A DNA stretch of 64,000 nucleotides, taken from the NCBI GenBank assembly GCA_018644665.1, contig JABGQA010000094.1, positions 1-64,000 on the forward strand. The letters are read 5' to 3'. The translations under genes were made by a program, and so were the position numbers. Position 1 is the first letter of the stretch. Each line of letters opens with the position of its first letter. A model generated the notes under the pieces. That model had not been told where the DNA came from. It ran no database searches and was given only the letters and a program-made list of their open reading frames with translations. The stretch is from Candidatus Poribacteria bacterium. GTDB taxonomy: Bacteria; Poribacteria; WGA-4E; GCA-2687025. This document shows, piece by piece, positions 1-64,000 of the stretch.

Positions 1-30
1 GTCGGCGATAAGTCCGGAGACCTGCCACAG
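1..30 (+). promoter_or_regulatory. 3' end of a cobalamin (B12) riboswitch, truncated by the window edge
   Basis: Bases 11-26 read AGTCCGGAGACCTGCC and match the B12-box consensus AGYCMGGAGACCTGCC at all 16 positions. The box is the conserved 3' part of the adenosylcobalamin aptamer (Rfam RF00174). The rest of the aptamer would lie upstream of base 1. The element points toward the BtuG-like lipoprotein gene at 356, a family known to bind cobalamin, which supports the call. The B12 box is seen directly; control of the downstream gene is inferred. Confidence 0.8.
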
Positions 31-355
31 CCAGTGTCCAAGTCGCCGTGGGGCGACCGAGGATGCGTCGTTAAGGACTCGACCCGCCACGCGGAGTCGG
101 GCCCTCGCGCGTAGCTCGGCGAGCCGCGGTGACCACGAGAGTACGCCGTGGTATCGCACTGCGCGAGGGAACGGTGCAGCCAGACAGGGGTCGGCCAGCG
201 TGCAACGCGGCCGGCGATCGGCCTGCGCTTCCCGCCCACGCTATGCGTTCGCCACGCGTGCCATACCCACACATCGCCATTCCGCGTTAACGACTAACGA
301 GCCGGCTCCGCGCCCACAGACGCGTGGTGTCGCCGGCCGATGAGGAGCACTGCGG
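31..355 (+). other. leader between the riboswitch box and the BtuG-like gene
   Basis: This stretch of about 325 bases holds no convincing gene. It probably carries the expression platform of the riboswitch: GACTC at 76-80 can pair with GAGTC at 94-98, followed by a GC-rich run. A good Shine-Dalgarno sequence, GAGGAG at 341-346, lies nine bases before the ATG at 356. I see no strong U-tract terminator, so control may act on translation or through a terminator I cannot recognise by eye. Confidence 0.4.
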
Positions 356-1477
356 ATGACGATTACTGATCTCGGGCGACGGATGAAGTGGGTGACGTTT
401 GCCGCGCTCGTGCTGGGGGTCGTGGCGTGCGGCGGCGATGAGGACGGGCTCAGCGACGACGGCCCCGAGTCGACCGGCGGCGGCGTCTACATTCTCAACG
501 AGGGCGGCTTCGGCCAGGGGAACGCAAGCCTGTCGTTCTATGACGCCGCGACCGGCGCGCTAACGGAGTCCGTGTTCACCGCCGCCAACGGACGGCCGTT
601 AGGGGACACTGCCAACGACATCCTCCGCAGCGGCGACCAGCTCTGGATCGTCGTGAACAACTCACAGACGATAGAGGTCGTGGATATCGCGTCGCACGCC
701 TCGGTCGGCACCGTGACCTTCGACGCTGGGGCATCCCCCACGACGGTCGCCATTGACGAGGCCGCGGGCAAAGCGTACGTGGCGTTGCGCTTCGGAAACG
801 CGCTCGCGAGGATCGACACGACATCCCTCGCGCAGGAAGCGGTCGTAGAGGTCGGCGCCATGCCGCAGGAAGTCGTCCTCGCCGACGGCAAGGCATATGT
901 CACGAACAGCGGTTTCGGCGCGGGCACGACGGTGTCGGTCGTTGATTTGGCGACCTTCACCATCAGCAGCATAATCGAAGTGGGCACGAACCCGACGGCC
1001 GTTGTGGCGCGCGACGGCAAGGTGGTCGTGCTCGCCAGCGGCATCACGTGGGACAGCCCGGACACGCCGGAAGACGACACCGCGCCCGGCGCCATTGTCG
1101 TCATCGACACGGCGTCCGACACGGTGACCAACTCCCTTCCGCTGGACTCAGGCGCGTCCGACCGTATGGAACTCGGCCCCGACGGCGTCGCGTACTTCTT
1201 GACGTTCGGCGCGGTCGCCAAATTCGACACGAACACCCAGAGTGTCACGGCGGACTTCATCACGGCGTCCGCCCATGGGGCAGGGGCATTCTACGGGCTG
1301 AGCGTGAACCCGGATAGTGGCCTCATCTACGTTAGCGACGCGAAGGACTACGCCACGTCCGGCGACGTCTACGTGTTCGAGCCGAACGGCACGTTCGTGC
1401 GCCAATTCGAGGCCGACCTGCTACCGCGAGCGATGGCGTTCATAGGCGACCCGGGCGCCGCCGACGCGCCCTACTAG
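356..1477 (+). CDS. BtuG-like cobalamin-binding surface lipoprotein (YncE/DUF5074-type beta-propeller)
   Basis: The 373-residue product starts with a lipoprotein signal peptide; the lipobox LGVVAC places the acylated cysteine at residue 25. The rest is repetitive, with blade-like units (VVDI, VVDLAT, VVIDTASD) typical of a seven-bladed YncE-type propeller. The segment around residues 46-85 (ILNEGGFGQGNASLSFYD, then NGRPLGDTANDI) strongly resembles the DUF5074/BtuG family, whose Bacteroides members capture vitamin B12 on the cell surface for BtuB. The B12 riboswitch box upstream agrees with that role. No btuB lies in the window. The ATG at 356 is chosen because GAGGAG sits nine bases upstream; ATG 383 is a shorter alternative that keeps the signal peptide. 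Confidence 0.78.
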   Translation: MTITDLGRRMKWVTFAALVLGVVACGGDEDGLSDDGPESTGGGVYILNEGGFGQGNASLSFYDAATGALTESVFTAANGRPLGDTANDILRSGDQLWIVVNNSQTIEVVDIASHASVGTVTFDAGASPTTVAIDEAAGKAYVALRFGNALARIDTTSLAQEAVVEVGAMPQEVVLADGKAYVTNSGFGAGTTVSVVDLATFTISSIIEVGTNPTAVVARDGKVVVLASGITWDSPDTPEDDTAPGAIVVIDTASDTVTNSLPLDSGASDRMELGPDGVAYFLTFGAVAKFDTNTQSVTADFITASAHGAGAFYGLSVNPDSGLIYVSDAKDYATSGDVYVFEPNGTFVRQFEADLLPRAMAFIGDPGAADAPY

Positions 1478-1506
1478 CCGCCCGAGTGGCTCCTTGCCTT
1501 CACTTC

Positions 1507-1548
1507 TGGGGGTCAAGTAACATTGACCAAATCCACTCTTGACCCCCA
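1507..1548. repeat. 11-bp perfect inverted repeat between the BtuG-like gene and lysS
   Basis: TGGGGGTCAAG at 1507-1517 is matched by CTTGACCCCCA at 1538-1548 with a 20-base loop. It could act as a terminator for the upstream gene, although no T-tract follows. Its GGGGTCAAG/CTTGACCCC form also resembles REP-like palindromes scattered in many genomes. I see no second copy in this window. Confidence 0.6.
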
Positions 1549-1583
1549 TATCTGAATGTCCTGCTCGGAGGCGAGGACCGACG

Positions 1584-3056
1584 GTGAGCGAAGAAACCGG
1601 CGATCTCATCGCGCAACGACGGCAGAAGACCGCCGAGTTGCGCGCGGATGGTGTCGACCCGTACCGCTACATGTTTCGGCCGACGCACACGGCCGCGGCC
1701 ATCCTGGCTCAGCACGACGGGGTCGAGGTGATCGAGGACGCGACGGAGGTCGTCATCGGCGGGCGCATGATGACGCGCCGTCTGCACGGCAAGACCTCGT
1801 TCGCGCACTTGCGAGACGCGACGGGGGACATCCAGATCTACGTCCGGCGCGACAACGTCGGAGAGGGCGCCTACGAGGACTTCAAGCGGCTCTTCGATCT
1901 CGGCGACATCGTCGGCATCACCGGCACGGTGTTCCGGACGCGCACAGGGGAGATCACCGTCGAGGCGCGCTCAGTGGAGATGGTCACCAAGGCGCTCCAG
2001 ACACTGCCGGAGAAGTGGCACGGGCTCACCGACGTCGAGACGCGGTACCGGCAGCGCTACGTGGACCTCATCGCGAACCCGGAGGTCCGCGACACCTTCC
2101 GCAAGCGCACGCAGGTCATCCAGGCGATACGCGAATACCTGAACACCGCGGAGTTCCTAGAGGTCGAAACGCCGATCCTGCAACCCCTGTACGGCGGGGC
2201 GAACGCTCGGCCGTTCACCACCCACCACAACACGCTTGACCAGACGCTCTTCCTGCGCGTTTCCGACGAGCTGTACCTTAAGAGGCTCGTGGTCGGCGGC
2301 CTGGAACGCGTGTACGAGTTCTGCAAGAACTTCCGCAACGAAGGCATGGACCGCTCGCACAATCCTGAGTTCACGCTCATGGAGGTGTACCAGGCGTACG
2401 CTGACTACGGTACTATGATGGACCTCGTGGAGGGGCTCGTCGCGCACGCCGCCAAGGCCGTCAACGGGTGCACGCAGGCCCCCTACCAGGGCGAGACGCT
2501 CGACTTCACCCCGCCGTGGCGACGGATTTCGATGGCGGAGGGCATTGCCGACTCGACCGGCCTGGATGTCCTGAGCATGGACTGCGACGCGCTTCGTGAC
2601 GCCTTGGAAGCCCGCGGCGCCGAGGTTGAGGACCACGCCACCTCGTGGGGCCTCCTCGTTGCGGAGCTGTTCGACGACGCAGTCGAAGCCAAGCTGGTAC
2701 AACCGACGATCGTCTATGACTACCCCGTCGAGACGTCGCCGTTGGCCAAGAAGAAGCGCGATGACGACAGGTTCGTCGAACGCTTTGAGCCATTCGTCGC
2801 GGGCATGGAGATCGGGAACGCCTACACGGAGCTCAACGACCCGGACGACCAGAGGGCGAGGTTCGAAGATCAGGCGGCGCTCCGCGAGGCTGGCGACGAC
2901 GAAGCGCACGTCCTCGACGAGGACTTCCTACGCGCGCTTGAATACGGCATGCCCCCGACCGGCGGCCTGGGAGTCGGGGTCGACCGGCTGGTTATGCTGC
3001 TGACGGATTCCGCGTCCATTCGCGATGTGATCCTCTTCCCGCAGATGCGCAGCTAG
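1584..3056 (+). CDS. lysS: lysine--tRNA ligase, class II
   Basis: This enzyme charges tRNA-Lys with lysine in the cytoplasm. The 490-residue product has an OB-fold anticodon-binding domain (roughly residues 45-140, including GRMMTRRLHGKTSFAHLRD) followed by the class II catalytic core. Motif 1 lies around ETPILQPLYGGANARPF, motif 2 around FRNEGMDRSHNPEFTLME, and motif 3 is GLGVGVDRLVMLLT near the C-terminus. Length is normal for bacterial LysS. The GTG at 1584 is preferred over upstream TTG 1539 because GGAGGCGAGG ends seven bases before it and because the upstream start lies inside the inverted repeat at 1507-1548. Confidence 0.96.
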   Translation: MSEETGDLIAQRRQKTAELRADGVDPYRYMFRPTHTAAAILAQHDGVEVIEDATEVVIGGRMMTRRLHGKTSFAHLRDATGDIQIYVRRDNVGEGAYEDFKRLFDLGDIVGITGTVFRTRTGEITVEARSVEMVTKALQTLPEKWHGLTDVETRYRQRYVDLIANPEVRDTFRKRTQVIQAIREYLNTAEFLEVETPILQPLYGGANARPFTTHHNTLDQTLFLRVSDELYLKRLVVGGLERVYEFCKNFRNEGMDRSHNPEFTLMEVYQAYADYGTMMDLVEGLVAHAAKAVNGCTQAPYQGETLDFTPPWRRISMAEGIADSTGLDVLSMDCDALRDALEARGAEVEDHATSWGLLVAELFDDAVEAKLVQPTIVYDYPVETSPLAKKKRDDDRFVERFEPFVAGMEIGNAYTELNDPDDQRARFEDQAALREAGDDEAHVLDEDFLRALEYGMPPTGGLGVGVDRLVMLLTDSASIRDVILFPQMRS

Positions 3057-3087
3057 GCGCGAGCATTAACCGTCCGCGAAGGCGCGC

Positions 3088-4338
3088 GTGAGGCAATACG
3101 AACTCTTCATAGGCTGGCGCTACCTGCGCGCGAAGCCGTTCCAGACGGTGATGTCCATCATCGGCGTGGTTCTCGGCATCGTCGTGCTCGTCGTGGCCTT
3201 CTCCATATGGAGCGGCCTGGAGGACGCTCTCCGGGGCCGGCTACTCGGCTCCGAGGCGCACCTCGTCGTGTGGAAGGCCGGCGGGGGTTTCCGCGACTAC
3301 GAGGAGTTCATAGACCTTACCGCGGAGATCCCAGGGATCATCGCGGCCGCGCCAACGGTCGTAAGCGAGGTGCTGCTGCAGAGCCGCACGGCCAAGCAGC
3401 GAAAGGCCGGCGCGCAGGTACGAGGCGTGGACGCAGCGCGGGCCGGCAAGGTCGCGAACATCAGCGAATACCTGAGCAGTGGCGAACTGCGGTTCGACCG
3501 CGACGAAACGATCCGCGCGGGACGGTCGCGGCTGTCCAAGGACGACACCGTAAAGGGCGGGATAATCGTCGGGTCGGGCCTGGCGCGGAAGCTGGGTGTC
3601 ACCGTTGGCGATCCCGTCCTGATGTACGCCACGTTCGTCAAGGGCCCGACGGGGTACATGCCCGTCATGCGGAACTTCGTCGTGGTCGACATCTACCAGT
3701 CCGGTCTGTATGAGATAGATGCCGCCGTCGCGTACATCGACTTCTCCGTCGCGCAGGACGTGTTCGACCTACCGGGCGTCGCGACCCAAGTCGAGTTGCG
3801 GGCAGGCGACCCGGACGCCGCGGCCGGAATCAAGCGGGAGATACTCGAGCGCCACGGTCTCCTGTACATCCCGAAGACCTGGCAGGAGATGCGTGGGGTC
3901 TTCTTCTACTGGCTTCGGCTCGAGAAGATCGGCGCGATGATCATCTTCGGCGCGATCGTGCTCGTTGCAGGATTCAGCATCGCTATTGCGCTCGTTATGC
4001 TGGTCCGCGAGAAGACCCGGGAGATAGGCATCCTCCGGGCGATGGGCGCAGGCGCACGCGGCGTGCGGGGCATCTTCATGCTTCACGGGACCGTGATAGG
4101 CGTGATGGGCGTCGTCGTAGGGACCGGGCTTGGACTCCTGATATGCGCGCTGGTCGTCCGCCTGGATGTGCCGCTCCCGGGCGATGTGTACCAAATCGAG
4201 CATGTGCCGGTGGCGCTGAGTTGGCGCTTCATACTCCTCGTCGACGCGCTAACCCTCGTCATGTGCTGGCTGATGTCGCTGTTGCCGGCGACCCGAGCAG
4301 CGAAACTGCACCCGGTGGAGGCGCTGCGGTATGAGTGA
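3088..4338 (+). CDS. lolC: LolC/LolE-type lipoprotein-releasing ABC permease
   Basis: The 416-residue membrane protein has the MacB/FtsX-like layout: one N-terminal transmembrane helix (residues about 20-42), a large periplasmic domain (about 43-270), and three C-terminal helices. The N-terminal IGWRYLRAK and the phrase TREIGILRAMGAGARGVRGIF are typical of LolC/LolE. With LolD it would extract lipoproteins from the inner membrane for transfer to LolA. Only one permease is present, so it would act as a homodimer as in single-LolF systems, or pair with a partner elsewhere. GTG start with GAAGG six bases upstream; it overlaps lolD by eight bases. Confidence 0.85.
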   Translation: MRQYELFIGWRYLRAKPFQTVMSIIGVVLGIVVLVVAFSIWSGLEDALRGRLLGSEAHLVVWKAGGGFRDYEEFIDLTAEIPGIIAAAPTVVSEVLLQSRTAKQRKAGAQVRGVDAARAGKVANISEYLSSGELRFDRDETIRAGRSRLSKDDTVKGGIIVGSGLARKLGVTVGDPVLMYATFVKGPTGYMPVMRNFVVVDIYQSGLYEIDAAVAYIDFSVAQDVFDLPGVATQVELRAGDPDAAAGIKREILERHGLLYIPKTWQEMRGVFFYWLRLEKIGAMIIFGAIVLVAGFSIAIALVMLVREKTREIGILRAMGAGARGVRGIFMLHGTVIGVMGVVVGTGLGLLICALVVRLDVPLPGDVYQIEHVPVALSWRFILLVDALTLVMCWLMSLLPATRAAKLHPVEALRYE

Positions 4339-5032
4339 CCGCCCGGCTTTCATCCACGTCGAGAATCTGGTAAAAACCTTCGTGGACGGCGATGAGCAGA
4401 TCGCCGTGTTGCGCGGCCTGACGCTCTCCATCGCTGAGAGCGAGGTGCTGGCGATCGTCGGGGAGTCCGGGGCCGGCAAGAGCACGTTGCTGCACCTGCT
4501 TGGCGGCCTGGACAGTCCGACGTCCGGGAGCGTGCGGTTCGAGGGTCGCGACATTACGGCGCTCAGCGCGGCGCAGTTGGACCTGTTCCGAAGCGACGAG
4601 GTCGGTTTCGTGTTCCAGTTCCACCACTTGATGGCGGAATTCACTGCGCTGGAGAACGTCGCGATCGGGGGCATGATCGCCGGCTTGGCGCGTCCAGTCG
4701 CGGAGGCGCGCGCGCGGGAACTGCTGGTGAGCGTCGGCCTCGAAGCGCGACTGACGCATCGGCCACCGAAGTTGTCCGGCGGCGAACGCCAACGAGTCGC
4801 CCTCGCACGCGCGTTGGTGAACGAGCCACGCGTTGTGCTGGCTGACGAGCCAACGGGCAACCTTGATCGGAAGACGAGCGAAGCCGTCCACGATCTCATT
4901 TGGGACCTGCGCGACAGGCTCAGGCAAACGTTCGTGATCGTGACGCATAACCCGGGCCTTGCGGATAGGTCCGACCGGACCGTGGAACTGGTCGACGGGC
5001 GCATCGCTGAGGGCGTGTCAGACGTCGTATAG
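4331..5032 (+). CDS. lolD: LolD-type ABC transporter ATP-binding protein
   Basis: This 233-residue ATPase powers the permease encoded just upstream, with which it overlaps by eight bases. Walker A is GESGAGKST, the signature is LSGGERQRVALARAL, and Walker B ends VLADEPTGNLD. The phrase VGFVFQFHHLMAEFTALENV is characteristic of the LolD/MacB/FtsE branch, with the Q-loop in FVFQFHHL. GGAGG lies ten bases before the ATG. The pair is most simply the lipoprotein release machinery, matching the many lipoproteins in this window. Confidence 0.9.
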   Translation: MSDRPAFIHVENLVKTFVDGDEQIAVLRGLTLSIAESEVLAIVGESGAGKSTLLHLLGGLDSPTSGSVRFEGRDITALSAAQLDLFRSDEVGFVFQFHHLMAEFTALENVAIGGMIAGLARPVAEARARELLVSVGLEARLTHRPPKLSGGERQRVALARALVNEPRVVLADEPTGNLDRKTSEAVHDLIWDLRDRLRQTFVIVTHNPGLADRSDRTVELVDGRIAEGVSDVV

Positions 5033-5075
5033 CAGCGGGGTAGGGAGCGAGCGAGGAAGACGAAGCGGGGATACG

Positions 5076-5963
5076 ATGCAGATATATCTGAACGGGGAGT
5101 TTGTCCCGAAGGAACGTGCCTCGGTATCGGTGTTCGACCACGGCCTGCTCTATGGCGACGGCGTGTTCGAGGGCATTCGCGCGTACAACGGGCGCGTATT
5201 CCGTCTCGCGGAGCACGTACGGCGCCTTTACGACTCCGCCCACGCAATTCGGCTCACGATCCCCATGTCGATGGACGAGATGGAGGAGGTGGTCCGGGCG
5301 TCCTTCCGCAAGAACGACATCCGCGACGGCTACGCGCGCCTCGTCGTGACACGTGGCGTGGGCGACCTCGGGCTAAACCCGGACAAGTGTCCCGTTCCAA
5401 CCACCTTCTGCATCGCCGACACGATCGCGCTTTACCCGGCGCGGTACTACGAGGAAGGCCTGGCCGTCGTCACTGCCGCCACGCGGCGCAACACGCCGGA
5501 GGCCCTCAATCCTCGGATCAAGTCCCTCAACTACCTGAATAACATCCTCGCCATCATCGAAGGGCAGATCGCGGGCGCGCAGGAGGTGATCATGCTCAAC
5601 CAGGAGGGCTACGTCGTCGAGTGCAGCGGCGACAACATCTTCCTGGCCCGCGGCGATGCGCTCATCACGCCACCAACGCATGTCGGCGCGCTGGCGGGGA
5701 TAACGCGGGACGCCGTGATCGAGTTGGCTGACGAGATCGGGGTGCCCACCGAGGAGCGCATCTTCACGCGGTACGACGTGTATACGGCTGACGAGTGCTT
5801 CCTTACGGGCACGGCTGCCGAGGTCGTCCCGGTCGTGTCGGCCGACAGCCGCCCCATCGGCGATGGCAAGCCGGGGTCGATGACTGGCAAGCTCATCGAG
5901 GCGTTCCGTGAGCTGACGCGGACCTCCGGCTCTCCCGTGTACCCGGACGTTCTCGACGCGTGA
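5076..5963 (+). CDS. ilvE: branched-chain amino acid aminotransferase (class IV PLP)
   Basis: The 295-residue PLP enzyme interconverts branched-chain amino acids and their 2-oxo acids, the last step in valine, leucine and isoleucine synthesis. It has the class IV fold: N-terminal MQIYLNGEFVPKERASVSVF and HGLLYGDGVFEGIRAY, the catalytic lysine in NPRIKSLNYLNNI, and ECSGDNIF in the cofactor-binding region. The C-terminal EVVPVVSADSRPIGDGKPG is typical of IlvE rather than D-amino acid transaminase. The ATG at 5076 is chosen because it begins exactly at the conserved N-terminus; upstream in-frame codons give unrelated residues. Confidence 0.92.
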   Translation: MQIYLNGEFVPKERASVSVFDHGLLYGDGVFEGIRAYNGRVFRLAEHVRRLYDSAHAIRLTIPMSMDEMEEVVRASFRKNDIRDGYARLVVTRGVGDLGLNPDKCPVPTTFCIADTIALYPARYYEEGLAVVTAATRRNTPEALNPRIKSLNYLNNILAIIEGQIAGAQEVIMLNQEGYVVECSGDNIFLARGDALITPPTHVGALAGITRDAVIELADEIGVPTEERIFTRYDVYTADECFLTGTAAEVVPVVSADSRPIGDGKPGSMTGKLIEAFRELTRTSGSPVYPDVLDA

Positions 5964-6012
5964 CGCCGCGCCGCGCAATCGCGTGTGACGTCGCGGCGTT
6001 CTCGCCCGTTCA

Positions 6013-6041
6013 TTGTTGGGCAGGCCCAGGGCGGCTACTAA
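6013..6041 (+). promoter_or_regulatory. candidate sigma-70 promoter of clpC
   Basis: TTGTTG at 6013-6018 and TACTAA at 6036-6041 are separated by 17 bases, placing transcription start near 6048, about 98 bases before clpC. No CIRCE element or CtsR-like heptad repeat is visible, so heat-shock control of the Gram-positive type is not supported. Confidence 0.4.
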
Positions 6042-6145
6042 TACGATGGGGCGCGCGCCGCGGCGCGGTGGTGTGCGACCTCGCCGGTTGCGTCTTGGAC
6101 CACTGCACGGCTGACGCTCCATCTTCGTCGGGTTGAGGGGAACAC

Positions 6146-8551
6146 ATGGCGGACAGATACACCGAAAGCGCGCGCCGAGCGCTGGGCGCCGCGTATAAGG
6201 AGGCCTCGCAGCTCCACCACACGCAGGTGGATACCGAGCATCTGCTTCTGTCACTCCTTCGAGACGCAGAAGGCAAAGTCGCCAAGTGTCTGCAAGAGCT
6301 CGACATCGACGTCAATGAAGTCCGTGGGCAGCTCGAGATGCTCATGGCCGAGCGCCCGAAGAACCCCTACTACACCGGCAAGCTCGATTATACGTACCGC
6401 ATCCAGGAAGTGATGCGCCTGTCTGCCGAGGAAGCTCGCGCGTTCAAGAGCCCCTGGGTCGATACCGAACACCTCCTCCTCGGCCTTTTGCGCGAGTCGC
6501 GCGGTCTCGCCGCGATGGTCCTTACCAACCTTGGTCTCGACGGAGACGGCCTGCGCCAGGCGATCGCGAAGAAGCACGGCGCCGCGGAACGCGCGGCCCA
6601 ATCTGCTGGCCCGGACAAGGAGCCGCAGGGCTCACTTCTGGAGCAGTTCAGTCGCGACCTCACCGTGCTTGCGCGCGAACGCGGCCTAGACCCCCTCATC
6701 GGCAGGGCGCGAGAACTGGAGCGGATCGTGCAGATCCTGCTCCGTAGATCGAAGAACAACCCTGTCCTGATAGGGGAGCCAGGGGTCGGGAAGACGGCCA
6801 TCGTCGAGGGGCTCGCGCAGGAGATGGCGTCAGGTCGTGTGCCCGAGGCCCTGGTCGGTAAGCGTCTCCTTGCGCTCGACCTGGGCGCCCTGATCGCCGG
6901 CACCAAGTACCGAGGCCAGTTCGAGGAGCGCCTCAAGGCGATCATGAAGGAGATCAGGCAGCTCGACGATGTCGTCCTCTTCATCGACGAACTGCACACC
7001 ATAATCGGGACCGGCGCCGCGGAGGGCGCCATTGACGCCGCGAACATGCTCAAGCCGGCGCTGGCGCGCGGCGAGATCCAGTGCATCGGCGCAACGACCT
7101 TGGGCGAGTACCGCAAGCACATCGAACGCGACGGGGCGTTAGAACGGCGGTTCCAGCCCATCATGGTCGAGGCGCCCACCGAAGAGCAGACTATCGAGAT
7201 CCTCCTCGGCCTCAAGTCGCGGTACGAGGAGCACCACAACGTCGAGTACGCCACGGACGCCGTCGAAGCATCGGTCGTTCTCTCGACACGGTACATCCAG
7301 GACAGGTTCCTGCCCGACAAGGCGATCGACGTCGTGGACGAAGCTGGATCCCTGGTGAGGCTGCGCGAATACACACGGGCCGAGGGCGGGAAGAACAGCG
7401 CGGCCCGCGAGGCCGACGCCGCGATCACGAGCACGAGCACGGACGGCGTTGAGGCAGTCGACTTGTCCGACTTGGAGGCGCACGCCGACGATGGCGAGCG
7501 CGTGCAGGACCGGCTGGCGGTGAGCCGTGACGATGTCGCCGAGGTCGTGTCGCGGTGGACGGGCATCCCCGTTGCGCGGCTGGCCGAAGAGGAGTCGGCG
7601 AAGGTTCTACACCTGGCCGAGCATCTGCGGGAGCGCATCATCGGCCAGGACGAGGCGGTCAATGCCGTCTCGCGCGCCATCCGACGGTCCCGGGCCGGGA
7701 TGAAGAACCCGAAGCGGCCCATCGGGTCGTTCCTGCTAGTGGGCCCGACGGGCGTCGGGAAGACGTACCTCGCGCAGCAGATCGCCGACCTCATGTTCGA
7801 CAGTCCCGCCGCTCTGATACGCCTGGACATGTCGGAGTTCATGGAGCGGTTCAGCGTGTCGCGGCTCACCGGGGCCCCTCCCGGATACGTCGGCTACGGC
7901 GAGGGTGGCGATCTCACCGAGCGTGTGCGAACGCGGCCGTACTCCGTGATCCTCCTCGACGAGATCGAGAAGGCGCATCCAGACGTGTACAACCTCCTCT
8001 TACAGGTGCTTGAGGACGGGCAGCTCACGGACAGCGTTGGCAATGCGGTGGACTTCCGCAACACGCTGCTGATCCTTACCTCGAACGTCGGCACACGGGA
8101 CATCATGCGCGGCAAGTCGGTGGGGTTCGGGTCTCAGGACGAGGAGATGCCGTACGACGCGATGCGGACGAAAATCAAGGACGAGGTCGACTCCGTCTTC
8201 AACCCGGAGTTCGTGAACCGCGTCGACGAGGTCGTCGTCTTCAGACCGCTCGATCGCGAGTCGATGGTGCGTATCGCCAGGCTGATGGTCGACGACGTCA
8301 AGGATCGCATGTTCGAGCAGGGCTACCAACTGGTCGTTGACGACGCTGTGTACGAATACCTGGTAGAACACGGGTCGTACGCGACGTCCGGCGCGCGGCG
8401 TCTCCGTCGGGAGGTCCAGCGCAACATTGAGGACGGGCTGGCGGAGGAGTTGCTCCAACACCGTCCGCCGCCCGGCGCGACCATCCAGGTGACATGCGGC
8501 GAGAACGGCGTCGTGATCGAGACGGAGCCCGTCGAGGTTGCCGTCGTTTGA
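6146..8551 (+). CDS. clpC: ClpC-type AAA+ unfoldase of the Clp protease, lacking the UVR motif
   Basis: The 801-residue protein has two N-terminal Clp_N repeats (about residues 1-145), a first AAA+ module with Walker A GEPGVGKT and LFIDELHTIIGTGAAEGAID, and a second with GPTGVGKT and ILLDEIEKAHPDVYNLLLQ. VGF in MRGKSVGFGS matches the ClpP-docking loop of ClpC, so it should feed ClpP. Between RLREYTRA (near residue 405) and VVSRWTGIPV (near 465), ClpC proteins usually carry a coiled coil with a UVR motif. Here that segment is a short polar linker rich in Ala, Ser, Thr and Asp. The ATG at 6146 has GAGGGGAA upstream. Confidence 0.93.
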   Translation: MADRYTESARRALGAAYKEASQLHHTQVDTEHLLLSLLRDAEGKVAKCLQELDIDVNEVRGQLEMLMAERPKNPYYTGKLDYTYRIQEVMRLSAEEARAFKSPWVDTEHLLLGLLRESRGLAAMVLTNLGLDGDGLRQAIAKKHGAAERAAQSAGPDKEPQGSLLEQFSRDLTVLARERGLDPLIGRARELERIVQILLRRSKNNPVLIGEPGVGKTAIVEGLAQEMASGRVPEALVGKRLLALDLGALIAGTKYRGQFEERLKAIMKEIRQLDDVVLFIDELHTIIGTGAAEGAIDAANMLKPALARGEIQCIGATTLGEYRKHIERDGALERRFQPIMVEAPTEEQTIEILLGLKSRYEEHHNVEYATDAVEASVVLSTRYIQDRFLPDKAIDVVDEAGSLVRLREYTRAEGGKNSAAREADAAITSTSTDGVEAVDLSDLEAHADDGERVQDRLAVSRDDVAEVVSRWTGIPVARLAEEESAKVLHLAEHLRERIIGQDEAVNAVSRAIRRSRAGMKNPKRPIGSFLLVGPTGVGKTYLAQQIADLMFDSPAALIRLDMSEFMERFSVSRLTGAPPGYVGYGEGGDLTERVRTRPYSVILLDEIEKAHPDVYNLLLQVLEDGQLTDSVGNAVDFRNTLLILTSNVGTRDIMRGKSVGFGSQDEEMPYDAMRTKIKDEVDSVFNPEFVNRVDEVVVFRPLDRESMVRIARLMVDDVKDRMFEQGYQLVVDDAVYEYLVEHGSYATSGARRLRREVQRNIEDGLAEELLQHRPPPGATIQVTCGENGVVIETEPVEVAVV

Positions 8552-8706
8552 GGGCCGCCAGTTCGGCGACCGTGTCGTCCGGCTTGGGCTACCATAGGCG
8601 CGCCTGCGTCAACACGCGTCGGCGCCGCCGCGTTCCACGCATGACCACATGCCGCCCCTGCCGCGGCGCGCCACCGCGAGAGTTACCAGCCCCGGAATCC
8701 GCTGCA

Positions 8707-11229
8707 ATGCACCCGATGAGTCGTCTCCGTTTCGCCGCCTGCGCTCTCGCGTTCTTTCTCAGTACCGTGTTGTCCGCGGCGATCGCCCAGGAAGCGACGT
8801 CGGAGGCCGCCGGCGGCGCGGAACAGACGCCGGCTGCCGTCGACGCACCGGCCGGCCCCGGGCCCGACGCCGCGGACGCCGACCTCGTAGTCACCGGTAT
8901 CCACGTGACCGGGAGTGAGAACGTCGACAGCCTCATCGAGGGGCTATTCGCGCAGAGCGGGTACTTCGGCACCCGCGTGGGCGACGAGGTATCGCTCCAG
9001 GCCCTTTCGTCGGACGTGCGCCGGGTGTACATGGACTACGGCCCGTTCGCGGACGTCCAGGTGGACGTGTCGCCCGCAGACGAGGGCGGCCTCGTGGTGA
9101 CGTTCCGTCTCACGGAATACCCCCGTGTGCAGGGCGACGTCGAGGTCGTAGGCAACAGCCGGCTGAGCTACAAGAAGCTGAAGAAGCTGTTCACGTTGCG
9201 CGATGGCGAGCGGTTCAGCGAATACGAGCTTTGGAACACTGCCCGCGCAGTCGAAGAGAAGTACCGGGACGAGGGCTTCTACTTCGCGGCGGTCACGACG
9301 CATACCGAAGCCACGACGAACGAGCTAGGCGATCCGGCGATACTCGCCAGAATCGAGGTCGCCGAGGGCGAGCGCATGAAGGTGGCGGAGGTCCGGTTCG
9401 AGGGCAACGCGTTGGTGCTGTCCGAGGACCTCGAAGACGCATGCCAGATACGCGAGGGCAAACGGTTCCGCGATGATCTGTACGAACAGGATCCGTTGCG
9501 CATCCGCGCCCACTACAACGACGAGGGCTGCCTCAACGCCAAGGTCGTGGCCAGTCGCCGCGAGGTGAGTGAGGACGGAGCCGGGTTGGTCGTGACGTAC
9601 GTCGTCGACGAGGGCCCGCAGTTTGTGTTCGACGGCTACACGGTCGATTTCGGGGGAGTCGATTCGCAGGTCTCCGAGGGCAAGATCCGCGGCGAACTCG
9701 ACCTTCGGCCCGGCGACGTGTTCAACGCAACGCAGTACCGTGACGACGTGCTGCGCGTCGACGAGCTGTATAAGAACCGCGGAAACATCCTCGTGGACAT
9801 CGTCGACACCCTCCAGCCCGACACGTCCGCCGAGTCCGTCGGGGCGACGCTCAGCATCCGCGAGGGCAGCACCATCACCGTCGGCGAGATCGACGTGCAG
9901 GGCCTGTCGAAGACCAAAGAGTACATCATCCGTCGCGAACTCGAGCGCATGGGTATCGCTCCGGGCGAGCCGATGCTGGCGTCCAACCTGCAGAAGGCCG
10001 AGCAGAACATCATCCAGCTCGGGTCCTTCATACAGGGCCTGCGGTTCATGCCGCGGGGCACCGACGTCGATGACCGCAAGGACCTCGTCGTCGAGCTGCG
10101 CGAGAATGTGCGCACCGGCCTGTTTACCATCGGCGGCGGGTATGGCTCCGAGAGCGGTGTGTTTGGCGTCGCAGAGATCGGTGACGGGAACCTGCTCGGC
10201 CGCGCGTACCGCGTGAACGTTCGGGGCGAACTCGGTCAACGCGCCCGGCGGGTCGGACAGGTGAGCTTCGCCACGCCTTGGGTGCTGGGTACGCCCACAT
10301 CGCTCAGGGCGCAGCTGTACAGCATCAACCAACGTCGATTCCTATACAGCTACGCTGGCGCGATAACGGCGGACGACTCGTACGAGGATTTCCGCCGGGG
10401 ATTCTCCATCTCGCTGGGAACGCCCATCAGCCGCGACATCAGCACGTTCGTGACGTTCCGCGACGAGCAGGTGGAGGCCAACTTCATCCCGCTCGTTGAG
10501 GGGGCGGACGACGACCTCAATTCGTTCCTCGTCGGCGCGCGCGAAACGCGTAGCATCACCGCGGGACTGAGTCGAGACACGCGGCGATACCGCACGAGCC
10601 TGTTCGACCCAATGGCGGGCGGAGAGGACACCGTCTCCTTCGAGCATTCTGGTGGCCTTCTAGGTGGACGGAACGCATTCCGCAAGTACTCGGTGGAGAG
10701 CAGCCGGTTCTTCCAGTCATGGTGGAAGTTCGTCCTCGCCCTACACGCGCAGGCCGGGTACTTGCAGGACCGCAGCGGCATCAACCCTACGTTCCTGTTC
10801 TACGAACGGTATTGGCTGGGGGGAATCGACACGATCCGTGGGTACCCGGACTTCAGCCTTATCCCATCCCGCGCGGGCGACGTTGCCGTTGGCGACGACA
10901 CCGTGGCCATCACCCCCCGCATCGGCGGGAACAGGATGTTCTTCCTGAACGCCGAGTACCGGATACCGATAAACCCGATGATCCGCGGTTTGGCGTTCGT
11001 CGACGTCGGGCAGGTGTGGAACGAGGCGACCACGAGCATCCGCAAGGACTTCGATCCCATCGTCAGCGTCGGCGTGGGGTTGCGTCTGGAACTCGTGGCA
11101 GGCTTCCTAATCCGCATGGAATACGGTATACCGCTCACATCCGTGCCGGTCTTCGACACCGCGACCGGCGCCGTGGAGCGGCGCTCCTTCAATCCGCGCC
11201 TGCACTTCTCGATGGGCCCCTCTTTCTAG
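8707..11229 (+). CDS. bamA: outer membrane protein assembly factor BamA
   Basis: BamA inserts beta-barrel proteins into the outer membrane. From ATG 8707 the protein has 840 residues: a signal peptide (FAACALAFFLSTVLSAAIAQ), an Ala/Pro-rich spacer, then POTRA domains beginning near VVTGIHVTGSENVDSLIEG, including VEVVGNSRLSYKKLKKLF and IDVQGLSKTKEYIIRRELE. The C-terminal Omp85 barrel starts near ENVRTGLFTIGGGYGSESG and ends in Phe, the usual barrel-terminal residue. In-frame codons before 8707 encode an Arg-rich stretch unlike a signal peptide, so they are excluded. Its place before skp and lpxD is the classic bamA-skp-lpxD order. Confidence 0.94.
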   Translation: MHPMSRLRFAACALAFFLSTVLSAAIAQEATSEAAGGAEQTPAAVDAPAGPGPDAADADLVVTGIHVTGSENVDSLIEGLFAQSGYFGTRVGDEVSLQALSSDVRRVYMDYGPFADVQVDVSPADEGGLVVTFRLTEYPRVQGDVEVVGNSRLSYKKLKKLFTLRDGERFSEYELWNTARAVEEKYRDEGFYFAAVTTHTEATTNELGDPAILARIEVAEGERMKVAEVRFEGNALVLSEDLEDACQIREGKRFRDDLYEQDPLRIRAHYNDEGCLNAKVVASRREVSEDGAGLVVTYVVDEGPQFVFDGYTVDFGGVDSQVSEGKIRGELDLRPGDVFNATQYRDDVLRVDELYKNRGNILVDIVDTLQPDTSAESVGATLSIREGSTITVGEIDVQGLSKTKEYIIRRELERMGIAPGEPMLASNLQKAEQNIIQLGSFIQGLRFMPRGTDVDDRKDLVVELRENVRTGLFTIGGGYGSESGVFGVAEIGDGNLLGRAYRVNVRGELGQRARRVGQVSFATPWVLGTPTSLRAQLYSINQRRFLYSYAGAITADDSYEDFRRGFSISLGTPISRDISTFVTFRDEQVEANFIPLVEGADDDLNSFLVGARETRSITAGLSRDTRRYRTSLFDPMAGGEDTVSFEHSGGLLGGRNAFRKYSVESSRFFQSWWKFVLALHAQAGYLQDRSGINPTFLFYERYWLGGIDTIRGYPDFSLIPSRAGDVAVGDDTVAITPRIGGNRMFFLNAEYRIPINPMIRGLAFVDVGQVWNEATTSIRKDFDPIVSVGVGLRLELVAGFLIRMEYGIPLTSVPVFDTATGAVERRSFNPRLHFSMGPSF

Positions 11230-11267
11230 CAAGCGTCCAAGCCCCGACACACACATGGGAACCAGAC

Positions 11268-11876
11268 ATGCGCAAGGTGATCGCGACAGGTATTCTCGGC
11301 TGCGTAATTGCGTGCGGCCTCGCCGTCGCCGTGAGTGGCCGCAGCCAGGGAGGACCGACGATCGCGGGCGTTGTGGCCGTCGTGGACACGGAACGCGTCT
11401 TCCAGGAGTACACGGAGACACAGAAGGCGCAGAAGGTCCTGGACGGCGCTCTGAGCACGCTCGAGGAGCGCGGCAAGGAACTCGACGACGAGATTCGCGC
11501 GCTGGAAGAGCGCCTGACCAAACAACGGCTATTCATTGAGGACGAGAACAAGGTCAGGCTGATGGAGGACGAGATCCGTCAGAAGCGCACCGACCTACAG
11601 GATCTGGTGCGGCTCGGCCAGGAGGCCCTCGCGGAGAAGCAGGACGAACTCACCGAGCCGATCTTGCAGGAGATCCGCGACACGATTCGCACCGTGGGCG
11701 AAGAGGACGGCTTCGATCTGCTGCTCGAACGGCGGCTCGTGGTTCTCTACCACCGGGACGGGATGGACATTACAGACCGGATCGTCACGCTGCTTAACGA
11801 CGGAGCTGCGGCGAGGGCGACCGACGACGCCACGACAACATCGGAGTCTGGTACTCCGGCCGATGGCAACGAGTAG
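11268..11876 (+). CDS. skp: periplasmic chaperone of the Skp/OmpH family
   Basis: Skp carries unfolded outer-membrane proteins across the periplasm to BamA. The 202-residue product has a signal peptide (residues about 1-27) and then the family start GVVAVVDTERVFQEYTETQK. A long charged helical hairpin follows (about residues 60-130, rich in Glu, Lys, Arg and Leu), forming the tentacle region. The C-terminus closes with LLLERRLVVLYHRDGMDITD, the usual second part of the body domain, plus a disordered Thr/Ser-rich tail. It lies 38 bases after bamA and 21 bases before lpxD. Confidence 0.9.
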   Translation: MRKVIATGILGCVIACGLAVAVSGRSQGGPTIAGVVAVVDTERVFQEYTETQKAQKVLDGALSTLEERGKELDDEIRALEERLTKQRLFIEDENKVRLMEDEIRQKRTDLQDLVRLGQEALAEKQDELTEPILQEIRDTIRTVGEEDGFDLLLERRLVVLYHRDGMDITDRIVTLLNDGAAARATDDATTTSESGTPADGNE

Positions 11877-11897
11877 CGCATCCCAGAAAGCGTGCGT

Positions 11898-12995
11898 ATG
11901 CGATTCCACGGCGCGACCAGCCGCCCGCACAAGACGCTAGCGGAGCTAGCCGACCTCGTCGGCGGCTCGGTTGTCGGGGATCCAGGCATCTCTATCTCGG
12001 GCGTGGCCGGAATACGCGAGGCCAAGCCGGGAGAGGTGACGTTCGTCGCGAATCCCAAGTACGCCGCCGAAATCGCCACCACGAAGGCCTCCGCCGTCAT
12101 CGTGGGTCACGATGTCGACGCCGGCCGGATACCCGACGGGTTGTCTGCACTGCGCGTCGAGGATCCGTACCTGACGTTCGTGGATGTGCTTGAGGTGTTC
12201 GCCGTCCGCAAGCGGCGCAGCCACATCGGCGTGCATCCATCGGCCGTCGTGGGTGACGGGGTGGCTATCGGTGACGGAGTGTCGATCCAGGCGCACGCGG
12301 TCATCGGCGACCGCGTGACAATTGGCGACGGCGCTGTCGTCGGCCCTCTCGTCTTCATCGGTGACGACGCGCGCATTGGCGCGGATTGTCTCCTGTACCC
12401 GAACGTCACCGTGCGCGAGGAGGTCACGCTCGGCGACCGCGTCATCGTGCACAGCGGGGCCGTCATCGGGAGCGACGGGTTTGGGTTCGCCAAGGTGAGC
12501 GACAGCCATCGGAAGATACCGCAGATCGGTACGGTGATCGTCGAGGACGATGTCGAGATCGGCGCGAACGCCACGGTAGACCGCGCGACCATGACCGATG
12601 GGGCGACCGTGATCGGCCGCGGGACGAAGATCGACAATCTCGTGCAGGTAGCTCACAACGTCCGAATCGGCGAGAACTGCCTGATCGTATCGCTAGTGGG
12701 TCTCGGTGGCAGCACGGAACTCGAACACAACGTCACGTTGGCGGGCCAAGCCGGGACGGCCGGCCACCTGCGCATCGGCGCCAACACGACCATCGCCGCC
12801 AAGGCGGGTGTCACCAAGGATGTGCCACCGAACGTGTTCTACTCTGGCTTCCCGGCTACAGACCACTCCACGGATCTGAAGCAGCAGGCGTTCGCTCGTC
12901 GCGTGCCGGACTTGATCCAGGAGATGCGCGCGCTCCAGCGCCGCGTCGAGGAGCTGGAGTGCGACGAGGAGCCGCGCCTCCAGGCGGACTCGTAG
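11898..12995 (+). CDS. lpxD: UDP-3-O-acylglucosamine N-acyltransferase LpxD
   Basis: LpxD adds the second hydroxyacyl chain to the glucosamine precursor of lipid A. The 365-residue protein has an N-terminal uridine-binding domain (to about residue 100) and then a left-handed beta-helix of hexapeptide repeats such as [14 protein letters not shown] and [15 protein letters not shown]. The active-site histidine lies in [23 protein letters not shown] is also diagnostic. The ATG at 11898 is preferred to GTG 11892 because AGAAAG is then seven bases away. The final 37 bases overlap the next gene. The usual fabZ and lpxA neighbours are missing here. Confidence 0.93.
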
Positions 12996-13864
12996 CCAAC
13001 ACACGCTCGGCCGACGCGATCGACCGGCGAGCCACGCCGGGCCCGATCCACGTTCTCACATACCACAAGATCGACACGCGGCCGGACATCGGCATAAACA
13101 CGGTGTCCCCCCGACGCTTCGAGCGCCACCTAACGACGCTGCTCAGTCTGGGACTGCAGCCGTTGGACATGCCCTCCGTCATACGCGTCGCTGCTGAGGG
13201 CGTCGCACGGCAGGATGCCGGAGTGCACATCACGTTCGACGACGGCTACCAGGACTTCTTGGACCACGCGTGGCCGCTGTGCGTCCGGCACGGATTCCCG
13301 GCGACGGTGTTCCCGGTTGCCGCATACGTCGGACGCAGGAACACGTGGGATCTGAGCTTCCCCCGTACCTCGCATCTGACGTGGGCAGGCCTGCGGGAGC
13401 TGTCCGACGCCGGTGTCACGGTCGGCGCGCACACGGAGACGCACCCCTTCCTGTCACGCATCCCGCTCGAACACGCCCGTGCCGAGATAGTGGACTCCAA
13501 AGCGCGGCTGGAGGACGGCATCGGGCGCGGCGTGTCGGTGTTCGCGTACCCTCACGGGGACTCGTCGCCGAGCCTCGCGCGGCTCGTAGAGGACGCGGGG
13601 TACAGCGCTGCATTCTCGCTCGACCCGTCTGTCCCAATGGGCCCGACCACGCGGTGGCAATCTCCGCGGACGGCCGTGTACGCCCTTGATGGCGCGCGAG
13701 GCATCGCCGCGAAGGTAGGCCGTCGAGGGACGGGACCGATGCGGCGCGCCTGGGCGATCAACCGGCTGTTCCGCCGGTGCGGCTACGCCGGGCTGCTCGT
13801 CCCCGGACGCCGCGGGCCGAGTCGCATAGTCGAGGAGGACGGTGTGTGCGGCACAGGGCGATGA
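12959..13864 (+). CDS. polysaccharide deacetylase (NodB fold, carbohydrate esterase 4)
   Basis: The protein of about 301 residues should remove acetyl groups from an N-acetylated glycan. CE4 motifs are clear: HVLTYHKI at the start of the fold, [11 protein letters not shown] (motif 1, catalytic and metal Asp), HTETHPFLS (motif 2, metal histidines), and FAYPHGDSS (motif 3). No signal peptide is evident, so it may act on a cytoplasmic or membrane-bound precursor. The only reasonable start is GTG 12959, which overlaps lpxD by 37 bases and implies translational coupling. It ends in an ATGA overlap with the prenyltransferase. Location after lpxD suggests a role in envelope glycolipid. Confidence 0.8.
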
Positions 13865-14826
13865 CGGAGGCCACGCCCGGGCCGCGAAGGCTTCGTCCTG
13901 CGCGGTGGTGGTGGGACGCCATCGCGTTGACACGCCCGACGCTGTTGATCCCCCTGTGGACGATGCACATCCTCGGCGCCATGCACGCCGCGGACGAGCC
14001 CTCGCGTGTGTGGATTCCCCCCATGCGCTTCGTCGTGTTGAGCCTGGCGCACACGCTGTTGATGGCAGCCGCGTACGTCGTCAACCAGGTCGCCGACGTC
14101 GATACCGACGGCCCGAATGCCAAGCTCTTCCTCGTCGCCGATGGCCTGGTTTCTCGGCGCCTGGTGGTGGTGGAAATCGCAGCGTTGGTGATCGCGTCAA
14201 TGGCCCTCGTGGCCATCGGTGGGGTGGCCTCTGGAGCCGTCATCGGGCTGTTCGCCGTGTCGGCGGGGCTCGGGGCTGCGTATTCCCTGCCCCCGCCACG
14301 GCTGAAGGCGCGGCCTGTGTGGGATATCGTGGCGAATGCGCTTGGGTACGGGTGCGTCGCGTTCGCTGTCGGGTGGGTGTCGGTCGGGCCACTGACCGGC
14401 ACGGTAATGGCGCGTTCTGCTACCTACGCGTTGTGTGTCGCGGCCACCTTCATGTTCACGACGATCCCCGACATCCCTGGCGACGCCGCTGGAGGAGCGC
14501 GGACATCCGGCGTCGCTCTGGGCGCGGGCGCCACGGCCTGGGTAGGCGTCTTCCTGTTGGCGGCAGCCCTGTCAGCCGCGGTGATCCAGCGACAGTGGCT
14601 CGCGCTCCCGGCGGCAGGACTGGCGCTTCCTCTGTACGTGCGGTCGGCGCGGAGCATCCGTCGCGGCGACGGCGCCGTCGGCCTGACGCGCGCTACGCAG
14701 GTTGTCATCCTGGCGCTGTCCGTCGCGGCGGCGTGGATGTGGCCCTGGTATGTCGGCCTGCTGGCCGTCGTAATCGTGTGGGTGCGGTGGTATTATCGAG
14801 CTTCCTTTGGCGTGCGCTATCCGTAG
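13861..14826 (+). CDS. UbiA-family prenyltransferase
   Basis: The 321-residue protein has about eight hydrophobic helices. The first aspartate-rich motif is NQVADVDTDGPNAK, matching NQxxDxxxD; a second metal-binding segment, FTTIPDIPGDAAGG, lies in the second half. These bind magnesium and prenyl diphosphate in the UbiA superfamily, which attaches isoprenoids to aromatic or sugar acceptors in the membrane. The acceptor cannot be named; the position among envelope genes could mean a quinone, a lipid carrier or a polyprenyl sugar. Its ATGA overlap with the deacetylase gene indicates coupled translation. Confidence 0.78.
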   Translation: MTEATPGPRRLRPARWWWDAIALTRPTLLIPLWTMHILGAMHAADEPSRVWIPPMRFVVLSLAHTLLMAAAYVVNQVADVDTDGPNAKLFLVADGLVSRRLVVVEIAALVIASMALVAIGGVASGAVIGLFAVSAGLGAAYSLPPPRLKARPVWDIVANALGYGCVAFAVGWVSVGPLTGTVMARSATYALCVAATFMFTTIPDIPGDAAGGARTSGVALGAGATAWVGVFLLAAALSAAVIQRQWLALPAAGLALPLYVRSARSIRRGDGAVGLTRATQVVILALSVAAAWMWPWYVGLLAVVIVWVRWYYRASFGVRYP

Positions 14827-14860
14827 GTTTGCAGTCGACGGACGAGGTGGAGAACTCAGG

Positions 14861-15688
14861 ATGCAGGGAAAGCGGCCGCTAGTCGTCTACATGTCGAGCA
14901 GCGCGCATAGCGATTGGCGCGACCCGGTGCGAGAAGCCTACCGGGACGACCCGCGCGTCCGCTTCGTCGGCCCGTGCGAGAGCCACGGCCTCAGCGACGC
15001 CATGGGCTCCCCCGGGGACGAGCGGCCCGGCCACAAGCTGCGCATGACTCAGATGCTGAGTAAGGCGGACGTCCTGTTGGCGTACATCCCGGACGACCAG
15101 TACCGCTCGTTCAACGTCATGATTGAGATCGGCATGGCGCACGCATGGGGGCGGCACGTTCTGTTCGTCAACGAGGCGCGTTCGCTCGACGTCGTTGTCG
15201 GCTCCGCGACGCCGTACGTCACCGATTCCTACGACTCGCTGGACGACGGCGTACGTCGACTATCCGAACTCGTCGCGACGGCGCCCGCGTCTCCGCCGCA
15301 GTCGGCATTCACCGTTGGCCCGCCTGTACAGTTCGGACACAGCGTCTACCTCACGGGCAGCCCGGACTCACGTTGGCTCGACGCCGTGCGCGATCGGTAT
15401 GTGGACGCCGACGATGTGTCGATCTCCATCGAAAGCGGCCCGGTAGCTCTGGCGCAAAGCGACATCGTGGTAGCGTGCCGAACCAGCGCCGAGGGAAGGC
15501 TCTTCAACCTCTGTGTCGCCGTCGGGTACGCGCGCGCCCTAGGCAAGAACGTGCTCTTCGTGAACGAGGGGGACCACTACTCCCACGCGTACGATTACCT
15601 GAAGCCGTTCGCCGATGGGTGCTACACGGATCTCGCCGAGGCCCTCAGGTACCTCGACTACGCGCTGGGGATAGAGGGCCGGCTGTAG
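14861..15688 (+). CDS. two-domain YtoQ / nucleoside 2-deoxyribosyltransferase-like protein
   Basis: The 275-residue protein seems to be two copies of one alpha/beta fold. The N-terminal half begins LVVYMSSSAHSDWRDPVREA and continues VRFVGPCESHGLSD, close to the YtoQ family as I remember it, and ends with ADVLLAYIPDDQYRSFNVMIE and GRHVLFVNE. The C-terminal half repeats the plan: SVYLTGSPDSRWLDAV, SDIVVACRTSAEG, GKNVLFVNEGDHYS. This fold is related to nucleoside 2-deoxyribosyltransferases and nucleotide-sugar sensors, but no catalytic role is established for YtoQ. The ATG at 14861 has GGTGGAG upstream. It lies between the prenyltransferase and nitrilase genes. Confidence 0.65.
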   Translation: MQGKRPLVVYMSSSAHSDWRDPVREAYRDDPRVRFVGPCESHGLSDAMGSPGDERPGHKLRMTQMLSKADVLLAYIPDDQYRSFNVMIEIGMAHAWGRHVLFVNEARSLDVVVGSATPYVTDSYDSLDDGVRRLSELVATAPASPPQSAFTVGPPVQFGHSVYLTGSPDSRWLDAVRDRYVDADDVSISIESGPVALAQSDIVVACRTSAEGRLFNLCVAVGYARALGKNVLFVNEGDHYSHAYDYLKPFADGCYTDLAEALRYLDYALGIEGRL

Positions 15689-15707
15689 GCGCCCAGAAGG
15701 GAGAGGC

Positions 15708-16532
15708 ATGACGCGAGTCGCATCCGTGCAGATGGACGTGCACATCGGCGAGAACGCCAAGAACACCGCCCGCGTCCTCGAGAAGCTGAGCGTTGCCGCC
15801 GGCGAAGGCGCGGAGGTAGTCGTCTTCCCGGAGTGCGCAACATCCGGGTACTGCTTCGACAGTGTGGACGCCGCGATGCCGTACGCGGAGACCGACGATG
15901 GCCCATTCGTCGAGGCGTTCGCCGACGGGTGTGCGCGCGCAGGCGTCACCGGAATCGCGGGCTTCCTCGAACGCGGGCACGGCGCCATCCACAACAGCGC
16001 GGCGTTGGCGACCCCGGACGGCCGCACGAGGGTGTACCGGAAGACCCATCTCCCGACGCTTGGCATCGACCGCTACGTCGAGCCGGGGCCCTCCATCCCC
16101 GTGTATGACACGCCCGTCGGGAAGGTGGGTATCCTGATCTGCTACGATGTGCGCTTCCCGGAAGCAGCGCGCGCGCTGGGGTTGCAGGGCGCCGACATCA
16201 TCGCCGTGCCGACGAACTGGCCGATTGGGGCGGAAAGCAGCCCGGACTTCATCACACGCGCGCGAGCGTGGGAGAGCCGCGTGTTCGTCGTGGCGGCGAA
16301 CAGGGTCGGGGTCGAGCGCGGTCGGGTGTTCATCGGGCGGAGTCAGGTCGTGGCGCCGAGTGGCTCGGTTGTCGTGGAGGCGAGTGGGACCGACGAGGCC
16401 ATCCTCTACAGCGACATCGACCTCGCGGAGGCGCGGATGAAGGCTATCGTCCACGAGCCTGGGGAGTGGGAACTCGACCTCACGACTGACCGGCGGCCTG
16501 AACTCTACGGCGTGCTCACGGACCAGGGCTAG
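15708..16532 (+). CDS. carbon-nitrogen hydrolase (nitrilase superfamily)
   Basis: This 274-residue cytoplasmic hydrolase cleaves a nonpeptide C-N bond, probably an amide or N-carbamoyl group. The catalytic triad is visible: Glu42 in VVFPECATSGY, Lys112 in YRKTHLPTLG, and Cys145 in ILICYDVRFPEAAR. The form fits omega-amidase or N-carbamoylputrescine amidase branches better than true nitrilases, but the substrate is unknown. GGGAGAGG precedes the ATG. Its stop codon overlaps that of the convergent ABC ATPase gene by two bases, so no terminator separates the two units. Confidence 0.85.
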   Translation: MTRVASVQMDVHIGENAKNTARVLEKLSVAAGEGAEVVVFPECATSGYCFDSVDAAMPYAETDDGPFVEAFADGCARAGVTGIAGFLERGHGAIHNSAALATPDGRTRVYRKTHLPTLGIDRYVEPGPSIPVYDTPVGKVGILICYDVRFPEAARALGLQGADIIAVPTNWPIGAESSPDFITRARAWESRVFVVAANRVGVERGRVFIGRSQVVAPSGSVVVEASGTDEAILYSDIDLAEARMKAIVHEPGEWELDLTTDRRPELYGVLTDQG

Positions 16533-17224
16533 GCTGGCGCCGGCTCGCCGTCACCCACGACGCGCCCGTCCTGCATTTGGATGACCTGGTCGGCGTCGCC
16601 GTGCAACGCAAGGTGATGCGTAACCACCACAATCGCGGTGTCGTGTTGCTCCCGCATACCGCGGATCAGGTCCATCAGGTTCTGCGACTGCGTGCTGTCC
16701 AGGTTGGCAGTGGGCTCGTCGGCGAAGATGACGCTGGGTCGGTTGGCGAGGGCCCGCGCGAAGGATACACGCTGCTTCTCGCCGCCAGACAGTTGCCCTG
16801 GCCGATGGTCCACACGGCCGGACAGACCCACATCGCCGAGCAGTTCCTCGGCGCGCGTTTCGGCCTTAGATCCCGTGACCCCAGCGATGTCCAGAGCGAG
16901 GAGGACGTTCTCTGCCGCCGTCAGGTAGGGGACGAGGTTGAACATTTGGAACACGAACCCGATTCTCTCTGACCGCAGACGCGGCAACGCTTTCACGTCG
17001 CCGAACGGCACGCGCTCGCCGTCCAGTAGGACATCCCCGGAGGTAGGGGTGAGGATGCAGCCCAGCATGCTGATGAGTGTGGTCTTACCGCAGCCGCTGT
17101 CGCCCATGACCACGACCATTTCGCCGCGGCCCAGAGTCATGTCGACCCCGTCAACCGCGGTGACCTGCCCGCCGCCTTCGCCGTAGCGCTTCGTGAGACC
17201 AACGCCCTCGAGCACGATGGACAT
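16529..17224 (-). CDS. MacB/LolD-type ABC transporter ATP-binding protein
   Basis: The 231-residue ATPase has Walker A GDSGCGKTT, the signature LSGGEKQRVSFARAL, and Walker B VIFADEPTANLDS. IGFVFQMFNLVPYLTAAENV places it in the MacB/DevA/LolD group, which works with FtsX-like permeases rather than classical importers. It is the third gene of a minus-strand operon, nine bases after its permease, with AGGAGG before the ATG. The most likely role is export or extraction of a lipid, lipoprotein or peptide from the inner membrane. Confidence 0.87.
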   Translation of the reverse strand: MSIVLEGVGLTKRYGEGGGQVTAVDGVDMTLGRGEMVVVMGDSGCGKTTLISMLGCILTPTSGDVLLDGERVPFGDVKALPRLRSERIGFVFQMFNLVPYLTAAENVLLALDIAGVTGSKAETRAEELLGDVGLSGRVDHRPGQLSGGEKQRVSFARALANRPSVIFADEPTANLDSTQSQNLMDLIRGMREQHDTAIVVVTHHLALHGDADQVIQMQDGRVVGDGEPAPA

Positions 17225-17233
17225 GGGTGCCTC

Positions 17234-18409
17234 CTACACTTCGCCGCGGAACGCAACCATCGGGTCCACTCGCAGGGCCCGTCTCGCCGCGATGAGGCCG
17301 CCGACAACGCAGACCACAACGCTGAGCGCGCACACTACGACCGCCTCGGCGGGGTTGAGCATTACGTTGATCGGGAACGCAGGCACGGCGGCAACTGCCA
17401 GCCCAAGACCCAGCAACACCCCGCCTGCCGACGTCAGCAACACCTGCCACAGGAGTAGGCGGAGCACGTAGCTGTTCGTGGCCCCGATTGCCTTCATCAC
17501 GCCGATTTCCTGCGTCTTCTCCATCGTCGTGACGTACGTGATCATGCCGACTACAAGCGCTGTCGCGATCCACAGCATTACGCGCAGGAACTGGACGCCG
17601 GCCATCGGTTCATCGACGAAGTTCTTTAGGATCTTGTCGATCGTGTCCTCGGACGTGTGCGTGTCGACGGCGAACCGCCGGATGCCCCGCTGCGGGTCGT
17701 TGTACATCTCGGCGACGGCCAAGGGGTCCTGCCCCTCGGCGACCTTGACCAGGAAGGTGTTCACGTAGATGACGTCCTCGAGCACCGTCTTCTGCGCCGT
17801 GCGGACGTCCATGAAGATCATAGGCGTGTCGAACACGAACATCATATCTCTAATGATGCCGACGACCTTCAGCTCCTGGCCGCCCACCTCCACGCTCTCA
17901 CCTACCTCCAGGCCCATGGAATCGTCGACAACGCACTCGAGTTCGACCTGCTGCTCCGGCGAGTAGACTTCCGCGCTCTCGACGAAGAGACGCCCTCTAA
18001 CGAGGTCTGCCCGCGACGGGCCGCCGAGTTTGCCGGCGCGGTATCCGACGATCACCGCCTTCACCTCGGAGGCCACCCCACTGCGGCGTATCGTGGGGCG
18101 CGCGTGGGCGAAGACAAGTGGCGAAACGCCAATGTCGCCGTCGATGAGCGGCCCACCGATGAACTGCGCCGAGGTCTGCACGAGCTCGGGGTTGATAAGG
18201 GAGAAGCCAACGAATACGCCGCCGGAACGCTCGCGCGAGATCCACAGGTCCGCGCCGGTCCATGACACGTATCGCTGGGCCTGCCAGCGGAGGCCGTGCA
18301 TGATGCCGCCGAACAACAGGATGAGCATGGCGAGCACGGCGATGCCCAGAGCCGTCAGTGCGACACGCATCGGGCGGTACGCCATGTCCTTCACGAAGAA
18401 GCGGCGCAT
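17234..18409 (-). CDS. FtsX-like ABC transporter permease (DevC/MacB type)
   Basis: The 391-residue permease has one N-terminal helix (about residues 15-38), a periplasmic domain (about 40-280) and three C-terminal helices including MLWIATALVVGMITYVTTM. TQEIGVMKAIGATNSYVLRLL is the conserved cytoplasmic segment of FtsX-type permeases. LTALGIAVLAMLILLFGGIMHG and SWTGADLWISRE resemble DevC. It works with the ATPase downstream. A DevB-like membrane-fusion partner is not encoded here. It begins only seven bases after argF, so the two are probably co-transcribed. Confidence 0.82.
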   Translation of the reverse strand: MRRFFVKDMAYRPMRVALTALGIAVLAMLILLFGGIMHGLRWQAQRYVSWTGADLWISRERSGGVFVGFSLINPELVQTSAQFIGGPLIDGDIGVSPLVFAHARPTIRRSGVASEVKAVIVGYRAGKLGGPSRADLVRGRLFVESAEVYSPEQQVELECVVDDSMGLEVGESVEVGGQELKVVGIIRDMMFVFDTPMIFMDVRTAQKTVLEDVIYVNTFLVKVAEGQDPLAVAEMYNDPQRGIRRFAVDTHTSEDTIDKILKNFVDEPMAGVQFLRVMLWIATALVVGMITYVTTMEKTQEIGVMKAIGATNSYVLRLLLWQVLLTSAGGVLLGLGLAVAAVPAFPINVMLNPAEAVVVCALSVVVCVVGGLIAARRALRVDPMVAFRGEV

Positions 18410-18416
18410 TACGGGA

Positions 18417-19325
18417 TCACCCCATCAGGGACAGCAGAACAGCCTTCTGCGCGTGCAGCCGGTTCTCGGCCTCGTCGAAAATCACGGATTGCGCGGAGTC
18501 GGCGACGCCGTCGGTCGCCTCCTCGCCCCGATGCACGGGCATGCAGTGCATGAAGAGCGCGGACGCCGGCGCGCGCGCCATTAGCGCCTCGTTGACCTGG
18601 TACGGCCGGTACGCCGCCAGTCCCTCTTCGGACGGTGTCTCGTGCATCGAGAACCACACGTCCGTGTACAGAACGTCGGCGTCCGCGGCGGCTTCGGCGG
18701 GGTCATGCGTCAGCCTGGGCTCCCAGGCGTTGTTCTCACCGGCCTTGCGGGCGGCGGCCAGAGCCACCGGGTTGAGCGCCTGGCCCGGCGGCGAGCACAC
18801 GGTGAGTTGGACGCCGAACAGCGGGCAGGCATGAAGGAACGAATTCACGATGTTATTGTCCGCAGCCCCGTAGAAGGCGAGGCGACATCCCCGTAGCGAC
18901 CCGAGATGTTCCTCGATCGTCATTAGGTCGGCGAGTATCTGGCACGGATGGTTGAAGTCGGTCAGCCCGTTGATGACCGGCACGCCGGCGTGCTGGGCAA
19001 TCTCCTCGATCTGCTCGTGGCCGAACACGCGCGCCGCGATCCCATCGACGTAGCGCGATAGCGTCTTCACCGTGTCCGCGATCGTCTCGCCCCGCCCCAA
19101 CTGCGAAGTGTCCTCGCTCAGATAGATGGCGTTCCCACCGAGTTGGTGCATGCCGGCCTCGAAGGACACACGCGTCCGGGTCGAGTGCTTGAGGAACACC
19201 AGGGCGAGCGTCTTGCCGCGGAGCGCGTCGCCGCCTGCGGTGGGGCGCGCCTTCAGTTCGCTGGCGTGGTCCAGAAGGTCCCGCAATTCCTTGTGCGAGA
19301 AGTCTCCAAGACTGAGAAAGTGCAT
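18417..19325 (-). CDS. argF: ornithine carbamoyltransferase
   Basis: The 302-residue enzyme makes citrulline from ornithine and carbamoyl phosphate in arginine synthesis. The carbamoyl-phosphate loop is HSTRTRVSFEAGMHQLGG, the second phosphate motif is FNHPCQILADLMT, and the active-site cysteine lies in FMHCMPVHRGEE. DVWFSMHE replaces the more common DVWxSMG, so N-acetyl- or N-succinylornithine as the real substrate cannot be excluded. GAGGAGGA sits upstream of the ATG. It is the first gene of a minus-strand unit with an ABC permease and ATPase, an unusual partnership. Confidence 0.88.
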   Translation of the reverse strand: MHFLSLGDFSHKELRDLLDHASELKARPTAGGDALRGKTLALVFLKHSTRTRVSFEAGMHQLGGNAIYLSEDTSQLGRGETIADTVKTLSRYVDGIAARVFGHEQIEEIAQHAGVPVINGLTDFNHPCQILADLMTIEEHLGSLRGCRLAFYGAADNNIVNSFLHACPLFGVQLTVCSPPGQALNPVALAAARKAGENNAWEPRLTHDPAEAAADADVLYTDVWFSMHETPSEEGLAAYRPYQVNEALMARAPASALFMHCMPVHRGEEATDGVADSAQSVIFDEAENRLHAQKAVLLSLMG

Positions 19326-19449
19326 CGCGTGTCCTCCTCACGTTTACCGCGCCGGAGGCGGCAGAGGCAAACGCCCGTTCTGGGAAAAGAGGGATGTTAT
19401 CGCGCCCCGATGGGGTCGTCAAGATCAAGTCTCAACCGGACGCAGGCAC

Positions 19450-19493
19450 GCGTCTGCCCAAGGAAGGCGGGCGCCTGTTTATTGGGCAGACGC
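19450..19493. repeat. 12-bp inverted repeat, possible operator or activator site upstream of amtB
   Basis: GCGTCTGCCCAA at 19450-19461 is the exact reverse complement of TTGGGCAGACGC at 19482-19493, with 20 bases between the arms. Outside the arms, GCAC and GTGC can continue the pairing after a four-base bulge. The site is about 100-140 bases upstream of the -12 element of the amtB promoter, the usual distance for an activator of sigma-54 polymerase. It is not the known NtrC consensus. Confidence 0.55.
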
Positions 19494-19594
19494 CCGCGTG
19501 CAATTTGCGCAGCCAAGCGCCGTCCGCGACACGGCCGCGCGCGGCGGCGCCACGAACCCGCCCGGTGGGCGGGCATCCCGGTTGGGCAGCGATG

Positions 19595-19610
19595 TTGGCA
19601 CAACGCTTGC
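19595..19610 (+). promoter_or_regulatory. sigma-54 (RpoN) promoter of amtB
   Basis: TTGGCACAACGCTTGC has the -24 GG (19597-19598) and the -12 GC (19609-19610) separated by exactly ten bases, and matches TTGGCAC-N5-TTGC. Transcription would start near 19621, about 47 bases before amtB. Ammonium transporter genes are a standard target of nitrogen-controlled sigma-54 transcription, so gene and promoter support each other. Confidence 0.85.
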
Positions 19611-19667
19611 GCCACTCCCGCGTGACGGGCGATGGAGAACACGCCGAAAACCGGGAGGGTACGCCGA

Positions 19668-21071
19668 ATGAAGTCACTGCCGCGGGGCGCGAGGGCGCTC
19701 GCCATTTCGTTCGTAGGGCTGGCGCTCGTGCTGGCAGCCGTGTCAGGCCCGGCGCAGGCCCAGGAGGCCGAGGTCAGCGAGAGTGTTCGCAACTACGTGA
19801 ACGAGGCCTTGCAGGGCGACGGAGACCACTCATTCAACGACTACCTTTGGATGATGGTCGCGGGCTTCCTGGTCTTCTTCATGCAAGCCGGCTTCGCGAT
19901 GGTCGAGGCGGGGTTCACGCGAGCGAAGAACGCCGTCAACATCCTGATGAAGAACTTCATGGACTTCTCGGCGGGATCGCTGCTCTTCTGGGCAGTTGGG
20001 TTCGGCCTGATGTACGGCACGTCGAAGGGCGGCTGGATCGGCACGTCCAACTTCTTCCTGTCCGACGCGGTGGCCGGTGGGACGATCAACAACTGGTCGT
20101 ACGCGGAGTGGTTCTTCCAGGCGGTGTTCGCGGCCACGGCGGCGACGATCGTCTCCGGCGCCATGGCGGAGCGGACGAACTTCCGCGCGTATCTCATCTA
20201 TAGCGTCTTCATCACAGCCTTCATCTACCCGATCCAGGGACACTGGACCTGGCAAGGCGACGGCTTCCTGACCCAACTCGGCTTCCACGACTTCGCCGGT
20301 TCGACAGTTGTGCACTCCGTCGGCGGATGGGCCGCGCTGGTCGGAGCGATCATACTTGGGCCGCGCATCGGCAAGTTCGGCTCCGACGGGCGCGCGCGTG
20401 TCATTCCCGGCCACAACATCGTACTCGCCGCCCTGGGCGTGTTTATCCTGTGGCTCGGATGGTTCGGGTTCAACCCAGGGTCGACGCTTGGCGCGGATGT
20501 CAGCTTCGCCCGGATCGCGGTGACAACGAACCTCGCGGCCGCGGCCGGCGGCGTCGGCGCGATGTTCTTCGCGTGGATGAAGGTCAAGAAGCCGGACATC
20601 GGTCTGACGCTCAACGGCGTGCTGTCGGGCCTGGTGGCCATCACTGCCGGGTGCGCCGTCGTCTCGCCCGGCTCCGCTGTGATAATCGGGCTGGTCGCGG
20701 GCGTGCTGTGCGTGCTGTTCGTGGAGTGGGTGGAGAAGGTGTTCAGAGTGGACGACCCCGTGGGCGCGTTCACGGTCCACGGCGTGAATGGCGTCTGGGG
20801 GACGCTGGCGGTCGGTCTGTTTGCGCAGAATCCGTACGCCGCAGGAAGCACGAGCGAAGGGCTGTTCTTCGGCGGAGGCCTCTCGCAACTCATGCCACAG
20901 GTCTACGGCGTCCTTGTAGTCGCCGCCTGGACGATCATAACCAGCGGCTTGGTGTTCGGCGGACTACGGCTCGCGGGGATCCTGCGGGTCACCGCGGAGG
21001 AAGAGCGCGAAGGTCTGGACATGGGCGAACACGGCTCGTCCGCCTACCACAACGAGGAGCGTGCTTTCTAG
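19668..21071 (+). CDS. amtB: ammonium transporter AmtB
   Basis: The 467-residue channel moves ammonium across the inner membrane. A signal peptide (residues about 1-32, ending PAQAQ) precedes eleven predicted helices. The pore twin histidines are His216 in STVVHSVGGWAALVGA and His371 in AFTVHGVNGVWGTLA, and GAMAERTNFRAY is another signature. The ATG at 19668 has GGGAGGG eight bases upstream, and the sigma-54 start site near 19621 makes upstream in-frame codons irrelevant. No glnK is adjacent. A strong bidirectional terminator follows. Confidence 0.95.
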   Translation: MKSLPRGARALAISFVGLALVLAAVSGPAQAQEAEVSESVRNYVNEALQGDGDHSFNDYLWMMVAGFLVFFMQAGFAMVEAGFTRAKNAVNILMKNFMDFSAGSLLFWAVGFGLMYGTSKGGWIGTSNFFLSDAVAGGTINNWSYAEWFFQAVFAATAATIVSGAMAERTNFRAYLIYSVFITAFIYPIQGHWTWQGDGFLTQLGFHDFAGSTVVHSVGGWAALVGAIILGPRIGKFGSDGRARVIPGHNIVLAALGVFILWLGWFGFNPGSTLGADVSFARIAVTTNLAAAAGGVGAMFFAWMKVKKPDIGLTLNGVLSGLVAITAGCAVVSPGSAVIIGLVAGVLCVLFVEWVEKVFRVDDPVGAFTVHGVNGVWGTLAVGLFAQNPYAAGSTSEGLFFGGGLSQLMPQVYGVLVVAAWTIITSGLVFGGLRLAGILRVTAEEEREGLDMGEHGSSAYHNEERAF

Positions 21072-21135
21072 GTCGGTCGTCCTGTCGGTGAGGCCGGGCC
21101 TCCCGCCGGTCCCACCGGCGCCCAGAAAGCACTAT

Positions 21136-21165
21136 CGGGCCGTCCACTCCACCGTGGACGGCCCG
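21136..21165. terminator. bidirectional hairpin terminator between amtB and the aldolase gene
   Basis: A perfect 12-bp stem, CGGGCCGTCCAC with GTGGACGGCCCG, encloses a six-base loop. It lies between convergent genes ending at 21071 (plus) and 21198 (minus), so it can serve both. There is no long T-tract on either side, as at the other hairpins in this window. Confidence 0.75.
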
Positions 21166-21197
21166 TTCTCGTCCGTGCCGGGCTCCGCTCCGGCCGC

Positions 21198-21962
21198 CTA
21201 CGACCCGCCGCGTATATCTGCGATCATCTGGCGGTAGTAGAGAACGAGCCCGGTCGCGTCGACGAGCGACGCAATGTACTGCACGCCGATCGACGCGAGC
21301 CACCGAGCCATCTCAGCGTCCTTGGCGTACGAGCCGACGAACCTGCCAGCCTCGCGTGCCCTTGCGGTGCACTTCACGATCGTGTCTCGGACCCGTGGGT
21401 CATCGACCTGCCCCGTGATCCCGAGTGACTGCGAGAGATCGTACGGGCCGAGGAATATCACGTCCAACCCGTCTACATCCAGTATCTCGTCGATGTTCTC
21501 GACCGCGCGCATACCTTCGATGTGCACGACGACCATCTGTTCCTCGTTGCACCGCTGCGAGTGATCCGGCGACCCGGTGTACGCGCCGGCGCGGGTGAAT
21601 ATCGACACCCCACGCTCCCCAAGTGGCGCGTACTTCGCGGCGCGCACGGTGTTCGTCGCCTCCTCGCGTGAGCCGACCTGCGGCACCTGCACGCCGCCCG
21701 ATCCGATATCTAGCGCGCGGAGCACCAACTCCGGCCGGTTGTCGCCGACGCGGATGATCGATGTCGCGCCGCCGCATTCCGCGCCGCGCACGAGGTCTTC
21801 GCACGTCTCGATGGTCAGTGGGCCGTGCTCGGTGTCCAGAATGACGAAGTCGAGTCCCGCCACGCCGAGGGCCTCGACGACTGTCGCGCTGGGGAGGATG
21901 CAGAACGTCCCGATGGCCGTCTCGCCGCTGGCCATCTTCTCGCGCAGCTGGTTCGGATTCAT
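21198..21962 (-). CDS. HpcH/HpaI-family class II 2-oxo acid aldolase
   Basis: The 254-residue metal-dependent aldolase belongs to the family that cleaves 4-hydroxy-2-oxo acids to pyruvate and an aldehyde. FVILDTEHGPLTIE carries the catalytic His, IIRVGDNRPE the substrate-binding Arg, HIEGMRAVENIDEI the metal Glu, and FLGPYDLSQSLGI the metal Asp. The physiological substrate could be 4-hydroxy-2-oxoheptanedioate, 2-keto-3-deoxyrhamnonate or a related sugar acid; no pathway partners lie nearby. AGGAG precedes the ATG. It is divergent from pckG. Confidence 0.87.
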   Translation of the reverse strand: MNPNQLREKMASGETAIGTFCILPSATVVEALGVAGLDFVILDTEHGPLTIETCEDLVRGAECGGATSIIRVGDNRPELVLRALDIGSGGVQVPQVGSREEATNTVRAAKYAPLGERGVSIFTRAGAYTGSPDHSQRCNEEQMVVVHIEGMRAVENIDEILDVDGLDVIFLGPYDLSQSLGITGQVDDPRVRDTIVKCTARAREAGRFVGSYAKDAEMARWLASIGVQYIASLVDATGLVLYYRQMIADIRGGS

Positions 21963-22098
21963 GCCTGCTCCTGTCTCTGTGTGCGGGTCGGCGCGTCATT
22001 CTATCCCCCGCTCACCGAGGGTGGAAGACGGCGGGTGACGGCGGCGCGCGTGGCCCTTCGCAACCGCCCAGCCGGGGCCTGGCCAACGGCAACGCGAA

Positions 22099-22127
22099 TT
22101 GATATTCGCCCGTACGCGCCCTATACT
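22099..22127 (+). promoter_or_regulatory. sigma-70 promoter of pckG
   Basis: TTGATA at 22099-22104 and TATACT at 22122-22127 are separated by 17 bases, one of the best housekeeping promoters in the window. Transcription would start near 22134, leaving a leader of about 68 bases before the ATG at 22202. Confidence 0.68.
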
Positions 22128-22201
22128 CCATGATTGGGACTCGTTCTTCCCGCATTGCCGCCTCCGCCCGAGACTTACAGAACACGAGGAACACGACGAG
22201 T

Positions 22202-23941
22202 ATGACGACCCGACTTCAGGAATGGGTGGACGACGTCGCGCGCATGACGCGGCCAGACCAGATCCACTGGTGCGACGGCTCGGAAGAAGAGATTGAGCGC
22301 CTGAACGGCGAAATGGTCGATTCCGGGGTGTTGCACGCCCTGAACGGCGACGCGTACCCGAACTGCTTCCTCCACCGAAGCGATCCGCAGGACGTGGCGC
22401 GCACCGAGCATCTCACGTTCATCTCCTCCGCCGATGAGAGCCAGGCAGGCCCGACGAACAACTGGTTGAGCCCCAAAGACGCGCGCGAGAAGCTGACGCC
22501 CCTGTACGACGGGTCGATGAAGGGCCGCACGATGTACGTCGTGCCGTACCTGATGGGCCCAGCCGGCTCGCCGTTCAGCAAGGTTGGTGTCGAGATCACG
22601 GACAGCCCATACGTCGTCGCGAACCTGCGCATAATGACGCGCATGGGGAACATCGCGCTCGAGCACCTCGCGGACAGCGAGGATTTCGCTCCCGGCCTGC
22701 ATTCGCTGGGCGATCTCTCCCCTGACCGGCGGTTCATCACGCATTTCATGGACGAACGCCTCGTGTGGAGCGTCGGCTCCGGGTACGGCGGAAACGCGCT
22801 GCTGAGCAAGAAGTGCTTCGCCCTGAGAATCGCCAGCGTCCTCGCGCGGGACGAAGGTTGGATGGCAGAGCACATGCTCATCCTCGAAGTCGAGCTGCCC
22901 GACGGGAGCCTGAAGTACATCGGCGGGGCGTTCCCGAGCGCGTGCGGCAAGACAAACCTCGCCATGCTCATCAGTCCGCTCGAGGAGCAGGGCTACAAGG
23001 TTCGCACGATCGGCGATGACATCGCGTGGCTGGCCCCTGGCGCAGACGGCCGCCTCTGGGCGATCAACCCCGAAGCCGGATTCTTCGGAGTGGCTCCCGG
23101 CACCGGCGAGGACACGAACCCCAACGCGATGCGCACGTTCAATTCCAACTCGATGTTCACCAACGTCGCGATGACGGACGACCGCCTCCCCTGGTGGGAG
23201 GGCATCTCCGAGGACACGCCGGACGGATTGACCGACTGGCGAGGCGACGCGTGGACCGGCAAGGCCACGGCCTCGCATCCCAACGCGCGGTACACGTGCC
23301 CGGCGAGCCAGTGCCCGAGCATCTCGCCCCGGTGGGAGGATGCCCAGGGAGTACCGATCGACGTCTTCCTCTTCGGCGGCCGGCGCGCGCGCCTGGCTCC
23401 GTTGGTATACGAGTCGACGAGTTGGGAACACGGCGTGTTCATGGCGTCGACTATTGGCTCTGAGACTACCGCGGCCCAGCAGTCAGGCGCGATCGGCGTC
23501 ACGCGGCGCGACCCGATGGCGATGCTACCGTTCTGCGGCTACCACATGGCCGACTACTTCCACCACTGGCTGGACATGGGCAAGAAGCTCACGAACCCGC
23601 CGAAGGTGTTCTGCGTGAACTGGTTCCGCAAGGACGCCGACGGTGGATGGCTCTGGCCAGGCTTCGGCGAGAACTTGCGGGTCCTGCTATGGGCGCTGCA
23701 GCGTGCCGAGGGCGAGGCCGACGCGGTCGAAACGCCGATCGGTTTCTTGCCCAAGCCCTCTGACCTGAACCTCGACGGCCTGTCCGTATCGAGTGGCGCC
23801 CTGGACGAGTTGCTCGCTGTGCGAGCAGACGAGTGGCGGGGCGAGGCCGATGAAGTCGGCGAATTCTACGCGAAGTTCGGGGACCGCCTGCCGGCATCGA
23901 TGACGGAGCAGCTGGCGGCCCTACGCGGACGACTGGGATAG
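22202..23941 (+). CDS. pckG: phosphoenolpyruvate carboxykinase (GTP)
   Basis: The 579-residue enzyme converts oxaloacetate and GTP to phosphoenolpyruvate, the entry to gluconeogenesis. Full length fits the GTP-dependent class. The phosphate-binding P-loop is GGAFPSACGKTNLAML with the reactive Cys, followed by GDDIAWL for the metal. FNSNSMFTNVAMTDD and VNWFRKDADGGWLWPGFGEN are also characteristic. The ATG at 22202 begins the conserved N-terminus (MTTRLQEWVDDV); upstream in-frame codons lie in the leader of the promoter at 22099. This is a diagnostic central-metabolism gene: the cell can grow on acids or amino acids. Confidence 0.95.
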   Translation: MTTRLQEWVDDVARMTRPDQIHWCDGSEEEIERLNGEMVDSGVLHALNGDAYPNCFLHRSDPQDVARTEHLTFISSADESQAGPTNNWLSPKDAREKLTPLYDGSMKGRTMYVVPYLMGPAGSPFSKVGVEITDSPYVVANLRIMTRMGNIALEHLADSEDFAPGLHSLGDLSPDRRFITHFMDERLVWSVGSGYGGNALLSKKCFALRIASVLARDEGWMAEHMLILEVELPDGSLKYIGGAFPSACGKTNLAMLISPLEEQGYKVRTIGDDIAWLAPGADGRLWAINPEAGFFGVAPGTGEDTNPNAMRTFNSNSMFTNVAMTDDRLPWWEGISEDTPDGLTDWRGDAWTGKATASHPNARYTCPASQCPSISPRWEDAQGVPIDVFLFGGRRARLAPLVYESTSWEHGVFMASTIGSETTAAQQSGAIGVTRRDPMAMLPFCGYHMADYFHHWLDMGKKLTNPPKVFCVNWFRKDADGGWLWPGFGENLRVLLWALQRAEGEADAVETPIGFLPKPSDLNLDGLSVSSGALDELLAVRADEWRGEADEVGEFYAKFGDRLPASMTEQLAALRGRLG

Positions 23942-23960
23942 CCGTTCCAGATGCGAGCGA

Positions 23961-23989
23961 GGCGGCGCGCGTCCTGGTCGCGCGTCGCC
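23961..23989 (+). terminator. hairpin terminator after pckG
   Basis: GGCGGCGCGCG pairs with CGCGCGTCGCC across a seven-base loop, an 11-bp stem with one G-U pair, beginning 20 bases after the pckG stop. No T-tract follows. It separates pckG from the unknown gene at 24046. Confidence 0.55.
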
Positions 23990-24045
23990 GTCCCGGCCGT
24001 TGCTAGCTTCTGTGAGAGGCGATGGACTGTCGACCGGAAGCGCTG

Positions 24046-24864
24046 ATGTCCCGTCAATACCCGTTCTCGATGGAGTTCGTCGACCGCGAACTCGTGTCCA
24101 TCCCGCGGGATGTGGGGCAAGGGGTCACCGTGCCGCAGCACGTCCGCGTGGACGTGCCGCTGTACCGGAAGTCGGTCGCGTGCCTGGCGGACCTGCCTGA
24201 GAATCAGCGCAAGCAGGCGATCAACACGGCGGTCGAGGAAGCGAAGCTCGTCGCCTACGAGAAGTTCGTCCTCTCCCTACAGATCATCGCCGAGTATGAG
24301 CCGTACTTCCGTCTCGACGGTTTGCGCGAGCACGCGGAGCGCGAGTATCTGCTGCTGCTGCCGCCGTCGCATTGGAGCCACCTTCGCCTTCAGGTCGCGC
24401 TCCCGGGCCGAGGCCGATCACTCCACGCGCGGTACGACGAGTTCGCGTTCGAGATCCTCTCGCACTCGCGCCTGCACGGCAACGAGGCGTACCTCGTCAG
24501 CAACCAGAAGTACCAGCTGTACCTGCACGTGCGCGAAGGCTCCGACGAAATCCGCATCTCGCGCAGCGAATTCCTCGATAGGTCGCCCGGCAGCGCCCCG
24601 CCAACCGCGCTGCAGGCACACCACGTGTTGACGGGCCTGGCGGAGCGGGATGGACTTGCGGCGGACCCGGACATCGTCGCCGTGGAACAGAGTGTCCCCG
24701 AGGCCACCGAGGAGAAGCGTCCCGAGGGCGGGGCGGCGTGCCCCGACTGTGGGGGCGTCATCCACCACTTCTCGTCGCACGAGGCGTTCTGCCTGGACTG
24801 CGCATGGGACAACCTGAGCCGACTCTCGGAGCTGGGGCCCACCAAGCGCGAGCCGGCACGGTAG
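24046..24864 (+). CDS. uncharacterised protein with a C-terminal zinc ribbon
   Basis: I do not recognise this 272-residue protein. The N-terminal 200 residues are charged and soluble, with a helical segment (NQRKQAINTAVEEAKLVAYE) and a possible beta-rich middle (HWSHLRLQVALPGRG, YDEFAFEILSHSRL). The C-terminus carries two CxxC pairs, CPDCGG and CLDC, spaced as in a zinc ribbon. There is no signal peptide, so it is cytoplasmic and could bind nucleic acid or another protein. ATG 24046 is preferred with CGGAAG upstream; ATG 24022 is possible but its ribosome site is too close. Confidence 0.7.
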   Translation: MSRQYPFSMEFVDRELVSIPRDVGQGVTVPQHVRVDVPLYRKSVACLADLPENQRKQAINTAVEEAKLVAYEKFVLSLQIIAEYEPYFRLDGLREHAEREYLLLLPPSHWSHLRLQVALPGRGRSLHARYDEFAFEILSHSRLHGNEAYLVSNQKYQLYLHVREGSDEIRISRSEFLDRSPGSAPPTALQAHHVLTGLAERDGLAADPDIVAVEQSVPEATEEKRPEGGAACPDCGGVIHHFSSHEAFCLDCAWDNLSRLSELGPTKREPAR

Positions 24865-24976
24865 GCGCGCCAGACCATGCGTAAGGGCCGGTCGGTCTGC
24901 GGTCGTTCCTACACCTGTCCGATGCGTGCGGGTTGGCCTTGTGTTGTGGGTAGGGGGTGGGTGGTTGCGGTCGAAC

Positions 24977-26047
24977 ATGCGAACACCGCTGATCGTCTCG
25001 GTCGCCCTTCATGCCATCCTCGCGTGCTTCGTCGTGACACTGACGGTCGTGGAGGCGCCCCCGCAAGAGGCGACCGGTGTGATAGTCGTGAACGCCACGC
25101 CAGGCCGCGCCCGGCGGCCGCTGCGGCTCAGGCGCCCATCCCTCACGGAGCGTAAGTCGCCCGGCGTCGCGAGCCTGACGCGCGCGCGCCCTACGGCAAT
25201 CGAGGCCCCCGCGGCGGCGGCAGCGCAGATGTCTCCCGTCCACGTGCCACGACCGCGCGCGAACGTCGCCGCCGCCTACCGGAATTCAGACGTGCCTACG
25301 GCGCGGCCCGTCGGGCCGGCTGTGCTGGATGGGGCTCCGGAGGATAACGGCCTCCGCTCCGGCGGTGGCCCTAGCGAGACCGTCCGACGCGTCGCCGAAC
25401 CCACACCACGCGGTCGCGCAGGGCTGGCCATGTCCACGCAGATGGCGTCGTCCGCGTCGCCCGACTCCCCGGCCCAAACCGCGGGCCTCGAACTAAAGAC
25501 CCCGTTGGACCTGATAGCGGAGAACGTCCTCCGCTCGCAACCCGGCAGTACGCCGATCGACATGGTTTTCCTGCTGGACATCAGCCAGAGCATGCAGGAC
25601 AACATCTACGCCGTGGCTCGCCATCTGGAGGGCATGGCGACGCGATTCGATGCGCACGACGTCGACTTCCAGGTCGGCATTGTCACGTTCCACCACTCGA
25701 CAATGCACTCGATCCTCCGGAACACGATCAACGTGACGCAGCTTACCGACGATGTCAGCAAGGTCCGCAAGAAGCTTCGTGGCGTCAAGTGCAGCGGAGG
25801 CGAGAAGGCGCTGAACGCGATAATGGAGGCAGTTCATCGAGTCAAGTTCCGCGACGGCGCCTCCCGCCGCTTCGTGTTTGTCACCGACGAATACGTGGAT
25901 GGCGACTACCCGAAGCGCGAGGTTTCCGGCGCGCTGTACCGCTCGCGCATCCACGTGGATGTGATCGGCATGGACGAGCCGTTCCAGCGGTCGCTGGCGG
26001 CCCAGAGCGGCGGCATGTGGATCCCGATCGCGAGCCTTACGAGCTAG
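24977..26047 (+). CDS. membrane-anchored von Willebrand factor A protein (copy 1)
   Basis: The 356-residue protein has a TonB-like N-terminal anchor (residues 1-24, SVALHAILACFVVTLTVV), a long Ala/Pro/Arg-rich linker to about residue 170, then a vWA domain. Its metal site is DISQSM at residues 201-206, followed by the threonine and FVTDE. Near the end is EPFQRSLAAQSGG, shared with the vWA proteins at 29982 and 31485. The vWA domain should sit in the periplasm and bind a protein ligand through a metal ion. No chaperone or AAA+ partner is adjacent. Its 3' end overlaps the convergent DUF3783 gene by 11 bases. Confidence 0.75.
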   Translation: MRTPLIVSVALHAILACFVVTLTVVEAPPQEATGVIVVNATPGRARRPLRLRRPSLTERKSPGVASLTRARPTAIEAPAAAAAQMSPVHVPRPRANVAAAYRNSDVPTARPVGPAVLDGAPEDNGLRSGGGPSETVRRVAEPTPRGRAGLAMSTQMASSASPDSPAQTAGLELKTPLDLIAENVLRSQPGSTPIDMVFLLDISQSMQDNIYAVARHLEGMATRFDAHDVDFQVGIVTFHHSTMHSILRNTINVTQLTDDVSKVRKKLRGVKCSGGEKALNAIMEAVHRVKFRDGASRRFVFVTDEYVDGDYPKREVSGALYRSRIHVDVIGMDEPFQRSLAAQSGGMWIPIASLTS

Positions 26048-26312
26048 GCGCAGCGGAGCGCGACGCCCGCCTCTTGGCGGCCGCGCGGGCGTCGGCGCGT
26101 AGCTCGCGCACGACATCGCGCAATCGGCGCCGGCCCGACTCCGGGGTGACGGTGGCGAACGCCACGTCCTGAGGCAGCTTCGCGTTCTTGCGGTACGCCT
26201 CGACAACGGCGTGCAACTGGGCCGGCGAGAACCCGTGGAGTATCACGACCTTGCCACGCTCTTCCCCGTCCTCGTCGTCTCGATCTACCTTCGTGTAGTT
26301 CTCTTCTGCCAC
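26037..26312 (-). CDS. DUF3783-like small protein
   Basis: The 91-residue protein has a charged N-terminus, then KVVILHGFSPAQLHAVVEAYR and VAFATVTPESGRRRLRDVVREL, which fit the DUF3783 pattern as I remember it (a short beta-alpha-beta unit with a hydrophobic GFS turn). The tail is basic and Ala/Arg-rich. The role of this domain is unknown. GTG start with AAGGGA six bases upstream. It lies between a convergent vWA gene and mutY, 40 bases downstream of mutY, and is probably co-transcribed with it. Confidence 0.68.
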   Translation of the reverse strand: MAEENYTKVDRDDEDGEERGKVVILHGFSPAQLHAVVEAYRKNAKLPQDVAFATVTPESGRRRLRDVVRELRADARAAAKRRASRSAAPSS

Positions 26313-26352
26313 AGTCGTCCCTTCGCTCAGGTCCGGACGTCGACCGCCCTGG

Positions 26353-27450
26353 TCAGCGCAGCGGCAACGCGTCCTCGGCGGTCCAGGCCAGACGCAACAG
26401 CTTACGCTGCGGCGACGCGAGAGCGTAACTGCCGATCGCGTCGACGTCCACCCACTGCGCGTCCGCGCAGGTCACGGGGATGGGGTCGCCGCCCTGCGAC
26501 GTGGCGCGGAAGCCGTACAGCCGCACACGATAGCGGGTGATGGTGTGTCTTATCGCGCCGAACGGCCGCGCGTCGCGCACCGAGAGCCCGCATACTTGCA
26601 TCGGGGCGCGCAGCGCGGCGTCCGCTAGGGCCTCCCCGTCCTCCCGCCGCACGCGTGGGAGTTCCCAAAGTCCGGCCCATCGCCCTCCCTCGGGCCGGCG
26701 CACCAGCGCGACGCGACTGCCGCGCTCCACGAGCACCGCGACGTCCTCGACAGCGATGGGCGGCGTGCGGCGCGGGAGCTCCGGGTATCTCTCGGTCTCG
26801 CCTCGCGCGCGGGCTGTGCACAGGTCGGCGATTGGGCACTCGTCGCAAGCTGGCGTGGGAGTCCGGCAGACGAGAGCTCCGAGCTCCATCAGGGCGGAGT
26901 TCCAGTCGTGCGGAGCCGCGTGCGACAGGAGTTCGCCAGCGTGCGCCCACAGCGCGCGGCTCGTTGGACCCGATTTCGGGTCGCCCGGCACGGCGAAGAC
27001 CCGAGCAAGCACACGGGCGACGTTGGCGTCGACGACTGGCGCCGGCTTGCGGAAGGCAATGCTGGCCACGGCGCCCGCGGTGTACGGGCCGACACCCGGG
27101 AGCGACCGGAGTTCCTCGACCGTGTCCGGGAGTTCCCCGTCGAAGCCGTCCACGGCGCGGATGGCCGCGCGGTGCAGGTTTCGCGCGCGGGAGTAGTAAC
27201 CCAGGCCCTGCCAGCAGTGGAGGACGTCATCGGCGTGGGCGGACGCAAGGTCGCTGATCGTGGGGAACGTAGCCATGAACCGTTCGAAATACGGGATCGC
27301 CGTCGCGACCTGAGTCTGCTGAAGCATCATCTCGGACACGAGGACGGCGTACGGGTCGTCGACGTCACGCCACGGCAGATCGCGCTTCGCGCGGCCGTAC
27401 CACTCCAGCAGACGGCGCTGGCACTCGGCCTTCTGGTCGGGCGTCAGCAA
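26353..27450 (-). CDS. mutY: A/G-specific adenine glycosylase MutY
   Basis: MutY removes adenine mispaired with 8-oxoguanine. The product of about 365 residues has the helix-hairpin-helix segment LPGVGPYTAGAVASIAF, the catalytic Asp in VVDANVARVL, and the catalytic Glu region SEMMLQQTQVATAIPYFERF. The iron-sulfur cluster cysteines are spaced C-x6-C-x2-C-x5-C in CRTPTPACDECPIADLC. The C-terminal third is a NUDIX-like domain that recognises 8-oxoguanine. TTG 27450 is chosen because GGAGG lies nine bases upstream; TTG 27468 is the longer option but has a poor ribosome site. Confidence 0.93.
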   Translation of the reverse strand: MLTPDQKAECQRRLLEWYGRAKRDLPWRDVDDPYAVLVSEMMLQQTQVATAIPYFERFMATFPTISDLASAHADDVLHCWQGLGYYSRARNLHRAAIRAVDGFDGELPDTVEELRSLPGVGPYTAGAVASIAFRKPAPVVDANVARVLARVFAVPGDPKSGPTSRALWAHAGELLSHAAPHDWNSALMELGALVCRTPTPACDECPIADLCTARARGETERYPELPRRTPPIAVEDVAVLVERGSRVALVRRPEGGRWAGLWELPRVRREDGEALADAALRAPMQVCGLSVRDARPFGAIRHTITRYRVRLYGFRATSQGGDPIPVTCADAQWVDVDAIGSYALASPQRKLLRLAWTAEDALPLR

Positions 27451-27538
27451 CCGGGTCGGCCTCCACAACGTCCTGTTGACGCACGCGGCCTATGTCGGCC
27501 ACAATCGACCGTTGCGCCCGCGACTCACGGAGGACTCC

Positions 27539-28354
27539 ATGCTCCAGCACGAAGCGCTCCTCGCCGATGTCACGAGCTACGAGTCTGCTCCGGGCTCCGT
27601 TGCGTTCTGGTGGATGGGCCAGCACAGCTTCATCGTGCGACTTGGCAACCACACGATATACATCGACCCATACCTGACGCCGAGCGACTCGCGCAGAACG
27701 CCGCCGCTGCTGCGCCCGGACGAGGTCACGAACGCCGACATCGTCCTGTGCACCCACGACCATGGAGACCACATCGATCCCGGCGCGGTTCCAGGCATCG
27801 CCGCCGCGTCGCCCGAGGCGTTCTTCGTCGCCCCGCGCACGGCACGACAGAGGATGCTGGATCTTGAGGTCGATCCGGTGCGCCTGGTGAGTCTCGATGC
27901 CGAAGACACGTACGTCGCAGAGGGCATCCGAGTTACGGCCGTCAAGGGCAAGCACGAGTTCTTCGATCGCGACGAGGCGCTCGGCTACCCGTACCTAGGC
28001 TATGTCATCGAGGCTGGCGATGTGACGGTCTACCACGCCGGCGACACGATTCTGTACGACGGCCTCATCGCCACGCTGGCGCCGTGGCGAATCGACGTCG
28101 CGTTCCTGCCGATAAACGGGCGCGACGCGCGACGGCTGAAGGCGAATTGCCTCGGGAACTTCACGTTCCAGGAGGCGGTCGATGTTGCGGGAGACATTGA
28201 GGCCGGGTACGCCGTGCCGACGCATTACGAGATGTTCGAATTCAACTCCGCCGACCCGCAGGACTTCGTGGACTATCTCGCCGTGAAGTTCCCTGCGATC
28301 CGTACGTGGGTGGGAGAGCCGGGTACACGCGTCGTCGTGGATTCGGGGCATTAG
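27539..28354 (+). CDS. UlaG-like metallo-beta-lactamase-fold hydrolase
   Basis: The 271-residue protein has the metal-binding motif CTHDHGDHIDP (THxHxDH), then VTAVKGKHEFF, VTVYHAGDTILYDGL with the bridging Asp, and VPTHYEMFEF with the last His. The pattern matches the UlaG group, whose founder is an L-ascorbate-6-phosphate lactonase; many relatives have unknown substrates. No ascorbate genes are nearby. GGAGG precedes the ATG at 27539. A possible promoter (TTGACG 27476, CACAAT 27500, 18-base spacer) lies in the divergent gap with mutY. Confidence 0.83.
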   Translation: MLQHEALLADVTSYESAPGSVAFWWMGQHSFIVRLGNHTIYIDPYLTPSDSRRTPPLLRPDEVTNADIVLCTHDHGDHIDPGAVPGIAAASPEAFFVAPRTARQRMLDLEVDPVRLVSLDAEDTYVAEGIRVTAVKGKHEFFDRDEALGYPYLGYVIEAGDVTVYHAGDTILYDGLIATLAPWRIDVAFLPINGRDARRLKANCLGNFTFQEAVDVAGDIEAGYAVPTHYEMFEFNSADPQDFVDYLAVKFPAIRTWVGEPGTRVVVDSGH

Positions 28355-28392
28355 GCAGTTACGCCGAGCCATCACCGTATAGGGGTCAGGCG

Positions 28393-29982
28393 ATGCAGTC
28401 ACCCAAGTCAGAGACGAACGCCAGCCGCAGGATCATGACCGGCATCATCCTGGCCATCGTGATCGGCATCCCCCTAGGCGGGTTGGCGCCGGACTTCAGC
28501 AAGCAGATCTACGTGCTCGGCGAGCTGTTCCTTCGCGCGCTGAAGATGATCGTCGTCCCGCTGGTCATGACGTCGATGATCGTTGGCATAACCGGTCTCG
28601 GCGACATACGGAAGCTGGGGTCGATCGGCTGGCGCACGATGGTGTTCTACATGGCCACCACGGGCATGGCCGTCCTGGTCGGGCTCATCCTGGTGAACAT
28701 CATCCGGCCCGGCGTCGGTGTCACACCCGGCGAGAACCACACCGACGCCGCGTACACGGTCGCCGGCCGTACGGTCACGCTGGCATCAGGAGAGTGGAAC
28801 CGAGCGGGGTCCTCCCAGTATTCCGGCGACTACGTCTTGCGATTGGACGATCAGGACGTCTACGGAGAGATCGCGGACATCACCCCGCGCGGCGCCACTG
28901 TGCGCTACTGGGAGACCGACGACATCGGCGACGAGCCGCGCGTTGCTACGGTTGACGGACCGGCGTTCCTCTGGCGGGACGGGCGTCTCGTCTCGGCCGA
29001 GCCGGCCGTACGGTCGAGCGGGGTAGGCCTCCGCATTGACGTCGCGATCGCCGGTCGGATCGAGGGCAAGGAAGGGCGCACGTTCGGCAGCACGCTCAAG
29101 GACGTCGTCATCGGTATGGTACCGAGCAACATCTTCGCCTCGATGGCGAACATGGAGGTGCTGCCGCTGATCGTCTTCTCGCTCCTGCTTGGGGCCGTGC
29201 TGTCCGTGCTGGGTGACAGCGCGAAAGTGGCGGTCGACGTCTTCACCGCGCTCAACGAAGCCATCATGCGGCTGGTGCACTGGCTGATGGTCGTTGCCCC
29301 GTTCGGCATCCTCGGGCTAGTCGCGGGTCGGATCGGGAACGCAGGCGGCTTCGCGGGTTTCCTGCCGGAGTTGGTCGCCGTTGGGAAGTACAGCCTTACC
29401 GTTGTGCTTGGGCTCGGGATCCATGCGCTCGTCACGCTGCCCGCGCTGCTGTACTTCCTCGGCCGACGCAGTCCTGTGAAATACGCTACAGGGATGGCGA
29501 AGGCGCTCATGAACGCATTCTCGACGGCTTCCAGTTCCGCGACGTTGCCGTTGACAATGGAGGGCGTTGAGAAGCAGAACGGTGTGTCGAACCGCACCGC
29601 GAGCTTTGTGCTCCCGCTCGGGGCGACCATCAACATGGACGGTACCGCCCTCTACGAGTCGGTGGCCGCCATGTTCATTGCGCAGGTATATGCTCCCGTG
29701 CTGGGGATAGAGATCACGATGGCCCAACAGGTCGTCATATTCCTGACGGCGACGTTGGCGGCGATCGGCGCGGCGGGCATTCCCGAGGCGGGCCTTGTCA
29801 CAATGGTCATCGTCCTGAAGGCCGTGGATCTGCCGATCGAGGGCATCACACTGATCCTCGCCGTCGACTGGCTGCTGGACCGGTTCCGCACCACAGTGAA
29901 CGTCTGGGGCGACAGCGTCGGCGCCGGTATCATCGAGACGCTGGAAGGCCGGGCAGAGCCGACGCAGGATGCCGCTGCGTGA
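28393..29982 (+). CDS. dicarboxylate/amino acid:cation symporter (DAACS family) with a large inserted loop
   Basis: The 529-residue protein is a glutamate/aspartate or C4-dicarboxylate transporter of the GltPh/GltP/DctA fold. Diagnostic sites are SSSATLPL in the HP1 hairpin, NMDGTALYE in TM7, and DWLLDRFRTTVNVWGDS in TM8 with substrate-binding Asp, Arg and Asn. Between TM3 (ending VNIIRPGVG) and TM4, residues about 112-232 form an extra hydrophilic, beta-rich segment. Prokaryotic homologues have a loop of about 20-30 residues here, so roughly 90 residues are inserted. The stop codon overlaps the start of the vWA gene that follows. Confidence 0.88.
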   Translation: MQSPKSETNASRRIMTGIILAIVIGIPLGGLAPDFSKQIYVLGELFLRALKMIVVPLVMTSMIVGITGLGDIRKLGSIGWRTMVFYMATTGMAVLVGLILVNIIRPGVGVTPGENHTDAAYTVAGRTVTLASGEWNRAGSSQYSGDYVLRLDDQDVYGEIADITPRGATVRYWETDDIGDEPRVATVDGPAFLWRDGRLVSAEPAVRSSGVGLRIDVAIAGRIEGKEGRTFGSTLKDVVIGMVPSNIFASMANMEVLPLIVFSLLLGAVLSVLGDSAKVAVDVFTALNEAIMRLVHWLMVVAPFGILGLVAGRIGNAGGFAGFLPELVAVGKYSLTVVLGLGIHALVTLPALLYFLGRRSPVKYATGMAKALMNAFSTASSSATLPLTMEGVEKQNGVSNRTASFVLPLGATINMDGTALYESVAAMFIAQVYAPVLGIEITMAQQVVIFLTATLAAIGAAGIPEAGLVTMVIVLKAVDLPIEGITLILAVDWLLDRFRTTVNVWGDSVGAGIIETLEGRAEPTQDAAA

Positions 29983-31361
29983 TGCCACATCGAACGCGAA
30001 CCCGCATCCTCCGGCGCCCTTCGGCTTTCTGCGTCGTTTCCACGGTTCTTCTCCTGACCGTCGCCGTCGCCCGTGGGCAGCATGTAGGTGGGTCGGGTCG
30101 GATGGCCGACCGGCCGCTCGCGCGGGCGTTCGCGCAGATCGGCGAGAGCATCGCGTGGTCGACGGTGTCCGGCCAGGCGGACATCTTCATCGTCCTAGAC
30201 ACCAGCGCGACCATGATGGACCGCATGGTGGGTGGCTCCAACCGCGTGAAGGCCACCGGAGAGTCCCTCGAGTTCCTCGTTCAGAAGCTCGATCAGGCAG
30301 AAGTGGACTACCATCTGCGTCTGCTTGGGTTTCACGACTTCTACGACGAGCAGGCCCTCGAGCTGTCGCGGTGGACGCCGCACCCAGACGCCGTTCGGAC
30401 GCGCATAGCGGACTTCGGCGTCATGGGCGAGGAGCAGATTCTCGACGTCCTCATGCAGACGCTTGACCTCTTCCAGCACCGCGTGACCGCCGACAAGCAC
30501 CTCGTTCTCGTCTGCGACTCCAGGGCGGCCACGTCATGGGAGGCGGAGGGCGCTGTCGCCGAACTCCAGGATCGCATCCGCAGACGTGTGCTGATGGATG
30601 GGATCCGCGCGCAGATCGTCGGGTACGACGAGCCGTTTCAGCGTCGGCTTGCGACCGAGAGTGGCGGGGTATTCGTCGAAATGCCACCGTCTCCCCCGGC
30701 CGAAGCGCGCGCGATCGCGCCGCCCGCCGGCCGCGTACGTCTGGAGCCGTCCGCTCTGGATGGCGGGTTCGCGAGTATCGCCGAGCATGCGCTCCAGGCG
30801 GATGCGTCGGCGTTCGCAGACGGGGACCTCGTTCTCCTCCTCCTGGACTACAGTCTCAGCATGCAAGGCCGCTTGCGGGCGACGTTGGAAGGCGTCGCCG
30901 TCCTCGACGCGGCCCTGCGGGCAGCCGGACTCGAGCCCGAATACGCCGTGTCCCGCTTCGGCGAGGCCGACGGCACAATGGCTGGCGGGCTGATGGACAC
31001 CAATGTGACCCGGCCGATCGGCCTGCTCGAGGACCTGCCCCGCATGTTCCGACACCCGGCAGCGGGGAGCGAGGATCTCAAGGCCGCCATGGCTCGGGGA
31101 GCGCCCTGGGCGCGCGAACACGGCGCGCGCGTGGTGATCGCTGTGACGGACGAGCCCCCCGCCACGAAGACGGCGGCGACTGTCGGTCTCGCCGACGCAG
31201 TCGCGGAGTCAGGCGCGCGGTTCTACGCAATCATGCCGCTGCGGGAGACGGCGGCTAGGCAGCCGGCGCCGCTGCAGGCTCTCGTCGACGCTGTGGTTGC
31301 GAGCGGAGGAGCCGTGTTTCCCATGCCCCGCGCGTCGTATACCGCCTCGGCCCGTCGGTAG
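29982..31361 (+). CDS. secreted protein with two von Willebrand factor A domains (copy 2)
   Basis: The 459-residue product has a signal peptide (residues about 1-33) and two vWA domains with no membrane anchor. The first metal site is DTSATM at 73-78, where Thr77 replaces the usual Ser; the second is DYSLSM at 289-294. EPFQRRLATESGGVF at 217-231 closes the first domain and matches the other two vWA proteins. It is probably periplasmic. The ATG at 29982 overlaps the symporter stop as TGATG, so translation is coupled; GTG 29979 is an alternative. Confidence 0.77.
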   Translation: MPHRTRTRILRRPSAFCVVSTVLLLTVAVARGQHVGGSGRMADRPLARAFAQIGESIAWSTVSGQADIFIVLDTSATMMDRMVGGSNRVKATGESLEFLVQKLDQAEVDYHLRLLGFHDFYDEQALELSRWTPHPDAVRTRIADFGVMGEEQILDVLMQTLDLFQHRVTADKHLVLVCDSRAATSWEAEGAVAELQDRIRRRVLMDGIRAQIVGYDEPFQRRLATESGGVFVEMPPSPPAEARAIAPPAGRVRLEPSALDGGFASIAEHALQADASAFADGDLVLLLLDYSLSMQGRLRATLEGVAVLDAALRAAGLEPEYAVSRFGEADGTMAGGLMDTNVTRPIGLLEDLPRMFRHPAAGSEDLKAAMARGAPWAREHGARVVIAVTDEPPATKTAATVGLADAVAESGARFYAIMPLRETAARQPAPLQALVDAVVASGGAVFPMPRASYTASARR

Positions 31362-31484
31362 GAGCCAACTGCCCACGCACGTCCTTCCATTGACGCCGGG
31401 CAGACTGTCCCCGCCGTGTCCGGCCCTGTATACTCGTCTGTGTCGAGCGTAGTACCCGGATGCACCAGATCGGGAGCCGTGCGT

Positions 31485-33344
31485 ATGGCGCGCCGTCGCC
31501 GCAGGAAAGGCCTCCCGGCTCCGCTGTGGGTCGGCCGGGGCAGCCGCGCGCGGCGCAAGCGACGCTCGCCGATCGTGATCTCGCTCGTGATCCACAGTCT
31601 ACTCGCCGCGCTTGCGGTGCTTGTCCTCTCGACGGCGACCACGCAGCACCAAAGCATGGACACGGCGATGGCCGTGCAGTTCGTGGACCCGCTCCGTGTG
31701 GAGCCGAAGCCGGATCGCCCGCTAAAGCGTCTCGTGCGGAGCGCGCAGGCCAGCCCAGCCGCCCCGGATTGGCAGCAGGTAGCGTCGCCGACCCCACAGA
31801 CTATCGAATTCGCCGACCGACCCGTGATGAACGCCGCAGACCCGATTGCGCCCGATATGGCCGCCGCCGTGACCCTCGTGTCGACGAACGCGAAGACGAG
31901 GACCGCTCAGGACGCGCTGCCTGCACTGCGTAGCCTCTCGTCGAAACCGACCGCGGGCCAAGGGGCGTTGACAGGCGTCCAGAGGCCGCAGGGCCGTGAG
32001 GGACGGAACGTCACCAACTCCTCTGGGGCGGCCGAAGTCGGTCTGCCCGGGGGAGTCGGCACCGGCGCGGGCCGGGGATCCGGAGACGGGTCGGGCACTG
32101 GGATGGGGTCGCCGTTCCGCGATGCGCTCGCCCGGATCGGCGACAACATCGCGACCGCGAACGTAACAGGGAAGGTCGATGTCCTGTTCGTCGTCGACAC
32201 CAGCGGCAGCATGGCCGACAACATCGCCGCCGTGGCGGACCACCTGTTCAGCATGACGGACCGGCTCGAGCACGAGGAGATCGACTACCAACTGGGTGTC
32301 GCCGTGTTCCGAGAGCTGGGGACCGGGGCGAAGCTGGAGCTGTCCGGGTGGTCGATGGATCCGCAGACGCTCCGCGCGCGCTTGCGGGGCCTTGGCGTCG
32401 TCGGCAATGAGCGGGCTCTGGATGCCCTGGTACAGACGCTGCAAGTGACTCGCTTCCGACTGGACGCCGACCGGGCCATGGTGCTCGTGACCGACGAGCC
32501 GGCGACGACGAAGTGGGAGGCCCCCGGAGCCACACAGGAGATGCGCGATCGCGTTCTGACGGAGACCACGCGCGACGCGATCCGGGTGCAAGTGCTCGGA
32601 TTCGGCGAGCCGTTCCAGAGAGAGCTAGCCGAACGGAGCGGAGGCGTCTTCCAAGTCATCCCGAGCACGCGCCGCGGCCCGTCGGGGGTGGCGGCCGAAG
32701 AGGGGGGCGTGCTGCTCGCCGCGACCGCGTTGGACACTGATTTCCGGTCGATCGCGGGCGAGGTACGCAGGTGGGCGAACCCCGACGCAAGCACACGCGG
32801 CGATGTAGACGTAGTTCTCTACGTCGATATCAGCCACAGTATGCAGGGCCGGTTGCGCGCCGTGCTACACGGGCTGAGCATGTTCGACAGCGCGCTGAGT
32901 TTGGGTGGCCTCGACGCCGCGTACACGTTGGTTCGTTTTGCCACGGCGGACGGCGTGACGGGGAGCGGGGTCGTCGGCGTGGACGTGTCGCACCCCTTCA
33001 CCGACGTGACGTCGATCCAGCGCCAGCTCCAGTATCCAGCGGTTGGCGACGAGTTCCTGCTGGACGCGATTGTCCAAGGGCTGTCGGCGCCGCTGCGCAA
33101 GACCGTTCCGCGGATTTCGATCATCGTCACGGACGAGCCGCCATCCGGGGTAGACACAACGGCGGACGAGGCGGTTGCCGCTATGAGTGACTCGGGCATG
33201 AGGTTCTACGGGTTCCTCCCGTGGCCAGCCTCGGGTACGCGAGGAGATCCGCCGCTGCACGCGCTCCACGAGGCGGTCAGCGGGTCCGGCGGCAAGGTCT
33301 TCGCGATGCCCAAGGCCCACTCGGCGCGGCGGCGTGGCGAGTGA
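31485..33344 (+). CDS. membrane-anchored protein with two von Willebrand factor A domains (copy 3)
   Basis: The 619-residue protein starts with an Arg-rich cytoplasmic tail and a TonB-like helix (about 30-50, VISLVIHSLLAALAVLVL), then a disordered linker with a Gly-rich stretch (188-208). vWA domain 1 has a perfect metal site, DTSGSM at 238-243, and ends with EPFQRELAERSGGVF (375-389). Domain 2 has DISHSM at 448-453. Both pair by sequence with the two domains of the upstream copy, so the genes come from a duplication. The ATG at 31485 is chosen; GTG 31479 is nearby. Confidence 0.78.
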   Translation: MARRRRRKGLPAPLWVGRGSRARRKRRSPIVISLVIHSLLAALAVLVLSTATTQHQSMDTAMAVQFVDPLRVEPKPDRPLKRLVRSAQASPAAPDWQQVASPTPQTIEFADRPVMNAADPIAPDMAAAVTLVSTNAKTRTAQDALPALRSLSSKPTAGQGALTGVQRPQGREGRNVTNSSGAAEVGLPGGVGTGAGRGSGDGSGTGMGSPFRDALARIGDNIATANVTGKVDVLFVVDTSGSMADNIAAVADHLFSMTDRLEHEEIDYQLGVAVFRELGTGAKLELSGWSMDPQTLRARLRGLGVVGNERALDALVQTLQVTRFRLDADRAMVLVTDEPATTKWEAPGATQEMRDRVLTETTRDAIRVQVLGFGEPFQRELAERSGGVFQVIPSTRRGPSGVAAEEGGVLLAATALDTDFRSIAGEVRRWANPDASTRGDVDVVLYVDISHSMQGRLRAVLHGLSMFDSALSLGGLDAAYTLVRFATADGVTGSGVVGVDVSHPFTDVTSIQRQLQYPAVGDEFLLDAIVQGLSAPLRKTVPRISIIVTDEPPSGVDTTADEAVAAMSDSGMRFYGFLPWPASGTRGDPPLHALHEAVSGSGGKVFAMPKAHSARRRGE

Positions 33345-33421
33345 GGTGGCGGCTTGAATGATGATGGCGTGTCACTAGCTGCCGGCGCCGAAGTAACACC
33401 AGCAGAGGGATGGGACTAGCG

Positions 33422-34231
33422 ATGGCGTACAGAGTCTTGAGCGCGGATCAGGTCGCGCGCTTCTGGGCTGAAGGCTATGTCCTGGTTGAGCAAGCGGTGA
33501 CGCCCGGGGAGACGCGTCGCGCCCACGCCGGCATCATGGATCTGGTGCCCGCCGACCTTCACATGCCGGACGGGTACGCGTCGCACGGGGGTCGGATCAA
33601 GCCGCACAACGCGGACGGCAACCACAGCTACTACACGCCCGAGCTGATCCCGCTGCTCACCAGCGAGCGGCTGTACGGAGCTGCGGTCGACATCTTCGGG
33701 CACGAGTTCCTAGGCGTCGGCGACGGCTCGGTTGGCATCACGCTCAAGGACACATCGGGACCGACGTTGAGCCAGGGGCTTCACCTCGACATGCACCGGC
33801 CGGAAGTCGTCGACGAAGGGACGCTCCGCGACAAGGTCGGCATCGGGGGGTGCTACTACCTGAACGACGTGGAGGCCGGCGGGGCGGGCATTTACATCAT
33901 CCCTGGCGGGCCACGGATCGTCACCGATCGGGCCCTCGCGCAGGCGGCGAGTGGCGAGGTCGCCTTCCCGAAGGCGTTCGACGACTATCCCGCGCCGATC
34001 GAGATCACCGGCGCCGCTGGCGACTTCGTCATGATGCACCATCTGATGCCCCACGCTGCCAGTAGGAACCGTCTGGGCCGCCCGCGCGTCGCGCAGTTCA
34101 CGCGTTACCGACACCTCGATGCTGCGGACGCCAGGCGCGCCCGCGCCACAGAGGACCTATTCTCAAGCGACCAGCTCGCCGCGATGACCCCGCTGGGCCG
34201 CAAGCTGTTCGGCTTGGACGCCTGGAACTGA
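33422..34231 (+). CDS. phytanoyl-CoA dioxygenase family protein
   Basis: This 269-residue protein is an Fe(II)/2-oxoglutarate-dependent oxygenase. The iron ligands are His121 and Asp123 in GLHLDMHRPEV and His211 in MPHAASRNRLGRPR, with a nearby Arg to hold 2-oxoglutarate. N-terminal VLSADQVARFWAEGYVLVEQ is typical of the PhyH family. These enzymes hydroxylate varied small molecules, and the family is often expanded in marine and sponge-associated bacteria; the substrate here is unknown. The ATG at 33422 is preferred to 33410 because the GAGGG motif abuts the latter. Confidence 0.83.
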   Translation: MAYRVLSADQVARFWAEGYVLVEQAVTPGETRRAHAGIMDLVPADLHMPDGYASHGGRIKPHNADGNHSYYTPELIPLLTSERLYGAAVDIFGHEFLGVGDGSVGITLKDTSGPTLSQGLHLDMHRPEVVDEGTLRDKVGIGGCYYLNDVEAGGAGIYIIPGGPRIVTDRALAQAASGEVAFPKAFDDYPAPIEITGAAGDFVMMHHLMPHAASRNRLGRPRVAQFTRYRHLDAADARRARATEDLFSSDQLAAMTPLGRKLFGLDAWN

Positions 34232-34401
34232 AACCCAGCGGCGCTGTTCCACCGGCTCCGTCTGCCTTCTCTGCCTTCCGCGCCTCGTTGCGCCCGCCTG
34301 TCTGCTTCCTGCCGCCGGCCGTATGTGTAACCGGCGCGCCCATTCTCGCGTGTTTCTGACGTACGTCCACACCGCCGGACACGAGACAGCGAGGCCAATG
34401 C

Positions 34402-35289
34402 ATGAGTGCGATCCGTGAAGTCCTCCTGGGCTACCACGCGTGGATCGAGAGTCCTTCGAAGGAGATGTCGGTTGCCGGCTTCCTCGTCACCAACCATCGC
34501 GGCATCCCGATCGAGTTCCGCTACACCGATCCCGTCGAGATCACCGAGACGCAGCGGATGCTCTACGGGGAGACGAACCACGAGGAAGCTCTCGCGGTGA
34601 CGATGGCCGCGTCGCTCTGGAAGTCTGTGCAGCAGAAGCCAGGCGTTCTGCTCGTGGAGGACTTTGCGGCTGCCCGACTGTGGGAGCACCTCGCCGGACG
34701 TCAGGAGACACGCGTCGCGCACCTGCACCTCGCGCCAGCGGACGTCTTCCTGCCGGAGTTGCCCGGACGCGTCGTCATGCCGGTCGAGGCCGATGGCGAG
34801 CGCCTGGCCGCGATACAGGCCGTACCGACGGACCCGGGCGCGTTGGCGCAAATCGAGTCGACGCTGACAGACGCGTCCAGCACCATGCGTCTCGATGAGC
34901 CGTTCGAGCGCATTGAGGCGATCCTCAGGGGAATCCACGACCTGCAGGACGGCGAAGGCCGGCGGCGCAGCGCCGCGGCCGAACTGGAGCCCGAAAGCCG
35001 CAATGGGTCCACTGTCGTTCCGCAGCCCGACGGTGCACGGCGCCTGGGGAGCGAACAGCGGGTGGCGGCGCGGCTGAACCAGATCAACGCGGCGAACCGA
35101 CGGACGGGAGGCGTGCAGCGTCCAGCGGCGCCATCGCCCACCCACGCAGCGCCGGAGCGGCCGAGCGCCGCCGGCACGCAGGCCCAGGTCGTCGCGGAGG
35201 CGCCCACCCGTCGTGAAGCGCCTGCCGCAGCGTCGCGCGGCACACGTCGCCCCGACCTACAGTGGATGTACCGGAATCGGGGTGAGTAG
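34402..35289 (+). CDS. uncharacterised protein co-encoded with an SNF2 helicase
   Basis: The 295-residue protein has a conserved-looking N-terminal domain of about 190 residues and a disordered Pro/Ala/Arg-rich tail ending DLQWMYRNRGE. The start, VAGFLVTNHRGIPIEFRYTD followed by PVEITETQRMLYG, resembles a small family of bacterial hypothetical proteins I have seen without a known role. Its stop overlaps the helicase start by one base (TAGTG), so the two are translated together and may act as a complex. No signal peptide or membrane helix is present. Confidence 0.7.
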   Translation: MSAIREVLLGYHAWIESPSKEMSVAGFLVTNHRGIPIEFRYTDPVEITETQRMLYGETNHEEALAVTMAASLWKSVQQKPGVLLVEDFAAARLWEHLAGRQETRVAHLHLAPADVFLPELPGRVVMPVEADGERLAAIQAVPTDPGALAQIESTLTDASSTMRLDEPFERIEAILRGIHDLQDGEGRRRSAAAELEPESRNGSTVVPQPDGARRLGSEQRVAARLNQINAANRRTGGVQRPAAPSPTHAAPERPSAAGTQAQVVAEAPTRREAPAAASRGTRRPDLQWMYRNRGE

Positions 35290-37007
35290 TGCACGCCGCT
35301 GTAGCTGAACGGACGGTCGCCGCTGCTCCGGCCGAGCGTCGCGCGCGTGTCACAACTCGATCGCTGGATGTCGGGGCGCCGGACATAGATGTGCGGTCGC
35401 TCGGACCGCATTCCGCCGTCATCGCCCGAACATTGGCGACCACGCCGCCGTTGCCGCCTGTCCGCGGCGCGAGGTTTGTGCCCAAACTGGCGACTGACGA
35501 GCAACTCGGAGCGGCGGGCCCGTTCGGCGGCCTGTCCGCTGGCCAGCTTGGGCCGCCGCCGTCCGCCGATCCATCCGAGCGAGGGATCGACCCGGCGTGG
35601 GCGCACTACATGCTGCTCATGCCGCCGCTGAAGGACGTCCTGACCAGGGGCTTCGACCTTCCGCACTCGCTGTATCCGTACCAGGCCGAGGGCGTCTCGT
35701 TCCTGGCGCGCAGACGGTCCGCGCTGCTCGCGGACGACATGGGTCTCGGCAAGACGGTCCAGACGATCGTCGCGATGAGGACGCTACTCGGCAGTGGGCT
35801 GGTAACGCGCGCGCTAGTTGTCTGCCCGGCGGGCCTGAAGACGAACTGGAAGGCCGAGTTCGAGACGTGGGCGCCCGAAGTCGCGGTGACAGTAGTGCAA
35901 GGCAGCGCAGAGCAGCGACGCGTGCAGTGGAACGGCCCGGCGCATGTCGCTATCGCCAACTACGAGTTGGTGCGGAACGACCTCGAGCTGATGCCGACCG
36001 CCCCGGTCGACCTTATGGTGTTGGACGAGGCGCAACGCATCAAGAACGCCGAGACGTTCACGTCCAAGGCCATCAAAGGAGTGCCGCGCAAGGCTTCCTG
36101 GTGCCTGACCGGCACACCGATCGAGAATGGACTGTCTGACCTTGCGTCCATCGTCGAGTTCCTCGACTCGACTGTGTCCGTGGCCGAGGACGCTGAGCCG
36201 GAGGCCGCCCGCGAACAGCTCGGTTCCTTCGTTTTGCGGCGCGAGAAGACCAACGTCCTGACGGAGTTGCCTCCCAAGCACGCGCACACGGTTCGCATGG
36301 ACATGACCCCGGCCCAAGACGAAGCGTACCGCGTCGCTGAGGAGGCCGGCACGGTATACCTTCAGAACCTCGGCGAGACGGTCACCCTGCAGCACGTCCT
36401 GGCGCTGCTGACGCGCCTCAAGCAGATATGCAACTACGACCCGGAGACGGGAGAAAGCGCGAAGCTGGAGTTCCTTCGCGACTCCCTCGACGTCATCGTA
36501 GAGCGGGGCGAGAAGGCGCTCGTGTTCTCGCAGTACAAGCAGACGCTCGACTTCCTCGCCGAGAGCCTGCCAGGACACTCGCCGTTGATGTACCACGGCG
36601 GCATGAGCCGCGCGCAGAAGGACGATGTCGTCGCCGCGTTCAAGTCGGACCCGGATCTCCCACTTCTGCTCATCTCGCTCCAAGCCGGCGGCGTTGGCCT
36701 GAACCTGCAAGAGGCGTCCTACGTGTACCACTACGACCGGTGGTGGAACCCCGCAATCGAGAAGCAGGCCGAGGACCGCGCTTATCGCATGGGACAGACA
36801 CGCACAGTCATGGTGAATCGGCTCGTGATGACCGGCACGATTGAGGAGCGTGTAGACAAGATCCTCGGCGAGAAGGAGGAACTCCTCACGCGCTTCAACG
36901 AGGGAGAGTCGTCCGAGCGCCCGCCGACGAGCCTGTCTGACGACGACTACTTCGGCCTCGTGGGACTCGAGCCCGCGCTAACGCGAACGCGGAGGGTGGC
37001 TTCCTAG
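35289..37007 (+). CDS. SNF2-family DEAD/DEAH helicase
   Basis: This 572-residue ATPase has the SWI2/SNF2 motifs: Walker A in ADDMGLGKTVQTIVAM, DEAQ as motif II in VLDEAQRIKN, motif III LTGTPIENGLSDLASI, and the C-terminal RecA lobe with QAGGVGLNLQEASYVY and WWNPAIEKQAEDRAYRMGQ. Such proteins translocate on double-stranded DNA and displace proteins such as RNA polymerase. It lacks a SWIM domain or other DNA-targeting extension; about 110 N-terminal residues are of unknown fold. The GTG start overlaps the partner's stop. HepA/RapA-like recycling or a defence role are both open. Confidence 0.88.
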   Translation: MHAAVAERTVAAAPAERRARVTTRSLDVGAPDIDVRSLGPHSAVIARTLATTPPLPPVRGARFVPKLATDEQLGAAGPFGGLSAGQLGPPPSADPSERGIDPAWAHYMLLMPPLKDVLTRGFDLPHSLYPYQAEGVSFLARRRSALLADDMGLGKTVQTIVAMRTLLGSGLVTRALVVCPAGLKTNWKAEFETWAPEVAVTVVQGSAEQRRVQWNGPAHVAIANYELVRNDLELMPTAPVDLMVLDEAQRIKNAETFTSKAIKGVPRKASWCLTGTPIENGLSDLASIVEFLDSTVSVAEDAEPEAAREQLGSFVLRREKTNVLTELPPKHAHTVRMDMTPAQDEAYRVAEEAGTVYLQNLGETVTLQHVLALLTRLKQICNYDPETGESAKLEFLRDSLDVIVERGEKALVFSQYKQTLDFLAESLPGHSPLMYHGGMSRAQKDDVVAAFKSDPDLPLLLISLQAGGVGLNLQEASYVYHYDRWWNPAIEKQAEDRAYRMGQTRTVMVNRLVMTGTIEERVDKILGEKEELLTRFNEGESSERPPTSLSDDDYFGLVGLEPALTRTRRVAS

Positions 37008-37397
37008 CCCAACGGCGCCGTTCCCAGCCTTCTTGACAGTTCCGACCCACATTCGCTATCGTATGCGGTGGGAAGGTGTAGCTCCACGCGGGGCAGGTGT
37101 GCCCCCGCTGCGCCAGGTCCATCGTCGCGATGCTGTGCACGCGCCCTCGCAGGCGTTCACTTAAGTGCACACGCGGTCGATCGGCCGGCGCCGACGGGCA
37201 TCACCCGTGGAGTAGGCTTCGGCCGGCGATTGCGGGCGTGGCCCGCGATCGGGAGCGCCGTGAGCCGCGCGCGCGACGGTTTACCACATGCCCCACACGC
37301 TGGCACGGAAAGTGCTAGCAGTGCATTGAGCCCTGGTTCGCGGCCAGATACGACGGGATCTTGCCGGTCAGGGCGCAGCTATGAGGAGAATACGCGA
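37008..37397 (+). other. 390-base promoter and long structured leader of the secreted-protein cluster
   Basis: No gene is visible. A promoter lies at 37033-37062, giving a leader of about 330 bases before the ATG at 37398. Within it are several palindromes: CACTTAAGTG inside GTTCACTTAAGTGCAC near 37158, and a hairpin GCGGGC-GTG-GCCCGC near 37229-37243. I do not recognise a known riboswitch, although the length and pairing would fit an RNA control element. Confidence 0.45.
37033..37062 (+). promoter_or_regulatory. candidate sigma-70 promoter of the secreted-protein cluster
   Basis: TTGACA at 37033-37038 (perfect -35) and TATCGT at 37057-37062 are separated by 18 bases. Transcription would start near 37069. 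It lies just after the helicase gene and drives rightward. Confidence 0.55.
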
Positions 37398-38162
37398 ATG
37401 AGACGTCTTTACGCGGGAACCGTGTTGGTAGCTCTCACGCTGGGAGTGACCAGCGCGCACGCGGTCACGAGTTCCAGCGAGACCTTCTCGCTGGGCGTGG
37501 GCACGATCATGGAGTTCATTACGCTCAAGTCGAACACGGCTGGTAGCACCAGCATCGTGGACTGGGACGTGGACGACGACGCCGGTGGGGCGAGTGGCAA
37601 TTCCGTTGACGAGGCCGTGGTCGTGTTCCGGCTGGTGACCAACGTCGACGCCACGCTCACAGGCACGTTCGTGAACACGAGCTTCGGCACCAACGCCGGG
37701 AGCGCGGAAGCTCTGATCAACACGTCAACCGATGAAATACTGCTGACGTACGCGAACATCGAGAGCGACGGCGACGGCGCGACCGCCGTGACGCTCGCCA
37801 GCGGCCACAACAACGCCGCTGCGCACACGGGGTTCAATGCTGCAGAGCTCTCCACCAACTTCGGCGTGAGCGAGGCAGGTACCAACCCAGCAGGTTTCGC
37901 GTACATCGGCGGGCTCAGATCGGGCGGAGACGAGCCTGCTGACACAGGCACGTCGGCTTACAGCACGGCCGCTGCGGGCGACTTCCTGGACGTGGCCGGG
38001 TCCACCTCCCATATCACGCACATCAACCACGACGGGGCGGTGCTACTCACCGTCACTGTCCGCGGCTTCAACGGCGAGGACTTCGGCCTTGCTTCGGATT
38101 CGACCGAGGCGCCGGACCCGGGCACGTACAGCACGCTGCTGCAGCTGACCGCCGTTCCCTGA
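37398..38162 (+). CDS. secreted Ig-like structural protein, paralogue A
   Basis: The 254-residue protein has a signal peptide (residues 1-22, ending SAHA) and a mature part rich in Thr, Ser, Ala, Asp and Gly with almost no Lys or Cys. The C-terminus reads VTVRGFNGEDFGLASDS and then PDPGTYSTLLQLTAVP, like the final strand of Ig-like pilin or spore-coat-U domains. The gene at 38288 ends the same way (VRVQGRNGEDFGPDSDD, VELTALP), so the two are paralogues. With the PapD-like protein downstream this suggests an exported subunit of a fibre or surface layer. GAGGAG precedes the ATG. Confidence 0.68.
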   Translation: MRRLYAGTVLVALTLGVTSAHAVTSSSETFSLGVGTIMEFITLKSNTAGSTSIVDWDVDDDAGGASGNSVDEAVVVFRLVTNVDATLTGTFVNTSFGTNAGSAEALINTSTDEILLTYANIESDGDGATAVTLASGHNNAAAHTGFNAAELSTNFGVSEAGTNPAGFAYIGGLRSGGDEPADTGTSAYSTAAAGDFLDVAGSTSHITHINHDGAVLLTVTVRGFNGEDFGLASDSTEAPDPGTYSTLLQLTAVP

Positions 38163-38350
38163 TCGAGCGTAGTGTGAGGGGCGGACGCATGCGCTGGGTC
38201 ACACGGTACCTGGCAATTGCCGCCGGTTGGACATATGGGACTCAACCAGCCGCCGTTCCCTTATCGAGCGGAGCGTGAGGGGGAAGAATGCGCTGGGTCA
38301 GACTGTGCTTGGCAATCGCCGCCGGCTGGACGTATGGGATTCAGCCAGCG
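38151..38350 (+). repeat. tandem duplication of about 100 bp spanning a signal-peptide start
   Basis: The sequence from GCCGTTCCCTGATCGAGCG at 38151 to 38251 is repeated with scattered changes from GCCGTTCCCTTATCGAGCG at 38252 to about 38350. Each unit contains the end of a coding region (AVP), a short spacer with a ribosome site, and the start of a gene beginning ATGCGCTGGGTCA. The first unit leads into a broken mini-gene, the second into the intact paralogue B. Confidence 0.8.
38189..38278 (+). pseudogene. remnant of a third paralogue: signal peptide fused to a C-terminal stub
   Basis: A 29-codon frame from ATG 38189 begins MRWVTRYLAIAAGWTYGTQP, nearly identical to the signal peptide of paralogue B (MRWVRLCLAIAAGWTYGIQP). 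It then passes into AAVPLSSGA and stops. AVP is the normal end of paralogue A and SSGA reads through its former stop region. The simplest history is a third full gene whose body was deleted by recombination between similar GCCGCCGTTCCC-like sequences. It cannot encode a folded product. Confidence 0.7.
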
Positions 38351-39061
38351 GCCGCGCAGGGCTCCGTTGGGGTGTTCGAGACCCAGAACGGCGCTGTCTT
38401 CGGCGTTCACGTCGAGGAGATCGTCTCTTGGATCACCCGCAAGCAGGACGTGCTGATGGGCCAGGGCCTGCGCCACTGGGACAACAACGTCTCTGGGAGT
38501 GACGCGGGCGCGGAGGCCGTCGCGGTCCTGCGTCTGGTTCTGAACCGCGATGTGCACGTCGTGGGCGTTGCACAGCCGTTGCAGCACCCAGCGGTCCGCC
38601 GGTCCTCGCTGGCCACTTTCGTCTCAGTCGAGACGGACGGCGACGGGGATGAGAGCGGCCTCGAGGACGGCACGGGCGATGCTGCGTCGGGTTTCCCTGA
38701 CGCGGAAGTGGGTGCCGAGAAGGGCGTCGGCGCGGGGAACTTCGTCTACGTCGGAGGCGGGACCATGGGCGCGGGCGTGAACGACTCCAACCCCTGGGCG
38801 ACCCCGCAACGTATGAACGAACTGACGACCGCGCGGCGCGGCGGAGGCGGGCCGGCCACCCCGGTGTATTCCCTCGGCACGCTGCTGGAAGGCGGCGTTC
38901 TGATCCGCCACGTGCCGCGCGACGGCGCGGTGGTTGTGACGGTGCGCGTACAGGGGCGAAACGGCGAGGACTTCGGCCCCGACTCTGACGACACTGAGGC
39001 CCCGGACCAGGCGGTTGCGGCTCCGTACATGGCCACTGTGGAACTGACTGCGCTTCCGTGA
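38288..39061 (+). CDS. secreted Ig-like structural protein, paralogue B
   Basis: The 257-residue protein has a signal peptide cleaved after PAAAQ (about residue 24) and shares with paralogue A an acidic Gly/Asp-rich middle and the C-terminal VRVQGRNGEDFGPDSDD followed by a beta strand ending VELTALP. The N-terminal mature region (GSVGVFETQNGAVFGVHVEE) differs from A, so it could be a tip or adaptor subunit next to a major subunit. GAGGGGGAAG precedes the ATG. It lies 125 bases after A, across the tandem duplication, and 120 before the chaperone-like gene. Confidence 0.68.
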   Translation: MRWVRLCLAIAAGWTYGIQPAAAQGSVGVFETQNGAVFGVHVEEIVSWITRKQDVLMGQGLRHWDNNVSGSDAGAEAVAVLRLVLNRDVHVVGVAQPLQHPAVRRSSLATFVSVETDGDGDESGLEDGTGDAASGFPDAEVGAEKGVGAGNFVYVGGGTMGAGVNDSNPWATPQRMNELTTARRGGGGPATPVYSLGTLLEGGVLIRHVPRDGAVVVTVRVQGRNGEDFGPDSDDTEAPDQAVAAPYMATVELTALP

Positions 39062-39181
39062 CGTATTCGAATGGGGACGGATGGTAGACGCGCCGTCCTC
39101 GCGTCGCGTGTCGGCCCAGGCAGACCGTCGTTGACGGCTGACGTTGGCCGGCGTCGGGGTCGTGTTGGTTGGGGGTCGGTC

Positions 39182-40537
39182 ATGGCGCCGTGCACGAGTG
39201 CATTGCTCCGGCGGTTTCTGGTGGTGGTCTGCCTGATCACCGCCGCGAGTTCGCCTGCGTTCGCAGTGATCGGCGTCAGCCCACTCAAGCTTGACGTCTA
39301 CGCGCGGCCAGGCACTCCCGAGCCCTTCTACATCACGATATCCAACACGACCGCGTCCCAGCGCGTTGTGCGCCTGGTGGTTGCCGCCCTCGGTATCGAC
39401 GAAGCCGGGAACACGCACATCATTGAGGAAGGCGCCGATGGGCCGGGCTCCGACGATGCCGAGGGGGAGGGGGCGTTCGCGGTCCAGACCACAGCCCGGC
39501 AAGACGAAGCGCAGCAGATCGTGTCATTTGAAGGTGGCCCGGTGCTGACTCTGGCTCCCAAGGAGGAACGGGAGGTGACGTGCCTCGCGACCCTCCCACC
39601 AGGCTCGCTCACGGAACACCTCGCCTGGATCGTCGCGGACCCGGGCCCCGAAGAGATGCCCCTGTACGGCAACACCAACATGCGGCTCGCCGTGACGTTC
39701 CGAATCGCGGCCCAGGTGTTGATCGTGCCCGGCGTGAAGCGGCGGACCACGGACGCGGACGGGAACGCAACCGTGACATTGGAGCGGATGCTACGGCCGA
39801 ACTACGCGGTCAGCGTCTCGGATGTTCAGGAGATCGTCCCGGAGGTGGGCGTTGAGCGAGGGGTCCTGCGGGTGGAAGGCATCCTTAACAACCGCAGCAA
39901 CACGTACATCACGCCGTTGATACAGGCGCGGCTGCGGAACATGACGCTGCGCCGAACCGTGGAGGAGATCGTCCTGACCCATGGCATCAGCTTTGTGATG
40001 GGCGGGATGACGCGCCGCTTCGGGGGCGACTTCATGTCGTCGCTCGATCCAGGCGAATACGAAATCACCGTAGCGGTGGACCTCGGGGACGGGCGGCCGC
40101 CGACGAGAAGTACGCACAAGTTCGAGCTCACGACCGCGGTGGAAGGGCAGGCCGGCGCGTCGCAGGCAGTGTTGACGGTGCTCCCCGTCAACGCCACAGT
40201 CAATATTCGTCCCGGCGAAAGGTCGTCAGGCGAGGCCACGGTCACCAACAACTACGACGAGACCCTACGCGTTATGCCTGACGGGGGATCGGGCGTGTAC
40301 GCGGACTGGTTCACGTTCTCTCCGAAGTCTCTCGTGCTGCACCCTGGCCGGTCTCGTACAGTGCGCATCGCCATACACGCTCCGGGAGACGCAGCACAGG
40401 ATGTCGGCGAAGTGCCCGTGTTGTTCGTTCCGACGACCGTCAACGGCCTGACATTCCCCGAGACCGACGCCCCGAGAATGAACGTGACACTGCGCGTGTT
40501 GCCACCTCCAGTGTCCTCCACGCCCCGCGACCGATAG
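39182..40537 (+). CDS. periplasmic PapD-like chaperone-type protein, double length
   Basis: The 451-residue protein has a signal peptide (about 1-28, ending SPAFA). The mature start, VIGVSPLKLDVYARPGTPEP followed by FYITISNTTASQRVVRLVV, matches the first strands of PapD-type chaperones and DUF916-like proteins. Classical PapD proteins have about 230 residues; this one adds a C-terminal region of about 200 residues with another Ig-like set (TVNIRPGERSSGEATVTNNY, LHPGRSRTVRIAIHAPGD). It follows two secreted Ig-like proteins, so it probably escorts or anchors them. No usher gene lies in the window. GGGGGT precedes the ATG at 39182. Confidence 0.68.
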   Translation: MAPCTSALLRRFLVVVCLITAASSPAFAVIGVSPLKLDVYARPGTPEPFYITISNTTASQRVVRLVVAALGIDEAGNTHIIEEGADGPGSDDAEGEGAFAVQTTARQDEAQQIVSFEGGPVLTLAPKEEREVTCLATLPPGSLTEHLAWIVADPGPEEMPLYGNTNMRLAVTFRIAAQVLIVPGVKRRTTDADGNATVTLERMLRPNYAVSVSDVQEIVPEVGVERGVLRVEGILNNRSNTYITPLIQARLRNMTLRRTVEEIVLTHGISFVMGGMTRRFGGDFMSSLDPGEYEITVAVDLGDGRPPTRSTHKFELTTAVEGQAGASQAVLTVLPVNATVNIRPGERSSGEATVTNNYDETLRVMPDGGSGVYADWFTFSPKSLVLHPGRSRTVRIAIHAPGDAAQDVGEVPVLFVPTTVNGLTFPETDAPRMNVTLRVLPPPVSSTPRDR

Positions 40538-40578
40538 CCGCGCACGCGCCGGGCCGGCCACTCCCCGCGACTTCCGCT

Positions 40579-40607
40579 TTGACCGCTTCCCGCTCCTGTG
40601 CCACAAT
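40579..40607 (+). promoter_or_regulatory. candidate sigma-70 promoter of citrate synthase
   Basis: TTGACC at 40579-40584 and CACAAT at 40602-40607 have a 17-base spacer. Transcription would start near 40614, leaving a leader of about 125 bases before gltA. Confidence 0.5.
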
Positions 40608-40738
40608 TTCACCACTGGCCCGCCGACTGTACGGTGTCGGCCGCGGCTGACCTTCGAGGCGATGATCCGACTTACGCTCCCACGGCGCTAGTCTGCTCTG
40701 TCATCCCGCCGGCGAGTTTTGCGCGAAAGGAAGATGCG

Positions 40739-41896
40739 ATGGCCAATGTCACGCAGGGCTTGGAGCGGGTAGCGGTCGCGGAGTCGCGGATATGTTCGAT
40801 CGACGGCGAGCAGGGGGAGCTGATCTATCAGGGCTACGATATCCAGGATCTGGCCACTAACACGACCTTCGAGGAGGTGGCTTACCTCCTCTGGCGCGGG
40901 GATCTCCCTACGCAGGCGCAGTTGTCGCAGCTCAACGAGCAGTTCGTTTCCGAGCGCGACGTAGATGACGCCGTGTATGCGCTCGTGAAGGCGCTGCCCA
41001 AGTCGACCGTGACGATGGACGCGCTGCGGACACTAGTCTCCTTGCTTGCGAGCTACGACGACGAGATGGCGGACAATTCGCCGGATGCGAACATGCGCAA
41101 GTCCGTGCGCCTGACAGCGAAGATCCCAACGCTGCTGGCAGCCGCGCATCGAGCGCAGAAGGGCCTAGAGCCCATCCGGCCCGAGCCAACCGGCAGTATC
41201 GCATCCAACTTCCTGTATATGCTTAGTGGGACCGAGCCCGACGATTTTGTGGCGAAGACGCTAGACACGGCGCTCATCCTGCACGCCGAACACGGCATGA
41301 ACGCCTCGACGTTCTCTGGCCGCGTCACGGTCGCGACACTCGCGGATCTCTACGCAGGCGTGACGTCCGCCATCGGGACGCTGAAGGGCCCGCTGCATGG
41401 CGGCGCCAATGCGCTCGTGCTGGAGATGCTCGGCGAGATCGGCGACCCGTCGAAGGCCGCCGACTACGTGGCGCGCGTGCTTGATGGGAGCCACACGGTA
41501 GGTACGCTAGCGCCCAAGCGGATACCCGGCCTTGGGCATCGCGTGTACAAGGCGTTGGACCCACGGGCGACTGTTCTGCGTGGCATGTCGCGGACGCTGG
41601 GCGACCGCGCTGGCGATCTCCACTGGATTGATCTGTCAGAAGCTGTCGTTGAAGCCTGCGAGGCTGCGGGACTTTCGCAGAAGGCCGTCTACCCGAACGT
41701 CGACTTCTTCTCGGCGTCCACGTACCAGACCATGGGCATCGACACGAGTCTCTTTACGCCCGTGTTCGCCATGGCGCGCATCACCGGATGGACCGCGCAC
41801 ATTATGGAGCAGCACGCGCAGAACCGGCTCATCAGGCCGCACGCTGTGTATGTCGGCGAACGCGGACGCGTAACGAAGCCCATCTCCGAGCGATAG
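40739..41896 (+). CDS. gltA: citrate synthase (short bacterial type)
   Basis: The 385-residue enzyme condenses acetyl-CoA with oxaloacetate. Catalytic residues are His220 in GPLHGGANALV, His267 in PGLGHRVYKALDPR, and Asp322 in PNVDFFSASTYQ; HAEHGMNAST (around His185) is also conserved. The length and the N-terminal phrase DGEQGELIYQGYDIQDLA are of the 370-390-residue type that also includes 2-methylcitrate synthases, so activity with propionyl-CoA is possible. No prp genes are nearby. The ATG at 40739 has GAAAGGAAG upstream and starts the conserved N-terminus. Confidence 0.93.
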   Translation: MANVTQGLERVAVAESRICSIDGEQGELIYQGYDIQDLATNTTFEEVAYLLWRGDLPTQAQLSQLNEQFVSERDVDDAVYALVKALPKSTVTMDALRTLVSLLASYDDEMADNSPDANMRKSVRLTAKIPTLLAAAHRAQKGLEPIRPEPTGSIASNFLYMLSGTEPDDFVAKTLDTALILHAEHGMNASTFSGRVTVATLADLYAGVTSAIGTLKGPLHGGANALVLEMLGEIGDPSKAADYVARVLDGSHTVGTLAPKRIPGLGHRVYKALDPRATVLRGMSRTLGDRAGDLHWIDLSEAVVEACEAAGLSQKAVYPNVDFFSASTYQTMGIDTSLFTPVFAMARITGWTAHIMEQHAQNRLIRPHAVYVGERGRVTKPISER

Positions 41897-41914
41897 GGCG
41901 CACGGAGCACGCGC

Positions 41915-43231
41915 ATGTCCAGTCTCCGCGCAGGGGTCGCCTCGAGAGACATCACGCCCCCGGTGGGCGTCGATCTGACTGGGTACGGCGGCCGTCCGAG
42001 TGGCTGTACGTCGATCCATGACCAACTCCACGCGCGGGCGCTGGCGCTGAGCGATGGCGCCGTCACTGTAGTGCTTGTGTCGCTGGATGTGCTGGGCATC
42101 AGCTTCGAACTGCGCGATGCGCTGCGCGAGCGAGCACTGGCGGCGGGCATCGCGGCCCACGCCCTCGTGCTGAACGCGTCGCATACGCACGCGGGTCCGG
42201 CCACGCAACGCCTGCGCGGACTGGGCGAACCCGACGATGCCTACATCCGTCGGTTCGTGGATCTGACGGCTGAGGCCATCGACACCGCGGTAACGGCCAT
42301 GGAACCGGCGTCGCTGGATATGACGCGCGTGCCCGCCCGCATAGGTCACAACCGCAGGGAGCACCGGCCCGACGGTCGAACGGTTCTGGGGCACAACCGT
42401 GTTGGCGCGGTAGTTCCGCACGCGGACGTATTGCGCGTGCAGCGGGCGGACGGGGCCCACCTTGCCACGTGGTTCGCGCACGCTTGCCACCCTACCACGC
42501 TTGGCGGCGACAACCTCGCCGTGAGCGCCGAGTTCCCGGGTGTCGCGGTCCGCGCCGTCGAGCAGTTGGAGGGCGGGACAGCCCTCTTCGCTCAAGGGTG
42601 CTGCGGCGACATCAACCCGACGCAGCGGGGGACCTTCGAAGCGGTTGAGGAGAACGGCCGCGCGTTGGCGGCGGCCGTGGCCGGCGCCGGAGCCGTCCGT
42701 CGCGACGAAGGCGACGTAACCCTCGCTTCGCACATCGAAGTCGCCGAACTCAGTCTACAGGCGCCGCCACCGAGAGAGGCGCTGGACGCGCAGATCGCTC
42801 AGTTCGTCGCCGACGCCGCCGAGGGCGAGGGCGCGGGCGTCGACCGCGGCCGACAGCGGATGCTCGACGCCGCAGTCGAGTGGGCGACCGACGTGCGCGC
42901 ATTCGCCTATTCCAACCCCGAACCGCCGAGGACCTTGCCCTTCGAGATCCAGGCGGTTCGCATTGGGGATGCCGCACTGGTGACCCTCCCCGGAGAAGTG
43001 TTCGCCGACATCGGCAACCGGATCGAAGGGGCGTCGCCGTTCCGCCAGACCACTGCGCTTGGGTACACCAACGGCTGCCATGGGTATGTGCCGACAGCGG
43101 CGGCGTACGCGGAAGGCGGCTATGAGGTGGACAACGCCATCCGCTACTACGGGTCGCTTATGTTCTCCCCTGCCAGCGAGGGCGAACTCCTGGCAGGGGC
43201 CGCACGCGCCCTGCAAGCGGTCGCGGGGTGA
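41915..43231 (+). CDS. neutral/alkaline ceramidase-like metallohydrolase without signal peptide
   Basis: The 438-residue protein resembles the N-terminal catalytic domain of neutral ceramidases: RAGVASRDITPPVGVDLTGYG at the start, then LVLNASHTHAGPA and WFAHACHPTT with zinc-binding histidines, and QGCCGDINP. Bacterial ceramidases are normally secreted and longer, with a C-terminal Ig-like domain; both the signal peptide and that domain are missing. Many such short proteins in environmental bacteria have no tested substrate, so ceramide hydrolysis is uncertain. It starts 18 bases after gltA. Confidence 0.75.
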   Translation: MSSLRAGVASRDITPPVGVDLTGYGGRPSGCTSIHDQLHARALALSDGAVTVVLVSLDVLGISFELRDALRERALAAGIAAHALVLNASHTHAGPATQRLRGLGEPDDAYIRRFVDLTAEAIDTAVTAMEPASLDMTRVPARIGHNRREHRPDGRTVLGHNRVGAVVPHADVLRVQRADGAHLATWFAHACHPTTLGGDNLAVSAEFPGVAVRAVEQLEGGTALFAQGCCGDINPTQRGTFEAVEENGRALAAAVAGAGAVRRDEGDVTLASHIEVAELSLQAPPPREALDAQIAQFVADAAEGEGAGVDRGRQRMLDAAVEWATDVRAFAYSNPEPPRTLPFEIQAVRIGDAALVTLPGEVFADIGNRIEGASPFRQTTALGYTNGCHGYVPTAAAYAEGGYEVDNAIRYYGSLMFSPASEGELLAGAARALQAVAG

Positions 43232-43235
43232 TGGG

Positions 43236-44123
43236 GTGATTCAGCCCGCCACCAGCAAAGCCGGCGCGTGGGTGGTGGTCGCCGTTGTCGGCTGTGCTGC
43301 GCTGCTTGGATGCGATCGCACGGAGCGGAACATCCGCGACGCGGGCAGCAACAACCCGACACGCCAGATACCCGCCGCCGAGTGGCTTGCCCGGAATCCC
43401 ACGCCGGATGCGCTCGCCGCGCTCGAGCTGGGTATGCAGTCGACGCACCTAGACGTGCGCGTAGCCAGCGCTCGCGCGATTGCGGCCACGGGGGATGCGA
43501 GAGCGGCGCGCGCCGCGTCACGGATCCTGCGCGCGGACGCGCTTGGTCATGACCCGAAGGTGGCCGAGACGGCGCTGGCGGGCATGGGAGCGATCGGCGG
43601 GCCCGCCCTGCCCGACCTAATCACGGTGGCCCTCCTGGCAACCGACGGGTACGTGCGAGCCCTAGTGCGGGGGACGATCGCGGAGGGACTTGCCTCCGCG
43701 TCTCCCGGCGACCGCGTCGCGGCCACGGCCGCGCTCCTCGACGGGGTGGCGGAGTCGGACGCCGACCTCTACCGCGCCGCGTACGGGAACCTCGTCGCGT
43801 TCGCGCCCTTGGTGCAGGGCGAACTCGTGGACACAGGACTCCCCCACACGAATCGCCGCGTCCAGGTCTCTACCATGATGGCGATGGCGGATTCCTCGTG
43901 CGTTGGCGCAGGGCCTGCCATAGCGCGCTTCCTGGGTGACGCGGACGCTGTCCTCCGAGCAGAAGCCGCGAGGTCCCTCGGGGCCCTGGGCACGACATCC
44001 GCGCTGCCGGAACTCCGTCGCGTTGCGTCCTCCGATCCCGTGCTGGACGTGCGCAAGGCGGCCCGCGACGCCGAGGAGGGCATCAGCGCGCTCCTGCCGC
44101 CCGACGCGGACCCGCTGCCATGA
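43236..44123 (+). CDS. HEAT-repeat lipoprotein
   Basis: The product of about 295 residues begins with a lipoprotein signal ending in the lipobox ALLGC, acylated near residue 26. The body is made of HEAT-like helical repeats (LDVRVASARAIAATGDARAA, LRAEAARSLGALGTTSALPEL). Such repeats form a curved scaffold that binds other proteins. It would be tethered to an envelope membrane. The start is GTG 43236, four bases after the ceramidase-like stop, and the stop overlaps the next ATG as ATGA, so three genes are closely coupled. Confidence 0.75.
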   Translation: MIQPATSKAGAWVVVAVVGCAALLGCDRTERNIRDAGSNNPTRQIPAAEWLARNPTPDALAALELGMQSTHLDVRVASARAIAATGDARAARAASRILRADALGHDPKVAETALAGMGAIGGPALPDLITVALLATDGYVRALVRGTIAEGLASASPGDRVAATAALLDGVAESDADLYRAAYGNLVAFAPLVQGELVDTGLPHTNRRVQVSTMMAMADSSCVGAGPAIARFLGDADAVLRAEAARSLGALGTTSALPELRRVASSDPVLDVRKAARDAEEGISALLPPDADPLP

Positions 44124-44719
44124 CGGACGTCATGCTGCCGCCCGACCAACTCCTCATGGACGGGCTCGCCATACGATCGTATGACGTCGGCGATGGTGCG
44201 GCGCACGCGGAGGCCGTCACCGCCTCGTACGACCATCTGAAAGAGTACATGGAGTGGGCCAAGCCTCGCCAGGGCGTCGCGGAGTCCGAGTTGCTGTGCC
44301 GTCGGTTCCGTGCGCAGTACCTGTTGCGGCAGGACTTTGTTCTGGGCGTGTTCGATCGCCGGGCCGCGTCCCTTGTAGGCGGTACAGGCTTTCACCTACG
44401 TGGCCGCCCTCTGGCGACCCAATACGCCGAAGTAGGTATGTGGATCCACGCTCAGCACGCTGGCTGCGGGCTCGGCACGCGCGTCCTTGTGGCACTGCTC
44501 CGGTGGGGCTTCACCGAGTGGCCCTGGGAGCGGATCGAGTGGCGATGCGACGAGGACAACGCCGCCAGCGTGCGCGTTGCCGAGAAGGCGGGCATGCCGC
44601 TGGAGGCACGGCTACGCAACGACGCAACGCCAACCGGCCGGCGCCGGAACACACTGATCTATGCCGCGCAGCGCTCTGAGTGGAGCCCCGGGACGCGTCT
44701 TGCAGGTCCCCTGCCGTAG
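44120..44719 (+). CDS. GNAT-family N-acetyltransferase (RimJ/RimL type)
   Basis: The 199-residue enzyme should transfer an acetyl group from acetyl-CoA to an amine. The signature lies in VGMWIHAQHAGCGLGTRVLVAL (shown here only in part as GCGLGTRVLVALLRWGF), followed by IEWRCDEDNAASVRVAEKAG, a RimJ/RimL phrase. The acceptor may be a ribosomal protein N-terminus or a small molecule. The ATG at 44120 overlaps the stop of the HEAT lipoprotein gene. Confidence 0.85.
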   Translation: MTDVMLPPDQLLMDGLAIRSYDVGDGAAHAEAVTASYDHLKEYMEWAKPRQGVAESELLCRRFRAQYLLRQDFVLGVFDRRAASLVGGTGFHLRGRPLATQYAEVGMWIHAQHAGCGLGTRVLVALLRWGFTEWPWERIEWRCDEDNAASVRVAEKAGMPLEARLRNDATPTGRRRNTLIYAAQRSEWSPGTRLAGPLP

Positions 44720-44728
44720 TCCTACAAT
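44700..44728 (+). promoter_or_regulatory. sigma-70 promoter of the DHH phosphoesterase gene
   Basis: TTGCAG at 44700-44705 and TACAAT at 44723-44728 are separated by 17 bases. Transcription would start near 44735, 53 bases before the ATG at 44788. It overlaps the end of the GNAT gene. Confidence 0.6.
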
Positions 44729-44787
44729 TGGGCCGCAGGTGGCTTCCTGCCATCGCGGCGGCACCCGTACCAGGAGCACACTTCGGA

Positions 44788-45747
44788 ATGGGAATCTCGC
44801 CTCGCGAGCGCCGTGGGAACGCCCTCATCGTGACCCACTACGACCTCGATGGCTTCGTCTGTGGCTTGTGCCTGGCGGAGGCCTACGATCTCGGCGGAAG
44901 TCAGGTGCGGTTCGTGAGCTACGGGGTGCCCAGGAGCCGCATCATCGAGGCGGCTCTACGTGAAACAGACGCGGATTCGGTCTACATCTGCGACGTCGGG
45001 CTCGACCCAGAGGACATGACGTCGCGATGGGCGACCGACGAGCGGCTGCACCGCGTGCTGTTCGACCATCACGACTCGACCGCAGGGCTAGACACATCCG
45101 CCTTCGACGAATGCCACGTCGACACGACTGGCACGCGGTGCTCCGCCGACCTGGTGTACGAGTACTTGAGGCCGTCGATGCCGGCGTTCATGTCGGAGAA
45201 GCTGAAGCACTGGGTGGCCCTGGCGCACGACCGAGACCTGTGGGTGAACAGAGACCGGCAACTCGGCCAGCGTGTCTCCTGGCTGCTCAAGGACCGGATT
45301 CACCAGCGACTCGAGACCGCCCTGTCGACATCGTCTCCCGGCGAGTTCATACGTCGTCTGAACGGCAAGTGGAAACGCGGCGAAGACCTGTTCCGTGACG
45401 CGGTCGTGTGCGCCACGAACACTGCCTTCCTGTTCGACGGCCCGCCTCTCCCCATCAAGGTGGCGTACGTGAAGCGGGATACCTCGGATGTGGCCGAGGA
45501 GCTACAGGACGGCGGACAGCTGATAGTGCTGCTGAACCTGTTTGGCCAGCAGATCGGTGTCAGCCTGCGCACCGACCGCGATGACATAGACGTGTCGCAG
45601 GTTGCGCAGCGTTGCTTCGGCGGCGGTGGGCACCGCATGGCGGCGTCCGGGTTCGCCAGGTCGAGCCATCTCGTCGGCGGGTACGAGGCCGTTCGCGACA
45701 GCGTCGCCGCCGTCGTCACGGAGCAGCTCGAGGCGCGTGGGGCGTAG
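44788..45747 (+). CDS. DHH-family phosphoesterase
   Basis: The 319-residue cytoplasmic protein has DHH motifs: THYDLDGFVCG (motif I, a D-x-D variant), CDVGLDPED, and FDHHDSTAG (motif III, the DHH itself). The C-terminal DHHA1 domain carries CFGGGGHRMAASGF. The family includes nanoRNases, cyclic di-AMP phosphodiesterases and oligonucleotide hydrolases; this shorter form without a GGDEF or PAS domain fits an oligoribonuclease or similar. ATG 44788 is chosen because the promoter at 44700 places earlier in-frame codons upstream of the transcript. Confidence 0.85.
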   Translation: MGISPRERRGNALIVTHYDLDGFVCGLCLAEAYDLGGSQVRFVSYGVPRSRIIEAALRETDADSVYICDVGLDPEDMTSRWATDERLHRVLFDHHDSTAGLDTSAFDECHVDTTGTRCSADLVYEYLRPSMPAFMSEKLKHWVALAHDRDLWVNRDRQLGQRVSWLLKDRIHQRLETALSTSSPGEFIRRLNGKWKRGEDLFRDAVVCATNTAFLFDGPPLPIKVAYVKRDTSDVAEELQDGGQLIVLLNLFGQQIGVSLRTDRDDIDVSQVAQRCFGGGGHRMAASGFARSSHLVGGYEAVRDSVAAVVTEQLEARGA

Positions 45748-45778
45748 GCCCTCGCGTCGCGGCCACACGTCGGTGTCG

Positions 45779-45808
45779 TTGACTGCGGCGCCCGGCGACT
45801 CCTATACT
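45779..45808 (+). promoter_or_regulatory. sigma-70 promoter of the Gfo/Idh/MocA gene
   Basis: TTGACT at 45779-45784 and TATACT at 45803-45808 have an 18-base spacer. Transcription would start near 45815, 50 bases before the ATG at 45865. Confidence 0.65.
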
Positions 45809-45864
45809 CCGCCCGCCTAACAGGACGGCCAACCGTCTCACGAGCAAGAAGGAACACGGCTAAC

Positions 45865-46989
45865 ATGGGCGACAAGCTTCGCGTCGGAATTATCGGCCCC
45901 GGTGGCGCCGGACGTGGAAACACCATGGGGTTCGCCACGCGCGACGACTGCGACGTGGTCGCGGCCGCGGACGTCAGTCCGAACAGCATCGACGCGCTTG
46001 AGGACGCGATGGAAGAGCGCGTCGACGGCTACTCGCGCGGCACGCTCGCGCGGTACACCGGCGAGTACGAGTACTCCGAGATGCTGGACAAGGAGGACCT
46101 CGACATCGTCGGCGTCTTCTCACCGCACTCCATGCACGACATCCAGGTCAAAGCGGCGATGCGCGCTGGGTGTTCGGTCATCGTCGAGAAACCGATGGCC
46201 AACTACGTCGGCGACGCCATTCTCATGCACAAGATGGCGGTCGCGCTCGGCGTTCACCTGGTCGGTGGGTACCAGCGCCATTACGAGCCACGCTACATCA
46301 CGGGTCGCGAGGTGATCCAGTCGGGCCAGATTGGCGAGCTGGAGCGCTTCGAGGTGTATCTCACCCAACGCTGGGGCGGCGGCGGCTGGCGCGGTGACCC
46401 CCGCTTCAGTGGCGGCGGGCAGCCCAACGACTCCGGCAGCCACTTGCAGGACATCTTCATGTGGATGACCGGTTTCCTCCCCGAGTCGGTCTACGGCACG
46501 ACCGACATGATCTTCGAGGAAGACGGCGAGATCATCCCCAAGCAGGTCGAGATCAACTCCTACTCCGACGTCGTGATGGAAGGCGGCGCGGAGGGCACGA
46601 TCACGATCGTGGGGAACACGCACGTCGGCTTCGAGGAGTGGGTGATCCTCGAGGGCTCCGAAGGCACGCTCAAGATCAAGGACGGCATGTGGCTGACCCG
46701 CGGGGACAGCGCGGCGGTCGAGGTCGATGCGAGCCGCCCTGACGGCTACCCGACCGACAAGGTCGACCAACTCGTCGGCCTCGTGAAGGGCGACCACGAT
46801 CGGAACTACACGTCCGGCATCAACGGGATCAGGACGAGCTGGCTGACGAACTCGATCCTGGCCGCCGGCCGCGGGCCCGAGACGAAGAACCGCATCGACT
46901 GCGACACGCTCATCGAGGGCGAAGGTTCGTCACGCGGCGAGGTCAAGCAACTGATCGCGCACGCGGCGCACTGGCACGGGATGGAATAG
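45865..46989 (+). CDS. Gfo/Idh/MocA-family NAD(P)-dependent oxidoreductase
   Basis: The 374-residue enzyme has an N-terminal Rossmann fold (VGIIGPGGAGRGNTMGF) and the family motif VIVEKPMANY near residue 111, where the Lys takes part in catalysis. The second domain is the usual alpha/beta substrate fold, with GGGQPNDSGSHLQDIFMWM near residue 187. These enzymes oxidise or reduce sugars, inositols and sugar acids; the substrate here is not indicated. AGAAGGA precedes the ATG. A strong hairpin follows the stop. Confidence 0.88.
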   Translation: MGDKLRVGIIGPGGAGRGNTMGFATRDDCDVVAAADVSPNSIDALEDAMEERVDGYSRGTLARYTGEYEYSEMLDKEDLDIVGVFSPHSMHDIQVKAAMRAGCSVIVEKPMANYVGDAILMHKMAVALGVHLVGGYQRHYEPRYITGREVIQSGQIGELERFEVYLTQRWGGGGWRGDPRFSGGGQPNDSGSHLQDIFMWMTGFLPESVYGTTDMIFEEDGEIIPKQVEINSYSDVVMEGGAEGTITIVGNTHVGFEEWVILEGSEGTLKIKDGMWLTRGDSAAVEVDASRPDGYPTDKVDQLVGLVKGDHDRNYTSGINGIRTSWLTNSILAAGRGPETKNRIDCDTLIEGEGSSRGEVKQLIAHAAHWHGME

Positions 46990-47006
46990 TCGCCGTCGGG
47001 TCTTCC

Positions 47007-47031
47007 GGGGCGGGCCGCAGCGGCCCGCCCC
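47007..47031. terminator. bidirectional hairpin terminator
   Basis: GGGGCGGGCCGC at 47007-47018 and GCGGCCCGCCCC at 47020-47031 form a 12-bp palindrome around one central base. It fills the gap between two convergent genes (ends at 46989 and 47032) and can stop both. No T-tract follows. Confidence 0.75.
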
Positions 47032-47808
47032 TCAATACACTACCCGGACGTGCGGCCGGCCCCCGTTCTCGCTGAGTTCGACCGCGACGCCGTATGTCTC
47101 CTGCACCACGCCTGCGGTGGCGACGTCGGCCACTTCACCAGCCGCGGCAACCTTGCCCGCCTTTAGAAAGACCAGACGGTCGCAGAAGTGGAACGCCAGG
47201 TTGAGGTCGTGCAAGACCACGCCGACGGTCCAACCTCGTTCGGAAACCAGCGACCGGAGAGCCGTCAATATCTCGCCTTGATACTGGATGTCCAGGTGCG
47301 ACGTGGGCTCGTCAAGGAGCACGACGGACGCGTCCTGTGCCAGCAGTTGGGCCAGGTACATCCGCTGACGCTCACCGCCACTCAACGTGTGTGCCGCGCG
47401 CTCGGCCACGCCGTCGAGCGCCATGTCGCTCATCGCAGCGTCGATAGCCTCCTCATCGTCTCCCGCAAGCGAGGCGTAGATCGGTCGATGGCAGAACCGT
47501 CCCATCGCGACGATCTCGCGCACCGGCAGCTCGAGGGCGGTGTTGGGATGCTGCGGCACGACGCCGAGTCTGCGCGCGACGGCCCGTCGCGAGTACGTCC
47601 CGATGCCGGACCCGTCGAGCCGGACCTGCCCATCGGTCGGAGTCAGCGTGCCCGCGAGGGCGCGTAGGAGGGTGGTCTTCCCGGCGCCGTTCGGGCCCAG
47701 GAACCCAGTTACACGCGCGTCATGCAGATCGCACGAGACTGCGTCGAGGATTGTGCTGGGTGGGATGCGTACCGTCACGTTGAGCGCGGACAACGGGTGG
47801 TCGCTCAT
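47032..47808 (-). CDS. siderophore/heme/cobalamin-type ABC transporter ATP-binding protein
   Basis: The 258-residue ATPase belongs to the FecE/BtuD/HmuV family. Walker A is GPNGAGKTTLLRALAG, the signature LSGGERQRMYLAQLLAQ, Walker B VVLLDEPTSHLD, followed by VGVVLHDLNLAFHFCDRL. LGVVPQHPNTALELPVREIV contains the Q-loop. It would energise uptake of an iron chelate, heme or cobalamin, but neither permease nor binding protein is in the window. Cobalamin is an attractive substrate given the B12 riboswitch at 1-30, but this is not shown. It probably shares a transcript with the selenoprotein gene upstream, unless the hairpin at 47841 stops it. Confidence 0.85.
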   Translation of the reverse strand: MSDHPLSALNVTVRIPPSTILDAVSCDLHDARVTGFLGPNGAGKTTLLRALAGTLTPTDGQVRLDGSGIGTYSRRAVARRLGVVPQHPNTALELPVREIVAMGRFCHRPIYASLAGDDEEAIDAAMSDMALDGVAERAAHTLSGGERQRMYLAQLLAQDASVVLLDEPTSHLDIQYQGEILTALRSLVSERGWTVGVVLHDLNLAFHFCDRLVFLKAGKVAAAGEVADVATAGVVQETYGVAVELSENGGRPHVRVVY

Positions 47809-47840
47809 GCAGGCATCGTGTCCGCGGTGCTTAAGGTCTG

Positions 47841-47862
47841 AGGGCCGGCAGACGCCGGCCCT
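47841..47862 (-). terminator. hairpin downstream of the selenoprotein gene
   Basis: AGGGCCGGC at 47841-47849 pairs perfectly with GCCGGCCCT at 47854-47862 across a four-base loop. It begins four bases past the selenoprotein stop codon on the minus strand and precedes the ABC ATPase gene. It lacks a T-tract, so it may be a partial terminator or a 3' stabiliser. Confidence 0.55.
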
Positions 47863-47866
47863 GTGT

Positions 47867-48097
47867 CTACGCGGCCTGCGTCACGAGGTCGATGGCTTCC
47901 TGCTCCTCGGGGAACCTGCCCTCGGCCTTCTTCGAGAAGACGAGCGTGCCGTCCACCGTCACCTCGAAGACGCCGCCGGCGCTCTTAGTCAGCGATACGT
48001 CATCGACGCCGTCCACGGCCTTCTTGAGCGCGTCCGCCAAACTGGCGGCCTGGTTTTCGTAGCCTCAAGCGCCGCAGTACTCGATGTCAACCGTCAT
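47867..48097 (-). CDS. SelW/SelT/SelH (Rdx)-family selenoprotein with an in-frame UGA
   Basis: Read through one UGA codon at 48065-48067, this 77-codon frame encodes 76 residues. It begins MTVDIEYCGA-Sec-GYENQA, giving the CxxU redox motif (Cys8, Sec11) of the thioredoxin-like Rdx family. Downstream are VSLTKSAGGVFEVTVDG, LVFSKKAEGRFPE and the final helix, all matching SelW-type proteins. A SECIS-like hairpin follows the UGA. GGAAGGG lies before the ATG and a good promoter at 48153-48181. Standard gene calling would split it at the UGA and miss it. Other genes here use UGA as stop and UGG for Trp, so UGA is not simply reassigned. The likely role is thiol redox chemistry; sel genes must lie elsewhere. 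Confidence 0.88.
48034..48067 (-). promoter_or_regulatory. bacterial SECIS element (UGA plus hairpin) in the selenoprotein gene
   Basis: On the minus strand the UGA (48067-48065) is followed by 16 bases and then by CCGCCA-GTT-TGGCGG (48048-48034), a perfect six-pair stem with a three-base loop. The loop starts 22 bases after the UGA and its first base is G. Known bacterial SECIS elements have the loop about 16-37 bases after UGA with a G in its first two positions, so the criteria are met. Confidence 0.75.
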
Positions 48098-48152
48098 GTG
48101 ATGCCCTTCCGGCGGTTCGGCACGAGCGCCTGCGCGCCCGCTACTCATTCAC

Positions 48153-48181
48153 AGTATAGCGGGGGCTCGACGGGTCAGCAA
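48153..48181 (-). promoter_or_regulatory. sigma-70 promoter of the selenoprotein gene
   Basis: On the minus strand TTGCTG (48181-48176) and TATACT (48158-48153) are separated by 17 bases. Transcription would start near 48146, leaving a leader of about 49 bases. Confidence 0.65.
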
Positions 48182-48197
48182 CGCGCCTGCGCGCGCC

Positions 48198-48227
48198 TGG
48201 ACACCCCGCGTTTGCGGGTGCTACTAT
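48198..48227 (+). promoter_or_regulatory. sigma-70 promoter of the small lipoprotein gene
   Basis: TGGACA at 48198-48203 and TACTAT at 48222-48227 have an 18-base spacer. Transcription would start near 48234. It is back to back with the selenoprotein promoter, about 17 bases apart. Confidence 0.5.
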
Positions 48228-48257
48228 CGCCACGTGATCGACCCCGGGAGACACATC

Positions 48258-48707
48258 GTGAGGCCCTGCGCCTGCCGCGGCTTTTTCCTGTCCCTCATCG
48301 CTATCCTGGTAACGGCTGGGTGCGCCGGTGGTGGGCTCGTGCGGCTTGACGCCGCGGGCACTATGGAATCGCGGGACATCGGACGGACGAGCGGGTTCCC
48401 GGCTGCGACCGTCGTCCTCGACGGCGTGGCGTCCATACGCAAGGTCGTCATCACGCCGCGGCGGCCATTGCGCAAGATCGAGGTACTCGTCCGTGTGCCG
48501 GACGGCTCGTGGAAGTCCGTGAAGTACATGCAGGGGCGGTTCACCCGCCCGGTTACGGTCCGCGTCGAGATCGACGGCGACGCGGTGCGCGTTCTTGACC
48601 GCAATCCAGCCGCGCCAGTGCAGCGCGGGCCACATGTCGCGGGCGTCACGGGCGCTGTGGAGAACGTCCTCGTCTACGGACGACCCTCCGACGCTGGCGC
48701 GTCCTGA
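48258..48707 (+). CDS. small lipoprotein of unknown function
   Basis: The 149-residue product has a lipoprotein signal, FFLSLIAILVTAGC, with the acylated Cys near residue 21. The mature part is about 125 residues and beta-rich (ATVVLDGVASIRKVVITPRR, IEVLVRVPDGSWKSV), with no family I recognise. GTG 48258 has GGGAGA upstream; an earlier in-frame GTG at 48234 falls at the predicted transcription start and could be a leaderless alternative. It is followed after 16 bases by a small membrane protein gene. Confidence 0.7.
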   Translation: MRPCACRGFFLSLIAILVTAGCAGGGLVRLDAAGTMESRDIGRTSGFPAATVVLDGVASIRKVVITPRRPLRKIEVLVRVPDGSWKSVKYMQGRFTRPVTVRVEIDGDAVRVLDRNPAAPVQRGPHVAGVTGAVENVLVYGRPSDAGAS

Positions 48708-48723
48708 GGACGGAGGCCGCGCG

Positions 48724-49032
48724 GTGCAGGTGATGTTCCTCGTCCTCTTCGGCGTATCGCTGGTAGTGTTCTCGTTCTTCGTCCGCGAAGCCGTCGCCAT
48801 GCTGCCGTACGTCGTCGACAGCCTGCCGATACCCGTGGGCGCCGTCCTGAGGGGTTTGGGATGGCTGGCGCTATTCCTGTTGAGCTTCCTGGCGACGGGG
48901 TTCTTCCTGTACGAGCGGGAACGCGATGAGGGCCGTGCTTCGAGACGCATCCCCATGTACGACTGGGTGCTCGACCGACGCGTCGGCGAACAGGAATCGC
49001 CATCTGCGGCCCGCCCGATACGCAGAGGGTAG
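48724..49032 (+). CDS. small membrane protein with two helices
   Basis: The 102-residue protein has two transmembrane helices (about residues 4-24, MFLVLFGVSLVVFSFFV, and 45-68, LGWLALFLLSFLATGFFL) and a charged C-terminal tail. No family is recognised. GGAGG lies seven bases before GTG 48724; GTG 48730 and ATG 48733 are nearby alternatives. It lies in a run with the small lipoprotein and the M14-like gene. Confidence 0.65.
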   Translation: MQVMFLVLFGVSLVVFSFFVREAVAMLPYVVDSLPIPVGAVLRGLGWLALFLLSFLATGFFLYERERDEGRASRRIPMYDWVLDRRVGEQESPSAARPIRRG

Positions 49033-49061
49033 GCTCCCATTACCGCGATGAGGAGACGCGA

Positions 49062-50033
49062 GTGTTCACGTCGCTCTGCTGGGTGAGTCATCCGCACGAA
49101 TGGCAGCCGCTGTTCCGACGTTGGGCCGCTGCGTACCCAGAGCGCACCACGCTACATCGCTGGGAGCAGTACGGTGGCTCTGCGGTCGTTGGGCTTACGC
49201 TGGGCTCGGCGGCACGCTGGGAGGAGGCGGCGTTCCGCCTGCTCGTCACCGTTCCCCACGGGCACGAGCCCGCGCCCACTGCGGCAATCGTGGACGTGGC
49301 CGCCCAGCTTCTGACACGCACGCATCTTGACGGCCGCCCGTCGACGACCGTGCCGCGTGACCTTCTCCTGTCCCGCTCGCTCATCACATTCCTGCCGGAC
49401 ACGAACTCGCAGGGACGCAGTCGAAGCCCCGAGCGTTGCTGGGACGGCCACGGATACGACAACGACGCGTTCCTGAAGTGGGCATTCGGCGTTGCGGGCG
49501 ACGGCAGCCGGTTCGGGCGTTACCCAGAGTGGCGCCACGCAGACCACGACCCCGAACGGGTCGGGATCGTCTACGAGGAGATCGAGCGCGGCCTGTACGT
49601 CGAACCCAACACCAGTCGACGGTCCACGCACTCGATGGCGATCGACGAGCTTTTCGAGCGATATCGCTACACGCACATGCTCGACATGCACCAGCACGAG
49701 GGCGACGAGGCAGCCCTGCTCCCGTCCAATTACGAGGACTCGGGGGCGGCTGTGCAGGCGGAAATCGACGGGTGGGCGAGGATTCTGATCGACGCTTGGG
49801 CAGCGGCCGGGGCCGAACCGCGGCCGGAACCCGCAGTCCCGTATCGCGGGCAACCTCGACACGAGTTCTTCCGCGACTTCTGGGCCGGCCGCTGCCCCGG
49901 CATGAAACGGTTGGTGAGCGAAGTGCGCAACAACCGCCACGTGCGCACCGGCGCCCACACACCGATGCAGCACCAGTTCACGATGGCGCAGACTGCGCTC
50001 TCCGCGACATTGGGGCTCGGCCTCGTCGACTGA
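49062..50033 (+). CDS. M14-like zinc carboxypeptidase / deacylase-type protein
   Basis: The 323-residue protein carries the M14 zinc pattern: VPHGHEPAP gives HxxE (His66, Glu69), and LDMHQHEGDE provides the third ligand, His210. Between them, LPDTNSQGRSRSPERCWDG resembles the substrate-binding Asn-Arg region. There is no signal peptide, so it is cytoplasmic, which fits relatives such as succinylglutamate desuccinylase/aspartoacylase as well as true carboxypeptidases. The general-base Glu of the C-terminal part is not obvious. GTG start with GAGGAGAC five bases upstream. Confidence 0.68.
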   Translation: MFTSLCWVSHPHEWQPLFRRWAAAYPERTTLHRWEQYGGSAVVGLTLGSAARWEEAAFRLLVTVPHGHEPAPTAAIVDVAAQLLTRTHLDGRPSTTVPRDLLLSRSLITFLPDTNSQGRSRSPERCWDGHGYDNDAFLKWAFGVAGDGSRFGRYPEWRHADHDPERVGIVYEEIERGLYVEPNTSRRSTHSMAIDELFERYRYTHMLDMHQHEGDEAALLPSNYEDSGAAVQAEIDGWARILIDAWAAAGAEPRPEPAVPYRGQPRHEFFRDFWAGRCPGMKRLVSEVRNNRHVRTGAHTPMQHQFTMAQTALSATLGLGLVD

Positions 50034-50111
50034 CGGTTTCCCGTCATCCGCTGGCTCCCCCAGAGCGTTCGACGATCGGACGAGGTGGTCGCGTACCTAG
50101 GAGATGGGCAG

Positions 50112-50825
50112 ATGAAACCGTTCCGCAGGCGAGTGCCAGTCTGCTTGGCCGTCCTGGCCCTGTGCTTCGCTACAGCGGCCGCGTGGGGGCATACGGGCCC
50201 GTCAGCGGACGCGCCTGACCCGGACGCCATGCGGCTCGAAGTTACGCCCTTGCACCATGCGTCGGCTGCTGCGGCCGCCGACCTGATCCGCCCGTTCCTG
50301 CCGGACGGCTCCCGGGTCGCGGCCGACGCGCGGACGAACCAGGTCGTCGTGTTGTCCACTCACGCCGGTACGGCCCGGGCAGAGCGCATCCTGGCGGCCC
50401 TTGATGTGCCCGATGGCGCCAACGTCGCGCGCGCCCAGCCACCCGCGGGCGGGCGGCCCATGTACGACTACGAAGTGCGCACCGAGCGCTACGGAGCCGT
50501 TCTCGACCGCGTCGATGTGGCACGCGCGCCTGGCCCGATGCCGTTCCAGCGCACTCTCGGTGTGTTGCTGGCGCGCGACGACGACTCCATCACAATCGCG
50601 CATGGTGGCGCGGACGCGCCGACACGGTTTGTCCTGCCGCGGCTCCTCTTGCCGGACGGTGAGTGGCAGGTCCGGGGCCGCCTCACGCAGTCCGTCGGAG
50701 CCATCGCCGTAGGGTCCCGCGTCGCAGTGGAGTGGTGGGAAGCCGAAGGGGTGCAGTACGTCGAGGACGTAGCGGCGCTCAGGCGGCGGCGTGCCACGAC
50801 AGAGACGTCGATTCTCGGCGACTGA
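50112..50825 (+). CDS. exported protein with a secretin N-type domain
   Basis: The 237-residue protein has a signal peptide (about residues 1-25, ending AAAWG) and then LEVTPLHHASAAAAADLIRP followed by ADARTNQVVVLSTHAG. This matches the secretin N1/NolW-like domain (RxxxlxhxxAxxlaxxL, then aDxrtNxlvv), including LDVPDG at its end. The remaining residues are beta-rich and unassigned. Secretins end in a large pore domain, which is missing, so this may be a pilotin-like or adaptor protein. AGGAG is eight bases before the ATG. Confidence 0.65.
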   Translation: MKPFRRRVPVCLAVLALCFATAAAWGHTGPSADAPDPDAMRLEVTPLHHASAAAAADLIRPFLPDGSRVAADARTNQVVVLSTHAGTARAERILAALDVPDGANVARAQPPAGGRPMYDYEVRTERYGAVLDRVDVARAPGPMPFQRTLGVLLARDDDSITIAHGGADAPTRFVLPRLLLPDGEWQVRGRLTQSVGAIAVGSRVAVEWWEAEGVQYVEDVAALRRRRATTETSILGD

Positions 50826-50958
50826 CGGCGATCCACCCTCGCGGATGCCCACGCCTCGCGCCTCGCCCCGCCTGTTCCACCGCGCGGCCGCGACCTCTCT
50901 CCGCCTACCGGCGGAAGCTGCCACACGACGTGTGGGTGGATCGCGCGCGGATGGCCGA

Positions 50959-50987
50959 TTGAGCCACGGGCCCACATTGGGTAGGGT
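50959..50987 (+). promoter_or_regulatory. candidate promoter of the GH62 gene
   Basis: TTGAGC at 50959-50964 and TAGGGT at 50982-50987 have a 17-base spacer. Transcription would start near 50994, 27 bases before the ATG at 51021. Confidence 0.4.
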
Positions 50988-51020
50988 AGTGGGACGCCCG
51001 ATCCCCAGCAGGGAGCCCGA

Positions 51021-51989
51021 ATGGCCCTTCACGCCCCGTTCTCGTGGACATCCTCTGCGCCCCTCGTCGCCCCAATGACGCGCGATGGGGACGTGGCGAT
51101 CTCCGTCAAAGACCCAACGCTCGTCGAGCACGACGGTCGCTGGCACATGTTCTGTAGCGTGCGGAGCCGCACGCGGACGCACCAAATCGAGCACATCTCA
51201 TCCGATCGGCTCGACGACTGGAGCGGAGCCGATCGCGCACTGCTGACGTGCGTGGACGGGTATTTCTGCGCGCCGCAGGTGTTCTACTTCCGCCCGCACG
51301 GCCTGTGGTACCTGGTGTACCAGACCCACGCCGAGGGGCGGCGTCTCGGCCTGCAGCCAACGTACTCGACGACCCGCGACATCTCGGACCCCGCGTCGTG
51401 GACGGCGCCCAGCTTGTTCTACACCGACGACTCCCTGCCAACGGTCGAAGGGTGGATAGACTTCTGGGTTATCTGCGACGACGCCCGCGCGCACCTGTTC
51501 TTCACGTCGCTGGACGGTCGCATGTGGCGGGCGTCGACAGAGCTGGCGGCGTTCCCGCAGGGCTTCGGGGACGCGGAGTGTGTCATCTCGGATGCTCACG
51601 CCGACTGGCGACTCTTCGAGGCCAGCCACACCTACCGCGTCGCGGAGGACGACACGTACCTCACACTCGTTGAAGGCGAGGATCGGCGGCAAGGTGTGAA
51701 GCGCTACTTCATGGCGTATGCGGCCGACACGCTCGCTGGGGAGTGGTCGCCGATAGCCACGACGCCGGCGGAGCCGTTCGCCGGCGCCGCGAACGTCGCG
51801 TTCGCGGCCGAGACGTGGTCCGACCACATCAGCCACGGAGAGTTCGTCCGGCAGAGCGGCGACGAGACGCTGACGGTCTCGCTGGCAGACCTGCGGATGG
51901 TGTATCAGGGCGTCCACCACGAGGAATTCGCGGGACGCCGCTATGGCGACATCCCCTGGCGCATCGGCCTGCTCAGGCGCGACCGTTAA
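51021..51989 (+). CDS. GH62-type alpha-L-arabinofuranosidase, no signal peptide
   Basis: The 322-residue protein matches the GH62 five-bladed propeller. Landmarks in order: KDPTLVEHDGRWHMFCS, FYFRPHGLWYLVYQT, WIDFWVICDDARAHLFFTS, LFEASHTYRVAEDDTYLTLV, WSDHISHGEFVR, and PWRIGLLRRDR. The presumed catalytic residues are Asp31 (base), Asp147 (pKa modulator) and Glu200 (acid). GH62 enzymes remove arabinose from arabinoxylan. Known members are secreted, but no signal peptide is seen, so it may act on an imported oligosaccharide. Ten bases separate it from the amidohydrolase gene. Confidence 0.8.
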   Translation: MALHAPFSWTSSAPLVAPMTRDGDVAISVKDPTLVEHDGRWHMFCSVRSRTRTHQIEHISSDRLDDWSGADRALLTCVDGYFCAPQVFYFRPHGLWYLVYQTHAEGRRLGLQPTYSTTRDISDPASWTAPSLFYTDDSLPTVEGWIDFWVICDDARAHLFFTSLDGRMWRASTELAAFPQGFGDAECVISDAHADWRLFEASHTYRVAEDDTYLTLVEGEDRRQGVKRYFMAYAADTLAGEWSPIATTPAEPFAGAANVAFAAETWSDHISHGEFVRQSGDETLTVSLADLRMVYQGVHHEEFAGRRYGDIPWRIGLLRRDR

Positions 51990-51999
51990 GGAGGCATCT

Positions 52000-53229
52000 G
52001 TGGCGGAGACTGTGCTGACCGGGGGCCGAGTGATCGACCCCGCCCAGGGCGTCGACGAGGTGATGGACGTTGTCGTTCGCGATGGCTCGATTGCCGACGT
52101 GGCCGCGGGCGTCACGCCGCCGACGGGCTCGCGGATACTGGACGTCGCAGGCAAGATCGTGACTCCGGGCTGGATAGACATCCACGCGCACGTGTACTGG
52201 GGGGTTACGACGTGGGGCATCCTGGCCGACCCCCTATGCCTTGCGTCGGGTGTGACAACCATCGTGGACGCTGGATCCCCCGGCTGGGCGAACTTCCCGG
52301 GCTTCAACGAGTGGATCGCGAAACCTGCCGTTACGCGCGTGCTGACTTTCGTCCACATCTCGGGCATCGGGCTGACATACGGCCCTCTGGGGGAGATGGA
52401 GGACATCCGATACGCGAACGCCGAGCTTACCGCGGAGACGATACAGGCGCACCCGGACGTGACGACGGGAGTGAAGGTCCGGCAGGGCCGTGGCCAGGTC
52501 GGCGACAATGGCGTCGCGCCGCTTCGGAAAGCGGTGGAGGCGGCGGAAGCCGCGTCCACGCGCGTTATGACGCACATCGGCGCGGGCGTTCCGCTTCCCG
52601 ACGTCCTCGCCTTGATGCGCGGCGGCGACATCGTAACGCACTGCTTCCAGGGCCGGGGAGACACGATCTTCACCGAAGTCGGACAGCTGCTACCCGAGGT
52701 ACATGACGCGCGCGAACGGGGCATCATCTTCGACGTCGGGCATGGCGGCGGCAGCTTCCACTTCCCAACCGGGCGACGCGCGATCGAGAACGGCTTCCTC
52801 CCCGACGTCATCAGCAGTGACCTGCATAGCCTGAGCGTCGAGGGCCCGGCGTTCGACATGCCGACGACCGCGTCGAAGTTCCTCAACATGGGCATGACCC
52901 TCACCGACGTCATCGCCGCGGTTACGTGTGCGCCGGCGCGGTCCATCGGTCGCGACGACACGCTGGGGTCTCTGCGCGTGGGCGACGTCGCGGACGTCGG
53001 AGTGTTCGCCATGGAGGAGGGCGAGTTCGAGTTCGAGGATACGCACGACATCACGGAAATCGGGACATCACGCCTGACCAGCCACCTAACCATGCGCGCC
53101 GGTGAGGTGTGGTACCCGGCGGATGTCGTGGAGCAGTTCGGCAGACCGGAAGACACCATCCCCTCGACAGTGCGTCGAGCAAACGGAGCGATGGCGAGCG
53201 CCGCGGGCATCGTCAGACGCGGCAGATAG
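52000..53229 (+). CDS. amidohydrolase/deacetylase-family metallohydrolase (COG3964-like)
   Basis: The 409-residue enzyme has the TIM-barrel amidohydrolase sites: WIDIHAHVYWG (His62, His64), the bridging Lys159 in TGVKVRQGR, THIGAGVPL (His192), IVTHCFQGRGDT (His214), and VISSDLHSLSVEGPAFD with the last Asp. The phrase VTTIVDAGSPGWANFPGF matches the COG3964 group, with members active on N-acetylated amino acids or sugars, more than true dihydroorotase. GTG 52000 is chosen because AAGGAGG is six bases upstream. It is probably co-transcribed with the GH62 and sulfatase genes. Confidence 0.82.
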   Translation: MAETVLTGGRVIDPAQGVDEVMDVVVRDGSIADVAAGVTPPTGSRILDVAGKIVTPGWIDIHAHVYWGVTTWGILADPLCLASGVTTIVDAGSPGWANFPGFNEWIAKPAVTRVLTFVHISGIGLTYGPLGEMEDIRYANAELTAETIQAHPDVTTGVKVRQGRGQVGDNGVAPLRKAVEAAEAASTRVMTHIGAGVPLPDVLALMRGGDIVTHCFQGRGDTIFTEVGQLLPEVHDARERGIIFDVGHGGGSFHFPTGRRAIENGFLPDVISSDLHSLSVEGPAFDMPTTASKFLNMGMTLTDVIAAVTCAPARSIGRDDTLGSLRVGDVADVGVFAMEEGEFEFEDTHDITEIGTSRLTSHLTMRAGEVWYPADVVEQFGRPEDTIPSTVRRANGAMASAAGIVRRGR

Positions 53230-53259
53230 AACCGAACGCAGGAAAGCAGGGCCGGCGCC

Positions 53260-54672
53260 ATGGCGGACAAGCGACCGAACATCCTCTTCATCATGTCAGA
53301 CGACCACGCATCTCACGCGATGAGTTGCTACGGGAGTAGGATCAACGCAACGCCCAACCTCGACCGGATCGCCGAGGGCGGCGTGCGGTTCGACAACTGC
53401 TTCTGCACGAACTCCATATGCACGCCAAGCCGCGCCGCGATCCTCACCGGGACGTACAACCACGTGAACGGTGTGACGACACTCGCGAGCGAGTTGGACG
53501 GGCGGCAGGTGACCTTCCCGAAGCTGCTGCAATCGGCGGGCTACCAGACGGCGATGGTCGGCAAGTGGCACCTCGGCCACGGCGGACACGCCGACCCCAC
53601 GGGCTTCGACTACTGGAACGTGCTCCCGGGACAGGGCCTCTATCACGATCCCGAGATGATCGATATGGGAGAGCGGGCGGTCGTCGACGGCTACGCGACC
53701 GACATCATCACCGATATATCGCTCGATTGGCTCAGGTGTCGCGACCCGGAGCGGCCGTTCATGCTCATGTGCCACCACAAGGCGCCCCATCGGCCGTGGG
53801 ACCCCGACGACAAGCACGCCGACATGTACGAGGACGAGGACGTCCCGGAACCTGACACGCTGTTCGACGACTACGCGAACCGCGCCGCCGCAGCCGCCGC
53901 GGCGAAGATGCGCGTATCACGCGACATGACCGACCGAGACCTTAAGCAGCCCGTGCCCGAGGGCTTGAGCGTCGAGGACGAGACGCGCTGGAAGTACCAG
54001 CGGTACATCAAGGACTACCTCCGGTGCGTGGCGTCTATCGACGACAACGTCGGCCGCATCCTCGACTACCTCGACGACGAGGGCCTCACCGACGACACGA
54101 TCGTCGTGTACACCTCGGACCAGGGCTTCTTCCTCGGCGACCACGGATGGTACGACAAGCGGTTCATGTACGAGGAATCCCTGCGGATGCCGTTCATCAT
54201 GCGCTACCCGCGCGAGATCGACGCGGGCCAGGTGTGTGAGAGCATGATCCTCAACGTCGATTTCGCCCAAACCTTCCTCGACTGGGCGGGAATCGACGCC
54301 GACGAGCGCATGCAGGGGTCCAGCTTCCGGTCGCTGACCGCCGGCGACACGCCCGACGGCTGGCAGACGTCGATGTACTACCGGTACTGGATGCACCTGG
54401 CGCACCACCACGTCTACGCCCACTACGGCGTCCGCACGCTGCGCCACAAGCTGATCTACTACTATGCCGACGGCATGGGCCAGCCTGGCTCCGCTGACGA
54501 CACGAAGGAGCCCGAGTGGGAGCTGTTCGACCTCGAACGCGACCCGATGGAGCTGAACAGCGTGTACGGCGACCCCGCGTACGCAGACATCGTCACAGAG
54601 CTGAAGGCTGAGTTGGACCGGCTCCAGAGCGGCGTGGGCGACGAGCCATACGACCATCCGTCCGCCCACTGA
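53260..54672 (+). CDS. type I sulfatase (formylglycine-dependent)
   Basis: The 470-residue enzyme has the sulfatase signature SICTPSRAAILTG, in which Cys54 of CTPSR is converted to formylglycine. Metal-binding Asp14 and Asp15 are in IMSDDHASHAMSCYG, and GKWHLGHGGHADPTGFDYW is also typical. TSDQGFFLGDHGWYDKRFMY contributes the second metal site. The substrate may be a sulfated sugar or glycolipid. Activity needs a formylglycine-generating enzyme, not in this window. No signal peptide is present. Neighbours suggest intracellular breakdown of sulfated or acetylated glycans. Confidence 0.9.
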   Translation: MADKRPNILFIMSDDHASHAMSCYGSRINATPNLDRIAEGGVRFDNCFCTNSICTPSRAAILTGTYNHVNGVTTLASELDGRQVTFPKLLQSAGYQTAMVGKWHLGHGGHADPTGFDYWNVLPGQGLYHDPEMIDMGERAVVDGYATDIITDISLDWLRCRDPERPFMLMCHHKAPHRPWDPDDKHADMYEDEDVPEPDTLFDDYANRAAAAAAAKMRVSRDMTDRDLKQPVPEGLSVEDETRWKYQRYIKDYLRCVASIDDNVGRILDYLDDEGLTDDTIVVYTSDQGFFLGDHGWYDKRFMYEESLRMPFIMRYPREIDAGQVCESMILNVDFAQTFLDWAGIDADERMQGSSFRSLTAGDTPDGWQTSMYYRYWMHLAHHHVYAHYGVRTLRHKLIYYYADGMGQPGSADDTKEPEWELFDLERDPMELNSVYGDPAYADIVTELKAELDRLQSGVGDEPYDHPSAH

Positions 54673-54780
54673 CCGCCGGACGACGACGCGGCCATAAACT
54701 GCGCGCGCGATTCGTCCGATAGTAGAGCAGTGGATTGCGACGAGTTGCGATGTACCCCTAAGCCGTCGCTAGGAGCCCGC

Positions 54781-56445
54781 ATGCGGACGTTCTTGCTTGG
54801 CTGCGTCTCTTTGCTCGTACCCTTGCTTCTGCACGCCCAGACGCCGGTTGCGGACCTGCTCACGACCGTGGCGGACGACGCTGCCCTCGCGAGCGTGCGC
54901 TGGTCGGCCGCGCTTGACCTCGGCAATGCAGCGTTCGCCGACGCTGTAGAGCGACAGAGCGCCCTGGACGCACTCTCCACCGCGACGAGTGCGCGCGAAG
55001 TGGGCCTGCGCGCCAATGCCGCGACGGCGCTGGGACGGATCGGTGACGCCTCAAGCGTGTCCGCCCTGTCTGCAAGCCTGAACGACACTCAGCCTGTTGT
55101 GCGACGCGCGTCCGCACACTCACTCGGGCGTATTGGCACCGAGGCCGCGGCTCGGGCCTTGCTGACGCGGATCGACGACGCCGACCGGGCAGTTCGCGGC
55201 CAGGTTGTGCACGCGTTGGGCGAGTCGGGCGAACCCGTGGCCGTTGGAGCGCTGGGCGCCATATTCCTGTCGCACAATCCGGCGAAGGACGCTGCGCTCA
55301 TGGGCGAGGCCACGCGGGCCCTGCTGAAGATGGGTGGCTTCGCCGTCGACACATTCGCCGAAGGGTTGGCGAGCCACGACTCCCGCAAGCAGCTGACCGC
55401 GGCCCGCGCACTCGGCGCTCTGGGCGACCCCCGCGCTACGGAGCCACTGATGCGCGTGCTCGGCGCGCTAGATCCGAGCGTCGCGGCCGCCGCGGAGAGC
55501 GCGCTCGCGCAGTTGGGGGAACCCGCGATGCCGGAACTCATCGACGCCTTGGGCGCGGAGAATCCGTCGGTAAGTGGCCGCGCGCTTGCGGCGATCACGG
55601 ATATGGGGCCGCCGGCCGTCACGACGCTAGTCGACCTATTCACCACGTCGATGACCCGAGTCACCGAACTCGAGGGCGAACTCCAGACGTTGGCGGACGC
55701 GGCCGCGCAGGCGGAGGTCGCGGCCAAGGCGGCAGTCGTGGCAGCGCAGCAACCGCCGCCGCCGCCAGACCCATCGACGATGACGACTTCCGAGATCCAG
55801 CGTGAGTCGAAGGGGTTGAAGAAGCAACTCAAGGCGCAGCACGCGGAGCACAGCGACATCGACTCCCTCGTGGTCTACCGGCGCGCTGCGAGCACCTTCA
55901 ACCAGTGGATCGACTCGGGTCGCCGTGAGCTGAATCGGCCGCCCGCGCCCAACCCAACGGTACTGTCTCAGGAGGTAGTCGGGATGGCGCCGCTTTCGTC
56001 GCCGCCGACGGAGGTGCCGATCAACCCGCAAGCGCAAGGCTCGGCCGCCGTCATCGCCTCTAGGAAGAAGGCGCTCGAGGACGAACTCGAGGACCGTCGG
56101 GCGCGGGCACACGACGCTCTCGTTGCCCTAGGGCAGATTGGGGACGACGTGTCGGTCACCACTCTCACCGGCGTGGCTCTCAACGGAGCCGTGTTGGAGG
56201 CGACGTTGGCCGCCGACGCGCTCGGACGTACGGACAACGCGAACGCCGTTGCGCCGCTCACGGGGATCATCGGCGACGCTGCCGCGCCGTCGAGTGTCCG
56301 GGCAAACGCCGCGCGAGCCCTCGGCGCGTTGGGCGCGACTCAGGCGCAGGCAGCCTTGGAGCAACTCGCGGCGGCCGACCCCGCGCCGAACGTGCGGCGC
56401 GCGGCGCAGCAGGCGCTCGCCCAACTCGCCCGGCTGTCAGCCTGA
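54781..56445 (+). CDS. secreted HEAT-repeat protein with a proline-rich central hinge
   Basis: The 554-residue protein has a signal peptide (residues 1-20, ending LLLHAQ) and PBS-lyase/HEAT repeats such as VGLRANAATALGRIGDASSV and VRRASAHSLGRIGTEAAA (residues about 40-290). A coiled, Ala/Glu-rich stretch and a Pro run (around 340, AQQPPPPPDPS) follow, then a second HEAT block at the C-terminus (VRANAARALGALGATQAQAA). It is likely a periplasmic or surface scaffold. AGGAG precedes the ATG at 54781. Its last nine bases overlap the convergent SDR gene. Confidence 0.75.
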   Translation: MRTFLLGCVSLLVPLLLHAQTPVADLLTTVADDAALASVRWSAALDLGNAAFADAVERQSALDALSTATSAREVGLRANAATALGRIGDASSVSALSASLNDTQPVVRRASAHSLGRIGTEAAARALLTRIDDADRAVRGQVVHALGESGEPVAVGALGAIFLSHNPAKDAALMGEATRALLKMGGFAVDTFAEGLASHDSRKQLTAARALGALGDPRATEPLMRVLGALDPSVAAAAESALAQLGEPAMPELIDALGAENPSVSGRALAAITDMGPPAVTTLVDLFTTSMTRVTELEGELQTLADAAAQAEVAAKAAVVAAQQPPPPPDPSTMTTSEIQRESKGLKKQLKAQHAEHSDIDSLVVYRRAASTFNQWIDSGRRELNRPPAPNPTVLSQEVVGMAPLSSPPTEVPINPQAQGSAAVIASRKKALEDELEDRRARAHDALVALGQIGDDVSVTTLTGVALNGAVLEATLAADALGRTDNANAVAPLTGIIGDAAAPSSVRANAARALGALGATQAQAALEQLAAADPAPNVRRAAQQALAQLARLSA

Positions 56446-57156
56446 CCACGACGGGTTCAACTCCATAACCGCCTCCTGAAGCACTACGCGCGCTGGACGC
56501 GTCGCGACGAAGAGCGCGAGTTCGGCGATGTCGTTGGGCGTGAGGATGCCGGTGGGGTCTTCGGTCGGGTTGTTGCCGGCCCGCATGACGGTCGCCACAG
56601 GGCCCGGGCAGACCGCGCACGCTCGGATGTTCACCTCGCGACCAGCCTTCGACAGCGACTCTGTGAATCCGATGATTGCGTACTTGGACGCCGAGTACGT
56701 GGCATTGCCAGCTCCGGCGCGCTTGCCCGACACCGATGCCACGTTCAGGATGCATCCCCCGCCGCGTTCCACCATGTGGTCCCAAAGACGTCGCGTCAGC
56801 AGGAACGGCGCGCGCACGTTGACGGCCATGGTCAGGTCCCAAACGTCCGTCGGTATGTCCGGCACCGCGTGGTGGATGGCCACGCCCGCGTTGTTCACGA
56901 GCACGTCCACGCCACCGAAGGCGGCTAGCGCCTCGTCCGCCAGCCTGTTGACCTGGCTCTCCTCGGTGAGGTCTGTGGGTACCGCCGCGCACCGCCGCCC
57001 GACCGCCATGATGTCGCCGCGTACGTCCTCCAGCTCGCTAGTCGTTCGCGCTGCTACCACGACGTCGGCGCCCGCATTCGCGAAGGCGAGCGCGCACGCG
57101 CGGCCGATCCCGCGACCTGCCCCGGTAACGAGCGCCACCTGTCCGTCGAGTCGCAT
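56437..57156 (-). CDS. short-chain dehydrogenase/reductase
   Basis: The 239-residue enzyme has the classical SDR pattern: cofactor motif TGAGRGIGRACALAF, NNAGVAIHH, catalytic Ser in LNVASVSGKRAG, and YSASK with catalytic Tyr and Lys. The AARTTSELEDVRGDIM segment, with Arg after the second strand, suggests NADP preference, and FabG-like 3-oxoacyl reduction is one possibility. The ATG at 57156 begins the conserved MRLDGQVALVTGAG; GGGAGAG is upstream. It converges on the HEAT gene with a short overlap. Confidence 0.87.
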   Translation of the reverse strand: MRLDGQVALVTGAGRGIGRACALAFANAGADVVVAARTTSELEDVRGDIMAVGRRCAAVPTDLTEESQVNRLADEALAAFGGVDVLVNNAGVAIHHAVPDIPTDVWDLTMAVNVRAPFLLTRRLWDHMVERGGGCILNVASVSGKRAGAGNATYSASKYAIIGFTESLSKAGREVNIRACAVCPGPVATVMRAGNNPTEDPTGILTPNDIAELALFVATRPARVVLQEAVMELNPSWSG

Positions 57157-57246
57157 GTGGTCTCTCCCTGTGTGATCCTCATCACGACGGCTCGACGAAT
57201 ACTGGGGCCGCGCGCGCCACGGCACAACCCGCGTGGGCCGCGGCTG

Positions 57247-57274
57247 TTGTAATTGCCCGGCGCCACGGTATGAT
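57247..57274 (+). promoter_or_regulatory. candidate sigma-70 promoter of the TolB-like lipoprotein gene
   Basis: TTGTAA at 57247-57252 and TATGAT at 57269-57274 have a 16-base spacer. Transcription would start near 57281, after the longest possible start codon (57270), which supports the shorter start at 57318. Confidence 0.55.
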
Positions 57275-57317
57275 CAAGATGTCGCTTCCTCCCGCATCCA
57301 CCACGGCGGAGACCTTG

Positions 57318-58634
57318 ATGCGCGCCCGCGTTGCGCCGCTACTGATTCTCGCTTGGCTGGTCGGTGGCGCCGGATGCCAGCGCGACCCGGTCGGCGACGG
57401 CTGGGCCCGGTTTGGGCTGGGCGACAGCGCCGGCGCGCGGACGGCGTTCCAGGAACTTGCAGGACAGAGGGAGACGGCGGGAGTCGGAAACGCCGCGCTG
57501 GCCGAGTTGCATCTCCTGATGGGCGAGGATGCGGACGCCGAGGCGCGCTACCAAGCCGCGCGCGCGGCAGATCCTGCGAATGCGGACTACGTAGTCGGTT
57601 ACGGGCAGGCTCTGCTCCGCCAGGACCGCACTGCCGAGGCCTACCGGGCGTTCCTCGACGCGTTGGAGGTCGCCGATGAGGGCGCGCATGTCGCGCGCGT
57701 TGCCGGGCTCCTCGGAGACGCGCACAAGGTCACCCGCCTCACGCGCACGTCCACCGACAACTACTCTCCGCGCTTCAGTCCAGACGGCGCCCACGTGTTC
57801 TTCACGTCGCACGTCGACGGGAACGGCGACCTGGTGCGGCTCACCTTGGAGACGCGCGAGCTGCAACGCGTCACAGACACGGCTACGACGAACGAATACG
57901 GAGCGAATCTGAGCCACGACGGCGCCCGGCTGCTCTACTCGTCGGTTCAGCACCGCACGAACGCCGGGCTCATCACGCTGCAAGCGAGCGGCTCGGCCAC
58001 GCGAAGCGAGGTGTTTCTCGTACGCGATCTGGCTACCGACGAAGACAGGATGCTGTCGCCTAGCCCCGGGCCTGTAGCCAATCCGCTGTTCAGCCCGGAC
58101 GGCACGCGCATCCTGTTCGAAGCCATCACCGACTCGAACCTCGATATCTGGACGATGTCCGATCTGGGGAAGGACCGGGTGCGGCTGACGACCGGCGAGG
58201 AAGACGACGGCGAACCGGCGTACCACCCGTCGGGCGACCGCGTCGTATTCGTGCGGACGCACGATCGCAACTTCGAGCTGATGTCGATGGCCACGGACGG
58301 AACCGACCTGCGCCAGGTGACGTCTACGCCCTACAACGAGTTCGGCGGGGCCTTCTCGCCGGACGGGAAGTGGTACGTCTACCCTGTCGAACGGGGCTTC
58401 GCGACTACGGAACTTGCTCTCATGGAGTGGTCGACGCGTCGCGTGCGAACACTGAGCCGCGTGCAGGGGCGGTGCATACAGCCGTCGTTCTCACCGGACG
58501 GCACACAGGTCATATTCGCCAGCGACCGCAGCGACTACCTCGAGCTGTATCTGATGGACCTGACGCAACCCGCCAAGGCCGAGACCTTGCGGCGCCTGCT
58601 GAGGGGCAGGCTCCGCGCGTCATCGCAGCAGTGA
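57318..58634 (+). CDS. TPR plus TolB-like beta-propeller lipoprotein
   Basis: The 438-residue protein has a lipobox, VGGAGC, with the acylated Cys near residue 20, then two or three TPR-like helical pairs (about 25-135, including AEARYQAARAADPANADYVV), then a TolB/PD40 propeller. Its blades repeat FSPDG at several positions (FSPDGAHVFFTSH, FSPDGTRILFEA, FSPDGTQVIFASD). TolB-like proteins sense or hold envelope complexes, but no tol-pal genes are present. The next gene, ten bases away, encodes a D-aminopeptidase. Confidence 0.78.
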   Translation: MRARVAPLLILAWLVGGAGCQRDPVGDGWARFGLGDSAGARTAFQELAGQRETAGVGNAALAELHLLMGEDADAEARYQAARAADPANADYVVGYGQALLRQDRTAEAYRAFLDALEVADEGAHVARVAGLLGDAHKVTRLTRTSTDNYSPRFSPDGAHVFFTSHVDGNGDLVRLTLETRELQRVTDTATTNEYGANLSHDGARLLYSSVQHRTNAGLITLQASGSATRSEVFLVRDLATDEDRMLSPSPGPVANPLFSPDGTRILFEAITDSNLDIWTMSDLGKDRVRLTTGEEDDGEPAYHPSGDRVVFVRTHDRNFELMSMATDGTDLRQVTSTPYNEFGGAFSPDGKWYVYPVERGFATTELALMEWSTRRVRTLSRVQGRCIQPSFSPDGTQVIFASDRSDYLELYLMDLTQPAKAETLRRLLRGRLRASSQQ

Positions 58635-58644
58635 AGGGCGCCGC

Positions 58645-59421
58645 GTGAAGATATACATCCTTACCGACCTCGAAGGCCCGGCCGGCGTTGCGCAGTGGGA
58701 CCAGACCCGCGTCGACGAATCACCCCGCAAGAGTGTCGCGATGCGCCTTCTAACTCGGGAAATCAACGCGGCGGTGGATGGCATACGCGACTTCGACAAG
58801 AAGGCGAAGGTCGTTGTGATGGACGGCCACGGTTCCGGCGGCGTGGACGTGGAGCTGATCCACCCGAAGGCAGAGCTGATATTCGGACGCGGCAAGAAGG
58901 CGCCAACAGGTCTCGACGCCACGTTCGACGCGCTGTTCTTCGTCGGACAGCACGCGATGGCGGGCACGGAGGAGGCGCCCCTCTGTCACACGTACTCGTC
59001 CCGCACGGTGGAGTACTACCGGCTCAACGGGGAATACATCGGCGAATTTGGTGGCCGTGCGTACATGGCGGGCCACTTCGGCGTGCCTACGGCGTTCCTG
59101 GCGGGCGACGACAAGGCGTGCGTCGAGGCGGAGGCCCTCGTGCCTGGCATCGTGACCGTGGCGGTCAAGCAAGGGATGGGGATCGAACTCGCCAACCACC
59201 TTTCGCCCAAGGCCGCGCGTGCGGCGATCCGCAAGGGGGCGCGGCGCGCGTGCAAGGCCATTGACCGCATCGCGCCCGCGGTGCTGAGCCCTCCGTACGA
59301 ACTCGAGGTTAAGGTGTTGGACGGGCAGAGCGTGGCGGGGTATGTAGGCCGTGGCGCCGAGCAGTTGGACGAGAGGACGTGTGTCTTCCGAACGGATGAC
59401 TACCTCGAACTCCCGGTCTAG
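58645..59421 (+). CDS. dppA: M55-family D-aminopeptidase (DppA-like)
   Basis: The 258-residue zinc enzyme has the M55 sites: Asp8 and Glu10 in TDLEGPAGVA, His62 in DGHGSGG, His103 in GQHAMAG, and Glu134 in YIGEFGGRAYMA. DppA of Bacillus releases D-alanine from D-Ala-D-Ala and forms a decameric ring. It probably recycles D-amino acid peptides or murein fragments. GTG start with GAAGGG six bases upstream. It forms an operon with the TolB-like lipoprotein. Confidence 0.87.
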   Translation: MKIYILTDLEGPAGVAQWDQTRVDESPRKSVAMRLLTREINAAVDGIRDFDKKAKVVVMDGHGSGGVDVELIHPKAELIFGRGKKAPTGLDATFDALFFVGQHAMAGTEEAPLCHTYSSRTVEYYRLNGEYIGEFGGRAYMAGHFGVPTAFLAGDDKACVEAEALVPGIVTVAVKQGMGIELANHLSPKAARAAIRKGARRACKAIDRIAPAVLSPPYELEVKVLDGQSVAGYVGRGAEQLDERTCVFRTDDYLELPV

Positions 59422-59542
59422 CTGGCCGCGCGCGAGCCGCCGTGAGGCAGTTCACGACGCGGCGCGTGCGGCATGCGTGCGCGGGAAGGGGCCGGCGTCG
59501 TGTTCTTGCTAGCAGCGCAGGCGCGTCTCGACGACCGCCCGG
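59422..59542. other. gap between dppA and the micropeptide gene
   Basis: These 120 bases lie between convergent transcription units. I see no coding frame or T-tract terminator, only GC-rich sequence. Confidence 0.4.
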
Positions 59543-59623
59543 TCACGACACGAACCACACAATGAGCAGGGACGACACGACCGCCCACGTCATCAGAACC
59601 ACGAGACTCATCAGGAAACGCAT
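59543..59623 (-). CDS. 26-residue predicted membrane micropeptide downstream of a sigma factor
   Basis: The frame begins MRFLMSLVVLMTW and ends SSLLIVWFVS, a single hydrophobic helix without charges after Arg2. A perfect AAGGAG lies eight bases before the ATG, much better than chance would require. It starts 24 bases after the stop of the sigma factor gene on the same strand, so the two should be co-transcribed. A peptide of this type could anchor or modulate a membrane partner, such as an anti-sigma factor, but no role is known. Confidence 0.6.
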   Translation of the reverse strand: MRFLMSLVVLMTWAVVSSLLIVWFVS

Positions 59624-59647
59624 GGCGTTCACTCCTTCGCGTTAGGC

Positions 59648-60346
59648 TCACGCGGCGTTGGGTTCGTCCCACCACAGGCGGATCTTGGCGAAGGCGCGGT
59701 GCAGCACCTGGTGGATGCGCTGGCGCGACACGCCCAGTTCCCGCGCGATGTCCGCACACCCGTGCCCCTCACCGTAACGACTGATGATGTCGCGTTCGTT
59801 CGGCTGTAGCCGTTCGATGAACGCGTGTAGCTGACTGTATTCGAGTTCGCGCCACGTCTCCGTGTCCTGCTCGACTCGTCCGCAGTGCACGCCGTGGTGT
59901 CGCTGCCCATGGGGCGATTGCGACAGGCGATCCGTCGTACGCCCCTCGTCGTCGTCGCTTTCCTCGTAGAGGGACCGCGTGTAAATCGCGGATGCCAGGT
60001 CGTCCTCGCCCTCGCTGCGGCGGCTGCGCCACATTCGCTCAGGTATCGAGAACGCCCCCGAGTTGGAACGGCAGTAATGGAGAGCGGCCCAGTAGACGCG
60101 CGGTCGCAGGAAGCTGGCGAGCGGAACGCCCTTCGATGGGTCGTACCGCGACACGAGTTCCGCGCAGGCTGCCCACGCCTCCTGCGTGGCGTCCTCGATC
60201 AACTCCGCGCGGCCCGCCTTGACGCACACCGACCTCACGACCCGTTCGACTTGCCTAACGAGTTCGGGGTCGTTCAGGTCATGCGTTCCCACGATGTGGC
60301 TCAGAGCGTCCGGTTGTGGCTGTGCGGCTGTGTGGGCTGCAAACAT
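59648..60346 (-). CDS. sigma-70-family RNA polymerase sigma factor
   Basis: The 232-residue protein has sigma region 2 at residues about 40-100 (IEDATQEAWAACAELVSRYD, then SFLRPRVYWA) and region 4 at about 180-225 (LQPNERDIISRYGEGHG, with helix-turn-helix CADIARELGVSRQRIHQVLH). The linker between them is about 75 residues, polar and His-rich, with no region 3. It resembles ECF-like or phage-like alternative sigma factors more than RpoD. No anti-sigma gene is adjacent. The ATG has GGGAGA upstream. Confidence 0.82.
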   Translation of the reverse strand: MFAAHTAAQPQPDALSHIVGTHDLNDPELVRQVERVVRSVCVKAGRAELIEDATQEAWAACAELVSRYDPSKGVPLASFLRPRVYWAALHYCRSNSGAFSIPERMWRSRRSEGEDDLASAIYTRSLYEESDDDEGRTTDRLSQSPHGQRHHGVHCGRVEQDTETWRELEYSQLHAFIERLQPNERDIISRYGEGHGCADIARELGVSRQRIHQVLHRAFAKIRLWWDEPNAA

Positions 60347-60562
60347 CGCTTTTCTCCCGCTTTGTCCTCGCGTGGCGGGTCTCCGCCACGCGACACCAAC
60401 TATACCTACGTGAGGCTAACGCGTTAGGTTACAGGCACACAGTAGAAAAACGTGCACTATCGCGAGAACTTGACGAAACGCCAGCTGTGCCCTCACGTAT
60501 TACCAACCAGAGGCAGGCCAGACAGGCGGCCCCGGCGCATGTAACAGTGGGGAACAGTCGAG
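60347..60562. promoter_or_regulatory. divergent control region with palindromes between the sigma and HTH genes
   Basis: The 216-base gap holds a perfect ten-pair hairpin (CGCGTGGCGG-GTCT-CCGCCACGCG, 60369-60392) in the leader of the sigma gene. A 12-base palindrome CTAACGCGTTAG lies at 60416-60427. TACGTGAGG at 60407-60415 is matched by CCTCACGTA at 60491-60499. These are plausible sites for the two encoded DNA-binding proteins. The sequence is clearly more AT-rich than its surroundings. Confidence 0.5.
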
Positions 60563-61036
60563 ATGAACACAGATACCGTTAGCTCCACAGGCGAGCGCGA
60601 GTACGACCTCAAAGCTGCGGCTGAATTGCTGGGGAAGAACCCGTCGGCGCTCCGCATGCAGATAAGGAGAGGTTCGATACGCGCGAACACGCGGCCGATC
60701 GATGGCGACGAGGAGGGCGGGCGCTACAAGCTCTACATCCCCGAGAGCGAGGTAGAGAAGGAGCGCAAGCGGCTGGAGTCGGAAACACAGAAAGCGCACG
60801 CCAGGGGCGTTCAGCCTACGACGGAGGATGGGGAGGCGACCGTCGGGCGTGCGGCCCCCGTGTCGGCGCCAGGCCCAGACGTGGCTGCGGCGCTGGATGC
60901 GCTTCTAACGCGCCAGGAGCACTTGGAGAGCGAACTGCGTCAGGAGCGCGAAGACACGCGCGCCTTGATCCGCGCCGTCGAGCAACAGGTTGATATGCTG
61001 AAGACGATGGTGACCGCGTTCATCGCCCGCGCGTAG
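60563..61036 (+). CDS. helix-turn-helix protein with C-terminal coiled coil
   Basis: The 157-residue protein begins with a MerR/excisionase-like helix-turn-helix (YDLKAAAELLGKNPSALRMQ, then IRRGSIRANTRPIDGDE), in which a Lys/Arg-rich wing reads GRYKLYIPESEVE. A disordered middle leads to a Glu/Arg-rich coiled coil (about 110-150). The form resembles small plasmid-type or DNA-bridging regulators. It is divergent from the sigma factor gene and may control it. GGGGAA precedes the ATG at 60563. Confidence 0.72.
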   Translation: MNTDTVSSTGEREYDLKAAAELLGKNPSALRMQIRRGSIRANTRPIDGDEEGGRYKLYIPESEVEKERKRLESETQKAHARGVQPTTEDGEATVGRAAPVSAPGPDVAAALDALLTRQEHLESELRQEREDTRALIRAVEQQVDMLKTMVTAFIARA

Positions 61037-61042
61037 GGTCGC

Positions 61043-62074
61043 TCACTCTGCGACCGAGAGGACGACCTTCCCGAAGCGGGTGCGCGACTCGAGTGCTTCG
61101 TGCGCCGCGCGGATGTCCCGCAGAGGCATCACGTCCGCGACGATCGGCCGGAGAACGCCCTGAGCGGCGAGCGCCACAATGGAACCGAGTTCCGACTTTC
61201 CTCCCATCACGCACCCGCGAACGCTTATCTGCCGCTGGTACAGGTAGCGGATGTTGAGTTCTGTCACGGCCCCGCTCGTAACGCCGCACGTCACCAAGCG
61301 TGCGTTCTTCGCGGCGGAGCGCAGGCTAGTTTCCAACGTATCGGCGCCGACGGTGTCGACGACGACGTCAACGCCGCGGCCATCGGTTGCGGCGAGCGCC
61401 GCCTGCGTGACGTCCTCCCGGTGGTAGTTGAGGGCGCGTTCCGCGCCCATGTCGATGGCCGCGCCGAGCTTCTCGTCGGTTCCCGCGGTGACGACCGCGC
61501 GGGCGCCGAGGTAGCGGCTAATCTGAAGAGCGGCACTGCCGACGCCGCTGCCGACGGAATGGATGAGTATCACCTCGTCCGCCTGGAGTTTCGCCACCGT
61601 AACGACCATCCGCCAAGCCGTGAGGTATGCGCACGGCAACGCCGCGAATGCTCGCATGTCGCTTGATGCTGGCACCGTGACGACGTTGGCCGCTGGCGCC
61701 GCGACGTACTCGGCGAACCCGCCTTGCGTCTGGAAGCCGAAGACGCGCTGCTCGTCGCACAGCGCTTGGTCCCCTGCCAGACACAGATCGCATGAGCCGC
61801 AGGAGATGACCGGGTAAACCACGACGCGGTCGCCGACACGGCTGCGTTCGACGCCCGGCCCGACATCCACTATTTCGCCGGCGACGTCGAGCCCACCGAT
61901 GTGCGGATAGGGCGCGACCTCCGGACGACCCTCACGCGCCTTGAGGTCGAGGCGGTTGAGAGCGGCCGCGAATACACGGAGCAGCACTTCACCGTCGCCG
62001 ACGGAGGGCGTCTCGACATCCTCGTAGCGGAGTACTTCGGGCCCTCCTTGGTCACTGAATATGGCGGCCTTCAA
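61043..62074 (-). CDS. zinc-type medium-chain dehydrogenase / quinone oxidoreductase
   Basis: The 343-residue MDR enzyme has an N-terminal GroES-like domain with a structural zinc site in CGSCDLCLAGDQALC, and a Rossmann domain with SVGSGVGSAALQISRYLGA. The catalytic zinc position has AALNRLDLKAREG in place of a Cys, so the enzyme is closer to the quinone oxidoreductase branch. A TTG start at 62074 is supported by AGGGGG nine bases upstream. It reads toward the helix-turn-helix gene, ending seven bases from it. Substrate unknown. Confidence 0.87.
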   Translation of the reverse strand: MKAAIFSDQGGPEVLRYEDVETPSVGDGEVLLRVFAAALNRLDLKAREGRPEVAPYPHIGGLDVAGEIVDVGPGVERSRVGDRVVVYPVISCGSCDLCLAGDQALCDEQRVFGFQTQGGFAEYVAAPAANVVTVPASSDMRAFAALPCAYLTAWRMVVTVAKLQADEVILIHSVGSGVGSAALQISRYLGARAVVTAGTDEKLGAAIDMGAERALNYHREDVTQAALAATDGRGVDVVVDTVGADTLETSLRSAAKNARLVTCGVTSGAVTELNIRYLYQRQISVRGCVMGGKSELGSIVALAAQGVLRPIVADVMPLRDIRAAHEALESRTRFGKVVLSVAE

Positions 62075-62485
62075 CGCGGTTATCCCCCTGTCGTGCGGCG
62101 AGACGTACGGATCAAAGCTCGACGGCGCAGCGCCGACATTGTATTATGTGGCCGCGAATCGGTCACGGGAGAGGAAGGCCGATGAACTTCGCCCGTACGC
62201 GGGCGTTGAAGTAGGGCCGCGTCGCGCGGCTACGGGGAGGGGTCCCCGCACACGCGCCACGCCCATGGGCGCCGGCGCAAGCAGATTGCGTTCATTCCAC
62301 GGTACCTCACGATGGCCGCGCCGCGACGGTTTACACCTCGCGAGCACGCCGTCATGGGGTTGCGCGCGGCTTGACATTGGTCTAGGCTGTGCGTTCGTGG
62401 CGCGATCGCCTTTTTGGGCACGGCAGCGAGTTGAAACAGCACGGCCTATCAAGCGTATTTGGAGCGGGGCAGTAGTGGGTAAGTC

Positions 62486-62641
62486 GTGCCCGCGTACGAG
62501 TCCGTCAGACGCATTGCCAGAGCAAGCATTCATGTATCCGATCAGATCGTCCCGCGGCGCGAGCGACCTATCTTCGATCGGCACAGACGACAGATCTTTG
62601 ACCAGCACAGACCACGACTCTTCCAGCAGTACAGACCTTAG
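62486..62641 (+). CDS. possible 51-residue basic protein with octapeptide repeats
   Basis: From GTG 62486 the frame ends in repeated eight-residue units: PIFDRHRR, QIFDQHRP, RLFQQYRP, then stop. The repeat comes from three 24-base units. The product would be strongly basic with aromatic positions every eight residues. No ribosome site is convincing and the region could be non-coding, so this is a weak call. Confidence 0.25.
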   Translation: MPAYESVRRIARASIHVSDQIVPRRERPIFDRHRRQIFDQHRPRLFQQYRP

Positions 62642-62652
62642 TATCTCAAGGG
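62581..62652 (+). repeat. three 24-base direct repeats upstream of the Calx-beta gene
   Basis: Units start at 62581 (GCACAGACGACAG), 62605 (GCACAGACCACGA) and 62629 (GTACAGACCTTAG), exactly 24 bases apart, with a weaker fourth unit before them at 62557. They are close to the ATG at 62673 and could be binding sites for a regulator or a repeat inside the small frame. Unit length and lack of spacers exclude a CRISPR. Confidence 0.6.
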
Positions 62653-62672
62653 GGTATAAGGTGGGGCGTAAG

Positions 62673-64000
62673 ATGACTATGTCTTCGCGCAACGGCGCTC
62701 GGCGGCTTTGGCGCGGCTTCGCGTTGGCGACGCCGCTATGTCTCCTGTTCGTGCTCGGCTCCGCGACGGCGTTCGCGCAGTCGTTCTCCATAGCTGATGT
62801 CTCTATCGCAGAGGCGGATGTGGGCGGGATTCTCCAGTTCACGGTGTCCCTCGACCAGGATCCCGGGGTCAACACGTACACGGTCGATTACACGACCAGC
62901 GACGCCACGGCCACGACGGCCGGTAGCGACTACACTCTGACCGCCGACACGCTCACGTTCACGTCCGGTATCACCTCCCTGACGCTTGACGTCCCGATCG
63001 CCGATGATGGCACGGATGAGGTAGACGAGACATTCGTCGTGACGCTGTCCAACGCGACTGGCGGCGCGAGCATCGCCAGTTCCCAGGCCGCCGGGACCAT
63101 CCTCGACGACGACGGCCCCAACATCACAGTCACTGACGCCACGGTGGCCGAGGCGGGCACGGCGCAGTTCTTCGTGCAATTGAGCGCGGTCAGCCCGCAG
63201 GTCGTCACTGTTGACTACGCCACGGCGGATGTCTCCGCCACGGCAGGCGCGGACTATACGGCAGTCTCGACGACCACGCTGACGTTCTCGGCGGGTATAA
63301 CCGCGCAGATAGTGGACATCGTCACGCTGACTGACGCGATCGACGAGGGTGTGTCCGGCACCGTGGACTCTGAGACGTTCAGCGTAGTCCTGGGCAACGC
63401 TGACAACGGCACGATCACGTCCGGCACAGGCACCGGCACGATCACTGACGACGACGAACCCCCGGCGGTGTCGTTCGCCGCGGATGTGACCGCTGCCGAA
63501 ACGGACGGCGCCGCGACGACGGACTTCGTGTTCACGGTGGATCTTGCCGCCGCGAGCGAGAAGGACATCACCGTCACGTACCTGGTCAACGACGGCACGG
63601 CGAGCGATGCCGACGCGGACTACGTCGACTTGGACGACGACGTGACGCCGGTCGATCTGGCGTTCGCTGCTGGCGTTACAAGCCAGACGATTACCGTCGT
63701 TGTGAATGGCGACGACACGGACGAGGACGACGAGACCTTCACGGTTGATCTCCAGTCCGCCGTCACCGACCTGGGCACCGCGATCGACAGTACGCCTGTA
63801 CTGAGCGACAGCCAGGGCGTCGGGACTGTGCAGAACGACGACGCCGACCCCGCAATCTCCGTTGATGACATCAGCATCGCGGAAGCGGACTCGGGATCTC
63901 CTTCGGGCACGTTCACCGTGTCACTGTCTAACCCCAGCGACACGGCGATCACCGTCGATTACGAGACGGCTGACGGCACCGCCACCACGGGCGGGAGCGA
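62673..64000 (+). CDS. secreted Calx-beta repeat protein, cut by the window end
   Basis: The 442 visible codons encode a signal peptide (residues about 1-36, ending AFAQS) and three complete Calx-beta domains plus the start of a fourth, with no stop before 64000. Each domain has the pattern of IAEAD, then VDYTTSDATA, GSDYT, LTFTSG, VPIADDGTDEVDETF and a final ILDDD or TDDD (key parts given separately). These acidic sites bind calcium. Long calcium-dependent adhesins and matrix proteins are built this way. It is very rich in Thr, Asp and Ala and lacks Cys after the signal. Confidence 0.88.
   Translation, partial: MTMSSRNGARRLWRGFALATPLCLLFVLGSATAFAQSFSIADVSIAEADVGGILQFTVSLDQDPGVNTYTVDYTTSDATATTAGSDYTLTADTLTFTSGITSLTLDVPIADDGTDEVDETFVVTLSNATGGASIASSQAAGTILDDDGPNITVTDATVAEAGTAQFFVQLSAVSPQVVTVDYATADVSATAGADYTAVSTTTLTFSAGITAQIVDIVTLTDAIDEGVSGTVDSETFSVVLGNADNGTITSGTGTGTITDDDEPPAVSFAADVTAAETDGAATTDFVFTVDLAAASEKDITVTYLVNDGTASDADADYVDLDDDVTPVDLAFAAGVTSQTITVVVNGDDTDEDDETFTVDLQSAVTDLGTAIDSTPVLSDSQGVGTVQNDDADPAISVDDISIAEADSGSPSGTFTVSLSNPSDTAITVDYETADGTATTGGS

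Follow-up and report, generated by a model that had tools for sequence, protein, structure and literature searches.

The minus strand of a Candidatus Poribacteria contig almost certainly carries, at positions 47867-48097 of the 64,000-nucleotide stretch that we analysed (the window), a functional SelW-like (Rdx family) selenoprotein gene whose product receives selenocysteine (Sec) at UGA codon 11. Bacterial SelW-like selenoproteins first became known in about 2005, and the gene is a well-supported addition to this long-known family. The evidence is computational and comprises family membership, the CxxU motif, a hairpin with comparative support, the selA, selB, selC and selD genes, and a predicted fold. 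A preliminary description, made by reading the letters of the window, had proposed such a gene; its observation is confirmed almost to the base, and its interpretation is supported overall. The gene and its flanking signals are as follows.

47867..48097, minus strand: selW-like (Rdx family) selenoprotein gene, 76 aa followed by a TAG stop (Pfam PF10262, E 1.1e-22)
48065..48067, minus strand: in-frame TGA, selenocysteine codon 11 of CxxU (translation with TGA as U)
48074..48076, minus strand: TGC, Cys8, the partner cysteine of CxxU (translation; invariant in alignment)
48105..48110, minus strand: ribosome-binding site GGAAGG, 7 nt before the ATG (read from the sequence)
48153..48181, minus strand: weak promoter-like site TTGCTG-17-TATACT (8/12 consensus bases)

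With TGA read as U, the frame is open on both sides of one UGA and yields MTVDIEYCGAUGYENQAASLADALKKAVDGVDDVSLTKSAGGVFEVTVDGTLVFSKKAEGRFPEEQEAIDLVTQAA, in which U11 is the single changed codon. The product contains the CxxU motif (Cys8 and Sec11) together with the GGVFEV and EGRFPE blocks, all of which had been read from the raw sequence, and the ribosome site described 5′ of the ATG is in place. The letters of the described promoter are also present, but the site is weak, matching the consensus at 3/6 and 5/6 positions of its two elements, and a promoter scan with a threshold of 9/12 did not pick it up. An Rfam scan of the selW region returned only sub-threshold chance matches.

Profile searches assign the product to the Rdx family, as the preliminary description had held. 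Specifically, Pfam PF10262 (Rdx) matches residues 2-73, on both sides of the TGA, with 80.5 bits (cut-off 22.6; E 1.1e-22), and NCBIfam TIGR02174 (CXXU_selWTH) matches with 72.9 bits (cut-off 34.2). The score for the Campylobacter-type SelTWH equivalog NF041051 (83.8 bits) lies below its cut-off of 88, and the product is not filed there. By the same kind of search, the gene is the single Rdx gene of its genome. In an alignment with 22 homologues, C8, residue 11, G42 and F44 are invariant, the two latter residues falling within the GGVFEV block (residues 41-46). AlphaFold, run on the 22 homologues, returned a model with a pLDDT of 96.9 and a pTM of 0.85, which resembles the SelW-related crystal structures 2fa8, 2obk and 2oka (TM 0.90-0.93) more closely than mouse SelW (TM 0.68). 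The product is thus predicted to have the thioredoxin-like SelW fold.

We then compared 98 genomes, including that of the window and mostly from the same class. An Rdx gene is found in 79 of them, and the match contains exactly one TGA in every case (79/79). The read-out loci with the motif amount to 72 distinct sequences, all of which have CxxU and none CxxC; one distant locus (L027), whose frame was obtained without the motif, was left aside. Aligned homologues keep TGA at the Sec site, rather than the TGC or TGG that the preliminary description had named as the mark of a sequencing error. Many other bacteria have Cys-type Rdx proteins, as solved structures such as 2fa8 illustrate, and the TGA of the window could on that ground be a false or disabling stop in a Cys-type gene, produced by sequencing or assembly error or by decay into a pseudogene. 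This reading is refuted at the level of the family by the single TGA in all 79 separately assembled genomes and by the conservation of the hairpin described below, which is maintained with an invariant loop G; the sequence is moreover conserved on both sides of the TGA, and we give error or decay next to no chance.

A candidate selenocysteine insertion element lies immediately downstream of the UGA.

48034..48048, minus strand: SECIS hairpin CCGCCA-GUU-UGGCGG, 6 bp (kept in register across the phylum, with both-side changes in two pairs)

The hairpin is separated from the TGA by 16 nt and its loop by 22 nt; the first loop base is G, and the folding energy is -8.6 to -8.8 kcal/mol. Published rules for bacterial SECIS elements specify an apical loop of 3-9 nt, an upper stem of 4-16 bp, G in loop position 1 or 2, a UGA-loop distance of 16-37 nt and an MFE <= -7.5 kcal/mol (PMC13188914), and the hairpin, with its 6 bp, GUU loop, 22-nt spacing and energy, lies within all of them. 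Taken as a single sequence, it does not exceed chance: folding against shuffles gives z of about -0.3, and synonymous recoding of the window gene alone produces a 6-bp stem at the same place in 5% of recodings, which is not significant, and some hairpin of qualifying geometry in 27%. Because the single-sequence tests are not significant, we turned to comparative evidence, and it is only from comparison across genomes that the significance of the hairpin arises.

In a hand-picked set of 27 varied sequences, pairing holds in 94.4% of cells but in no more than 48% once the partner strand is slid; both-side changes number 12, against 3.3 in shuffles; and the covariation score is reached by none of 500 shuffles. 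A second count, over the full collection of 67 distinct sequences, showed the inner 4 bp to be paired in 99% of cells; G stands first in the loop in 67/67 and U second in 66/67. Related sequences share ancestry, and the pair counts are accordingly not counts of independent events. Among family f2 sequences, 34 have an A-A mismatch in place of the second-outermost pair, and the stem is prolonged by an internal loop and a GGC/GCC outer stem. The sequence, the published rules and the conservation across genomes agree on the SECIS hairpin as first described, with six pairs, a start 16 bases after the UGA and G first in the loop.

The failure of the single-sequence tests would also fit a hairpin that is a by-product of conserved codons (Ala-Ala-Ser-Leu-Ala), with some other signal driving Sec insertion. 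Codon choice and the pattern of substitution argue against this. In particular, Ser19 is encoded by AGT in 63/66 relatives and Leu20 by TTG in 59/66, although these are rare codons, accounting for 6.5% of Ser codons and 7.4% of Leu codons, respectively, in sampled window genes. Furthermore, pairs change on both sides, and one stem pair is seen as C-G, U-G and U-A, corresponding to Ala18-Ala21, Val18-Ala21 and Val18-Thr21 in the protein, so that the linked Ala18-to-Val and Ala21-to-Thr swap keeps the pair. On these sequence comparisons, the RNA pair appears to constrain amino acids 18 and 21, and we consider it very unlikely that the hairpin is a codon by-product rather than a SECIS element.

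The preliminary description had implied a full selenocysteine system in this lineage and had named the absence of sel genes as evidence to the contrary. The genome of the window (7.47 Mb in 175 contigs, 92.9% complete, 5.3% estimated contamination) contains all four components, selA, selB, selC and selD, and the Sec-decoding trait is present. The tRNA-Sec gene (selC) scores 74.2 bits, and ARAGORN confirms it as SeC with anticodon tca (UCA). The profile match for selA scores 564 bits; selB, which adjoins selA on the same contig as tRNA-Sec, scores 343 bits and includes the SelB winged-helix domains; and selD scores 346 bits and has an in-frame TGA of its own.

L109 1231-2259 (G000:C129), plus strand: selD, itself a selenoprotein gene (in-frame TGA, then hairpin TCCAGC-GGT-GCTGGA)

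The sel contigs belong to the organism and are not stray, because identity to a same-genus genome is 88% for selA, 99% for the first 150 residues of SelB and 90.6% for selD. A reading frame alone cannot distinguish Sec from another residue, and near-cognate or alternative decoding might place a different amino acid, such as Trp or Cys, at the UGA. However, tRNA-Sec, selA, selB and selD are all present, a SECIS-type hairpin is kept at fixed spacing, the residue occupies the redox position of CxxU, and table 11 gives normal translations of ordinary genes in the window; decoding as anything other than Sec is extremely improbable.

We infer that Sec is actually inserted at UGA codon 11. At this codon, SelB would bring in Sec-tRNA(Sec) while bound to the hairpin that lies 16 nt downstream, and selenocysteine would be inserted where the chain would otherwise end. 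The 76-residue product would adopt the thioredoxin-like SelW fold as a compact domain in which Cys8 and Sec11 lie after the first strand and before the first helix. It would probably serve as a thiol/selenol oxidoreductase in the cytosol, with a Cys8-Sec11 selenenylsulfide formed in its redox cycle.

Across the 98 genomes, we compared the distribution of the Rdx gene with that of the machinery. Either selA or selD is above cut-off in 79/79 genomes with Rdx, and neither is in 11 of the 19 genomes without it (Fisher p 7e-10, a value that is indicative only, as the genomes share ancestry). Family f3, represented by two genomes (G007 and G011, one of them 95% complete), has no Rdx, no selA and no full selD, and its best tRNA-Sec matches reach 48-50 bits, the level of an ordinary tRNA-Ser, compared with 74-81 bits in other genomes. 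Instead of a Cys form of selW, this family shows a joint absence of the gene and the machinery, and it seems to have lost the selenocysteine trait altogether. An apparent loss of selW in the same-genus genome G001 was rejected, since contig C352 of that genome starts within the adjoining ABC gene and selW would lie beyond the contig end.

Three further observations concern the machinery of the relatives. SelD, where above cut-off, contains one TGA in nearly all relatives. The six genomes of genus g14 in family f6 (G022, G035, G042, G060, G061 and G072) have 6-9 SelA-like PLP-enzyme matches per genome, more than other relatives. Genome G003 has two tRNA-Sec genes of equal score (C41:31543-31633 and C76:20147-20237), which may be an assembly duplicate.

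Downstream of selW lie a second hairpin and an ABC transporter gene.

47841..47862, minus strand: 9-bp GC-rich hairpin just after the selW stop, with no T run (-20.5 kcal/mol, z -4.4)
47032..47808, minus strand: ABC transporter ATP-binding protein gene of heme/corrinoid/FecE-like type, next downstream

The hairpin separates selW from the ABC ATPase gene and is possibly a terminator or a processing site. The ATPase is closest to heme, corrinoid and FecE-type importers, scoring below all their curated cut-offs, and it has no neighbouring permease gene in the window. Two other genera of the family (G002:C22 and G003:C205) retain the order selW-ABC, making three genera, and, within the flanks read, the pair was not seen elsewhere in the class. 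It is unlikely that, in this bacterial family, SelW and the heme/corrinoid/iron-type ABC ATPase of the adjacent downstream gene work together; if they did, the partnership would be the first concrete pathway for a bacterial SelW, for example in the redox handling of an imported metal cofactor or of transporter thiols.

The gene closely resembles the bacterial SelW-like selenoproteins described previously (PMC1088965; PMC1794560), with which it shares the Rdx/SelW domain, the CxxU motif, the in-frame UGA and, shortly after it, a small SECIS hairpin whose apical loop contains G. In the Sargasso Sea set, SelW-like selenoproteins with CxxU outnumbered every other family (PMC1088965), and few Cys homologues occur in Sec-using bacteria (PMC1794560). 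The gene itself differs from them in lineage only, being from a high-GC uncultured genome; in this phylum, every copy found is in the Sec form, and in family f1 an ABC ATPase gene often follows. The Rdx proteins of Agrobacterium (Atu0228, 2fa8) and Pseudomonas (2obk, 2oka) belong to the same family by sequence and have the close structural match given above, but Atu0228 has Cys at the Sec position in the alignment, unlike Sec11 here, and needs no SECIS. Mammalian SELENOW (2npb) and MIEN1/C17orf37 (2ljk) belong to the same family by sequence and fold, and SELENOW also has CxxU; its SECIS is of the eukaryotic type and lies in the 3′ UTR (PMC1088965), whereas the hairpin here lies just after the UGA, and partners such as 14-3-3 are eukaryotic (PMC10650576). 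The exact function of the SelW/Rdx family has been described as unknown (PMC10650576). One study, which covered Poribacteria, reported SelA and SelB in the majority of its sponge symbiont bins (PMC5649159); our literature search returned no report of this selW gene in the lineage.

A first-pass reading of raw sequence can thus reveal a selenoprotein hidden behind an in-frame stop. The comparison of SECIS elements offers a clear example of codon choice, and apparently even amino-acid replacement, being dictated by an RNA hairpin. Every SelW found in this uncultured phylum is of the selenocysteine type, and genomes that lack the Sec machinery have no SelW.
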